The notes under the pieces were generated by a model. It saw nothing but the letters and a program-made list of their open reading frames with translations, did not search any database and was not told the DNA's origin. A stretch of 52,657 bases of DNA from Planctomyces sp. (GTDB lineage Bacteria; Planctomycetota; Planctomycetia; Planctomycetales; Planctomycetaceae), in assembly GCA_005778115.1 (NCBI GenBank), contig SXKJ01000364.1, positions 1 to 52,657 of the forward strand, written 5' to 3'. Position 1 is the stretch's first letter; the number at the start of each line of letters is the position of its first letter. Below, in pieces: positions 1 through 52,657 of this stretch. The position numbers and the translations under genes are program-made.

Positions 1-767
1 ACGATGCACTTCACGCTGTCGAGCGCGGCGTTCGCGGCGCTGGCGGCGGAAGAGGCTCCGCGAGCTTTGATGACGGCCGCTCCGCGCTTTTGCACGGTGT
101 CGATGAAGGTGGTCTTCAACCACGCCTCGTCCTTGATGACCGAAGTGGCCGCTTGGCCGTTGATGCGGGCGTGATAGAAGTCTGGGAACTGCGTGGCGGA
201 GTGGTTCCCCCAGATGTTGCAGCCTTTGACCGAGCCCACGCCCACGCCCGCCTTCTGGGCCAACTGGCTTTGAGCGCGATTCTGGTCGAGCATCGTCATC
301 GCGTACCAACGATCGCGCGGCACTTTCGGAGCGTTCATCATCGCGATCAGACAGTTCGTGTTGCAGGGGTTGCCGACGACGAGCACTCGCACATCCTTCG
401 CGGTGGCGTTCTGAATGGCTTGTCCGGTCTTCGTGAAGATCGGGCCGTTGATGCGGATCAAGTCCGAGCGTTCCATGCCATCCTTGCGCGGCACGCTGCC
501 GACGCAGATCACGAAGTTGCAGTCGCGGAAGCCGTCCTCCAGGTGATCGCTGTCGGCTTTGACGACTCCGGCCAGTGTCGAGAACGCGCAGTCATCCAGT
601 TCCATCTGAACGCCGGTCAAAGCGGGCAGAACGGGGGGCACTTCAACCAGATGCAGGATCACCGGCTGGTTCGGTCCGAAGACCTCGCCCGACGCGATGC
701 GGAAAATCATGGCGTAACCAATCTGGCCAGCGGCACCCGTCACAGCGACACGAATCGGAGCAGTCAT
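1..767 (-). CDS. mdh: Malate dehydrogenase, 3' end cut by window edge
   Basis: Reverse-complement translation reads [62 protein letters not shown]...[11 protein letters not shown]...; Rossmann GxxGxxG and NPCNTN motifs; GGAGA ribosome site upstream of the ATG (cat 765-767). Not in the ORF track because it runs off the edge; ORF 90..917 is its antisense. Confidence 0.95.
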
Positions 768-836
768 TTCAGGAAATCTCCTCGGCAAGTTGTGGCCGGA
801 AATCGGCCGGTCAAAGTTTCTACGATTTCGTTGGGG

Positions 837-923
837 GGACCGCTAATCTTCGCTAATCAAGACACCAAACAAGGGACGGAAGTTGGTTTAGGATTAGCGT
901 CAATTAGCGTCGATTAGCGGTCC
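837..923. repeat. Inverted repeat upstream of mdh, TTAGCG-type units
   Basis: GGACCGCTAATCTTCGCTAATC ... GATTAGCGTCAATTAGCGTCGATTAGCGGTCC. Confidence 0.85.
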
Positions 924-972
924 AAACTCTCTTCGCGCGAACTTCTAGCGATTGCCAGAAAGGCCAGCAACC

Positions 973-1911
973 ATGTCTGCAAGCACTTCCCATCGAGGCC
1001 AGCCGCTCTTGGCGTTCTCGACCTTGGGTTGCCCCGATTGGAGTTTTGACGAGATCGTTGCGCGAGGTGTTGAGTACGGCTACGACGGCGTTGAGATTCG
1101 TCTGATCGAACGTGAGACCGACCTGCTGAAGCGACCGGAGTTTCGTGCTCCGGAGTTGGCGTCACGAAAGCGACAGCTTGCCGATGCGGGCTTCCGAGTT
1201 TGCGGCTTGTCCTCGTCAGTTCGCTTTGAAGAGACCGACCGATCTGTTCGAGCGGCACAGCTCGCGGCGGGCCAAGCGTACTGCGATCTCGCTCGCGAAT
1301 TGGGAGCGAGTTTCGTGCGCGTGTTCGGCGACATGATTCGGCCCAACGAAGACGAAGCTCCGCAGTTCGACTGGATCGCCAGCGGCCTGCAATTGCTTGG
1401 CGAATACGCCCGCACGGTCGGCGTGGACATCTTGATTGAGACTCACGGCGACTTCTGTCGCAGCGACAAGATGGTCGCGCTGATGAATCGAGTCACCTGC
1501 CCGTCGGTCGGCGTGCTGTGGGACACTCACCACCCGTGGCGATTTCATGACGAGTCGATCGCCGACACTTGGGCCTCGTTGAAGAAGTTGACTCGGCACA
1601 CCCACTGGAAGGACTCGGTGACTCGTCCGGCAGAACTTCAACAAGCGGTCTCCGCCGAAGTTGCCGCTCAGATCGCAGAGGCGGCGCGAGTGGCGCATGC
1701 GACGAACACGGGGCATCAGCACGCGGACTATGCACTCTTTGGCGGCGGCGAATTCCCGGCTCGCGAGTGCCTGCAACGGCTGCTGGCCGACGGCTACTCC
1801 GGTTGGTACAGCCTGGAGTGGGAGAAGATGTGGCATCCACAGATCGAAGTGCCAGAAATTGCCGTGAGGTTGTTCTCGCAGAAGTTCAAAGAGTTGTGGG
1901 ACTCGCTGTAG
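973..1911 (+). CDS. Sugar phosphate isomerase/epimerase (xylose isomerase-like TIM barrel)
   Basis: MSASTSHRGQPLLAFSTLGCPDWSFDEIVARGVEYGYDGVEIRL...GVLWDTHHPWR...YSLEWEKMWHPQIEVPE. Confidence 0.85.
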   Translation: MSASTSHRGQPLLAFSTLGCPDWSFDEIVARGVEYGYDGVEIRLIERETDLLKRPEFRAPELASRKRQLADAGFRVCGLSSSVRFEETDRSVRAAQLAAGQAYCDLARELGASFVRVFGDMIRPNEDEAPQFDWIASGLQLLGEYARTVGVDILIETHGDFCRSDKMVALMNRVTCPSVGVLWDTHHPWRFHDESIADTWASLKKLTRHTHWKDSVTRPAELQQAVSAEVAAQIAEAARVAHATNTGHQHADYALFGGGEFPARECLQRLLADGYSGWYSLEWEKMWHPQIEVPEIAVRLFSQKFKELWDSL

Positions 1912-1980
1912 GTTGGCCGCCCTCGGACGCCCTGCATGGATTCGTTCTTAAAGACGGCCAGCCGAGGGCGGCCATCCTAC
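1908..1980. repeat. Palindromic element spanning the stop codons of two convergent genes
   Basis: GTAGGTTGGCCGCCCTCGG ... CCGAGGGCGGCCATCCTAC. Confidence 0.9.
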
Positions 1981-3749
1981 GGCTTCACCTGTCCCGTCTT
2001 CGGATCGACCGCGACATTCAGCATCTCGTCATCGACGACATAGAAAACGTAGCCGTTGAACATCTCGTCGTAGGACTGCTGGCCGTAGGGGACCGTTCGC
2101 TTCGGGTCGGGGTTGTACGGGTTGAATGGCGAGTTATCGAAATGCGCGATTGCTTCGACCTTCGTCCCTTTGGGGAGTCGCTTGGTGCCCGGTTCGATTT
2201 CGTAGCCGAGTTGCCAGCCGAAATTGTAGTTCGGGATTTGCAACAGCGTTTCGCGCGGCTGATTGGGTGCGTAGGCGAAGAAGGTCATGTCTTTGCCGCG
2301 CAGGTGCATGTGAGTGAATAAGCCGAGCAATGTTGTGTCGTGCTTGAGCGTGCGGCTGGAGCGCACCTCATAGGCTCCGTGGCCGGGAGGGATTTGAATG
2401 CGGTGCGGGTCGAGCAAGAAATGATGCAGCCGTTTCTCGACGACGCGTTTAGGGAAACGCAGGCCGACGGAGATACGGCACTTCTCTGGTTTGCCGGTTG
2501 TCGTGAAGTGGATTTGCAAACCAAGCCCCGCGAGCTTCGGAACGAAATACGCCACTCCGTTATCGAACCGCCCGAGATCGAGCGGCTGGCCTCCCGGCAC
2601 ATAGCCGGTGATGAACGTCTCGATGCCGGCTCCCTGAGCGGTGACGTAGGCCATGTTGCAGTGATGCACGACGGCCGGGTTGTCGGGCCGGATCTCCACC
2701 GCCTCCAGCCAAGTGTCTGCCAGGAAGATATGCGGCAACAGTAAATGCCGATACGGGACATAACCGGTCGCGGGAATCGATTCCTCCAGCAACATGGAGA
2801 CAACAAGATCTGGTTCGCCGATGCGCCACTTGGAATCGTTGAACTTCGGTGACGGCGGAGCATCTTTCGGATCGCCGACTGCTCGGCCGGTGCGGACCCA
2901 ACGGACCAGCGTGTCGCGCTCCTCGAGAGTCAGCGACGGATCGTTTTGAAACTTGCCGTGCTTGGGATTCGCGAACCACGGCGGCATGCGTTGATCGCTG
3001 ACGACTTCGGCAATCATCTCCGCATTGGCCGCCGCGTCCTTATGATCGAGCAATGAAAACGGAGCGGCTGTGCCGGGGCGATGACAATTCACGCAGCGGC
3101 GATTCAAGATCGGTGCGACCTCTTTGTGAAACGTCGGAGCAGGCCCATTGGCCGCGAGCGGTTCGGGCGACGTTATCAAGCAGCCATCGACGGTCGTCGT
3201 CGACACCGAAACCGCCTGGCCGGCGAGCAACTCTCGCAACGCTTCTTCAAGATCACGTCGCGTCGGCTCCGGCCTCGCGCCGCCGAGCCGCAATTGATCA
3301 TCGACTCGGCCGCGATACACGAGTTTCAAGTTGGTATCCAACACCGCGACTTCCGGAGTCCGTTGAACTCCCAACCGCTTCGCGCAGGAGAGATCGGTGT
3401 CCTTAACGAACGGGAACGAGGCGTCGTACTCGATCGCCTGTGCGGCCATGTCCCGAATCGTGTCATCCGCTCCGACATTGACCGCGACGATCTGCACGTC
3501 TTGTGGTCCGTACTTGTCATCGAGTTCGATCAGTTTCGGAAACGTCCGCTTGACCAACGGACATTGCGTGGTCGTGAAGACGAACACGTAGGCTCGCTTC
3601 TTCCCCAAGTCCGCCAGCGAGCGTTGGAGGCCGCGAATGTCTTTGAAACGGAGTTCGCCGATCACATCGCTAATCGTCGGCGCGCGTTCGTCCGCGATTG
3701 CTGAAGTGAGCGTGCTCATCAGCGTCAACAAGGCCAAGCAAACTCGCAT
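1977..3749 (-). CDS. Secreted redoxin (AhpC/TSA-like) fused to c-type haem motif and Cu-dependent monooxygenase-like domain
   Basis: Signal peptide MRVCLALLTLMSTLTSAIA; thioredoxin-like FVFTTTQCPLVKRTFPKL; haem CVNCH; C-terminal VHHCNM...HMHLRGKDM, like type II Cu monooxygenases. Confidence 0.8.
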   Translation of the reverse strand: MRVCLALLTLMSTLTSAIADERAPTISDVIGELRFKDIRGLQRSLADLGKKRAYVFVFTTTQCPLVKRTFPKLIELDDKYGPQDVQIVAVNVGADDTIRDMAAQAIEYDASFPFVKDTDLSCAKRLGVQRTPEVAVLDTNLKLVYRGRVDDQLRLGGARPEPTRRDLEEALRELLAGQAVSVSTTTVDGCLITSPEPLAANGPAPTFHKEVAPILNRRCVNCHRPGTAAPFSLLDHKDAAANAEMIAEVVSDQRMPPWFANPKHGKFQNDPSLTLEERDTLVRWVRTGRAVGDPKDAPPSPKFNDSKWRIGEPDLVVSMLLEESIPATGYVPYRHLLLPHIFLADTWLEAVEIRPDNPAVVHHCNMAYVTAQGAGIETFITGYVPGGQPLDLGRFDNGVAYFVPKLAGLGLQIHFTTTGKPEKCRISVGLRFPKRVVEKRLHHFLLDPHRIQIPPGHGAYEVRSSRTLKHDTTLLGLFTHMHLRGKDMTFFAYAPNQPRETLLQIPNYNFGWQLGYEIEPGTKRLPKGTKVEAIAHFDNSPFNPYNPDPKRTVPYGQQSYDEMFNGYVFYVVDDEMLNVAVDPKTGQVKP

Positions 3750-3900
3750 GTCGGTTCCCATTTTGAGACGAGTGGAATCGTCGGCGCGACAGGATACCAT
3801 TCTCGGCCGCTACGAACACCAATTTCACATGTCCGGCCGAAAGCCGAGAGCCATCAGCTTTTGGCGAACAGCTTACGGCCAGTCAGAATCAGGAGTCACC

Positions 3901-4767
3901 ATGAAGTCCCTGTTCTTTGCATTCGCGGTCGTTTTGATTGGTAACTTGCTTCTCGCCGCGCCGCCGGTGTCGGACTCGGTCGTGTGGGAGGAAGCGATCG
4001 AATACTCGAACCCCGACGACACGCATTTGCAACTCAATTTGGCTCGGCCGAAGTCGGGCGAGGGTCCGTTTCCGACCGTGCTGTGCATTCACGGCGGCGG
4101 TTTCCGAGCGGGAAAGCGTGAGTCCTACGACGCGCTCTGCGTGAAGCTGGCCGAGCGAGGCTATGTCGCGGCGACGATGACGTATCGGCTGGCTCCGAAG
4201 CACAAGTTCCCAGCGGCGGTCCACGACACGAAGTCCGCTGTCCGTTGGCTGCGAGCGAACGCCGCGAAATACAAAATCAACCCGGACAAGCTCGGCGTGA
4301 CTGGTGGTTCGGCGGGCGGACATCTCGCGCAGTTCTTGGGCGTGACGGCTGGTGTGCCGCAGTTTGAAGGGCAGGGGGGCAACGCCAATCAATCGAGCCG
4401 CGTGACGTGCGTCGTCAACGTCTATGGGCCAAGCGACTTCACGAAGTCGTATGGCAAGAGCGTGGATGCTCACGAGGTTTTGCCGCTGTGGTTCGGCGGT
4501 GACCTGAGTACTCACAAAGCTTTGCACATTCAGGGCAGCCCGCTGTATTGGGTCACGCCCAACGCCGCCCCGACACTCTGTATTCACGGCACCGAGGACA
4601 AGTATGTCGCTCACGAGCAAGCCGAGTGGCTGATCGACAAGCTCCAGGCCGCAACGGTTGAGGCCGAACTACTCACTCTCGAAGGAGCCGGCCACGGCTT
4701 CAAAGGGACCGATGCGGAGAAAGCCGAAGCTGCGCTGTTCGCGTACTTTGACAAGCACTTGAAGTAG
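3901..4767 (+). CDS. Secreted alpha/beta hydrolase (BD-FAE/esterase-lipase family)
   Basis: Signal peptide; CIHGGGFRAGKRE; GGSAGGH nucleophile elbow; GHGFKG. Confidence 0.88.
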   Translation: MKSLFFAFAVVLIGNLLLAAPPVSDSVVWEEAIEYSNPDDTHLQLNLARPKSGEGPFPTVLCIHGGGFRAGKRESYDALCVKLAERGYVAATMTYRLAPKHKFPAAVHDTKSAVRWLRANAAKYKINPDKLGVTGGSAGGHLAQFLGVTAGVPQFEGQGGNANQSSRVTCVVNVYGPSDFTKSYGKSVDAHEVLPLWFGGDLSTHKALHIQGSPLYWVTPNAAPTLCIHGTEDKYVAHEQAEWLIDKLQAATVEAELLTLEGAGHGFKGTDAEKAEAALFAYFDKHLK

Positions 4768-4985
4768 GTCAGGCTTTCCAGCCTGACCCGAACGGCTGTG
4801 ACTTTTGTAGGGTGGGACAAGCTGAGTACTCACAGCGCCGGCCCACCAATTTGTTCCCAAGCGAAAATGGTGGGCCGGCGCGACGAGTACGTCGTTGGTC
4901 CCAACCTACGAATCAAAAACTCACAGCCTCGAACGGTTGAACGTCCCCGAATCCGCTGCGGGTCAGCCTGGAAAGGCTGACCTAC
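4764..4985. repeat. Nested palindromic element filling a convergent intergenic region and spanning both stop codons
   Basis: Outer GTAGGTCAGGCTTTCCAGCCTGACCCG/CGGGTCAGCCTGGAAAGGCTGACCTAC; then CGAACGGCTGTGA/TCACAGCCTCGAACG; inner GTAGGGTGGGACAAG...GCGCCGGCCCACCA/TGGTGGGCCGGCGC...GGTCCCAACCTAC. Confidence 0.9.
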
Positions 4986-5902
4986 TTCAACGGCTTCCCT
5001 TCGATCGGCTTGCCGTTGGTTGTCAGTACTTGGATCTCGTGAGCGTTGTGCTTGCCGGTGTAGGTCCAAACCATTTTCTTATCGGGAGTGACCTCGAACA
5101 CTTTGATGACGCCGCGTGAACCGTAGCTGGCGATGACCGTATTTCCGTTCGGGAGCCGCTGGCCGCCGCAGGGATCGGCGAAGGGTTTCTCGTTTGGGAA
5201 GTCTTCGTTGCCGACTCGCCAAACGACCTTGCCGGTTGCGTCCATCTCGACGGTCTTGTTGCCGTGCGTTAGGTTCACGAGCGTGTTGCCGTTGGCCAAT
5301 CGGATCGCCGTGAAGGGCCAGTTCTCTGCCTTGCGTCCGCCGAGATCGTCCGCGTCGGTCGGAAATTCTTTGAGCACCTCGCCGGTCGGCGAGTACTCCT
5401 TGACCTTGAATGCCAGCAGGTGCGGTACGAGGTAATTGCCGCTCGACAACTTGCGAGCCATCCGAGTCTGCATGTGCGCGTTGTCGGTTTCGGGCTTCAG
5501 CGGGAATTCCAGCACGATCTTCCCGGCGGCATCGACTTCGAGCAGTCGCGGCTTCGGCCCCAACTCGGTGATCAGCGTACGGCCGTTGTCGAGTCGCTCG
5601 ACCGTGCCGATCTCTTTCGCCTCTGCCGAACGTGCGAATCGAAACACGACCTGCTTGTTGCGAGTGAATTCTTTGACTTCATCGCTCCAGGCGATGAGCA
5701 CATTGCCGTTTGGCAAAACAAAGCCATCACGAGCCGCCTTTCGACCTGAGTCCCATGCCTCGCCCCCATCTTCGTCAATGATGCCGGTGAACGTCGGTCC
5801 GGCAATGAAGAACGAATGCTTGATGGCATCCTCGCCGCGAACGGCTCGGCTGCCGGACAGGAACACGACCAACAACACGAGGCAGAGTTTATTGAGTTTC
5901 AA
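4982..5902 (-). CDS. Secreted beta-propeller repeat protein (PQQ-like/arylsulfotransferase-like)
   Basis: Repeats such as RLPNGNTVIASYGSRGVIKVFEVTPDKKMVWTY and RLANGNTLVNLTHGNKTVEMDATGKVVWRV; probable TTG start (LKLNKLCLVLLVVFLSGSRAVRG) with GGGGA upstream. Confidence 0.72.
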   Translation of the reverse strand: MKLNKLCLVLLVVFLSGSRAVRGEDAIKHSFFIAGPTFTGIIDEDGGEAWDSGRKAARDGFVLPNGNVLIAWSDEVKEFTRNKQVVFRFARSAEAKEIGTVERLDNGRTLITELGPKPRLLEVDAAGKIVLEFPLKPETDNAHMQTRMARKLSSGNYLVPHLLAFKVKEYSPTGEVLKEFPTDADDLGGRKAENWPFTAIRLANGNTLVNLTHGNKTVEMDATGKVVWRVGNEDFPNEKPFADPCGGQRLPNGNTVIASYGSRGVIKVFEVTPDKKMVWTYTGKHNAHEIQVLTTNGKPIEGKPLK

Positions 5903-5920
5903 GATGTCCCCTTCAATTCC

Positions 5921-6003
5921 GGCCAATGGCCGAGAGCCGACAGCCGTTATCACACTTTGTTGTTTCGGAAAAAGGATAACGGCCATCGGCTCTCGGCCGG
6001 ACG
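5921..6003. repeat. Palindromic element upstream of the beta-propeller gene
   Basis: CCGGCCAATGGCCGAGAGCCGACAGCCGTTATC ... GATAACGGCCATCGGCTCTCGGCCGG. Confidence 0.85.
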
Positions 6004-6093
6004 GCTGTCTGCAAATTCAAAAGTTATGAATCGCCACCGTTCGCGGTTCAGACGGCCGGACTCTATCAAACAGATTGTTGGAAGGCTTGCCAC

Positions 6094-7086
6094 ATGAAGA
6101 TCGTGATTCCCGGTGGTAGCGGTCAGGTTGGGACGGTGTTGGCTCGCGCGTTTGTCGCGGATGGTCATGGAGTCGTGGTACTTGGCAGAAGGCTGTACCC
6201 GACACGTCCAGTGTCGGGGCGAACGGATGCTGGCAGCATCCGCTACGTTGAGTGGAATGGAGAAACGATGGGGCGCTGGGCGAGCGAACTCGATGGCGCG
6301 GACGTGGTCATCAATCTGGCGGGTCGCAGCGTCAATTGCCGCTACGGAGCGCGGAACCGAAGAGAGATCAAGGAGTCTCGCGTAAAGTCCACTCGAGCCG
6401 TCGGCCAAGCGATTGCCGAAGCGGCGCTTCCTCCGCGAGTCTGGTTGCAAGCGAGCACCGCCACGATCTACGCGCATCGCTACGACGCTCCGAACGACGA
6501 GGCGACCGGCATCATCGGCGGCAACGAACCGAACTCACCGGAGACTTGGCGATTCAGCATCGATGTGGCGAAGTCGTGGGAACAAGCCGCTCTCGAAGCG
6601 GTGACGCCGAAGACTCGCCTCGTGCTGCTGCGTTCTGCCATCACGATGAGTCCTGATCGTGGCGGGGCCTTCGACTATTTGCTCCGCCTGGTGCGTTGGA
6701 GCTTGGGAGGCAAGCATGGCGACGGTCAGCAGTTTGTTTCGTGGATTCACGACTGCGACTTCGTGCGAGCGATCTATTGGCTGATCGAGCATGACCTCTC
6801 TGGCCCCGTCAACTTGGCGGCACCGAACCCGCTACCAAACGTTGAGTTCATGCGCCAACTGCAAAACGCCTGGGGCATGCGCATCGGGTTGCCGGCGACC
6901 GAGTGGATGCTGGAAGTCGGCACGTTTCTGATGCGATCGGAAAGCGAACTGGTGTTGAAGAGTCGCCGAGTCATCCCCAGTCGGCTGCTGGCATCGGGAT
7001 TTGAATTCAAGTTCCCGACGTGGGCGGAGGCTGCTCAAGATTTGTGTGATCGTTGGAAGGGTATCCAGCGGCCCGACCAGTCGTAG
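6094..7086 (+). CDS. TIGR01777 family NAD-dependent epimerase (YfcH-like)
   Basis: MKIVIPGGSGQVGTVLARAFVADGH, DVVINLAGRSVNCRY, ESRVKSTRAVGQAI. Confidence 0.92.
   Translation: MKIVIPGGSGQVGTVLARAFVADGHGVVVLGRRLYPTRPVSGRTDAGSIRYVEWNGETMGRWASELDGADVVINLAGRSVNCRYGARNRREIKESRVKSTRAVGQAIAEAALPPRVWLQASTATIYAHRYDAPNDEATGIIGGNEPNSPETWRFSIDVAKSWEQAALEAVTPKTRLVLLRSAITMSPDRGGAFDYLLRLVRWSLGGKHGDGQQFVSWIHDCDFVRAIYWLIEHDLSGPVNLAAPNPLPNVEFMRQLQNAWGMRIGLPATEWMLEVGTFLMRSESELVLKSRRVIPSRLLASGFEFKFPTWAEAAQDLCDRWKGIQRPDQS
6191..6240. repeat. Two adjacent short hairpins in frame in the TIGR01777 gene
   Basis: CCGACACgtccaGTGTCGG and CGGATGCtggcaGCATCCG; encode LYPTRPVSGRTDAGSIR. Confidence 0.7.
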
Positions 7087-7700
7087 GTTTCCAGCGCGGT
7101 GAATTGTTTCTTGTAGTCGTAGTGCGACGGCTCGCGGAAAGCGTAACCCGGATAGTAGTAGCGGTAGCCGTGTTGCTGAGCGTACTCGATCTCCAGCAAC
7201 ATGGTGGCAATCCCCGGGCTTCGCCAAGCGTGATCGGGATGAAAGAAACCATAAACGCTGGAGACTGAGCGAGCACCGAGATCGAGATAGCTCGCGGCGA
7301 TCAATTGCGAATCGTCGTAGAGCGCAACCTCCAAGTTGGCGCAAGGAATCCGGTTGGGCAACGGGCCAAGGAAAACCTCCAGCGTCTCGGGAATGTTTTC
7401 GGTGAATCGCTGCTTATGCAGATCGAACAAGTCTTCTCGCTCAGCATCGATGACTGTCGGAGTGATTTGCAGCCGTAAGTCAGCGATCTTGCGGCACACT
7501 CGACGTTGGCTCTTCGACAAAGAAAAGCGATCCAGGTTCATTCGCAATGGCATCACATGCCGCAGTTCGGCCCCCGACAACGTGTGCGAATAACGAAAGA
7601 ACGCCGGGCCGAAGTGACGCCAGCCCTGCGCCCAAAGATGGTCCATATCCGCCGGCCGGGCCGAAATGAGGTACGCGGATTCATCGATGGGCGGCATCAT
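7035..7700 (-). CDS. Arginyl/leucyl-tRNA-protein transferase-like (Ate/Bpt, GNAT fold)
   Basis: GPLPNRIPCANLEVALYDDSQLIAASYLDLGARSVSSVYGFFHPD...YYYPGYAFREPSHYDYKKQF. Confidence 0.75.
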   Translation of the reverse strand: MMPPIDESAYLISARPADMDHLWAQGWRHFGPAFFRYSHTLSGAELRHVMPLRMNLDRFSLSKSQRRVCRKIADLRLQITPTVIDAEREDLFDLHKQRFTENIPETLEVFLGPLPNRIPCANLEVALYDDSQLIAASYLDLGARSVSSVYGFFHPDHAWRSPGIATMLLEIEYAQQHGYRYYYPGYAFREPSHYDYKKQFTALETYDWSGRWIPFQRSHKS

Positions 7701-7709
7701 GAGTCGCCA

Positions 7710-8327
7710 TCAACGGTCGCGGCGAGCGGGAAAGACCTGATCGACCGGCAGCGAGATTTCGGGCAGTGCCACCACGGTCAAAGTCTCGCCGAGATTGAAG
7801 ACTCGACGTTCCGAGTACGATCCATCCGGGCGCGGTCCACGACAGACTTCGACGCACTTTTGATTGACGTCGGCGATCCAATACTCACGCACTCCCGCTT
7901 CGGCATAGAGCGACAACTTGTCCGTGCGATCGGTCGACAGTGACGAATCCGCGACCTCGATCAGCAACAGGATTTCTTCTGGCTGAGGAGCGCACGCAGA
8001 GTATCCGTGATCGACTGCGGCGGTGATGACGACATCCGGCTCAGGGCGGCTGCCTAAAACAACAACCGGGTTCTGGCAGCGAACCACGATCGCATCATTC
8101 AACAATCGATGAAAAAACTTGATGAGCCGGTCCACACACGAGGCATGAGCGTCGCCGATGGGCATTTTCGTCACCAACTCTCCACGAATCAGTTCGACGC
8201 GGTCATTCTCGCCGAGAATGCCGAACTCGATCATCTGCATGTATTCTTCGAGCGAGAAGCGGTGCCGCTGCCGCTCGGTTGGCACGGCGACTTTCTCTCC
8301 CGCGATCGTTTCGTAATCGATGCTCAT
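7710..8327 (-). CDS. Uma2 family (DUF820) putative endonuclease-fold protein
   Basis: FSLEEYMQMIEFGILGENDRVELIRGELVTKMPIGDAHA, PEPDVVI, LLIEVADSSLSTDRTDKLSLYAEAGVREYWIADV. Confidence 0.93.
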   Translation of the reverse strand: MSIDYETIAGEKVAVPTERQRHRFSLEEYMQMIEFGILGENDRVELIRGELVTKMPIGDAHASCVDRLIKFFHRLLNDAIVVRCQNPVVVLGSRPEPDVVITAAVDHGYSACAPQPEEILLLIEVADSSLSTDRTDKLSLYAEAGVREYWIADVNQKCVEVCRGPRPDGSYSERRVFNLGETLTVVALPEISLPVDQVFPARRDR

Positions 8328-8329
8328 AG

Positions 8330-9703
8330 CTAAACCAGTTCCCGAATTGGCAGCACTCCGTCAATGACGTACTGCGGACGGCCGGCGAGGTCGTTGATCG
8401 TCGCGGTGTTCACGTCGATGCCCAGCGAGTGATACAGAGTCGCGAAGACTTCTTGGAACGAGACGGGGCGATCTTTAGCGTGCTCGGCGTTGCGATTGGT
8501 CGAGCCGATGACTTGGCCGGTACGGAGTCCACCGCCGGCGAGCATGGCGCAAGCGACTTCGGGCCAGTGATCTCGGCCACCATTCGGATTGATTTTCGGA
8601 GTGCGTCCGAATTCGCCCCAGACGAGGACCGTCGTTGTGTCGAGCAAATCGCGGCGTTCGAGGTCTTCGATCAACGCGGAGAGTCCGATGTCGAGCATTG
8701 GGAAGTGCTCGCGTGCGTTTGAGAAGTTTGTGCCGTGAGGCATGCCGTGCCAGTCCCAGCGGCCATAGGCGAGCGTGACGACGCGGGCTCCGGCTTCGAC
8801 CAAGCGGCGAGCCAGCAGGAGATAGTCGTTGTTCAATGGGCCGGCATCGCCGTAGCCGGCAGGCTTGTCGCTGCCTCGGCCATAACGGTCGCGCAGCTTC
8901 GGGTCTTCACGTTCGAGATCAATGGCTTCGGCCAACTTGCTGGAGGTCAGAATGCCAAAGGCTTGCTCGGTGAACTTGTCCATGCCTTTGAGCATTCCAC
9001 TGGCATCGACGTCCCGTCGCAGCGTGTCGAAGTTCTTCAGCAACGACTTGCGAGTCCCGAAGCGATCGGTATCGACGCCGTTGAGGACCATGTCCTTCTT
9101 GCCTTCAGCGTTCGGCAGGAACGGGGCGTGACTGGGGCCGAGGAATCCCGGTTGACCAGGATCGGCCCAAGTCGAGGTAATCATCTTCGGTGCGAGGCCG
9201 ACAAACGGCGGCACAGCGGGATCGACGGCACCTTGCAGCTTCGAGACGAACGATCCCATCGACGGCCAGCCGCCGGCGATTTGATTGGCGAAACGACGGC
9301 CTGTCTGACATTGAAACGCGGCGTGCCGTCCATCTGATCCAACCAGCGAGCGAATGATCGCCAGCTTGTCGGTCATTGCGGCGAGCTTCGGGAGTAACTC
9401 GCAAATCTGGATGCCGGGGACGTTGGTCGCGACTGGCAGGAATTCGCCACGAATCTCGGACGGAGCGTCCGGTTTCAAATCCACCAAGTCCTGGTGCGGA
9501 GGACCGCCGGACAAAAAAATATTGATGACTGCTTTGTGACGAGTCGGCTGTTGGCCAGTCGTGGCGGCGGCTTGTTCGGCTCGTAAGAGTTGTGGCAGCG
9601 AGAGAGTCGCGCCACCCAGGGCGAGGCTGCCGATTTGCAAGAAACTCCTGCGATCAAGCCGGTCGCAAAAGCCATTCTGCCGGTGTCCAACGATCGTCAG
9701 CAT
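8330..9703 (-). CDS. DUF1501 domain-containing protein
   Basis: [26 protein letters not shown] (Tat-like), [46 protein letters not shown]. Confidence 0.95.
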
Positions 9704-9883
9704 GATTCTCTCTCCGTCATGTCCAAGAGTTTCACTGGCCTTGGTTTCGGCGGCGGGCAGTCTATCACTTCAACCAACGAATGTAAGATGGCCGATCTGG
9801 GAACAGACAAGGCAGCATTGCAACCGATCGGGCGTGTTCGCCTCCCCGCAATGGGGCACCACGAGTCATGGTGGGCAGTCGAG

Positions 9884-12800
9884 CTAGTTGCCTTCGACGT
9901 TCTCGATCTCAGCCACCTGGGCTCGCGCCTGCCAGATTTGCTCTTCCGCATCGGGCCAGCCGAACTTGATTCCGGCTTCTCCGCGAGCCAATTGTGTCTT
10001 GGCGATATCGTAGAGGGCCTTGTGCTGCTGAGCGACTTGCGGACTCTCTTCAAAGAACTGCTTTGCTTGGATCTCGTTCCCTTCCAGCGTCGCGAGAATG
10101 CCGGCTTCTCGCAGGGCATGTGGACGGCAAGCGCGATAGCTCTTGGTGATACTTAGCGCGCCGCTCAGCGCCCGTTTCGCGTTGCGAAGAGCCCGGTTGC
10201 GATCGGAGCCCTCGGCGGCTCGCTCGGCGACTGTTCGCAGTGCGGTCACTTTCCATGTCTTGGCGGCGAACAGGCAGCAGTCGCGGAACTCGCGGCGATT
10301 GGCCTCGTTCAACATCTTCTGAAGCATCTCCGCGGCTTCTTGCGGCTTGTCTTCGCAGAGCAATAGTTCCAGTCCGCGTGTGAAGAATGTTGAAGTGATC
10401 GCCAAGGGATCGACACGATCTCGTTCCATTTCCGTCTTGATCGCCCCCGGTAGAACCAAGTGCGGAGCGGCGGGCATCCAGAACAGCAACGAGATGCACG
10501 CGGCCGAGTAGTCACCGGTTTCGATTCCAATCTCGTAGGCTTTCTTGGCTTCGCGATACGCGCCCTTGAGATCTCCGGCGTGATACATCGGCACGCTCCG
10601 GATCATGCGGGCCATGTTCGCTTCCCAAACGTCGCCGGCTCCTTCGAGCAAGCGAACCGCTTCCGCTCCGGTTCGGATCCCTTCCTGGAAAGTCCCCAGC
10701 ACGATGCACGAGAACGTGTGGAAGCTGCGTGCCTTTCCCTGGCCCCACAGGTCTCCGTTGTTGAACGCGATCTCGTAGGCACGTTCGGCGTATTTGATGC
10801 CGCGTTTCGCCAGGGGTAGTCCTGTCATGGCGATCGCGTGGAAGGCATAGGTCCGACCCAGTTCCTGAGACGGCGGATACTTCTCAGCCAAGTTCATCTG
10901 GCGCAGGTGAGACCAGAGGACGAACTTCATGCCCCGCGTGAACCAATAGGTGAGCGTCAGGTTGTCATAGATGCGGGCCCGAAACAGATCCATTTGCCCC
11001 TGCGGAGACTTCGGGTCGTTTCGCCCCACGAACCGCGCGGGATACTTCGTGTGCAGGATTTGAGTGACCGCCTCTTTGACGAGCCGGGGAACTACGGTCA
11101 GGACGGAGGGAGGGCGGTTATCAATTTCCGCGATCGCCTTTTCGAGGTAGGTCAGTGAGTCCCCCATGTCTCCTTTTTTGAACGACGCGGTTCCCAATTT
11201 CCAGCTCAGCCGCGCGCTGGCCAACTTGTCTTGGGTCAAGGCTTGAGCGACCGCAAAGTGCTCGCGCGCCTCGACGTACTTGGCTCGCAGAACCAGGACA
11301 TCTCCCAGTCCTTCCAGGATGCGGAACCGGATCGCCGGGGCCACGGCACTCGCTCCACGCAGTGCGATCCGATACTGCTGCTCGGCTACTTCGAGAGCGT
11401 TCTGCTGCCGCGCTTGCTCGGCGGCGATCACGGCCAACGGGAGCGCCCGGGCGTTGTCACCGGCGGCGGCGAGGTAGTGCGTCAGATCAAAGACACGCCG
11501 CCATTGCTGACGTTCCAGACGGAAGAACTCCGTCGGTTCGGCAAAGGGTGTGGCCTTCGTCAGATGTGCGAGCACGCCTACGATGGAGATGCCACTGAGC
11601 TGCAAAATCGTTTCCGCGAGGCTCAGGTTGTAGCCCTGCTTCGTCTCATCTTCCAAATGCTTCACGACCGATTCGCGGATGCGATCGTGATAGCTTTCGA
11701 CGATGGTCGATTCATCCTCGGCTTCGGTGGCGCGAATGAAGTTGCGAGTCCGCAATTGCACGAGCAGGTTCTGCCCTTTGGCTCCGACCGCCAATGCTCG
11801 GTAAGCTTCGGCCGAGACGATCGGGCGACCCGCGACGGCGATGAGTTCCAACAGCCGGCGCGTCTCCGCGGGCAAGCGATTCACGCGAGTCCAAATGACT
11901 TCATCGAGCTCCAAAGCCTGGTCGGCCGCTTCCGGAGCCTCTTGAACGTGCTGCACCAATTCCCACACAAAGAATGGCCAGCCGCCTGATTCCTGCGCGA
12001 TCTTGGCCGCGAATTTGATGGAATCCAGGTCGTCCCGTTTGAGCAGCAACAGCGCCAGGTGAGTCGCGTCGTGTTCCTCCAACGCTTCAACGGCAAGTTC
12101 CTGTCGATGCGGATGCGCCTGGCCGGTGGTGTAGGCCGTATCCAACGCCTTCAGACACAGGCTGGTTCCAACGTACTCGCTGCGGTAGGAGCCCAGCAAC
12201 AAGACTCGCGGGGATTCCGGTGGCCGCATCAGATCGCCCAGCAACTCCGCACTGTCTTCGTCGCCCCACTGCAAGTCGTCGATGTAAAGCACAACTGGCT
12301 GCCGTGCGCCGAGCCACTTCAAGAGATCGCGCAGAGCATTCATGGCTCGCTGGCGGAGTTCCTGCTGATCCACATTGTCGATCGAGGGCTTGCCAGCATC
12401 GGTGGCACCGGGCAGTTGGCCCAGGACGGGAAACAGTCGCACCAGCGGCAGACTATCTTCCGGCACGGCCTCACGGAGAACCTCGACCGGGAGCCTTTCG
12501 AGGTGGCTGGCCAGCGAATCAATCAAGCTGTCGAGTGCTTTGAACGGGACCGATTCTTGTTCGTAGCAGCGGCCCGTCAGAACGACTGCCTGTTTCTGAG
12601 TTTTGATCTCGTCCAGAAACGTATGGATCAAAACGCTCTTGCCCATGCCGGACTTGCCGTGCACAAACATGCTGCGAGTGGAGCCCCCTTTGACTTGGGC
12701 AAATGCGTCGTGCAGCGCCGCGAGATGCCGTCCTCGACCAACCAGTTCGACGACTTGCCCGGTGCGCTTTACGGATGGGCTACGCAACGTCTCAATCGCG

Positions 12801-14359
12801 TCCTCCGCACCGATGAGACGCAGGATGTCGAACACGGTCGGACGCTTTGCGGCGTCTCGTTGCAGTAACGCGACGCACAGGTCGTTGAGTTCTTGAGGGG
12901 CCGTGGGCTCCAGGTCTCGCGGCTCTTTGGGGGTCTCCTTCTGCTTTTTGAAAATGACTTGCAGGGCTTTGCCCTCGATTGGCATTCGTCCGGTGAGCAG
13001 CTCATACAGCATGACTCCGACCGCGTACCAATCGCTGGGGGGCGTCACCGGCCGGCCGGCGGCTTGTTCCGGAGCCATGTAATCGGGAGTCCCTTGAATC
13101 CCCTGCGGACGCCCATCCCCTTCGATCTGCGCTGCCAACCCGAAGTCCACCAGGACGACTCGACCTTCCCTGGTGACCAGGACGTTGGAGGGCTTGATGT
13201 CGCGATGCAACAAGCCCGCTTCGTGCAGCGTGTGCAAACCCAACGCGAGCTGTTTCAAGCCGTCCTTCAAACGCTGCAAGATCGCTGGTGAAAGCCGTGG
13301 CTCGCTATTCGAGGCATCGGCAATCAGCTTCCGTTCCTTGCCCCGATTGAGCTTCTCGAATTCCGACCAGACGTATTCGAGGAAGTCCACCGCATCGAGG
13401 ATCTCCATCGTGAAGCACCACGTCTTGCCATCGGAGAGCAAGTCGTAGGGTCCCGCGAGATTCGGGTGCGAGACATCCGCCAGCGAACGAAACTCCTGCT
13501 TGAATCGCTGCAAGCCGACCGGGCTGATCCGCTGCAATGTCTTGAGTGCGACCTCTCGATCCAACCTCTCGTCGTAAACTCGATAGACAATACCCATGCC
13601 GCCGCGGCCCAGTTCACTGACCACCCGGTATCCGGGCAGGTTCGGCGGTTCGGTGACTTCGACTTCCGTCTGCATCGCGGAAGTCGTTCGAATCCCCGAG
13701 AACGACTTTTGAAGGGTCCCGGTCACGCCTCCCGAACTGATCGTCGGAGCCGAACGCGGAACGACGTCCGTCGGTGGAGACGGCTTGTCCTCTGTGCCGG
13801 AAGTTGGAGGAGATGGCTGCGCGTCGCGAGTTGCTGGCGACGCATCAAGGCTCTGCTCAGCTTCGGCCGCTTCAAGTTCGGCCGCTTCCACGATGAGCGT
13901 TCGATTCCCGACGTTCGCCATGGTCGATAACGGCGACGCTTCCGCAGGAGCCGGCAGGTCCACCGCGGGAGCAAACACCTTCGGCTCCTCGACCGGCGGC
14001 GGTATGTTCATTGTCGGAGCGAACACGCGTGGCTCTTCGACCGGCGGTGGCAGGTCCATTGTCGGAGCGAAAACACGTGGCTCTTCGACCGACGCGGGCA
14101 TCTCCATCGTGGGAGCGAATGGCTTCGGCGTCTCTGTGATGATTGTCTGCCCCGAAAGATGGGCCAGGGCTGAGCTGTGAGGTGCTTCGGCGGGTGCCGG
14201 TTCGCGGGAGGCGAAGGTCCGGTCGAGCGGCCCAGGAGCCGGCGTGTGCAATTCGGCCTTCGGAGTTGTGACTGATCCACACAACGGGCAGACCACCCGT
14301 TGATCGCTCGGAGTCGCAACGTCGAATCGGTGGCCGTGATGGCACAGCAACTGCGGCAT
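9884..14359 (-). CDS. Giant Ser/Thr protein kinase with AAA-type ATPase and TPR-like C-terminus (PknK-like architecture)
   Basis: GRGGMGIVYRVYD, LLHRDIKPSNVLV, DFGLA, GTPDYMAPEQ; ATPase VHGKSGMGKSVLI and VVLYIDDLQWGDEDS; Met at 14359 preceded by GGAGAAGG. Confidence 0.92.
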   Translation of the reverse strand: MPQLLCHHGHRFDVATPSDQRVVCPLCGSVTTPKAELHTPAPGPLDRTFASREPAPAEAPHSSALAHLSGQTIITETPKPFAPTMEMPASVEEPRVFAPTMDLPPPVEEPRVFAPTMNIPPPVEEPKVFAPAVDLPAPAEASPLSTMANVGNRTLIVEAAELEAAEAEQSLDASPATRDAQPSPPTSGTEDKPSPPTDVVPRSAPTISSGGVTGTLQKSFSGIRTTSAMQTEVEVTEPPNLPGYRVVSELGRGGMGIVYRVYDERLDREVALKTLQRISPVGLQRFKQEFRSLADVSHPNLAGPYDLLSDGKTWCFTMEILDAVDFLEYVWSEFEKLNRGKERKLIADASNSEPRLSPAILQRLKDGLKQLALGLHTLHEAGLLHRDIKPSNVLVTREGRVVLVDFGLAAQIEGDGRPQGIQGTPDYMAPEQAAGRPVTPPSDWYAVGVMLYELLTGRMPIEGKALQVIFKKQKETPKEPRDLEPTAPQELNDLCVALLQRDAAKRPTVFDILRLIGAEDAIETLRSPSVKRTGQVVELVGRGRHLAALHDAFAQVKGGSTRSMFVHGKSGMGKSVLIHTFLDEIKTQKQAVVLTGRCYEQESVPFKALDSLIDSLASHLERLPVEVLREAVPEDSLPLVRLFPVLGQLPGATDAGKPSIDNVDQQELRQRAMNALRDLLKWLGARQPVVLYIDDLQWGDEDSAELLGDLMRPPESPRVLLLGSYRSEYVGTSLCLKALDTAYTTGQAHPHRQELAVEALEEHDATHLALLLLKRDDLDSIKFAAKIAQESGGWPFFVWELVQHVQEAPEAADQALELDEVIWTRVNRLPAETRRLLELIAVAGRPIVSAEAYRALAVGAKGQNLLVQLRTRNFIRATEAEDESTIVESYHDRIRESVVKHLEDETKQGYNLSLAETILQLSGISIVGVLAHLTKATPFAEPTEFFRLERQQWRRVFDLTHYLAAAGDNARALPLAVIAAEQARQQNALEVAEQQYRIALRGASAVAPAIRFRILEGLGDVLVLRAKYVEAREHFAVAQALTQDKLASARLSWKLGTASFKKGDMGDSLTYLEKAIAEIDNRPPSVLTVVPRLVKEAVTQILHTKYPARFVGRNDPKSPQGQMDLFRARIYDNLTLTYWFTRGMKFVLWSHLRQMNLAEKYPPSQELGRTYAFHAIAMTGLPLAKRGIKYAERAYEIAFNNGDLWGQGKARSFHTFSCIVLGTFQEGIRTGAEAVRLLEGAGDVWEANMARMIRSVPMYHAGDLKGAYREAKKAYEIGIETGDYSAACISLLFWMPAAPHLVLPGAIKTEMERDRVDPLAITSTFFTRGLELLLCEDKPQEAAEMLQKMLNEANRREFRDCCLFAAKTWKVTALRTVAERAAEGSDRNRALRNAKRALSGALSITKSYRACRPHALREAGILATLEGNEIQAKQFFEESPQVAQQHKALYDIAKTQLARGEAGIKFGWPDAEEQIWQARAQVAEIENVEGN
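13975..14115 (-). repeat. In-gene tandem repeat, about 48-bp unit (16 aa), in the kinase N-terminal linker
   Basis: FAPTMEMPASVEEPR/VFAPTMDLPPPVEEPR/VFAPTMNIPPPVEEPK/VFAPAVDLPAPAEA. Confidence 0.85.
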
Positions 14360-14863
14360 CAATCCTTCTCCACGCTGGAGGCGACGTCGCTGAACCCCTC
14401 CTGCACAGGGAATTGCAGGCAGGGCAGGCGACGGTGGAAAACAGAGATCACAAGTCGTTCCACGAAAGGCACTCCAAGACTTAGTGCGTACACTGCGCTC
14501 AAATCTGGCCAAAGAATCAACAAAACACGGAAAGCCGAGTCACCCGCTCGGTAATTCTGCCAATCCCTGAGGTTGTGCGGAGCAGTACGACAATACGCTC
14601 GGTCACGGTTCCATCGGTCAAGTCCGCTGTCCCAAACCATGCTGGATCAATGAGCCAATTGAGCCCGTTCACACGCTGGAATTTTACGTTTGTAGCAATT
14701 CTTCAGGTATTGCATCAAACAACACGATTGTTCTTTGCGCCTGGGGCAAGGCTCATACCGATTATCCCGCCCGACCGGTCGATGAAAAAGCGGCACCATC
14801 GTTGGACCGAGAGTATTCCCATCGACCCTCAGGATCCTTTCCTCTTCTCTAAGAGAAATAACC

Positions 14864-16069
14864 ATGCTCGAAAAAGTTTTTACTCGCCTCTTTGTCTGCA
14901 CGGTGCTGATCCTGGCCGCCCTCGCGCCATCGAGTCAGCTCCAAGCGCAGGGCATCGCCCTGACCGGAGTTGGTCCCGTCAATCGGTCCTTTGGTGGTGC
15001 CGGCACGGCCGCTCCCTTGGACGCCATCGGATCGTTGCACTGGAATCCAGGCTCGATCAGTGCGCTGCAATGCAATGAAATTGAATTCGGAACCGAGTTG
15101 TTGTCAGCCAGTATCACGCTGTCATCCAACCTTGGTGGTCTCAACGCAGGTTCAACAAACAGTGATCCGGGCTGGGCCGCGGTTCCCAGCATTGGCTGGG
15201 TGCATCACCTGGATGGCACTCCCATGACCATTGGCCTGGGCATCTACGGTGTCGCCGGATTCAAGAACAACATGCCCTTTGATGCGGCGAATCCCGTGCT
15301 CTCGAATGTCGGTCCGTTTGCTGGCGTCGGTCCCGCTTTTGGATCCGCCGAAATTCTGCAAATTGCTCCAACGCTGTCGTATCAACTGACCGATCGCCTT
15401 TCGATCGGTTTAGCACCGACGATCACCACCGAAACCGTGATTCTGGATCCGCTCGGTCCACCCGTTACTGGTGCTACCACGGCCGCTCAGGGAAACCGCA
15501 TGCACTGGGGCGGAGGTTTCCAAGTGGGGGCCTACTACCAAAGCGAATATGGCATCAACGCCGGGGCGACGTTTAAGAGCAAGCAGTGGATCGAGACGCT
15601 CGACTTCCAGACGGCGGGGGGCCGAGTCACCTTTAATCTCGATTATCCCACGATTGTTTCGCTCGGTCTGTCTTACACCGGGATGCCGAACTGGACCTTC
15701 GCCATCGACGGTCGTTACTTCGACTATGAACACACCGATGGTTACCGGGAACTAGGCTGGCGCAGCGTCTTTGCTGGAGCAGTCGGCGTTCAATATCAGG
15801 TCACCGAAAATCTGGCCGCACGAATGGGCTATAACTTCAACCAAAACCCGATCGAATCCGGAGCGGTCGCAACCAATCTGATTTCCCCGTTGATCCAGGA
15901 CCAAAACTACACGTTCGGTGGCACGTACAAGTTTACGCAACAAGTCAGTCTTCATGCGGCGTATGTGTACCTGGTCAACAACAAGGTCACGGGACCATTG
16001 GGACCGGGTGTCATTTCCAATGAGATTTCCGCGCATTCGCTGATCGCCGGTGTCAGCGTGAAGTACTAA
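14864..16069 (+). CDS. Outer membrane transport protein, FadL/TodX (OMPP1) family
   Basis: Signal peptide; GIALTGVGPVNRSFGGAGTAAPLDAIGSLHWNPGSIS; beta-rich C-terminus ending in an aromatic-containing VSVKY. Confidence 0.85.
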   Translation: MLEKVFTRLFVCTVLILAALAPSSQLQAQGIALTGVGPVNRSFGGAGTAAPLDAIGSLHWNPGSISALQCNEIEFGTELLSASITLSSNLGGLNAGSTNSDPGWAAVPSIGWVHHLDGTPMTIGLGIYGVAGFKNNMPFDAANPVLSNVGPFAGVGPAFGSAEILQIAPTLSYQLTDRLSIGLAPTITTETVILDPLGPPVTGATTAAQGNRMHWGGGFQVGAYYQSEYGINAGATFKSKQWIETLDFQTAGGRVTFNLDYPTIVSLGLSYTGMPNWTFAIDGRYFDYEHTDGYRELGWRSVFAGAVGVQYQVTENLAARMGYNFNQNPIESGAVATNLISPLIQDQNYTFGGTYKFTQQVSLHAAYVYLVNNKVTGPLGPGVISNEISAHSLIAGVSVKY

Positions 16070-16145
16070 CGCGCAATCAACCGCCCCATCGGAGCTTGTC
16101 TCCGTGGCATGCGGGGATTTGCACGACTCGACACGGCAACAACTT

Positions 16146-16187
16146 AAAACTTCCGAAGTCTTCGAGACTTCGGAAGTTTTTGTTTTG
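16146..16187 (+). terminator. Probable intrinsic terminator after the FadL-like gene
   Basis: AAAACTTCCGAAGTC-TTC-GAGACTTCGGAAGTTTT followed by a T-rich tract. Confidence 0.75.
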
Positions 16188-16461
16188 GTGCTATGCCGCT
16201 TGGAGGCACGGTGCGGCTGGGACGCTGTGCTGCTGGACAAAATTGTCCACGGCCGCCTGGTCCGCTCCATGATGGGAAGTTTGCGAACTTATGGCTGACT
16301 CTAAGACCTGCCTGGTCCATTGCGATTCATCAGCCGGGCCAACGCGATTTCGCCTTGAAACTCCGCGAAATCGAAATGAAGTATTTTGTTGGCGAACTCC
16401 GGGATAGGGTAGGCGAAATCGCGATTAGTGCCGGACCTTCGTTTCTTAACAGCGCTCTTCC

Positions 16462-19400
16462 ATGCCCCCAGCGCCTACTGATCCCCACGAGCTTGTTAGC
16501 GATTGCCGATCGCTTGTGGAATTGCTGCGCCGCCGCGCGGAACGTTTGCCGGATCAACTCGCGTATCAATTCCTGATCGACGGGCAGCGCGCAGGACCGA
16601 GTTTGACCTATGGCGAGTTGCATCGCGCAGGGCAAGCCGTCGCGGTGCGTCTGAGCGAATCCGCCGAGCGTGGTTCACGAGCGTTGTTGCTCTATCCTCA
16701 GGGCATCGAGTTTCTGATCGCCTTCTTTGGCTGCCTGCAAGCCGGTGTGATCCCCGTGCCACTGCCGCCGCCGGATGCGGCGCGGATGATGCGAACGTTA
16801 CCCCGTTTGAAGTCGGTCATCGCTGACTCACAGGCCGCACTGGTCCTGACAACCGGCGAGCTGCACGCGACGTTGCATCAGCACTTTGATGCCGAACTGG
16901 CGAGCCTGCTCTGGTTGGCAACCGATCGCCTCGTCGTGGGTCAGGTTTCCAACCTGCCAGTCCCAAACGGGCTGGTTGAAAAACTGCCCCACGTGGAACC
17001 AACACCTGACGACGTCGCCTTCCTGCAATACACGTCCGGATCAACCTCGACCCCCAAAGGAGTCATGGTCAGCCACGGCAACGTGCTTAATCAATGCCGG
17101 TTACTGGCAACGGCCGCGAGCTATTCCGCTAGCAGCGTCGTCGCCGGTTGGATGCCGTATCACCATGACTACGGCTTGATCGAAGGATTGCTTCTGCCGT
17201 TGTTCGTCGGCGTGCCGTGTTATTTCATGTCCCCGTTGTCGTTCATCAAGCGGCCGATTCGCTGGCTGGAAGCGATCTCGCGGTATCGTGTCACGCACAG
17301 TCAGGCTCCGAATTTCGCCTACGACTTGTGCGTGCAGAAGATCACGCCAGTCCAACGGAAGACACTCGATCTTTCCTGCTGGCAAGTCGCTGCCAACGCC
17401 GCCGAGCCAATTCGTTCTGAGACTCAGCAGGCTTTCTACGACGCCTTCAAAGACTGCGGCCTGCGCGAGTCAGCGCTCGCGCCTGCCTACGGTCTGGCGG
17501 AAGCGACGTTGATGGTCTCACACACACGATTGGAAATCGCAAATCTCAACTCGCAAATCTCAAATCCTGTCTCCTGCGGCCGAGTGCTCGACGAGATGCA
17601 GGTAGAGATCGTGAAGGCGGAGACGTTGCAGCGATGCGTCGCAGGCGAAGTCGGAGAAGTTTGGGTCGCCGGTCCCTGCGTGGCCAAGGGGTATTGGAAT
17701 CGACCGGAGGAAACCAAGCAGACCTTTCAGGTACGCCTGGCAGATTCCAACGACGGGCCGTTTTTGCGAACTGGAGACTTGGGTTGCCTGCGAGACGGCG
17801 AGCTATTCATCGCAGGCCGGCTCAAGGATCTGATCATCATTCGCGGAGACAATCACTATCCACAGGACATCGAGCTGACGGTCGAACGCAGCCATCCGGC
17901 ACTGCGATCCGGCCACGGAGCGGCGTTTTCCGTCGACGTGGACGGTGCCGAAGAATTGGTCGTTGTTCAAGAGGTACAAGGTAAGCAGCTGCGCGAAGCG
18001 AATGTTGAGGAAGTGCTCAGCGCGATCCGCGCCGCCGTCTTCAACGAGCATGACCTGCGATTGCATGAAGTGGTGCTGCTCAAGCCGGGAGGTGCGCTCA
18101 AGACAACCAGCGGCAAGATTCAGCGTCGTGCAATGAAGGCAGCCTTCTTGAACGGCGAACTCGATGAGCTTGGCCGCCAGACTCCCGCCCCCATTCCGGT
18201 GAGTCGCTCGCAGTCCACAATCCGGTCCAGGCTTGCGGCCTCGTTCGGCAACGATGAGGTTGATGCGTCACGCTCGTTTGCGGATCTCGGTCTCGACTCG
18301 GTGAAAGCGGTCGAACTGGCGCTCGACTTGGAAACCTGGCTCGGCCGCCCTGTTCCCGCAACGGTGTTTTGGACGTATCCGAACATCAAAGCGTTGACCG
18401 AGCATCTGATCGACGTCCAGGCGAGCGGGGCGGCGTCAGCCCCCCGGTCTTCTTTGACATCGCGAAGTCACCGGGAGGCTGACGCCGCCCTGCTCGCCAA
18501 TGAATCGCGGGATCAGAGCGCCGTGCCACACTCGGACGACATCGCCATCATCGGCATGGGCTGTCGATTCCCCGGTGCCAATTCACCTGAGGCGTTCTGG
18601 CAATTGCTCGAACAAGGCGGCAACGCGATCGGTGAGATTCCCCGTGAGCGTTGGAACGTCGAGGACTACTTCGACCGCAACGCCGACGCGCCCGGCAAGA
18701 TGTATGTGCGGCATGGAGGCTTCATCGAATCGGTCGATGAATTCGACGCCGGTTTCTTTGGGATCACTCCGCGAGAAGCCGAAGAACTCGATCCGCAACA
18801 GCGGCTATTGTTGGAGGTCGTCTGGGAGTCGCTCGAACAGGCCGGAGTCGCGCCGACCAGTTTGCGAGGCAGCGAAGCTGGCGTCTTCATTGGCATGAGT
18901 TCCGACGATCACGCGACTTGGTCACACAACGGCAATGGGTTGGCCGAGCTAAATGCTTACCGAACACTCGGAACCGCGCGGAGCATTGCGGCCGGGCGGA
19001 TCGCCTATGTGCTCGGTCTGCATGGGCCGGTTCTACAGATCGACACGGCTTGCTCGTCGTCGCTGGTGGCGGTCTATCAGGCGTGTCAGTCGCTGCAATC
19101 GGGCGAGTGCCATTTGGCGATGGCGGGTGGCGTGAATTTGATGTTGTCCCCCGCGACAACGATCGCGCTGTGCCGGTTACACGCACTCGCTCCCGACGGC
19201 CGCTGCAAGACGTTCGACGCGGCCGCCGATGGATACGTCCGCGGCGAGGGCTGCGGCATCGTTGTGCTCAAGCGAATGGCCGATGCTCGGCGCGACGGTG
19301 ATCCGATCCTGGCGTGCATTCGCGGGGCGGCGATCAATCATGACGGCGCGAGCAACGGACTGACCGCTCCGAACGGACAAGCTCAGGAGTGGCTGATCCG

Positions 19401-22400
19401 CAAAGCGTTGCACAAAGCAAAGCTCGATGGCCGAGCGATCGACTACGTGGAAGCGCACGGAACCGGCACAGAGTTGGGTGATCCGATCGAATTGACGGCG
19501 CTGCATCGCGCCTACGGTGACGGGCGAACGGCGGGGAACCGGCTGTATGTCGGCTCGGTGAAAACCAACATCGGTCACTTGGAAGCGGCGGCTGGGATTG
19601 CCGGGTTGATTAAAGTGGTGCTGATGTTGCGGCATGGCCACATCGCGCGGAGTTTGAATTTCGACAAGCCGAATTCGCACTTCGCTTGGAACAATCTACC
19701 GTTAGCCGTGCCGACGACGACGATGCCGTGGCCGGATTCCAGTAGGACGGGCACTCTTGCCCGTCCTGATCCGGGCGACGGGCAAGAGTGCCCGTCCTAC
19801 GGTTCACAGCCGAGGCTCGCGGCCGTGAGCGCCTTTGGCTTCAGTGGCACGAACGCGCATTTGATCGTGCAAGCAGCCGATGTGTTGCAGTGTGGCACGA
19901 CGCTCCGCGTCGTGAATCACGACGCGGAGCGTCGTGCCACACTGCTCTTCACGCTCTCCGCCGCATCCGACGAATCTCTGAAAACGCTCGCCAAAAAATA
20001 CGACGACTTCATCGCCGCTCACCCGGAACTGTCGCTCGCAGATCTCTGTTTTTCCGCAGCGACGACGCGCGGTCATTTCAAACGGCGAATTGCGGTCGTT
20101 GCCGCGTCGTGTGATGAACTGCGAACGAAGCTGCGAGCGTTCCACACCGGCAGCGATCCGACAGAGGTCATCGGCGGAATCAGCACCAGGCATGAAACCG
20201 CTGACCGATCGAATCTGGCATTCCTCTTCACCGGCCAAGGTTCACAGTACGCCGGCATGGGGCGTGAGCTGTACTCCACTCAGCCGGTTTTTCGTGCGGC
20301 GATCGACCGCTGCGCGGAGATTCTGCGTGACCGTTTAGAGCGGCCGCTGACAGAGCTGCTGTTTGGCGAAACAACGACCGCTGCCCAGATGCTCGATCAA
20401 ACGATCTACACGCAGCCCGCGCTGTTTGCGTTGCAGTTTGCACTCGTTGAATTGTGGAAGTCGTGGGGCATTGAACCATCCGCCGTGCTCGGCCACAGCG
20501 TTGGCGAATATGCGGCGGCCTGTGCGGCCGGAGTGTTCCGCTTGGAGGCCGGCCTGGAGTTGGTGATGACTCGCGGCCAGTTGATTCAAGCGTTGCCGCA
20601 GACCGGCGAGATGGCGGTCGTGATGGCGACCGAATCACAAGTAGCCGCAGCGATTCAGCCGTTCGAGGGAAAGATCTCGATCGCCGCCATCAACGGTCCG
20701 GACACGATCGTGATCTCTGGCGAGCGAGAAGCTGTCCGGCAGGTGACGGCGAAACTACGCGCGAATGGCGTCGATGCCGAGCCGCTCAACACATCGAACG
20801 CGGGGCACTCGGCCTTGATGGACCCGATCCTGCCGGCATTCCGCGAGGCTGCCGCACGACTGGACTTTGCGCCGCCCAAGGTGACAATCATCTCGAACGT
20901 CACCGGGCGACTCGCGGAAGCCGAGATGAGCTGCGGCGAGTATTGGGTCCGTCACGTCCGATCGCCGGTGCAGTTCGCGGACGGCATCAACGCACTGGCC
21001 GCCACCGGCTGCCACACGTTTCTGGAGATCGGTCCCAATCCGAACTTGTTGGCGATGGGGATGGGCTGCGTGAAAGATCGTCGCAACCGGTGGCTGCCGT
21101 CGTTGTCGAAAGGACGGGGCGACAGCGACACGATGCTGCACAGTCTTGGCGAGTTGTATGTGCGCGGCGCGGAGATCGACTGGCGTGGCTTTCACGCGCC
21201 GTTCGCCCGCACTCGCGTCGAACTGCCGACGTACACGTTCCAACGACAACGATTTCCGCGAGCGGTTCAGGCGAGCGGGGCGGCGTCAGCCCCCCGGTCA
21301 TTCGTCGTTGCACCAACCACCGGGGGGCTGACGCCCAATTGCACACACTTTGTGAGCGGCACGGCGCTAGCCGCCGGTAATTCATCGGAAATCGTCGATC
21401 GCAGATTACCGGTGGCTAGCGCCATACCGCTCAAGTCAGCCACCGGGGGGCTGACGCCGCCCCGCTCGCCAAGTCTTCCAGATCCGGATCAGATTGCCGC
21501 ACGCGTAGAGCATTTGCGCGTTGGCCTGGAGGACGAGTCGCGTGACATGACGCGGCAACTCGACGGCGTCGCGATTCGGTTTGTGATTGCCGCGTTCAAG
21601 CAATTGGGCTTTGACTGGAAAGTCGGCTTGGAGATTTCGCCAGCAGAGATCGATGCGCGAATTCCGAAGAAGAATCGTCCCAAAGTGGCTCGTGTGATGG
21701 GGCGGTTGGTTGAGCGTGGTTGGCTGGATGTGACGCCAGCCGTTGGGCGTGTTGAGAACGTGCCCCACGGCTGGCGCGTGGCGCTTCCCGAACCAAATGG
21801 TTTGGCGAGCGACTTGCTCGACGAGATCGAACGCGGACATCGCTATCCCGAATGCGACTTGGTACGTCGCGCGGGGCAAGCACTGGCGGCGATCTGGTGT
21901 GGCGACGTTGATCCGCTGACGTTTCTGTTCCCAGATGGCTCGACCGAGAAGGCGGCGCAGTTCTACAGCGAGGCTCGAATGTTGGCCGGGTACAACCGGC
22001 TGGCTGGTGAAGTCGTGCGCGAGATGATCGCGGCGCTTCCGGCAGATCGGGCGATCCGCGTGTTGGAAGTTGGCGCGGGGACCGGTGGCCTGACGATGCA
22101 CTTGCTGTCGCGGCTTCCGGCCGAGCGTTCTGAGTACGTCTTCACCGATTTGTCTCCACTGTTTCTACGCGCGGCCGAAGAGCGGTTTCGCGACTTTCCG
22201 TTTCTGAGCACTCGTTTGTTCGATGTCAGCGGATCGCTCAGCGAGCAAGATGTCGATGCGGGGTCGTTCGATCTGATCGTCGCGGCCAACGTGCTGCATG
22301 CGACGCCGCGGTTACGCGAAACGCTGTCCAACGTTCGCCAGCTTCTGCAGCCAGGGGGATGGTTGCTGCTGCTGGAAGGAGCGAACCCGCCGCTGTGGGG

Positions 22401-23790
22401 GGACATGGTCTTCACGTTGATCGACGGTTGGTGGAGTTTCGAGGACACCGATCTGCGGCCCGACTATCCGCTGATGCGCCGCGATCGCTGGTGTCAGGTG
22501 CTCGGGGAAACGGGATTTGAGAAGGTAGCGTGTCTGAATGACGCGACGCATCGGGATGACTCGAATCACACGTTGTATCTGGCGCAGTCTGGCGCGACGG
22601 AATCGACAAAACGTGCTGGCACAGTCGCCGTACCGCGACCGTTAGGGAGCGGCCCCGATCGCCAAACGGATCAGCCGCTCCCTAACGGTCGCGGTACGGC
22701 TTCTTTGCCAAGAATGGTTGCGACTCCCGACCACTTGCCAGTGGCGCAGCCGGAGTTGATCGAACTGGTGCGCAGTCACGCCGCGCGGGTCATGCGGATG
22801 CCGGTGGAGTCGATTGACCCGAAGCAGCCGCTGTCGGAGTTGGGGTTGGACTCGCTGATGGCGATCGAACTGCGGACTCAGCTAGGCCATCACCTCGGCA
22901 TGGAGCTGTCGCTGAACCCGCTGCGGATGCGGCGGTCGGTCGAGGAGATTGTTGCCTATCTCTACTCGGACAAAGAGCCGCCGCACGGATTCCAGGAAGT
23001 TCCCGGCAGCAAGCTGCACAACTTGGAGCTCGATGTGCCGCGCGTGCATCTCGTGCCGTTGCAGCAAGGAGGCGATCAGACGCCGCTGTTCTTTGTGCCC
23101 GCCGGTTACGGTGACCTGCTGGCGTTTCAAGATATCGCGAACGCGCTCGGCGCGGATCAGCCGGTTTACGGCTTGCAGCCGGCCAGTGCGAAGCAGGTGA
23201 AGACGATTCGTCAGATGTCGATCTATCGGCTGGTCTCGGCCTACATCGCCGAGATCAAGAAAGTGCAGCCGACGGGGCCGTATTTTCTCAGCGGCTATTC
23301 CGCCGGCGGGATCATCGTGGTGGAACTGGCTCGCGAACTGTTGCGGCAGGGGGACGAAATCGGACTGCTGGTGATCTTCGATCCCCCGTCGCACGTCCCG
23401 TTCTGGCTCGATTGGTTCTACGCGATCAACTATCGCGTCTGCCTGCACACGCACTTGATCGGACTGATTCGCAACGTGCGTTCGCGGCTGATTCGCCGGA
23501 TGTTTCACACGGTGCTGGACGAAGGACTGCGCACGCACACGACCGTGACTCGCGAGCATCTCGTCGCGCCGTATCCGGGCCGCATCACGCACTTTCGCGC
23601 GCGTTTGTCGCAGAGCAGTCTGGTCAGCCTGTGTCCGGTTGGTTGGTTTTGGCGAAAGACAGCGCGCGACGGCGTCGAGGTGCATTGGATTCCCGGCACG
23701 CACTACGGCATGTTGCGCGGCCCCGGCGCGGGAGTCGTGGTCGATGAATTGGCCGACTGTCTGAAACGGGCGAAGATGGCGAAGGATTGA
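16462..23790 (+). CDS. Modular type I polyketide synthase: FAAL-ACP-KS-AT-methyltransferase-ACP-thioesterase
   Basis: FAAL FLQYTSGSTSTPKGVMVSHGNVLNQC; ACP1 LGLDSVKAVEL; KS DTACSSSLVA, EAHGTGTELGDP, NIGHLEAAAG; AT FTGQGSQYAGMG and GHSVGEY; MT VLEVGAGTGGLT; ACP2 LGLDSLMAIEL; TE GYSAGGIIVVEL. No KR/DH/ER motifs seen. Confidence 0.95.
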   Translation: MPPAPTDPHELVSDCRSLVELLRRRAERLPDQLAYQFLIDGQRAGPSLTYGELHRAGQAVAVRLSESAERGSRALLLYPQGIEFLIAFFGCLQAGVIPVPLPPPDAARMMRTLPRLKSVIADSQAALVLTTGELHATLHQHFDAELASLLWLATDRLVVGQVSNLPVPNGLVEKLPHVEPTPDDVAFLQYTSGSTSTPKGVMVSHGNVLNQCRLLATAASYSASSVVAGWMPYHHDYGLIEGLLLPLFVGVPCYFMSPLSFIKRPIRWLEAISRYRVTHSQAPNFAYDLCVQKITPVQRKTLDLSCWQVAANAAEPIRSETQQAFYDAFKDCGLRESALAPAYGLAEATLMVSHTRLEIANLNSQISNPVSCGRVLDEMQVEIVKAETLQRCVAGEVGEVWVAGPCVAKGYWNRPEETKQTFQVRLADSNDGPFLRTGDLGCLRDGELFIAGRLKDLIIIRGDNHYPQDIELTVERSHPALRSGHGAAFSVDVDGAEELVVVQEVQGKQLREANVEEVLSAIRAAVFNEHDLRLHEVVLLKPGGALKTTSGKIQRRAMKAAFLNGELDELGRQTPAPIPVSRSQSTIRSRLAASFGNDEVDASRSFADLGLDSVKAVELALDLETWLGRPVPATVFWTYPNIKALTEHLIDVQASGAASAPRSSLTSRSHREADAALLANESRDQSAVPHSDDIAIIGMGCRFPGANSPEAFWQLLEQGGNAIGEIPRERWNVEDYFDRNADAPGKMYVRHGGFIESVDEFDAGFFGITPREAEELDPQQRLLLEVVWESLEQAGVAPTSLRGSEAGVFIGMSSDDHATWSHNGNGLAELNAYRTLGTARSIAAGRIAYVLGLHGPVLQIDTACSSSLVAVYQACQSLQSGECHLAMAGGVNLMLSPATTIALCRLHALAPDGRCKTFDAAADGYVRGEGCGIVVLKRMADARRDGDPILACIRGAAINHDGASNGLTAPNGQAQEWLIRKALHKAKLDGRAIDYVEAHGTGTELGDPIELTALHRAYGDGRTAGNRLYVGSVKTNIGHLEAAAGIAGLIKVVLMLRHGHIARSLNFDKPNSHFAWNNLPLAVPTTTMPWPDSSRTGTLARPDPGDGQECPSYGSQPRLAAVSAFGFSGTNAHLIVQAADVLQCGTTLRVVNHDAERRATLLFTLSAASDESLKTLAKKYDDFIAAHPELSLADLCFSAATTRGHFKRRIAVVAASCDELRTKLRAFHTGSDPTEVIGGISTRHETADRSNLAFLFTGQGSQYAGMGRELYSTQPVFRAAIDRCAEILRDRLERPLTELLFGETTTAAQMLDQTIYTQPALFALQFALVELWKSWGIEPSAVLGHSVGEYAAACAAGVFRLEAGLELVMTRGQLIQALPQTGEMAVVMATESQVAAAIQPFEGKISIAAINGPDTIVISGEREAVRQVTAKLRANGVDAEPLNTSNAGHSALMDPILPAFREAAARLDFAPPKVTIISNVTGRLAEAEMSCGEYWVRHVRSPVQFADGINALAATGCHTFLEIGPNPNLLAMGMGCVKDRRNRWLPSLSKGRGDSDTMLHSLGELYVRGAEIDWRGFHAPFARTRVELPTYTFQRQRFPRAVQASGAASAPRSFVVAPTTGGLTPNCTHFVSGTALAAGNSSEIVDRRLPVASAIPLKSATGGLTPPRSPSLPDPDQIAARVEHLRVGLEDESRDMTRQLDGVAIRFVIAAFKQLGFDWKVGLEISPAEIDARIPKKNRPKVARVMGRLVERGWLDVTPAVGRVENVPHGWRVALPEPNGLASDLLDEIERGHRYPECDLVRRAGQALAAIWCGDVDPLTFLFPDGSTEKAAQFYSEARMLAGYNRLAGEVVREMIAALPADRAIRVLEVGAGTGGLTMHLLSRLPAERSEYVFTDLSPLFLRAAEERFRDFPFLSTRLFDVSGSLSEQDVDAGSFDLIVAANVLHATPRLRETLSNVRQLLQPGGWLLLLEGANPPLWGDMVFTLIDGWWSFEDTDLRPDYPLMRRDRWCQVLGETGFEKVACLNDATHRDDSNHTLYLAQSGATESTKRAGTVAVPRPLGSGPDRQTDQPLPNGRGTASLPRMVATPDHLPVAQPELIELVRSHAARVMRMPVESIDPKQPLSELGLDSLMAIELRTQLGHHLGMELSLNPLRMRRSVEEIVAYLYSDKEPPHGFQEVPGSKLHNLELDVPRVHLVPLQQGGDQTPLFFVPAGYGDLLAFQDIANALGADQPVYGLQPASAKQVKTIRQMSIYRLVSAYIAEIKKVQPTGPYFLSGYSAGGIIVVELARELLRQGDEIGLLVIFDPPSHVPFWLDWFYAINYRVCLHTHLIGLIRNVRSRLIRRMFHTVLDEGLRTHTTVTREHLVAPYPGRITHFRARLSQSSLVSLCPVGWFWRKTARDGVEVHWIPGTHYGMLRGPGAGVVVDELADCLKRAKMAKD
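16935..16993. repeat. Imperfect palindromic element in frame in the FAAL domain (VGQVSNLPVPNGLVEKLPH)
   Basis: CGTGGGTCAGGTTTCCAACCTGCC...GGGCTGGTTGAAAAACTGCCCCACG; related to elements at 4764 and 4955. Confidence 0.65.
17528..17568. repeat. Short A/T-rich repeat in frame in FAAL (LEIANLNSQISNP)
   Basis: attggaaatcgcaaatctcaactcgcaaatctcaaatcct, internally repeated caaatctcaa units. Confidence 0.5.
18418..18498. repeat. Palindromic element in frame at the ACP1-KS linker (QASGAASAPR...)
   Basis: GCGAGCGGGGCGGCGTCAGCCCCCCGGT ... ACCGGGAGGCTGACGCCGCCCTGCTCGCC. Confidence 0.9.
19742..19800. repeat. Palindromic element in frame near the KS C-terminus (RTGTLARPDPGDGQECPSY)
   Basis: GTAGGACGGGCACTCTTGCCCGTC ... 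GACGGGCAAGAGTGCCCGTCCTAC; same family as 31931. Confidence 0.92.
19890..19942. repeat. Palindromic element in frame at the KS-AT linker (CGTTLRVVNHDAERRATL)
   Basis: GTGTGGCACGACGCTCCGCGTCGTGAATCACGACGCGGAGCGTCGTGCCACAC. Confidence 0.92.
21271..21470. repeat. Nested palindromic element in frame at the AT-MT linker; inner palindrome about 21353-21432
   Basis: Outer GCGAGCGGGGCGGCGTCAGCCCCCCGGT/ACCGGGGGGCTGACGCCGCCCCGCTCGCC; inner GAGCGGCACGGCGCTAGCCGCCGGTAAT/ATTACCGGTGGCTAGCGCCATACCGCTC. Confidence 0.9.
22628..22700. repeat. Palindromic element in frame at the MT-ACP2 linker
   Basis: GCCGTACCGCGACCGTTAGGGAGCGGCC ... CCGCTCCCTAACGGTCGCGGTACGGC. Confidence 0.92.
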
Positions 23791-23807
23791 TGGCCCGGGT
23801 TGAGACG

Positions 23808-23905
23808 TAGGGTGGGACCAGCGTCGCTTCGACGCGCCGGCCCACCAGAAAACACAGCGAGTGAAGATGGTGGGCCGGCGCTCGAAGCGAGCTTGTCCCA
23901 CCCTA
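23808..23905. repeat. Palindromic element in the convergent intergenic region (PKS/lipocalin-like)
   Basis: GTAGGGTGGGACCAGCGTCGCTTCGACGCGCCGGCCCACCA ... TGGTGGGCCGGCGCTCGAAGCGAGCTTGTCCCACCCTAC. Confidence 0.92.
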
Positions 23906-23926
23906 CACGAGGTTTTCAACTGGCCT

Positions 23927-24361
23927 CTAACCAACCCGCTCCCAGATCAGCACGCCGACGAGTTCCGTGCCGGCCATTAGGAATGGGGGCGTGCGGAAGG
24001 TGAGTTTGTTTCCTTCAAATTCGTAGAAGCGCAGATTCGTGTGGCCGACCCTATTGGGAAACAGGCTGCCTTCGATGACGTAGGTTAGCTCGCGCTTGGA
24101 TTCGTCGAATTGGTACTTCGCCCAGAATGAGACAAAGCCTTGATACGCGGCGCGAATCTCGTCATCCGTGCCACGCACGATGTCACCGCTGGAAAACTTC
24201 GGGCGATCGGGGCGCATCAGTTGCGCGGACAGAACACCCGTCGCATCGAATAGGATGCTTCCGGCGCAATCCGGTCCCAACGGGTACAGCACCTCGCCCG
24301 TGGACTTACGCATTTCCGAACTCAGCAGCTTCCAAGCTCCGACGAATGGATTGGTGGGCAC
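23927..24361 (-). CDS. Lipocalin-like domain protein (about 144 aa)
   Basis: NPFVGAWKLLSSEMRKSTGEVLYPLGPDCAGSILFDATGVLSAQLMRPDRP...GNKLTFRTPP. Confidence 0.75.
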   Translation of the reverse strand: MPTNPFVGAWKLLSSEMRKSTGEVLYPLGPDCAGSILFDATGVLSAQLMRPDRPKFSSGDIVRGTDDEIRAAYQGFVSFWAKYQFDESKRELTYVIEGSLFPNRVGHTNLRFYEFEGNKLTFRTPPFLMAGTELVGVLIWERVG

Positions 24362-24388
24362 GTGCGGTTCTTTTATAAAAGTGTTTTG

Positions 24389-24460
24389 GCGAGCGGGGCG
24401 GCATCAGCCCCCCCCCGGGTTGGCGGAATACACCGGGGGGCTGACGCCGCCCCGCTCGCC
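24389..24460. repeat. Palindromic element between lipocalin-like and ACP genes
   Basis: GCGAGCGGGGCGGCATCAGCC ... GGCTGACGCCGCCCCGCTCGCC; same family as 18418 and 21271. Confidence 0.92.
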
Positions 24461-24495
24461 TGGAATTCGATTGGTACGGCCGGTGGCCGACCTAG

Positions 24496-24741
24496 TCATT
24501 GGTCTATTGGCCGAATTCCATTGAGGTAAGTCACGACGTCGTTGAGCGTCTTCAATTGGCGGGCGACATCGTTCGGCAGTTCGACGTTGTATTTCTCTTC
24601 CAATTCCGTGAGCAACGACATCCGGTCGTACGAGTCGATGTCTTGCAGGTCGAGCGACTGATCGGCGACCAGCGTGTCGGCTTTGCCGCGCGCGATCCCC
24701 GTCTCTTTCATGAGCTGAACGATGTCTTTGGTCGTAATCAT
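24496..24741 (-). CDS. Stand-alone acyl carrier protein
   Basis: MITTKDIVQLMKETGIARGKADTLVADQSLDLQDIDSYDRMSLLTELEEKYNVELPNDV; DS phosphopantetheine context; overlaps the KAS III stop. Confidence 0.82.
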   Translation of the reverse strand: MITTKDIVQLMKETGIARGKADTLVADQSLDLQDIDSYDRMSLLTELEEKYNVELPNDVARQLKTLNDVVTYLNGIRPIDQ

Positions 24742-25688
24742 GTGCCGGGCCTTGTTCGTTGAAGTAGGTTGTTGCCCCAGGTGAATCCGACGCCGAATCC
24801 GCTCAGCGCGATGCGATCCAGTATTCCGTCCTCGAGATGTTTTTGGAGCATCAGCGAGATCGACGACGAAACGGTGTTGCCATAATCGGCCGCTTCGAAC
24901 GGAGCCTTCTCGGCCGGCACGCGCATTTTGCGGGCGACGTACTCGACCAGATACTTCGAGCCTTGGTGCAACAGGAACAGGTCGACGTCGCTCGCCGTGA
25001 GGCCGTTTCGTTGCAGCAATTCCGAAAGACTCGGCGGCGCTTCCTGAACCGCGTGCTTGAAGACTGCGCCGCCATCCATTTCCAGGCAATTGCGAAACAG
25101 CAGGCAACGATAACTCTCCGGGAGCGTGCCGAAGTTTGAGTCGATCAACTCATAACCGGGGCCGGTGCGCGTGAAGTACGTTGCGGTCGCTGCGTCGCCG
25201 AAGAGCAGGGCGGTGTCCTTGTCTTGCGGATCGACTTTGTCCGAATACGGATCGCAGGTCATCAACACGGCATGATCCAACCGGGCGGACTCCATCACGC
25301 CGGTGACGATTGTCACTCCATGCGTGAAGCCGGCGCAGCCGTGCGAGACATCGAACGTCATGCAGTGCTTCGCCAGTCCCAACCGGTTGTGAACGATCGC
25401 GGCCGCGTGCGGCACTTTGAATTCCGGGTGCTGAGTGACCACGACCAAAAGCTGGATTTGCTCAATCGGCAGGTTCGTTCTTTGTCGCAGATCGTCGAAC
25501 GCACGTACGCAAAGGTCGGAGTTCGATTCGCCCGGTTCCTTGATCGACCGCTAGACGACACCGAGTTTGTGCTCCAGAAAATCGCGGGCAAAGCCCAACT
25601 GCTCTGCTTTCTCCCAATTCGATTCACGCCGCGCCGGAATGTAGATTCCGATTGACTGCATGCGAGGGCGAGACGTGTTGTTACTCAT
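24738..25688 (-). pseudogene. 3-oxoacyl-ACP synthase III-like (KAS III) gene with an in-frame TAG (25551-25553)
   Basis: MSNNTSRPRMQSIGIYIPARRESNWEKAEQLGFARDFLEHKLGVV*RSIKEPGESNSDLCVRAFDDL...; downstream C-H-N triad intact (SHGCAGF, LHQGSKY, GNTVSSS). Confidence 0.85.
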
Positions 25689-25709
25689 GTCGGTTGATTG
25701 TCTGAATTG

Positions 25710-26810
25710 TCAGGCGTTGACGGCAAAGATCGGAAAGTAACTGGCGACGTTGCCGCGCGCATACTCGTCGATCAACGCGGGAATGTCCTCCCAACTCCAG
25801 ACGCGATCTTCATGCGGCGGCATCCAGTTCTGTTCGGCGGCGAATCGTACCGCGTCGAGTCCTTCGGAGTAGCGTGCGTAGTGCGTGTGGACATGAATGT
25901 GTCGCTGTTGGCATTCAATCGCTCGCGCGATCGACGTGCGCATCCCAGCTTTCCAACCACAGGTGGCGACGACTCCTTGGCGGGCGAGCGCCTTGAGCGT
26001 AATCCGATGTGCCGAACCGCCGATGTTGTCGATGAAGATCGAGACCCCTCGCCCGCCGGTGCGTTCAGCAATCGCGGCCAGCACGCCCTCTTCGAGTCGG
26101 TCCGCGTTGAAATGACTGCGGTCGATCGGTTCGATTCCGGATTGGCGGAGCAGATCGAAGCGATCTGCGTTCGAGCAAATCATGATCACCGGACAACCAA
26201 GCTTCCGAGCCAAGGCGAGTTGCGCGAAGCTGACGCCGCCTCCCCAGGCACAAACGATGGTCTCCTCTGGAGCCACGCCGAGCATTTGCGATTGCCAGCA
26301 GGCATAAGCGACTCGCCAGTTGGCCCAGGCAGAAATGTAGCGCAGCGAGAAGGCGGCCCACTGCTGCAACGTGAATGCGCTGTCGGCCGGAATCGGAATC
26401 AGTTGCCGCTGATTGAGCTTCATCGTCTTGGGCAGCACGCCCATCGTGCCGGGAGCGTCATAGGCCATGATTTTGATCGGGTATCCCTGCTCGTCCCACA
26501 CCGCGTTGCCGAAGACGAGGCACAGATCTCCCTCGCGAACGAGGTCCACTTCCGCACCAATCCGTTCGACGCGGACGACGCCGGCATTGCCGATGACGAC
26601 CGAGTCCTCGCCTCGCAACGCGCAGATGTCGACTGGATCGCGCTCGATCGCATGGAGCATGTTCCCTTCCAGGCAGCCGTAGATCGGCTTTGCCATGACT
26701 TCCTGCGCGGTGATGTCTTGGAAGCAGAATTCCTCTCGGATCAACGCTCCGCGTCCTGGCTGTCGCGCGGTCGAAGGCAAAACCCAAGCGTCGGTAGTGA
26801 TGGTTGTCAT
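25710..26810 (-). CDS. Zinc-type/MDR-superfamily reductase (crotonyl-CoA reductase-like)
   Basis: MTTITTDAWVLPSTARQPGRGALIREEF...VVIGNAGVVRVERIGAEV...VCAWGGGVSFAQLALARKLGCPVIMICSNADRFDLLRQSGIE. Confidence 0.75.
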   Translation of the reverse strand: MTTITTDAWVLPSTARQPGRGALIREEFCFQDITAQEVMAKPIYGCLEGNMLHAIERDPVDICALRGEDSVVIGNAGVVRVERIGAEVDLVREGDLCLVFGNAVWDEQGYPIKIMAYDAPGTMGVLPKTMKLNQRQLIPIPADSAFTLQQWAAFSLRYISAWANWRVAYACWQSQMLGVAPEETIVCAWGGGVSFAQLALARKLGCPVIMICSNADRFDLLRQSGIEPIDRSHFNADRLEEGVLAAIAERTGGRGVSIFIDNIGGSAHRITLKALARQGVVATCGWKAGMRTSIARAIECQQRHIHVHTHYARYSEGLDAVRFAAEQNWMPPHEDRVWSWEDIPALIDEYARGNVASYFPIFAVNA

Positions 26811-26871
26811 CGTGGCGTGCTCATGATCGAATGAGTTGTCGGCGGATTGTAGTGAAACGTGTGGCAGAGGA

Positions 26872-26962
26872 GTCGGGTGTTCGGTTCTTCGAAATTGGCG
26901 GGACGTAGCGTGATTCGCGAACCAGCTCAATCTCGCCAATTCCGAAGAACCGAACACCCGAC
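26872..26962. repeat. Long imperfect inverted repeat in the divergent promoter region
   Basis: GTCGGGTGTTCGGTTCTTCGAAATTGGCGGGA ... TCGCCAATTCCGAAGAACCGAACACCCGAC. Confidence 0.88.
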
Positions 26963-26994
26963 CCTGGTTTGAACCTGCTGGGAGTTATTCGTCA

Positions 26995-29310
26995 ATGGAA
27001 TCGACATTGAGTGCCGCTTCGCCGGAGGAGCTGGTCCGGTTGGTCGCCGAGACCTCGCTGTTTCGCGACGTGGATCGAGCGGCATTGGATGCAATCAAGG
27101 ATCAATTGGAGTGGGTCGCTCTCGAGGACGGCGAGGATCTGTTTCGTGAAGGGGACATGGTCGACGCGCTCTATGTCGTCGCCGAAGGGTGGCTCGAAGT
27201 CACGAAGGAACAGGAGAACCTGGATGGCGCCCCAACCAATGATCGACTGGTTGTCTCGCGGCTGGCTCCCCCCTCGACGATTGGAGAAATGCAGATCCTC
27301 ACGGGAGGGAAACGGACCGCGACAGTCACCGCGTCACTTCCCAGCGGTCTCGTCCGATTTCCGAAGCCAGCGTTTGACCAGTTAATGGCCCAGGATCGAC
27401 GGATCGTCGAGGAGCTTACAAAGACGATCATGCCGCGATTGTTTCGCGACCAGATGGTGGGGGTGTTGCCGAAGCTGTTTGGGGAACTCGATAAAGCGAT
27501 GGTCCGCGATCTGGAGCAAAAGATGACCTGGCTGTGTCTGCCGCGCGGACAGGTGCTTTGTCGTCAGGGGGACGTGTCGGACAGCTTCTATATCGTGATC
27601 AGTGGTCGCTTACAGGTCGTCATTCAAGATGCCCACGGAATTTCACGGCAGGTGGCGGAGGTGTCGCAGGGGGAATCGATTGGTGAAATGGGGGTCTGCA
27701 CCGGTCAGCCTCGTTCGGCAACGATTATCGCGTCGCGGGATTCGGAACTGGTGCAATTCTCGAAAGAAAAATACGACGACTTCACCACTCGCTATCCGCA
27801 ACTGATGCGGCACCTCATGAAGTTGTTGATCGGGCGTTTGCAGCGAGTCAGCCAGGGAACGAAATCCAACTTTCTCAGTTCGAACATTCTGTTGGCTCCG
27901 GCCAGCAATGACGCTCCGATGGACGAGTTTGCCCAGCGCTTGTTTGTGGCGCTTTGCGAAATGCACTCCAGCAGCGGGCCTGGCATGGAGCCTTGTTTGC
28001 TGCTGACCAGTCGCGAAGTAGAAGGACTAATGAGCGTGCCGGGAATCGCTCAGGCAAGAGGGGACGAGCCGAATGATCTGCGTCTGCGCTCGTGGCTCAG
28101 CCAGCAGGAGCAGCGCTACAAGGTCATTCTGTTTCAAGCCGATCCAACGGTGACGAATTGGACGAAGCGCTGCATCCGCAGTACGGATGAGATCATCTAT
28201 GTCGCGGAGCCCAAACATGCCTCGCCGGGGACGGCCGTCGCGCAGGAGATTCACGATCAGGAGAAGCTCCATCAGACCCGCCGCCGCCGCGCCTTGATGC
28301 TCTTGCACGACGATGACACCGTGCGGCCCTCGAATACCAAACGCTGGCTGAAGGCCCTCCATTTGGAAACGGTTGGTTCCGATCGGCAGACGGGCGCACG
28401 ACATTTTCACTTGCGCCGCAGCAGCGACAGCGACTACCAACGCATCGCGCGGTATGTGTCGAATCGAGAAGTCGGCTTGGCCTTGAGCGGCGGCGGAGCG
28501 CGCGGGTTCGCTCACGTCGGCTGCATTCATGCCATGCAAGAACTGAATATCCCGATCGACATGATCGGCGGCGTCAGCATGGGGAGCTTGGTCTCGGCCG
28601 CCTATGCGTTCGATCCCGCACGCTTCGACGACACGATTCGAGCCATCAAATCGCAGTTGAAAGGTGTGCTGTTCGATCTGACTCCGCCGGTGGTCTCGTT
28701 TGCCCGTGGGCGTCGCTTCGATCAACGCTTGCAAGGCTGGTTCGGAGACTTGGCCATTGAAGACCTGTGGGTTCCGTATTTCTGCGTCGCGAGCAATCTG
28801 ACGAAAGCCAACATCGAGGTCTTTGACACCGACGCCCTGTGGTGGGCCGTGCGTGCCAGTGGCACGTTGCCGGGCCTGACCGCTCCGCAGATTCGTGACG
28901 GCTGCTTGTTGTTTGACGGCTGCCTGCTGGACAACTTGCCGATGGACGTGATGCGCGAACGGATCGGCTCTTCAAAAGTGATCGCGGTCGATGTGGTTCC
29001 GCCTCAAGACTTGAAAGTGGAAGTCACGGAACTTCAGAGTCCATCGGGCTGGTGGTTGCTGTGGAAGAAGCTCACACGAATCGGCCCCAAGGTCGAGCTG
29101 CCAAACATCGTCTCGATCATGCAGCGCGCCTCCGAATTGGGAAGCGTCTACGGCCGGCAGAAGCTGATCGAGAGCCGGCTGGCGGACATTTACCTGCAAC
29201 CGCCGGTCGATGACATTTTCGTCGCCGACTTCAAAAAGGTGGATGATGCGGCCCGGATCGGCTACGAGCACAGCAAAGACCGGCTGGCCGAATGGTGGGC
29301 CAAAGGCTAA
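26995..29310 (+). CDS. Double cyclic-nucleotide-binding domain plus patatin-like phospholipase (NTE-like)
   Basis: cNMP-binding repeats (LFREGDMVDALYVVAEG; GDVSDSFYIVISG...GESIGEMGVCTGQPRSATI); LSGGGARGFAHVG, GGVSMGS, catalytic Asp in FDGCLLDNLP. Confidence 0.93.
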   Translation: MESTLSAASPEELVRLVAETSLFRDVDRAALDAIKDQLEWVALEDGEDLFREGDMVDALYVVAEGWLEVTKEQENLDGAPTNDRLVVSRLAPPSTIGEMQILTGGKRTATVTASLPSGLVRFPKPAFDQLMAQDRRIVEELTKTIMPRLFRDQMVGVLPKLFGELDKAMVRDLEQKMTWLCLPRGQVLCRQGDVSDSFYIVISGRLQVVIQDAHGISRQVAEVSQGESIGEMGVCTGQPRSATIIASRDSELVQFSKEKYDDFTTRYPQLMRHLMKLLIGRLQRVSQGTKSNFLSSNILLAPASNDAPMDEFAQRLFVALCEMHSSSGPGMEPCLLLTSREVEGLMSVPGIAQARGDEPNDLRLRSWLSQQEQRYKVILFQADPTVTNWTKRCIRSTDEIIYVAEPKHASPGTAVAQEIHDQEKLHQTRRRRALMLLHDDDTVRPSNTKRWLKALHLETVGSDRQTGARHFHLRRSSDSDYQRIARYVSNREVGLALSGGGARGFAHVGCIHAMQELNIPIDMIGGVSMGSLVSAAYAFDPARFDDTIRAIKSQLKGVLFDLTPPVVSFARGRRFDQRLQGWFGDLAIEDLWVPYFCVASNLTKANIEVFDTDALWWAVRASGTLPGLTAPQIRDGCLLFDGCLLDNLPMDVMRERIGSSKVIAVDVVPPQDLKVEVTELQSPSGWWLLWKKLTRIGPKVELPNIVSIMQRASELGSVYGRQKLIESRLADIYLQPPVDDIFVADFKKVDDAARIGYEHSKDRLAEWWAKG

Positions 29311-29372
29311 TCGTCATATCTCCCTAAAGTGGGCGTGGCCCGTAATCAAATGTCTGACGAGTCGAGCATTGA

Positions 29373-29457
29373 AACTTGAGAATTGGAAAATGAGAGGAAG
29401 CGACATCCACAGTTTTCAATCTCCAATTTCCAATCCTCAATTTTCAATTCCCTCAAA
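29373..29457. repeat. A/T-rich imperfect inverted repeat between patatin and TVP38 genes
   Basis: GAGAATTGGAAAATGAGAGG ... TCTCCAATTTCCAATCCTCAATTTTCAATTCC. Confidence 0.65.
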
Positions 29458-29526
29458 CATGCCTGCAAAAAACATGCATGTTTTGGACAAAGACTCTACG
29501 CAGTGAGTCTGTTGAATCATCAGCCC

Positions 29527-30252
29527 ATGACATCCACGCACGACACATCAAAGAGTTCAGACGATCGAGCGGATCGTTGGCGCTTGAGCGTGGCCGTCCT
29601 GTTGGCGGTGGCAATCGCTGCCCTGGCCACGGTCTATCGCAACGAGTTGAGCCTGACGCATCTCGTGCAGTACGAGGACTCGCTGCGGAAACTCCACGAC
29701 GAACAGCCGATGCTGGTCTTCGCCAGTGTGTTTGGCGTGTTTGTGGCGGTGACAGCGTTGTCGCTGCCGTTGTCTACGGCGTTGACGGTGGTTTGCGGTT
29801 GGTACTTTCCGTTTTGGCGAGCGGTGGTGCTGGTCAGCTTTGCGTCGACGGCCGGTGCCACCGTGGCGTTTTGGCTCTCGCGGTATCTGTTGCGCGACGT
29901 TGTGCGGCATCGATTCGGAGGACGGCTGACACGAATCAATCAATCGTTGGAACGGGACGGTGCGTTTTACTTGTTCTCGCTGCGTCTAGTGCCGGTGATT
30001 CCGTTCTTTGTTCTCAACCCGGCGATGGGACTGACGCCGATCCGTGCACGCACGTTTTGGTGGGTCAGTCAGCTCGGCATTTTGCCGGTGAACCTGGTCT
30101 GGGTGGCTGTCGGCGCGTCGGCTCCGAGTCTGCGCGTGCTCGATGAAGAAGGTTTGTCGGGCCTGCCAACGACCCAGATTGCAGTCGCATTCACTCTGCT
30201 GGGGTTGCTGCTGTTGGCGATCAAAAAATGGTTCAGGTCGATCGCCCGGTAA
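29527..30252 (+). CDS. TVP38/TMEM64 family membrane protein
   Basis: VTALSLPLSTALTVVCGWYFPFWRAVVLVSFASTAGATVAFWLSRYLLRD...RLVPVIPFFVLNPAMGLTPIRARTFWWVSQLGILPVN. Confidence 0.88.
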   Translation: MTSTHDTSKSSDDRADRWRLSVAVLLAVAIAALATVYRNELSLTHLVQYEDSLRKLHDEQPMLVFASVFGVFVAVTALSLPLSTALTVVCGWYFPFWRAVVLVSFASTAGATVAFWLSRYLLRDVVRHRFGGRLTRINQSLERDGAFYLFSLRLVPVIPFFVLNPAMGLTPIRARTFWWVSQLGILPVNLVWVAVGASAPSLRVLDEEGLSGLPTTQIAVAFTLLGLLLLAIKKWFRSIAR

Positions 30253-30304
30253 GAGCCGCGCCGAGCAGTCTGATATCTGAAACGGGGAAATTGTTGTCGA
30301 CGCA

Positions 30305-30364
30305 TCAGCACGACGCGCGAGCGAGTGGTTTTCCAGAATCACCACTCGCTCGCGCGTCGTGCTG
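30305..30364. repeat. Palindromic element between TVP38 and P450 genes, followed by T tract (possible terminator)
   Basis: CAGCACGACGCGCGAGCGAGTGG ... CCACTCGCTCGCGCGTCGTGCTG-GTTTTTG; same family as 38358. Confidence 0.9.
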
Positions 30365-30557
30365 GTTTTTGTTACGCCGTCACAACGGATACGGCGCGAC
30401 AAAACCGCTTGCTCTGGATAAGCGCGCGGCGAATCGCAAATTGACTCTCCGTTCTTTACACAATCACTGGACGTAATTTCGTCGCGTCTACGCATCATTC
30501 CTCCGGCCTTGAAGCCCCGCGTTCCCCGGCAGAACGGGGCGAAGGAAAGTGTTTTCC

Positions 30558-31934
30558 ATGCTTTTTGAGAAAATCTTCGCGAGAACCGTCGCACCGTTTG
30601 CCGGTCTGCCCGGACCAAAGCCCCTCTTTCCGATTGGCAATCTGCTGGACTTTCTTGGCAAGTCCACCCGGCCGTGGGAGGTCATGGCCAGTTACGGCGA
30701 GCGTTTTGGCAGCATGAGCGTCATGTGGATGCTCAACCAGCCGGCGATTGTGCTGAATGATGCGCGGCTGATTACCGAGGTGCTCTGCACTCGGACGAAG
30801 GATTTCTACAAGGACGAGCCGTGCGGGGCGCTCATCCCAGTGCTGACTCGGTCCAGCCCAAACATCAACAACGGTGCCGAGTGGACGCGAACCCGAACGC
30901 AGAGTCCGCTGACTCAGCCTTGGATCGGCGAATGGCGGCGAGCTCAGATGCCGGCGCTGAGAAGCGTCTTGCGACGCTGGGGCGAGCGGATGGCGTCTGT
31001 TACGGATCGTGAGGCCGTGCCGCTTCAAAACGAATTGCAGCGGATCACGTTCGACTGCTTTTCTGTCGCGACCATGGGCAGTGAACTCTCCGATGCCGCC
31101 TATGCCGACTTCATGTCGCTGGCGTCACAGGGAAGCAAACGCATGTTGACGCCTCGTCGGCCGAGTCCCGATCTCAATTCGCGTGGCCAGGAGACTCGCA
31201 AGCGATTCCTGAGAGTTTTGCGAGACCGCTATGACGCGGCAGTGGCGAGTCCGAGGCCCGCCTCGTTCGATCTGCTGTCGATGGCAATGCGTCAGAACAC
31301 GCTATTGCCGCCGGATGAGTTATCGGCAGAGATGGGCAACGTGTTTTACGGCGGCTGCTTCTCCGTCCCCAGCACGATTGTCTCTACGCTGTATCTGCTG
31401 ACTCAGCATCCCAACGAATCACAGAAACTGAAAGCGGCCGTTCTTCAGCTGGATGACGACTGCGATCTGGAAGCATTGAATGACTGCAAGCCGCTGGATT
31501 ATGCGTTGCGAGAAGCCATGCGATTGCTACCGGCGGTGCCGATGTTCGGCCGGCGCGTGCTGCCAACCGCGGCGACGGAAGTCGGAGGATGTTTGTTGCC
31601 GCCGAATACCAGCATCTGGTTGGTGAATTGGCTGCTGCAACGATCGGGTCCGCATTGGGACCGTCCGCTGGACTTCTTGCCCGATCGTTGGGGAGGGGGC
31701 GTTGCGGAAGCGAACCCGTTGGGGAGCGAATACTTTTTCCCCGAAGGCCGCGGCCCTCGCATCTGTCTGGGAGCTGAGTACTCGATCTTTTACATGAAGC
31801 TGGTGCTGGCCACGTTGCTTCGCCGCTGGGACGTTGAGTGCGGCCAAGGGCAGCCGTATGACGCGGACCAGAAATTCTTCTTCGGCGTGCGCATGCCAAT
31901 GGGCCTACGAGCGCGGCTTCGCCGCCGGGCGTAG
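30558..31934 (+). CDS. Cytochrome P450
   Basis: LPGPKPLFPIGNLLDFLG; ExxR as EAMR; Cys-ligand loop FFPEGRGPRICLGAEYSIFYMKLVLATLL. Confidence 0.9.
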   Translation: MLFEKIFARTVAPFAGLPGPKPLFPIGNLLDFLGKSTRPWEVMASYGERFGSMSVMWMLNQPAIVLNDARLITEVLCTRTKDFYKDEPCGALIPVLTRSSPNINNGAEWTRTRTQSPLTQPWIGEWRRAQMPALRSVLRRWGERMASVTDREAVPLQNELQRITFDCFSVATMGSELSDAAYADFMSLASQGSKRMLTPRRPSPDLNSRGQETRKRFLRVLRDRYDAAVASPRPASFDLLSMAMRQNTLLPPDELSAEMGNVFYGGCFSVPSTIVSTLYLLTQHPNESQKLKAAVLQLDDDCDLEALNDCKPLDYALREAMRLLPAVPMFGRRVLPTAATEVGGCLLPPNTSIWLVNWLLQRSGPHWDRPLDFLPDRWGGGVAEANPLGSEYFFPEGRGPRICLGAEYSIFYMKLVLATLLRRWDVECGQGQPYDADQKFFFGVRMPMGLRARLRRRA

Positions 31935-31994
31935 GACGGGCACTCCTGCCCGTCGGCTTTTCGTCTATCAGACGGGCAAGAGTGCCCGTCCTAC
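31931..31994. repeat. Palindromic element overlapping the P450 stop codon
   Basis: GTAGGACGGGCACTCCTGCCCGTC ... GACGGGCAAGAGTGCCCGTCCTAC. Confidence 0.92.
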
Positions 31995-32001
31995 GAGTTG
32001 C

Positions 32002-33675
32002 TCACAGCGTCTTGAGGTACTCCAGCAACGCCGCGCGTTCGTCGTCGGTGATCTTGGTGCCGTAGAGATGTCCGGCGTTGGATTGGCCTGGCACCGACGT
32101 GTCGAACTTGGTGCTCCCTTCGGCGGGAGCCGTCTGATAGCCAACGCGAGCGGGATCGAATTGGCGATTGCCGGTTTGGAATGTCTTCGCCCGCTTCTCC
32201 GGCGGCAGCCGCAGATCGTGCAGGCTGGCGATCGAGCCGTTATGCAGGTACGGAGCCGTTGCCCAGATGCCGGCCAACGGGGCGGCGCGGTAGACGAGCA
32301 GGCTCTTCACCAGTTCATTCACCTCGGTGTCATTCTTAGGCAATGTCGGCATCTCGCGATGCCCCAGCATCGATACGAGTTCGTCCGGCGTGGGCTTGAG
32401 TTCTTGAAGACCTGACATTGTGAAGTTGGCCAGCAAGCCAAGGAACATGACGGCGGCAGGAACGTCCGATTTACCCTCGTAGGCGCTTCCCTTAAACATC
32501 GGCGCGAGAATGCCCGTGCTCGCGGTACGCTCGACAAAGTAGACGGCGTAGGTCGGATCGGTGCCGACTTCCTGGAACGGTACGAGAGTGACTTTGATGA
32601 ATTGCTTTCCGTATATGTTCGGTTCGGTTTGTGGATAGGGCGGACGGTTCGAGTGACATTTGGCGCAGCTTTCCCGCTCGAAGATCTTGGCACCTTTGTC
32701 GGCCTTGGCACGGTCGATGGCTGCGAAGATGGACTCTGGCCATTTTGGAGGTTGGAGGTCCATGAGCGTGTCGTACATCTTGTCGAGTTCTTTCAAATCC
32801 GCAGTGGTTTCGAATTTGAGACCGTTCGCCACGGGTGTGACTTTCGTCCTTCCGAACACTCCGATGACTTCGCCAACGCGACGCATCGCCATGTTGTGAA
32901 CCGCGCCGTTCCAAAGGACTCGATCTTCCTGTTGTGTCAGCCAGATCGCGGGATAACTGACCGGCATGTTGGGGACGCGATAGTTGTCCTTGTTGCCGGC
33001 TGAGGTGGCGTTGGTGGCATTCATCAGCGTGTTGAGCGCGTCGAAGCATCCCGGCCCTGTTGGGTTCGCAGATCGGTTCCGCGCGGCCCAGTCGGTCATC
33101 GCGATCGCGTACTGACTGAGCTGCGTTTTGAGCTCAGCCGCGGACTTCTCCGAGTATTGGTTGGCGAGCACTCGCTTGGCGAAGCGATCAAATTTCTCCG
33201 GCTGTGCCAACGTGAATCGGAGCGCGTCGGTCAGCGCCTGTTGCCAGCCGGTCAGATCGACGAGGTTTGGTCCGCCGTCGATGCGGATGCGTTTCTCTTT
33301 GCTATGAACCTGCGCGGTATGGCAAGCCGCGCAGGTCAGACCGGTTCAAATGACGCCATCCGGCGCGCGGCCGTTCGCGAAGCCGACGGGGAATCCATCG
33401 GGATTCGACTTGTTGACCGGGTTTCGCAGGAAGCCATACGACTCAAGAAAATCATCGTCGCGAAACAGCTTCTGCGAGTGTGCCTGTTCGAGTGCGAGAA
33501 ACCAGCGATGCGGCAGGACTTGAGAGCCTTGCGGCCGGTAGTAGTAGTTCTGCCGGTCCGCGTCCTTCAAACCTTGGTCGAGGTAGATGACGTCGTCGCC
33601 AAAGCTGAGCGAGGGCAAGGCCAATGCGGTGCTAACGATGCTCAACAACCAACAACACAGAGACCAAGTTTTCAT
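32002..33675 (-). pseudogene. Dihaem cytochrome c (RoxA-like/cytochrome c peroxidase-like), in-frame TGA at 33346-33348
   Basis: MKTWSLCCWLLSIVSTALALPSLSFGDDVIYLDQG...NPDGFPVGFANGRAPDGVI*TGLTCAACHTAQV...ERESCAKCHSNRPPYPQ; both ORFs in the same frame, split by TGA. Confidence 0.85.
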
Positions 33676-33692
33676 CGGGGTTCCTTTTCGTC

Positions 33693-33757
33693 GTAGCACA
33701 GGCGGCTCGCCTGTGGCTCTTCAGGGATGATTCCAGCAGGCGAGCCGCCTGCTCTAC
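33693..33757. repeat. Palindromic element between dihaem cytochrome and kinase A; overlaps the kinase A stop codon
   Basis: GTAGCACAGGCGGCTCGCCTG ... CAGGCGAGCCGCCTGCTCTAC. Confidence 0.9.
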
Positions 33758-36700
33758 GCCAGTTGTTCCAGGAGTATCTTCGCGGCGACCAGATCCGTGG
33801 TGTCGAAGCCTTCGGTGAACCATTGATAGCACTGTTGCAACTCGCGCACAGATTTGTCGTCTCGCTGGTTGCGGTTTTTGAAACGGCAAAGGCTGGTGAG
33901 TGCTTTCAATTCCCAAGACTTCGAGTTGCGGCGACGGGCTAAGTCGATGGCCTCGCGGAAGCATTCTTCGGCGGCGGCCGCATCGGCAGCAGGTCGGCCA
34001 GCGAGGATTTCTCCGCGCAGGCGGAGTAGCTCTGCTTCCAAGTAGAGTTCATTGTGCTCGCGCGAGATGCGTAAGCCGGTCTCGGCTTCAACGAGCGCTT
34101 GATCGAAGTCTAGCAATTGCAGATGCGCTTCCGTGAGACTTACCTGGCCGTAGCACATGTGGAGTTCGGCACCGGTGGCGCGAAACGCTTGCATGCCTAA
34201 TCGGCAGTTTTCGATCGATTCCTTGTAGCGGCCCTGGAGATTCCACAAGTGCGACTGCGCCACGCGGCCTGTGGCGGCCCAAAACACAAAGGACTGCTCG
34301 ACGGTAATTTTCAGAGTCCGTTGCACGAGAGGCTCCATCTCGGCCGCGTCGCCGCAAAAGCCAATCACCCATGAGGCGTGATTCGTGCCGTGGACCAGCG
34401 AAAACGGATCGTTGAGTCCCTCGGCGATCCGGACCGCCTCGCGAGTGAGTTGGCGTGCCTGGTCTGGATAACCCAAGGCCCAGCGCGCATGGGCCGCACA
34501 GACGCGATGCGTGATGGCCGAGTTTTGTCCGGTATGTGGAGCCAAGGCTTTGCAGCGATCGAGATCCTCGTACGGCCGAGCCAGCTCAAAGTGCTTCCAC
34601 GACTCCGCGAAGTTGCCGCGATGGACCTGGGAACAAATCGGTGCGTAATGAGCCTCCATCAGTAACCCCGGGTCGCCGGTTTGCTCGGCCAAGTCGAGCA
34701 ACTGCTGGCCCAATGTGACGGACGCATCCAATTGATCGAGGATCAGGCTGCGAGCCCACATGCCCCACGAGATGAAGAACAGCGCACCCACATTGTTGAG
34801 CCGGATCGCCAGTTCGCGTGCGCGTTCCAGGACTTGCCCCGGCTCGTCATGCGCGTAACCTCGCGCCGCGAGCAACACCGTCGCCAGCGGTCCTTGCAGG
34901 CCGAGTTCGCAGCCGTCGCGCTCGGGAGATTCGGGGAGAGCCGCAACCGCCTGGAGTCCTTTGCGAAAATGTTCGATCGCACCGAGATTCGCAAATCCGG
35001 CTTGAGCCTTCTGTCCCGCCTTCAGCCAATAATCAACAGCGCGTCGTGTCGCCCCCGCCTCGGTCAAGTGGTGCGCGAGCAACTCGGGTTGCGCCTCCGC
35101 GGTCTTCGGGAATTGTTGTTCGAGCACTTCGGCGATGCGGAGATGACACGTTTGGCGTTTCTTCGTGAGCATCGAACGATACGCAGCGTCCTGCAACAGC
35201 GCGTGTTTGAAGATGTAACCTGCCGCCGTCCCTTGTCCTTTTTGAAACAGGATTTCGGCTTTGACCAGCTTGTCGAGTTCGAGTTGCAGTTGGTCTTCAG
35301 GCAACGAGCAAGCCGCGGCCAGCAGACGGAATCCGAACTCGCGACCGATCGTCGCGGCAATCTGGATGACTTTGCGATCAGCAGCCATCCGATCGAGCCG
35401 CGACAGCAGCAGATCCTGCAACGTTGCCGGGATGACATTCAGCAACGTCGCGGTATCAGTCCCTGCATCAGCGCGATCCAGGATGCCCGACTCGACGATG
35501 ACGGCGGTGAAATCTTCGATGAACAGCGGGATGCCGTCAGTGCGCTCGATGACTTGTTGCAGAATCGCTTCGGGAATTTCGCGACGGTGCGTGCGCTTGC
35601 GCATCATCTCACCGACCTGTCGCTTGGTCAGGCGATTCAACGCGATCTGAGTTTGATGCGGCTTGCTCTTCCACGGCGTCTCGAACTCCGGGCGAAAAGT
35701 CAGCACGCTCAACATGCGGCCGCTTTCAAATTGCGAGACATGCTTTTCGAGCAGTTCCAAGGTTGAGGCATCGATCCAGTGCAAGTCTTCGACGATGAAG
35801 AGCGCGGGGCTGACCTCCGCCAGGTTCCTGAGCCAGGCCAACAACAATTCTTCGGTCACCTCTTTCAGCTTTTGTGGCGACAACGCCAGCGCTGGAAAAC
35901 GGGCGTCGGTCGGCACGCTCAGGATTCCGCCGAGCAGCGCGACATTCTCGGGCGATTCGAGTTTCAGTTCGCGCAGATACCTTACCAAGGATTCCAGCCG
36001 CTCGGTGGCCGAGAGGTTTTCCAGGTCGAGCAACCGCGAGAAGAACTCCACGATCGGGAAATAGCTGGTCCCTTGGTGATACTGCGAACAACGCAGCTCA
36101 ATAACCGCCACTCGTTCCGCGTCATCGCGCAGGACATGCTCACGCAGTTCGCGGATCAGCCGAGACTTTCCTAGTCCGGCGTCGCCGATTAACAGCACAA
36201 TCTGCCCCAGCTCTTCCTGAGCCTGCTCCCAGCGATCCTTCAGCACGCTGAGTTCCGTGTCGCGGCCAACCAGCGGTGTCAGATTGCCCGGATCGACGAG
36301 CTCGACCCGATTCCGTGACGCGGCTTCCTTAACGACCTTGAACATTTCGACGGGCTGCAGGATGCCGCGCACGTTCTGAGTCCCCAGCGACTCGCAGTCG
36401 AAATACAACGCGACTCGCTGGTGCGTCGTCGCACTGATCGAAATGGTCCCCGGCATGGCAATCGTGTTCAGTCGAGTGGCGGTGTTGCGCGCATCGCCGA
36501 CCAAAGAGACCCTGAAATCTTGCGAACCACCGAGTTGCTCGGCGACGGCTTCTCCCGAATGGACAACGACCCACGCCTGGCTTGCCGATGGCAAGTCGGT
36601 GTGGTTTGTTCCGCCGGCCGCGAGTTCTCGCATGACTTGCAGAGCCACACGCACCGCCCGTTGAGGCGCGTCTTCAAACGCTTGCGGAAAACCAAAGCAC

Positions 36701-37989
36701 TCAATCACCGCCTGTCCCGAACTGACGACCGTGGTGCCACCGAGTCGCGCGATCTGTTCGCTGACGAACGACGCGAACGACAGCGACTGATTGTGCAACA
36801 ACTCCGAGACTGACGACGTGTTTTCGGCGTTGCAGTTTTCCTGGATGTCATAGTCGAAGATCGCCACCGTGACCTGCCGCAATTCGGCGTCGCGGAGCGA
36901 GCGGCAGAAGGCCGATGCGTCGCTATCGGGCTCCGAACGGGTCGCGAAATCCTGGCCCGGACGTCGCTGGACCGTCTGCGACAGATCGCTGAATTTGGCG
37001 AGGATGTTCGTCAATTCTTCAGCGAACTTCGTGGCCGAAGCGTGTCGTTGCGAAGGGGATTTCGAGAGGGCCTTCAGGCAGACGGCATCAATTTCGCGTG
37101 GCAATTCGCGACGCAGTTTCGATGGCGGGTCGGGCTCGCGCGACACGATTTGCCCGTAAAGCGAAGTGATCAGGCCTTCAAACGGCCGTTGTCCCGTCAC
37201 CATCTGATACAGAATCACGCCCAGGGCATACACGTCGGTCGCGGGTCCAATTTCGTCATGCCGCGCTTGGATTTGTTCGGGAGCCATGTAGGCGGGGCTC
37301 CCCATGACCGCCCCCTCCTGTGTCAGTTCCGCTTCCCCTTCTTTCCTCCAGCGAGCCAAGCCGAAGTCCATGATGATCGGTTCAAGCTCGCTGGTCAGCA
37401 TGATATTGGCCGGCTAGAGATCGCGATGCACGATCCCCTTCTCATGCGCCTTCTGCACGGCCGTGGCCACCGTTCATGCCAGCGCCACCGCTTGGAAGAG
37501 TGGGAGCGAGCCCGACGCTTTCAGTCTTTGAGACAACGGCTGGCCGTCGATGTAAGACATCGTGAAGAAGTGCCACCGCTCGAACTGGCCGACGTCATAA
37601 ACCTGACACAGGTTGGGGTGTTGCAAGGTCGCCATCGCGCGAGCTTCGCGATAGAGACGCTCGACGATTTCCACATCGTCGTCCTCTTCAAAGAAAGGAA
37701 TCTTGAGCGCGACCTTGCGATCCAATTGCCCATCGTGTGCTAGATAAACGGCTCCCATACCGCCCCGTCCGAGTTCTCGTTCGATGCGATATCGTCCGAA
37801 TTGTGCGGGTACGGACTTGGCCGCACTAAGGCGTTTCGCAGGCTTGTGACTTTTCTGCTCGTTGCCCATCAGAAGCGTCGCGCCGAGGTCCGATGTCTCG
37901 GCTTTGACAGACGGATTCGCATCCTTCGCGGTATCGATTCGGAACTGATCTTGTTGACTCATGGGCGCTGAGTCAGAAGTCGAAGGCAT
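33754..37989 (-). pseudogene. Giant kinase A: Ser/Thr kinase, class III cyclase-like domain, AAA ATPase, TPR-like C-terminus; two in-frame stops (TAG 37414-37416, TGA 37474-37476)
   Basis: GRYRIERELGRGGMGAVYLAHD ... [51 protein letters not shown]; Walker A GDAGLGKS; FIVEDLHWID; ORFs 37474..37989 and 33754..37401 share one frame. Confidence 0.88.
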
Positions 37990-38357
37990 GTTGTGTTCCT
38001 GAGACTGTCGTGACCCGAAAGGTCACATGTCTGGTTGGCACGGAGAAATCGGCCAACTGCTGGCGACTGAAGCGAAGCGTGATAATCAGGACCGCGGCAA
38101 CTTTCGCCAGCGGCGATAGCCCGTCGGGCGAGGATTCTGGCAATCCCGAAACAAATGATTTTTCAAACTCAGCGGTGAGTCGCAGCGGGGATGTTGCGCG
38201 GAGGCCAACGTCGACGAATCACTTCGTGTCTCGATGATTCCCGTCACGGTGAAGCCGTCACGTCGTTGGTCGCGGCAGTGATGACTGGTCTGCTTGTGGC
38301 GGCCGTTTGGCTCCGAGGAACGGGAGATCAAATAGTTCGCGAACCAAACTGGGAAAC

Positions 38358-38431
38358 AGCACGACGCGCCAGCGAGTGGTCGTGATCGTGGTCGTGGTCG
38401 TCATCGGAATCACTCGCTGGCGCGTCGTGCT
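38358..38431. repeat. Palindromic element between kinase A and kinase B
   Basis: AGCACGACGCGCCAGCGAGTGG ... CACTCGCTGGCGCGTCGTGCT. Confidence 0.9.
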
Positions 38432-38467
38432 AACGGGACTTCGGGAAAACTTTTGCTCTCCCGTTCC

Positions 38468-41400
38468 TTAAAGCCCTGCGAGGAGTGCCTTGGCCGCTTT
38501 CAGGTCGGGCATGTCGAAGCCTTCGGTGAACCAGTTGTAGAGCGGTTCCAAATGCTGACGGATCTCGGCGAGCTGACCGCGCTGCTGCCAGATTCGGCAG
38601 AGTTGCAGCATGGTCCGCAGTTCGTGCATCTTCGCTCCTTGGCGAATCGCGACCGCCAGTGCATCGCGGTACGAAGACTCGGCTTGATCCAGTTCGCCGC
38701 GATCGAAGGCGAAGTCGCCACGAGTGCGGAGCAACTCGGCGTGCATGAAGTACTCGCCGCCACTTTGATCGGCGAACGCGGCGTCGAGCTGCTTGACCGC
38801 CGCGTCACGTTGGCCGGCTTGCCACAGTGCGTCCGCGAGATGACACCGGTACTTCGGAAAGAGGATGAACGAGCCGGTGGCTTCCAACTGCGTGAGAGCG
38901 GCTTGCAGCGCGTCGATCGCTTCATGAAAACGGCCGAGATGTTTGAGACCGACTCCCTTGCAGCCCGTTCCGAGCGCTACCCAGAACGCGAAGCCTTGCT
39001 CGTCGGCGATCCGTCGGCAGCGTTCGCCGTATTCGATGGCCTTATCGCCCAGACCGGCGAACTCATACGTTTGTCCGACTTTCCATTCGGTCATCTGCAG
39101 CGTGAAGATGTGCTTGAGGTCGACCGCCATTTCGAGAGCCTCTTGCAGCCGAGCGAAGGCTTGATCGGCATAACCTAACTGCCAGAGCGCCATGCCGTGA
39201 TACGCGAGGTTCAACGGACCACTGTTTTGCTGCGTGATTTTCGCGAATTCGATACTGGCTTCGCGATGATGATGCCGCGTGCCGATCTCGGCATGCTTGC
39301 AGGCGGTCGGGAAGTCTCCTGCGTAAAACGACGTGCAGTTCGAAGCCCAATACGCTTCGGCCATCATCCCCGGTCCCTGAGCCGCCTCGGCCAGAGCGAT
39401 GACTTCGGGACAGCGCTGGTAGCAGTCGGTAAACCGGCCGCGAATGAAGAGCCACTCCCAGTTCGCGCACAGCACCGGAAACAACGGAGCCCCCTCGCCC
39501 AGATGCCGGCAAATCTCGATGCACCGATTCTGCACCGGTTCGACTTCCGGAGCAGCATAGCCTTGCAGCGCCATCAGCACGCCGCTGATCGGCAGCTTCA
39601 AGCTCAGTTCCAACATGTCACGCTGTGGCGACGCGGGCAGCGTCATCGTCAGCGCGAGTCCGCGCTCGAATTGCTGCAGCGCGGCGACGTTGGCCGATTG
39701 CTCCTGCGACTTTTGTCCGGCCTTCAGCCAGTACTGGATCGCCCTGTCGGTGATGCCCGCCTCGGTGAAGTGTTGCGCCAGCAAGGCTGGCTGCGAGTTG
39801 GCGATATCTGGGAAGTTTGCTTCCAACACTTCGCCAATGCGTTGATGACACGCTTGCCGCTTCTTGGTGAGCATCGATCGATACGCGGCGTCTTGCAGCA
39901 GCGCATGTTTGAAGATGTAGCTCGCTTCGGTCGCTTGCCCCTTGTGAAAGAGGATCTCCGCTTTGGCCAGCTTGTCGAGTTCCTGTTGCAGACCGGCTGC
40001 GGGCAGCGTGCAGGACGCGGCCAGCAGCTCGAAGCTGAATTCGCGGCCGATGGTCGCGGCAAGCTGTAATGACTTCGCGATCGGCCGCCATGCGATCGAG
40101 ACGAGCCAGCAGCAAATCGTGCAATGTCGCCGGAATGACATTCAACAGCGACGCAGCGTCGGCTCCGGCATCCGTTCGATCCAAGATTCCCGACTCGACG
40201 ATGACGACGGTGAATTCTTCGATGAACAGCGGGACGCCGTCCGTCCGATCGATGACTTGTTGCAGAATCGCTTCGGGGATGTCGCGACGCTGCGTCCGCT
40301 TCCGCATCATCTCGCCGATTTGCCGCTTGGTCAGACGGCTCAGTGCGATTTGCGTTTGGTGCGGCTTGCTCTTCCACGGAGTCTCGAACTCTGGGCGGAA
40401 CGTCAGCAGGCTCAGCACGCGTCCGCTCTCAAACGCCGAGACGTACTTTTCGAGCAACTCCAACGTCGAGGGATCGAGCCAGTGCAAGTCCTCGACAATG
40501 AAGAGCACCGGGCTGACAGCGACCAAGTGCTTCAGCCACTGCAACAGCAACTCTTCCGTCTGTTCTTTCAGCTTCTGTGGCGACAACGCAGGCACCGGAA
40601 AGCGGGCATCGGTCGGCACGCTGAGCATCCCGCAGAATAGCGCGACGTTCTCGGCCGATTCGAGTTTCAAGTCGCGCAGATAACGCACGACGGTTTCGAG
40701 CCGCTTGGAGGCGGAGTGGCCTTCAAAATCCAGCAGTCGCGAGAAGTACTCCACGATCGGGAAGAAGCTGGACCCCTGATGATACTGCGAGCAACGTAGC
40801 TCGATGACGGCGGCCCCTTCTGAGTCCTCGCGAATGACATGCTCGCGTAGTTCGCGAATCAGCCGCGACTTGCCCAGCCCCGCGTCGCCGATCAGCAGTA
40901 CGATCTGGCCGAGTTCATCGAGTGCCTGCTCCCAACGATCTTTGAGGATCGTCAATTCCGTGTCACGACCCACCAACGGTGTCAGGTTACCGGGATCAAC
41001 CAGATCGACTCGATTTCGCGAGGCCGCTTCCTTGATGACTTTAAAAAGTTCGGCCGGCTGAGACATGCCGCGAACACGCTGTGAGCCCAGCGACTCGCAT
41101 TCAAAGTACAAAGCCACTCGCTGATGCGCCGCCGTACTGAGGACGATTGATCCCGGTTCGACGACTGTGTTCAGCCGCACGGCCATGTTGCGAGCATCGC
41201 CGACCAACGAGATCGCCGCTGCGATGCCATCCCCGACCACTTCGGCCACCGCCTCGCCGGAGTGAATCGTGACCCACGCCTGTTTGGCCGAAGGCAAGTT
41301 TTTGTTTCTTTGATCGGGCGCGGCGAATTCACGCATGACCTGTAAAGCCACACGCACCGCTCGCTGTGCGGCATCGTCGAAGGCTTGCGGAAATCCAAAG

Positions 41401-42985
41401 CAAGTGATGACTTCCTGGCCCGAACCCAGCACGGTGACGCCACCCAACTTGGCGACCTGTTCGCTGACGAACGACGCAAAGGACTGAGCTTGTTCGTGCA
41501 GCAGCTCTGAATGCGAGGTCGCCGAAGTGTACGAGAGGGAACTGTCCTCAGCCTCGTAATTGAAGATCGCGACCGTGACCAACCGCAATTCGGCATCGCG
41601 ACGGGTCCGACTGAGAGAGACCGCGCTCCCTTTCTGTTCGGACTCCGAGTCGAAACTCGCTGATTCCGAATCGAGATCGACGCGAAAGCTCATGGTTGGC
41701 GACAGGTCGCCGGCTCGGCCCAGAAATCGCGCCAGCTCTTCGGCAAAGTCCGCGGCGGAGGCGTGCCGTTCCGCCGGCGCTTTCGCGATGGCCTTCAGAC
41801 AAATCTCATCGATTTCGGCGGGAAGATCGCGACGCAAACTCGATGGCGGGGCGGGAGTGCGCGACACGATTTGTCCAAAGATCGAAGCAGCCGATCCTTC
41901 AAATGGCCGATGCCCCGTGACCATGACGTAAAGGATGATGCCCAACGCATACACGTCGGTCGCGGGGCCGATTTCGTGATGCCGCGCCTCGACTTGTTCC
42001 GGAGCCATGTACGCCGGGCTGCCGAAGACCGCTCCGGTTTGAGTCAGCTCGACCTCACCGGCGATCTGACGTCGGGCCAGTCCGAAGTCCATGATGATCG
42101 GCTCAAGATCACTGGTCAGCATGATGTTGGCCGGATTGAGATCGCGATGCACGATGCCCGACTCGTGAGCCTTCTGCACCGCCAGCGCGACCTTTTCAAC
42201 AGAGTGACCGCTTGCAACAGGGTCAGCCCACCCGCCTCTTTCAGCTTTTTGGAGAGCGGCTGCCCGTCGATGAAAGCCATCGTCAGAAAGTGCCACTGCT
42301 CGAATCGTCCTACGTCGTAGACCGGACACAGGTTCGCTTGTTGCACCGTCGCCATTGCCCATGCCTCGCGATAGAAGCGCTGCACGGATTCGACATCATC
42401 ATCGTCGCGGAAAAACGGAATCTTCAGCGCGACCTTGCGATCCAACTGCCCGTCGTGAGCGAGATACACCGCCCCCATGCCGCCCCGGCCCAGTTCCCGC
42501 TCGATTCGGTAGCGGCCGAACTGCTCAGGCACTTTGGTGGGATCACTAATGCGAGGCTGCTCCGCGGTTTCCGAGCGTTCTTGTTTGCCTCCCACCACCA
42601 GTGTCTGGCCCTCGCGAGCTGTTTCGGCTTTCGGCGCGGAACCGGAAGGGCCTACTGACGACGCAGATTTCTCAACCAGCTTCGAGATCAATTCCGAGTG
42701 TTCGGGAAATCGAGCCACGTACTCGGCGGGCGAAACGGAATCCCCCGCGTCGCGACGAACGCCGAACTCCACGAGCAACAATTCTGGCAGTAGCGCGGCT
42801 TGCAATTCGTCGGAAACAAACGGCAAGAAGTCTTCGATCCGCGGCTGCCGTCCCCCTTGCATCGACTTCAGAAACGCGTCCTTGGCGAAGTCGAGTCGCT
42901 GTCGATCAAGTGGGTTCAAAGAATCATTCCGTAGTGGCGATGTCATCGCGACTTCCATCGACGATCGTGAGTTAAGCGGCTGCAC
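38468..42985 (-). pseudogene. Giant kinase B, paralog of kinase A; two single-base frameshifts (near 42196 and 40067)
   Basis: ORFs 42116..42985, 39618..42362 and 38468..40141 together rebuild kinase-cyclase-like-AAA-TPR colinear with kinase A; HRDLNPANIML intact; frame changes at TLL|VEKVALAVQKAHESG and MAADREVI|QLAATIGREFSF. Confidence 0.87.
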
Positions 42986-43203
42986 GAAAACAAGTCATGA
43001 CGTGGGCGATAGTAATCACGAACTCGCTGGATTTCGCCTATGACGCCCCCTCATCACAGGAGTCGATCGGAGAAAAGGCCTTCTCCCGACAGGAAGAGCA
43101 ACAGGATGGGATGAACCGGACCACTCTCATAATGACCTAGCGGAACCGAGAGTGTCCTATTTCGGTCCGTTTGTGCTTAATCGCTTCGCCTCGAATTGTC
43201 GCC

Positions 43204-43257
43204 CTTCATTTTCCGCCAGCTCTTCCCGAATCCAAAATCGGCTGGCGAAAAATGAAG
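43204..43257. repeat. Inverted repeat downstream of the lipoxygenase gene
   Basis: CTTCATTTTCCGCCAGC ... GCTGGCGAAAAATGAAG. Confidence 0.8.
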
Positions 43258-43282
43258 TGTTAAAAAATGAAGTCAGAAGACA

Positions 43283-45070
43283 TCAAACGTTAATGCTCTG
43301 AGGAACGCCGCTGGGAGTGAGCGTCTCGTACGGCCGGCGCGTCAGATTGCGTTCGTTGATCTTCTGACCGATGTCTGCCAACCGTTTTTGAAACTGTTGC
43401 AGCGGAGCCGTCACACGCTGGTCGTGAAACTGCTGCCGGTGGTACTGGCCGAGTTCCGTGTAATGCATCGTCCCTAGCAGGTATCCCAAGTCCATCTGCA
43501 GATCGGCCATGTCGAGCGTCGGCAACATCGCCAGAAAATCGGCTTCGGTCGCGCCGGTCTTCAGGGTGGGAGCCGGGCGGTATCCGGCCAGCGGCATGTT
43601 GGGCGTGTAGCTCATGCAGTCGTACTGCGGGAAGTTGACCGCCGCATGCTGCACGCTGCACGTGTAGACTACGAAGGTCACGACCTCAATCAAATCTTCG
43701 ATCCGTTGGATCGCGCCGTTGTTGGGCAGCCCCTTGATCCTCCCGCCGTTGTCGGCCGCCAGTTCGCGACCCCAGGCTTGCAGCTCCGGATCTCGCTGAA
43801 GTTCCGCGTCGTTCAGATAGTACAGCCGCAAGTACGCGCTGACCCATTCGTGAATCGCGTCCCAATACAGCAGCGTATCGTCCCGATACGGGTAAATCGG
43901 AAATGCCTCGCGGTCGTCCACTCCCCGTTGAGCGAACGTCAGCGGCAGCAGATCGTTCATCACGCGAGTGCTTTGCACGCCGTTCACGCACACTTTTCGG
44001 GAGGTGTTGATCGTGCCCCCCATGAGCTTATCGACCCCTCCCTTGTCGGCGATCAGATGCTTCCAGGCGGCGCTGTTGATGGCCAGCGTCCCTTCAAAGT
44101 GCGGCCAAAGGAGCAGAGCCAAAGGATGACTATCGTGAAGCTGCCGGTAGGACGAGATGACGAACGCCTCCATCGTCAGATGCGTGCGGCCCAGATGCGT
44201 CGACGCCTCGTGGATGTTACCGTCGGCAGTCTCGACGATCGTCTTGGCAATCAGCCAGTTGTAGCCATCGTTGGGCGTGAAGATCGGATTATCCGCCGCC
44301 GGCTTCTGTTTGCATTGAATCGCGACCGGCAGCAGTTCTTTCTTGGCACCCGTGATCACGAACAACGCCAGCGGCGCGTAAAGGTACTTTTGCCCGTTCG
44401 AGTACGTGCCGAGTTCGGCCCCGTCCAACGGCGCATAATCGGCCAGATACAGCCGGCCTTCGGCGAGCGCCGCGTTCAAGGAATCCCCCGGCGCACCGAT
44501 CCGAAACATCTCGTTCGTGATCTTCATCCGTTCGTCGAGAGTTTTCAGTCGCTTAAGCATCACTGGATTCGGGCCGGCAGTGCGCATGGAGGCGAAGACG
44601 CGGTCGTCCATGAAGTCTTTGGCGATCGGCGGCAGACCAAAGGCACGAAACAGATCGGCGTATTCTTGCAGCGACTTCGCGTGATTCGCTGGCGCACCGA
44701 ATCTGCCATCAAAATGCAGCGCTTCGGAGATGTGATGTGTGAGCGTGAGAACCGAGGCTTCACCGATCTCTATCAGCTCGCGAATCACCTTGTGCTTGTC
44801 AGCATGGTTCTGGGCGGTACGCGTTCCCAATTCCAATTCCGCGCGATTCTCCAACGCATCGATCACTCGCTTACCAACGATTCCCATCCACTCGAAGCTG
44901 AACTGATCGGTAATTGGGAGATGCTTCAAGACCGCCAGCGGCGACACATGCGAGTAGTCGTACTTGTACGATCGCTAATCCCAGAGAATGCGAACCTTCC
45001 GCGTGAGACGTCTCAGCATGGAGGCTTGCTGAGGCAAGCAGGGGGCGGGCTGAGGCAGAAAGGCGGTCAT
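43283..45070 (-). pseudogene. Lipoxygenase with an in-frame TAG at 44975-44977 (codon 32)
   Basis: AGGAG-AAATT-ATG; MTAFLPQPAPCLPQQASMLRRLTRKVRILWD*RSYKYDYSHVSPLAVLKHLP...HLGRTHLTMEAF...SVQHAAVNF; ends GVPQSINV. Confidence 0.88.
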
Positions 45071-45285
45071 AATTTCTCCTGATCGGTGCAAGTGCGAGTT
45101 GGGGAATCGTCGAATGAAGGCAGCACAACAACAGTCAACAGACTAACGATGAGAATTTCCAGGTTCAGGCTTTGCCGCCAACTCTTCCTGAGTTTTCTGA
45201 GAGATTCTTAGCCGGCAGTGAAACAGGGAATTCGCGTCTGGAGAGTTTTTTTTTGGCGGAAACCATCGGGAACGATTCGCAAAAC

Positions 45286-45933
45286 TCACGGCTTCGATTT
45301 CTGAAGTCGATTTCGCGCCGCCTCCCAAACGATGGGAAGCACCGACACGACCACGATGCCGATCACGACCAGCGAGAAGCGTTCCTTCACCCACGGAATG
45401 TTTCCGAAGAGCACGCCCGCGATCGTACACGCCAGCACCCACGCGCAGCCGCCGACGATGTTGTAAAAGCCAAACTGCCGATAACTCATTCGTCCGATCC
45501 CCGCCACGAACGGCGCGAACGTGCGCACGAACGGCGCGAACCGAGCGATCACAATCGTCTTGTTTCCGTACCGCTCAAAGTACGCATGGGTCTGGTCGAG
45601 ATGCTCTTTCCGAATCCACGGCAGGCGTTGTGTGGCCAAGAACCGCTCGCCGAACTTGGCTCCCAGCAGATAGTTCACCGCGTCCCCCAGCACGGCCGCG
45701 ACAATCAGCGAGACCAGCACCACCACGAGCGACAGCTTGCCGGTCGCCGCCAACGCTCCGGCCGCGAACAGCAGCGAATCACCGGGCAGAAACGGCGTCA
45801 CCACCAAGCCGGTTTCGCAAAAGACGATCACAAACAGAAAGACGTAGGTCCAAGGCCCTGCCCAATCCAGCATCTCGCTGAGATGCCGGTCAAAACGGAG
45901 CAGAAACTCCAGCAACTGTTTGATCAATTCCAT
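45286..45933 (-). CDS. DedA family membrane protein
   Basis: FVIVFCETGLVVTPFLPGDSLLFAAGALAA...RFAPFVRTFAPFVAGIGRMSYRQFGFYNIVGG. Confidence 0.95.
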   Translation of the reverse strand: MELIKQLLEFLLRFDRHLSEMLDWAGPWTYVFLFVIVFCETGLVVTPFLPGDSLLFAAGALAATGKLSLVVVLVSLIVAAVLGDAVNYLLGAKFGERFLATQRLPWIRKEHLDQTHAYFERYGNKTIVIARFAPFVRTFAPFVAGIGRMSYRQFGFYNIVGGCAWVLACTIAGVLFGNIPWVKERFSLVVIGIVVVSVLPIVWEAARNRLQKSKP

Positions 45934-46016
45934 CGGGCTTCCAAGTATCGCGGAGTGTTTCGATCGCGGCGATTGGTAGCCCACAAGCGTTCGCAAGAAC
46001 AAGACCGCCTTCATTC

Positions 46017-46068
46017 CTCTGGCCCCATTCGTCGGCCGAAAGGATTTGGCAGGCGAATGGGGCCAGAG
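46017..46068. repeat. Inverted repeat upstream of dedA
   Basis: CTCTGGCCCCATTCG ... CGAATGGGGCCAGAG. Confidence 0.85.
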
Positions 46069-46087
46069 AAATGACTGCGGGAGGCGA

Positions 46088-47131
46088 TCAAGTAGCACTC
46101 GGCGAAGCGGGTGGCGTGGCCGGATTCGCGGAGGACGTAGTCTCGATCATGGGCGTAACAGAGATGAAGTCGGGAACGGATGGAAGCGATTCGGAGCGAG
46201 CTTCCGAAGTCGAACTTGCCATCCAATTATCGGGCAACCGTTCGGGGGCGTCCACGTTAGCACCAGCGGGGACCGGGCGCAAGCGACGCAACATCCGCAG
46301 GCTGAGCCAGCCGAGGAAGGTCAACAAAAAGACGCCGCCGATCAACATCAGAAACGCAACTTCCCAGCCGCCGTTTTGCGCGGCGTTCGCGTTGCGAACA
46401 GGCGGCCTAGCTCGGCCGACCAGGAGCGGTGCGTTCTTCTTCTTATCCTCGAAGGAGCGATAGCTCATCCATTTCACAAAGTAGCCAACGAAGATGATAT
46501 CCCCCTCCACATCGGTGCCGATCGGCACTCCGGGGGGCTTTTCCGGCAAGACGACGATGATGGGAAACGACAGCGAGTTGTCGGTGAAGCCATACGCTTC
46601 ATAAACCTTTTTGAGCCCCAGCGGATTCTCTTTCGTGTCGTAGGCGATCACTCGGCGAACATGCAGCTTCAGACGCATGGGCTGGCCGCGGTACAGGTCC
46701 GGCTCTTCCCACAGGCGTGAGTACGGGATGTCGCGGAGTGCTCCCTTTTCCAACTCCGCGAACGGGCGAGTACGACTCCAACCGAGTAGTCGCCAGTAGG
46801 CGGGCATCTCATGCGGCAGCAACGGTTGGCGATCCTGGATCGACTTCAAGTTGGACCGCAGCTTGGCGAGTTCATCCGGATCGGTTTCATTGGGTCCGGG
46901 GACGATTTCTTCCTGAGCATTTGCGGTCGTCCCCGGCGACTTTGCTTTCTCGACCGGCCGCGATTGATCGTCGTCTGCATCAGCACGGCTTTCGTTCGTC
47001 ATCCAGCGCCAGAACTGCGGTTCCTTCACGCGCTGATAAAGCATGGCGAGCACCGCCATCGCCATCAGCATCGACAGAATTCGGGACGAAGAGAAGGTAT
47101 GACCGAACGGGCGGGCCAGGCGACGTCGCAT
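46088..47131 (-). CDS. Uncharacterised membrane protein, N-terminal TM and C-terminal TM
   Basis: ORF with TM segments; central AYWRLLGWSRTRPFAELEKGALRDIPYSRLWEEPDLYRGQPMRLKLHVRRVIAYD resembles the 49135-50067 product. Confidence 0.75.
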   Translation of the reverse strand: MRRRLARPFGHTFSSSRILSMLMAMAVLAMLYQRVKEPQFWRWMTNESRADADDDQSRPVEKAKSPGTTANAQEEIVPGPNETDPDELAKLRSNLKSIQDRQPLLPHEMPAYWRLLGWSRTRPFAELEKGALRDIPYSRLWEEPDLYRGQPMRLKLHVRRVIAYDTKENPLGLKKVYEAYGFTDNSLSFPIIVVLPEKPPGVPIGTDVEGDIIFVGYFVKWMSYRSFEDKKKNAPLLVGRARPPVRNANAAQNGGWEVAFLMLIGGVFLLTFLGWLSLRMLRRLRPVPAGANVDAPERLPDNWMASSTSEARSESLPSVPDFISVTPMIETTSSANPATPPASPSAT

Positions 47132-47143
47132 GAGTGATCTCCT

Positions 47144-47662
47144 CTAACGCGGCCGCATTTCCACGAAGCTCACTTTGCCCAGCGATGTGCCGTCGGGCAA
47201 CTTCTGTTGAGCGCAGACATCGACCAGCTTCAAGAGTTCTTCGTAGCGCAGGTCGCGATCCACTTCGATTTGGATGCGGTCGTAAATCGCATTGCCGCGT
47301 GCGAACAGCGGCTGGAGCCGGCGGTCGATGCCCGCCAGAGTTCCCGGAGTCAGCCGGCCGGACGAGAGGATCGCGCTCTCTAAGCGGACTTGGGCCACTT
47401 CGCCGGTTTCCGTCGCGGTGACAAACAGATGCAGCGCGTGCAGCGGAGCGATTCCGCCCCCTTCCTTGCCGGCGATCACCTCGGTAGCGACGTTCGTCAG
47501 CGGCACCGGAGGAGGCATGTTCAATGACAGGTGTCCTTCGACGGGAGCCGGTCGGAACGTCAGGATGAAAAACGAAAGAAGCTGAAACGCCATGTCGAGC
47601 ATGGCGGTGACATTCAGTTTGACCGCACTTTTGTTCTTGCGGCGGTGACGACGGCGGCTCAT
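47144..47662 (-). CDS. ExbD/TolR family biopolymer transport protein
   Basis: KLNVTAMLDMAFQLLSFFILTFRP. Confidence 0.88.
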   Translation of the reverse strand: MSRRRHRRKNKSAVKLNVTAMLDMAFQLLSFFILTFRPAPVEGHLSLNMPPPVPLTNVATEVIAGKEGGGIAPLHALHLFVTATETGEVAQVRLESAILSSGRLTPGTLAGIDRRLQPLFARGNAIYDRIQIEVDRDLRYEELLKLVDVCAQQKLPDGTSLGKVSFVEMRPR

Positions 47663-47663
47663 G

Positions 47664-48110
47664 TTATTCCTTGCCAGTCATCGCGCTCAACGAGAACTGT
47701 TGATAGCCGTTCTCTTGGCAGAGCTGGATGATGCGGTTGACCAAATGAAACTTCGTCGCTTTGTCGGAACGCATGACGACAGGCACCGGTAACTCACCCG
47801 TGGTGGGTTGTCCCGCGGCTTTTAACTGGGCCTTCAGTTCGGCCGCTTCGCGGGCGATGTGTTTCTCCGGATCGACCACGGCTCCGTAGACCTTGATGTG
47901 GCCATCCTGGTCGATGTTCAAGACCAGTGGTTCGAACTCCCCCTTCCATTCCAACGGCCGAGCGGAACCGAGCACCGGCAGTTGCAGTGTTTGATCCAAA
48001 GCCGCTCCCTTGAAGTTGATCACCAGCATGAAAAAGGTGACCAACTGAAACACCATGTCGAGCATGGGAGTCAGGTCGGGTTCCGCCCCTTCGGATGAAC
48101 CGTGTGACAT
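47664..48110 (-). CDS. ExbD/TolR family biopolymer transport protein
   Basis: EPDLTPMLDMVFQLVTFFMLVINF. Confidence 0.9.
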   Translation of the reverse strand: MSHGSSEGAEPDLTPMLDMVFQLVTFFMLVINFKGAALDQTLQLPVLGSARPLEWKGEFEPLVLNIDQDGHIKVYGAVVDPEKHIAREAAELKAQLKAAGQPTTGELPVPVVMRSDKATKFHLVNRIIQLCQENGYQQFSLSAMTGKE

Positions 48111-48173
48111 TGAAGTTCTCTCTGCGATTCCGTCTTTGCCCCGCACCAAGGAAGCTGACGCGTTGGGTTAGGA

Positions 48174-49022
48174 TTACGCCTGCGGTGGAGTCGCTGAGCG
48201 AGTCTGAGCCATGGCGTGCATCTTGCGAATCAGTTCGTCCGACATGTTCTGCACATCCACCGTCAGCGTGGCGACGCGATCTTTGAACAACGCGAACAGA
48301 AAAATGGCCGGGACCGAGATAAACACTCCCTCGAATGTCAGCACGAGAGCTTCCGAAATGTTGCCGGCCACCTGGCTCGCCTTCAATTGCGTGCCTGAGA
48401 GTGCGATCGCGCTAAAGGCTCCGATCATCCCTTTGAGCGTCCCCAGCAAGCCGATCATCGGGCCCAGCGAGCCAATGACCGCCAGCAAGCTGATCCGTTT
48501 CTCCATGTGAACCGTGATCGCTTCGCCGGTCCGATCCATCGCCTCACGAGCTTCACCCAGTCCCGACGACATCGCCGTCATCCCCGCGACCATCAGTTGT
48601 CCTAACGCCGAATCGCTCTTCTTCGACGCCTGATAAACGCCGTTGAAATCTCGCTTCGCCACCAGTCCTTCAATCTGTTCGACCAAGTCGGGGGGTGAAA
48701 CAATCTCTGGCTTGAACTCCAGAAACAGCGTCACGACGCGATGCACGAAGAAAATCGAAATGACAAGGATGATCGCTCCGATGAGTCCGGAGGTCTCGAT
48801 GAGCCACATCAGCATCGACTGGCTTTCGGCCTCCCCTTCTGGCTTGGCGGCGTCACCTTCCGCTGCCCCTTCATCGGCTTTCGCGGCCGGTGGGTCCGCT
48901 CCCTCCATCGCGGGTTCTTCTTCCTGTGAGAACACTGTACCCGCCGCTGAAAAAACTCCGATCAGCAGCAGCCATTTGGCCCACCAGGCCACTCGCCCGA
49001 ACCCATTCGACAGCATGAGCAA
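48174..49022 (-). CDS. MotA/TolQ/ExbB proton channel family protein
   Basis: ISLLAVIGSLGPMIGLLGTLKGMIGAFSAIALSGTQLKASQVAGNISEALVLTFEGVFISVPAIFLFALFKDRV. Confidence 0.95.
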   Translation of the reverse strand: MLMLSNGFGRVAWWAKWLLLIGVFSAAGTVFSQEEEPAMEGADPPAAKADEGAAEGDAAKPEGEAESQSMLMWLIETSGLIGAIILVISIFFVHRVVTLFLEFKPEIVSPPDLVEQIEGLVAKRDFNGVYQASKKSDSALGQLMVAGMTAMSSGLGEAREAMDRTGEAITVHMEKRISLLAVIGSLGPMIGLLGTLKGMIGAFSAIALSGTQLKASQVAGNISEALVLTFEGVFISVPAIFLFALFKDRVATLTVDVQNMSDELIRKMHAMAQTRSATPPQA

Positions 49023-49134
49023 ACTCCGTGTTGAGGAATCTCGCGAAAAGTGGCGGGTATCGTGACGACGGGGCTCTCGATTTTCAAACGGGCGAGTGAC
49101 CCGCGTTTTGGCGAAGCGTGGCTACAATCGGGCC

Positions 49135-50067
49135 ATGCGTTTTGGAACTTCCGACCGCCCGCCGCTCGCGCCGAATTGGAGATTGATTCTCTGGGGGACG
49201 ATGCTCGCACCTTCGCTGCTGATCCTCTCGTGGTCGTTGAAGCAGCCTCGGCAACCGAAGCGAGATCCGGTGCTGGCCGGCCGGACTCCCGACGAAGCGC
49301 GGCGGCTCAAGCATTTGCTGAACGAACCGCACGAAACTGATTCCACACCGCTGCGAGACGACACCGTCCGTGTCGTTGGCGAGTCGAGTTCGTCAGCGAC
49401 TCCGATCGACAAGTCGCTGCTGGCGTCCATCACCGACAACACGTTTGGCGTCACGGCGGCGGAGAAAGTTGCCTACGACACATTCTTGGCAAAAGTCCGC
49501 GACGTGCCGCTCACCGAACTCGAACGAATCGCGCAGTCCGACGTGCCGTTCGCAGTGCTGATGCTCGAAGCCAATCGCTATCGCGGCGAGGTGCTGACTG
49601 TCGTCGGAGAGATTCGCCGGTGCCAACCGATTCCCGCAGCGTCTGAGGAACCGCCGACGTCGGAAGCATGGCTCTTCACAGCCGATTCCGGACTCAATCC
49701 GTATCGCGTGGTGCTCACCGACTTGCCGGCTGGCGTTCCCCACGGAGACGACCTGAAACTGCCACTCCGCGTTCGTGTCACGGGATACTTCTTCAAACGG
49801 TACAGCTACGCGACGGCGAATGACTTTCACACCGCCCCGTTGCTGTTGGCGAAAACATTGACCGTGTTGTCTCAACCCAAGTCACCCGCACCTCGACCTG
49901 CCGGGTACAGCGGTTCGCTGACGTACTTGGCGATCGGGATTCTGGTGACGCTTCTTGTCGTCGGCGCGACGGTGGAATTGATCGTCCGCAAACGTTTGCG
50001 CCGTCGCGACGTCGTCTCTTCAGAGGCAACCGAAACGCCTGACTTCACCTGGCTGGATCATTCGTAA
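49135..50067 (+). CDS. Uncharacterised membrane protein, divergently transcribed from exbB
   Basis: N-terminal and C-terminal TM; YRGEVLTVVGEIRRCQPI...LRVRVTGYFFKRYSYATANDFHTAPLLLAKTL. Confidence 0.75.
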   Translation: MRFGTSDRPPLAPNWRLILWGTMLAPSLLILSWSLKQPRQPKRDPVLAGRTPDEARRLKHLLNEPHETDSTPLRDDTVRVVGESSSSATPIDKSLLASITDNTFGVTAAEKVAYDTFLAKVRDVPLTELERIAQSDVPFAVLMLEANRYRGEVLTVVGEIRRCQPIPAASEEPPTSEAWLFTADSGLNPYRVVLTDLPAGVPHGDDLKLPLRVRVTGYFFKRYSYATANDFHTAPLLLAKTLTVLSQPKSPAPRPAGYSGSLTYLAIGILVTLLVVGATVELIVRKRLRRRDVVSSEATETPDFTWLDHS

Positions 50068-50075
50068 GACATTCA

Positions 50076-50290
50076 GGCGAGCGGGGCGGCGTCAGCCCTC
50101 TGGTTCTGCGGTAGAGGCACCGGGGGGCTGACGCCGTTAAGGATTTCTGTAGCCGAATTCGTCAGAATTCGGAGTCTTCGAGCGACTCAGCCGAAGTCTG
50201 ACGACTTCGGCTACGCCTAAATCGCCATGTTTCACAGTATCCAAAATCCTTAACGGCGTTGCACAGGGGGGCTGACGCCGCCCCGCTCGA
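50076..50290. repeat. Triple-nested palindromic element between the membrane protein gene and bioA
   Basis: Outer GCGAGCGGGGCGGCGTCAGCC/GGCTGACGCCGCCCCGCTCG; middle GCCGTTAAGGATTT/AAATCCTTAACGGC; inner GTAGCCGAATTCGTCAGAATTCGG/CCGAAGTCTGACGACTTCGGCTAC. Confidence 0.9.
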
Positions 50291-51626
50291 CTGTCTGTTT
50301 CGCACACACTTCCTGAATCGACGCGTACAACTGGTCGCACACTCGACTGACCAATTCAGGAGGCATCGCGGGCGCGGGCACGATCGTGAGCACTTCTCCG
50401 AGCGACCGCGTGAACAACCCGCGCCGCCGCGCGGCCAGCGTGACTTGATGCCCGATCCGTTGTTGCGGAGCAAATGGTTGGCAAGTCGCTTTGTCCGCGA
50501 GCAATTCGATGCCGACCAGGATCCCCTTCTGCCGGATCTCGCCGACGTGTGGCCAATCGCGAATCTCGTCCAGTCTTTGAGTCAGCAGCCGCGAACATTC
50601 CGCGACGTTGTCCAACACGCGGTTTTCGTCGAACAACTTCAGTGACGCGAGTGCCGCCGCACAGCCCAGCGGATTGCCGGTGTAGGTGTGGCCGTGAAAG
50701 AAGGTCCGCCCGGAACCCGGCTCACCGAGGAAGGCGTCATAGACTTCGTCGGTCGTCAGTGTCGCGGCGAGCGGCAGATAGCCTCCGGTGATCCCTTTCG
50801 AGAGGCAGAGAAAATCGGGAACGACCTCTTCTTGCTCGCAAGCGAAGAGCGTCCCCGTGCGACCGAAGCCGACCGCCACTTCATCAGCGATCAGCAAGAT
50901 GCCGTGCTGCCGCGTGAGTTCACGCACACGCCGCAGATAACCAGGCGGATGCACCAAGATGCCGGCGGCCGCTTGCACGAGCGGTTCGATCACAAACGCG
51001 GCGATCCGGCCGGCGTTCTCGCTGAGTGTCCGTTCGAGTTCATGGAGCGACTCGGCCACAGGCGGACCGCCTGTGGCTACGGTAGGGCAGGGGACTCGCA
51101 GAGTCGGGAACAGCAACCGTTCGTAGCTGCGATGAAAGGCGTCGATGTTGCCAAGACTCACGGTCCCAACCGTGTCGCCGTGGTAGGCGCTCGCGATGCC
51201 GACAAACAGATCGCGTGGCTCCGGTGTCGGCTTCTGGCGATGAAACTGATACGCCAGCTTGAGTGCGACCTCGACCGCCGTCGCGCCGTCATCGGAATAG
51301 AAGACTTTCGTCAGACCATGCGGCGCACGACGGACCAACTCGGCGGCGAGCTCAATCGACGGCACATTCGACAGTCCCAGCAGCGTGCTGTGAGCGACTT
51401 GATCGAGCTGTTCGCGAATCGCACGGTCGATCTCCGGCACGCGGTGTCCATGCACGTTGCACCACAGCGACGAGACGCCATCGAGATAACGGCGTCCCTC
51501 GGTGTCGATCAATTCAAAGCCTTCCGCAGAGGCAATGATTGGGGCGTCATCTGCGACAAACTCACGCATCTGACAGAACGGGTGCCAGACGTGAGCACGA
51601 TCAGTTTCGCGGAGTGAAGAGGCCAT
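50250..51626 (-). CDS. bioA: Adenosylmethionine-8-amino-7-oxononanoate aminotransferase
   Basis: [91 protein letters not shown] at 51626 just upstream of the conserved start region. Confidence 0.93.
51055..51078. repeat. Short palindrome in frame in bioA (VATGGPPVA)
   Basis: GCCACAGGCGGACCGCCTGTGGC; core shared with the 33693 element. Confidence 0.7.
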
Positions 51627-51663
51627 GCGCGAATGATCAAGGGCTGACGAGCGATGATCAACT

Positions 51664-52133
51664 CTACGCCTCCGCCCGCAGATCGCGGAGCAGGTCGGCG
51701 AAGGCGGACTCGAAGGCGTCGTGGTCTTTCCAGTTCGAGAAATCGGGATGTGGTATTCGCGAATCTTCTCGGCCAAGTCTTCGCCGGTATCGGCGTCATC
51801 GCAGCGCCAGTTGCGGATGCGATCGATGCTCACGAGTCGGATCGGAAACAACGTCTGCCGCTGCTGGACCCGTTCCGTCGCGCGGGCGCGTTTGATTTCT
51901 CGCCGCACCCAGGCGCTGTTCATGCTGTGCTCCGAGAGCACCAGCAGCAGGCGGTCGTTGAACTGGATGGCCCGGTCGATTTGCTCGATGAGTTTCTGGC
52001 CCCCCTGCATGTCCTCCGGAGCGAACCAGACCCGCAACTTTTTGCCACGCATCTTCTCGTACAGCCGCCGATCAAACTCCTCGTCCCGGCTGCTATAGCT
52101 GATGAAGCACGATCGGTATTGAAGCGGCTGCAT
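51664..52133 (-). pseudogene. TIR-domain protein with probable single-base frameshift near 51744-51747
   Basis: [83 protein letters not shown]...EYHIP then, one base shifted, (D)[28 protein letters not shown]. Confidence 0.83.
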
Positions 52134-52168
52134 CGTCCCAATGAGCGACGGCAGGTAGCTTGATCCAA

Positions 52169-52215
52169 GAGTGTTACCTATGTCCCCGAACGAATGTTAC
52201 CTATCTCTCCGGTCT
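52169..52215. mobile_element. Possible insertion-sequence end with tandem terminal-type repeats
   Basis: TGTTACCTATGTCCCCG-AACGAA-TGTTACCTATCTCTCCG; direct repeat resembles termini of IS21/IS481-type elements. Confidence 0.4.
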
Positions 52216-52581
52216 AAACAGAGGCAATCTGTGGAACCCGTCGATTGAAGTTGAGAATCGAAGGTTTGAAATTCGCCCCACTCGCATTGTCGGGCGCACC
52301 TTGACCTTGTTCTGTCGCGGACTAAAGTCCGCCCTCCGTTCGCCACCATCTGCGTTGTCGCATTTGCACACCTAGCTCAATTGGCTAGGCGAAACTCGCC
52401 CCAACAAATCCTTTACTAGTAATAGATTGCGCAACTTTCTGCGACCTCAAAAATTCCAGATTTTGCTCCAAAATAGTGCCATTGGGGCCACTTTTAGTGC
52501 CAGGAAAGTGCCAAATCTGTGATTGATTACCGAGGGACTGAACTTGCGCTCTGTTCGTGGGGATTGTAATCTCCGCGAATC

Positions 52582-52657
52582 ATGGATGAAGTCGAGCGAT
52601 TGCGGCGACGAGTTGCTGAGGTCGAGGCGTTGGTGGAGAAGCTGACGCGGACGATCG
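52582..52657 (+). CDS. Partial ORF, coiled-coil N-terminus, possibly an IS66-type transposase
   Basis: MDEVERLRRRVAEVEALVEKLTRTI..., truncated at window end. Confidence 0.35.
   Translation, partial: MDEVERLRRRVAEVEALVEKLTRTI

Follow-up and report, generated by a model that had tools for sequence, protein, structure and literature searches.

The window, the whole stretch of 52,657 nucleotides that was analysed, is one contig (C343) of a genome of 7.43 Mb in 515 contigs. This genome is a single MAG with an estimated contamination of 4%, and the relatives used for comparison are planctomycete MAGs as well. Near the left end of the window, two convergent genes meet at a palindrome that holds the stop codons of both. 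The features of this locus are as follows, with the basis for each in brackets.

973..1911, plus strand: xylose-isomerase-like TIM barrel protein of 312 aa (PF01261, E 1.3e-32; 312-aa alignments in same-genus relatives), with a likely start at ATG 973
1909..1911, plus strand: TAG stop of the isomerase-like gene, within the left GTAG (sequence and ORF table; same stop codon position in the relatives G002, G010, G005 and G011)
1908..1980, no strand: REP doublet (BIME/REPIN-like inverted pair), GTAGG...CCTAC (inverted repeat, fold, doublets of this general form against a shuffled copy, related copies elsewhere in the genome)
1908..1939, end approximate, plus strand: left REP unit, GTAGGTTGGCCGCCCTCGGACGCC... 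(sequence against family members)
1953..1980, minus strand: right REP unit, GTAGGATGGCCGCCCTCGGCTGGCCGTC in the minus-strand reading (sequence against family members)
1977..1979, minus strand: TAG stop (CTA on the plus strand) of the redoxin-domain gene, within the right GTAG (sequence and ORF table; same position in G002, as TAA, and G010, as TAG)
1977..3800, minus strand: redoxin-domain protein, longest ORF 607 aa (PF08534, E 3.2e-16), the true start probably lying further in

The first-pass annotation had read the element as starting with GTAGG and ending with CCTAC, with the TAG and CTA inside these ends terminating the two convergent neighbours, and both the sequence and the ORF table confirm this. 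The GTAGG at 1908-1912 and the CCTAC at 1976-1980 are the two ends of a single inverted repeat, which spans 1905-1926 and 1962-1983 with 91% complementarity and a loop of 35 nt. On each side, the element overlaps the gene by four bases: the stop codon and the base before it (G1908 and C1980, respectively), which is the third position of the last sense codon. As RNA, the palindrome folds at -51.8 kcal/mol (z = -6.8), and none of 200 shuffles folded as well.

The typical unit of the REP family to which this element belongs is GTAGGATGGCCGCCCTCGGCCGTCC, and family members carry a palindromic stem directly after GTAG. In the copy at 1908-1980, GTAG is present at both outward ends, and the two inverted units with their short spacer form one hairpin. 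Its inner stems show partial decay, in contrast to the well-kept outer inverted repeat; the left unit has lost part of its inner hairpin relative to the family, and the right unit carries a small insertion. Judged by sequence, this is a non-autonomous element of the GTAG superfamily, in which two GTAG-tagged REPs are paired in inverted orientation (BIME/REPIN).

The survey of REPs covered 26% of the genome (1.93 Mb), on which a home-made caller with a phase-specific Markov model placed 1588 genes. This sample contains 78 GTAGG...CCTAC doublets, all families pooled, whereas its Markov-shuffled copy contains none, so the palindrome at 1908-1980 is not there by chance. Together with the 227 REP units that were found, the doublets represent many dispersed and mostly extragenic copies. 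The genome also has 16 matches above the curated cut-off to Y1_Tnp, the RAYT-type transposase domain. One of these loci (L017) is bordered by inverted GTAGCCCCAGGCTT(T/C)AGCCTGGGG repeats in the classical RAYT/REP layout; the GTAG REPs that flank it belong to a family other than that of 1908-1980. Among the ten RAYT loci read, none is flanked by the GTAGGATGGCCG family, to which the REPs of 1908-1980 belong.

The element shares features with several known systems. Like other REPs of the GTAG superfamily (Di Nocera et al. 2013, PMC3733652), the REPs found here have GTAG at one end of each unit, a palindromic stem (partly decayed in the copy at 1908-1980), dimers in opposite orientation and a location mostly between convergent or tandem genes, but their families are, as far as tested, limited to this planctomycete genus. 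With REPINs (Bertels and Rainey 2011, PMC3116915) and BIMEs it has in common two inverted REPs with a spacer, a predicted single long hairpin, dispersed multicopy occurrence and RAYT genes in the same genome; a difference is that the inner hairpins of the doublet at 1908-1980 are partly decayed. The Y1_Tnp matches, one of them between inverted GTAG REPs, recall the RAYT/TnpAREP loci (Nunvar 2010, PMC2817692; Corneloup 2021, PMC8266576), from which the present case differs in that none of the ten RAYT loci read has GTAGGATGGCCG at its flanks.

To place the REPs relative to genes, it was measured for each of the 227 units how far its TAG lies from the stop codon of the gene that runs toward it. 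The distance is zero, that is, the TAG of the REP is the stop codon, for 43 units, where placing units at random in non-genic sequence would give about 0.6, and from -60 to +90 no other distance occurs more than 5 times. Just 2 genes extend into an element and end 1-90 nt within it, and 43 of the 45 near-end cases are in the stop frame, for which one third would be expected (p ~1e-18). The enrichment of GTAG element ends at stop codons, which the first-pass annotation had named as the decisive test of its proposals, is real and large in this sample. Of the 19 palindromes that separate convergent genes, 8 provide the stops of both neighbours and another 5 the stop of one. Hairpins of other GTAG families add to this: one follows directly after 20 of the 117 remaining GTAG stops, compared to 19 of 854 TAA or TGA stops. 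Strictly defined REP units account for 43 of about 350 TAG stops, or one in eight, and with the other hairpins added about one in five TAG stops is found at the base of a REP-like hairpin. Because of this share, REPs shape the stop codon usage and some of the protein C-termini of this genome.

The window holds further examples of REPs at gene ends. At 4764-4985, a second convergent pair has its stops (4765-4767, plus strand, and 4982-4984, minus strand) supplied by REPs of the GTAGGTCAGSCT family, and a REP doublet of the GTAGGGTGGGAC family is nested between them at 4807-4909. At 31931-31994, a doublet of the GTAGGACGGGCA family gives the stop of the plus-strand gene ending at 31934, and the facing gene ends 8 nt away from the element.

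It had been suggested that the elements target TAG stops. The enrichment itself stands, but a comparison with matched GTAGs indicates that recognition of the stop codon as such is not required. At up to 60 nt from a gene end, 43 of 85 REPs (51%) and 149 of 298 other GTAG tetranucleotides (50%) are located at the stop (Fisher p = 1). Since REPs and other near-end GTAGs coincide with the stop about equally often, the enrichment is what would be expected if REPs stand where GTAGs stand; GTAG use and the loss of in-gene insertions suffice, and the idea that TAG is targeted as a codon was set aside. Some further bias of REPs toward gene ends remains when all positions outside genes are counted (43 of 144 REPs at stops compared to 149 of 877 other GTAGs, p = 0.0005). 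In addition, a C precedes the GTAG more commonly at REP units than at bare GTAG stops (58% versus 31%, p = 0.002).

The same comparison was made in a 400-kb sample of E. coli MG1655, in which GTAG stops are rarer. Near gene ends, a stop codon coincides with 2 of 9 REPs and with 8 of 50 other GTAGs (small numbers, with one caller artefact removed by annotation), and on these small numbers the share of REPs at stops again tracks the share of GTAG stops. The two REP cases are mutT and rcsC, both in agreement with RefSeq; another candidate, L296:16948, was rejected, as the annotated rcsB stop lies elsewhere. In E. coli HS, mutT keeps the same GTAG stop with one REP-pair unit fewer than in MG1655. 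In NRG 857C, the GTAG has become GTAT, and the annotated gene is 9 nt longer and ends at a TAA inside the REP. Because this mutT runs on to the TAA in the REP, stops of this kind are really read from the element. Both NRG 857C and JMK_KBN3987 (L301 and L304) have a mutT annotated 9 nt longer than that of K-12, with the GTAG stop of the REP changed and the next stop within the REP used.

Orthologous gene ends give a view of how such sites arise. Twenty stop sites were read in the two closest relatives, which yields 31 comparisons that are not all independent, as some concern both ends of one element or two relatives sharing a state. The same REP is present in 8 of the 31, one of the eight being decayed. 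In 17 of the other 23, the relative nevertheless stops at the identical codon, with a bare GTAG in 3 cases, a REP of another family in 5, and TGA or TAA without a REP in 9. In all, 7 of the 23 comparisons show a different REP family at the stop, against 4.6% expected genome-wide (p = 5e-5, or 0.002 after collapse to independent sites). Because the stop so often stays at the same codon without the same REP, and because other families recur there, the elements are, for the most part, seated on native stops.

The stop of the isomerase-like gene (1909-1911) is the clearest case of different REP families at one stop: G002 and G010 have GTAGACGAGTCACTCCGTGACTCG... at this position, G005 has GTAGCCACGTTCGCCAGAACGTGG at the same stop, and in G011 the codon is TGA without a REP. 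Elsewhere, the element-bearing genome has AAG TAG, then the element, then AAACATG, and the corresponding empty site (L208) has AAG TAA CCAAAGCATG instead. In a reciprocal case (e280), the genome studied here has AAG TAG without a REP, while its relative has AAG TAG followed by one (L200). A general search for empty sites by joined flanks gave few clean cases. At two loci of the relative G002 (L203 and L207), a different short repeat (acacggatgacacggar..cgcggat) comes directly after TGA where the genome studied here has a REP.

A minority of sites probably has a different history. Six of the 23 differ in length by 1-3 codons, compared to none of 22 neighbouring gene ends without elements, a small control set in which all are exact matches (p = 0.02), and because of this difference truncation, extension or spacer loss probably created some sites. 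Selection for elements that restore a stop, which had been proposed as the alternative to targeting, fits this minority only; for most sites the 17 orthologues that end at the same codon speak against it.

Two explanations based on selection or deletion were weighed against these data. In the first, REPs land at random near gene ends, and those with an in-frame TAG survive by restoring a stop while those out of frame are lost. The in-frame bias of 43 to 2, the altered protein ends at 6 of 23 orthologous sites and the finding that most REP-free orthologous stops are TGA or TAA are all in keeping with it. However, random landing predicts protein ends that vary by differing numbers of codons, but 17 of 23 do not differ. 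Moreover, at about 0.8 units per upstream position, reaching 43 would take some 54 positions at which an in-frame truncation is tolerated. We judge this explanation unlikely. In the second, elements land downstream of the native stop, after which deletions take out the intervening spacer together with that stop, and the fusions that survive are those that join the gene in frame to GTAG. Deletion pressure on spacers is plausible in a compact genome, and two sites (q11 and q16) are longer by 2-3 codons than in the relatives; yet for the length to stay unchanged, as it does in 17 of 23 cases, the deletion must end within one codon of the old stop. We consider such a ratchet improbable.

A bidirectional terminator role had also been suggested for the palindrome, which would then be a transcription terminator or insulator that selection has retained where convergent genes meet. 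Its hairpin is very stable, it lies between convergent genes, and the same gap is filled by other palindromes in relatives. REP doublets, however, are located between tandem genes (29 of the 78) and inside called genes (24) as well as between convergent genes (19). An intrinsic (Rho-independent) terminator has a GC-rich hairpin followed by a T-tract, and a search of 1700-2200 on both strands found no terminator-like site with a T-run. The terminator role is left without sequence support, and we consider this explanation very improbable.

The explanation that we prefer, with confidence evenly divided for and against it, combines GTAG-linked insertion or exchange with the purging of harmful insertions. 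The REP doublet would presumably be mobilised in trans by one of the RAYT (Y1_Tnp) transposases of the cell. With GTAG at the 5′ foot of each REP hairpin, the inverted pair reads GTAG...CTAC and presents one TAG to each flank. Insertion, or the swap of one element for another, may take place next to a GTAG. Where a gene already terminates in GTAG, the site would be harmless because the stop is retained, while insertions within genes or out of frame would be purged. The outcome would be elements that seem to supply stop codons, with neither stop recognition nor a terminator role needed.

A stronger form of this explanation is that GTAG, besides being the recognition tag of REPs, is also the site of integration or exchange: RAYTs would place or swap REPs at a pre-existing (C)GTAG, and gene-terminal GTAG stops would serve as reusable safe harbours for successive, unrelated REP families. 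This we propose tentatively, leaning somewhat against it. The bare GTAG stops at three orthologous sites were counted in favour of the preferred explanation, but these could also be scars of lost elements, because excision products in P. fluorescens retain about 6 bp of the right end (PMC3116915). GTAG-linked insertion would by analogy parallel the sequence-directed insertion of IS200/IS605 elements in single-strand transposition, to whose enzymes the RAYTs are related, with GTAG in the place of the guide sequence. RAYT cleavage in vitro occurs at CT or CA, GTAG being guide-like (PMC8266576). This cleavage, the TGA or TAA rather than GTAG at 13 of the 16 orthologous stops without a REP, the changed lengths at 6 of 23 sites and the lack of a cognate RAYT among the loci read all speak against insertion at GTAG. 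The weight of the TGA and TAA stops is lessened by the frequent change between TAG and TAA stops that is seen at element-free gene ends too. A one-sided target does not explain the exact fit at both ends of the doublet.

That GTAG superfamily termini often provide the TAG stop of flanking ORFs was already published in 2013 (Di Nocera et al. 2013, PMC3733652). That study is without the frame test, matched-GTAG control and orthologue comparison of the present analysis. The frame and matched-GTAG controls, and the turnover of families at one stop, appear to be new; neither control, nor a single stop reoccupied by different families, was found in the literature searched. If stops are recurrent docking sites, the presence or absence of REPs at orthologous stops would be a codon-exact natural record of insertion in any REP-rich genus.

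Further repeats were noted in the window. A 59-nt REP doublet at 19742-19800 lies within an ORF of 2442 aa (16462-23790), which stays open through it. Finally, a multicopy repeat without GTAG, (A)GGCGAGCGGGGCGGCGTCAGCCCCCCGGTG, is present at 18415-18500, 21265-21472, 24383-24462 and 50071-50293, in both orientations and often as inverted pairs.
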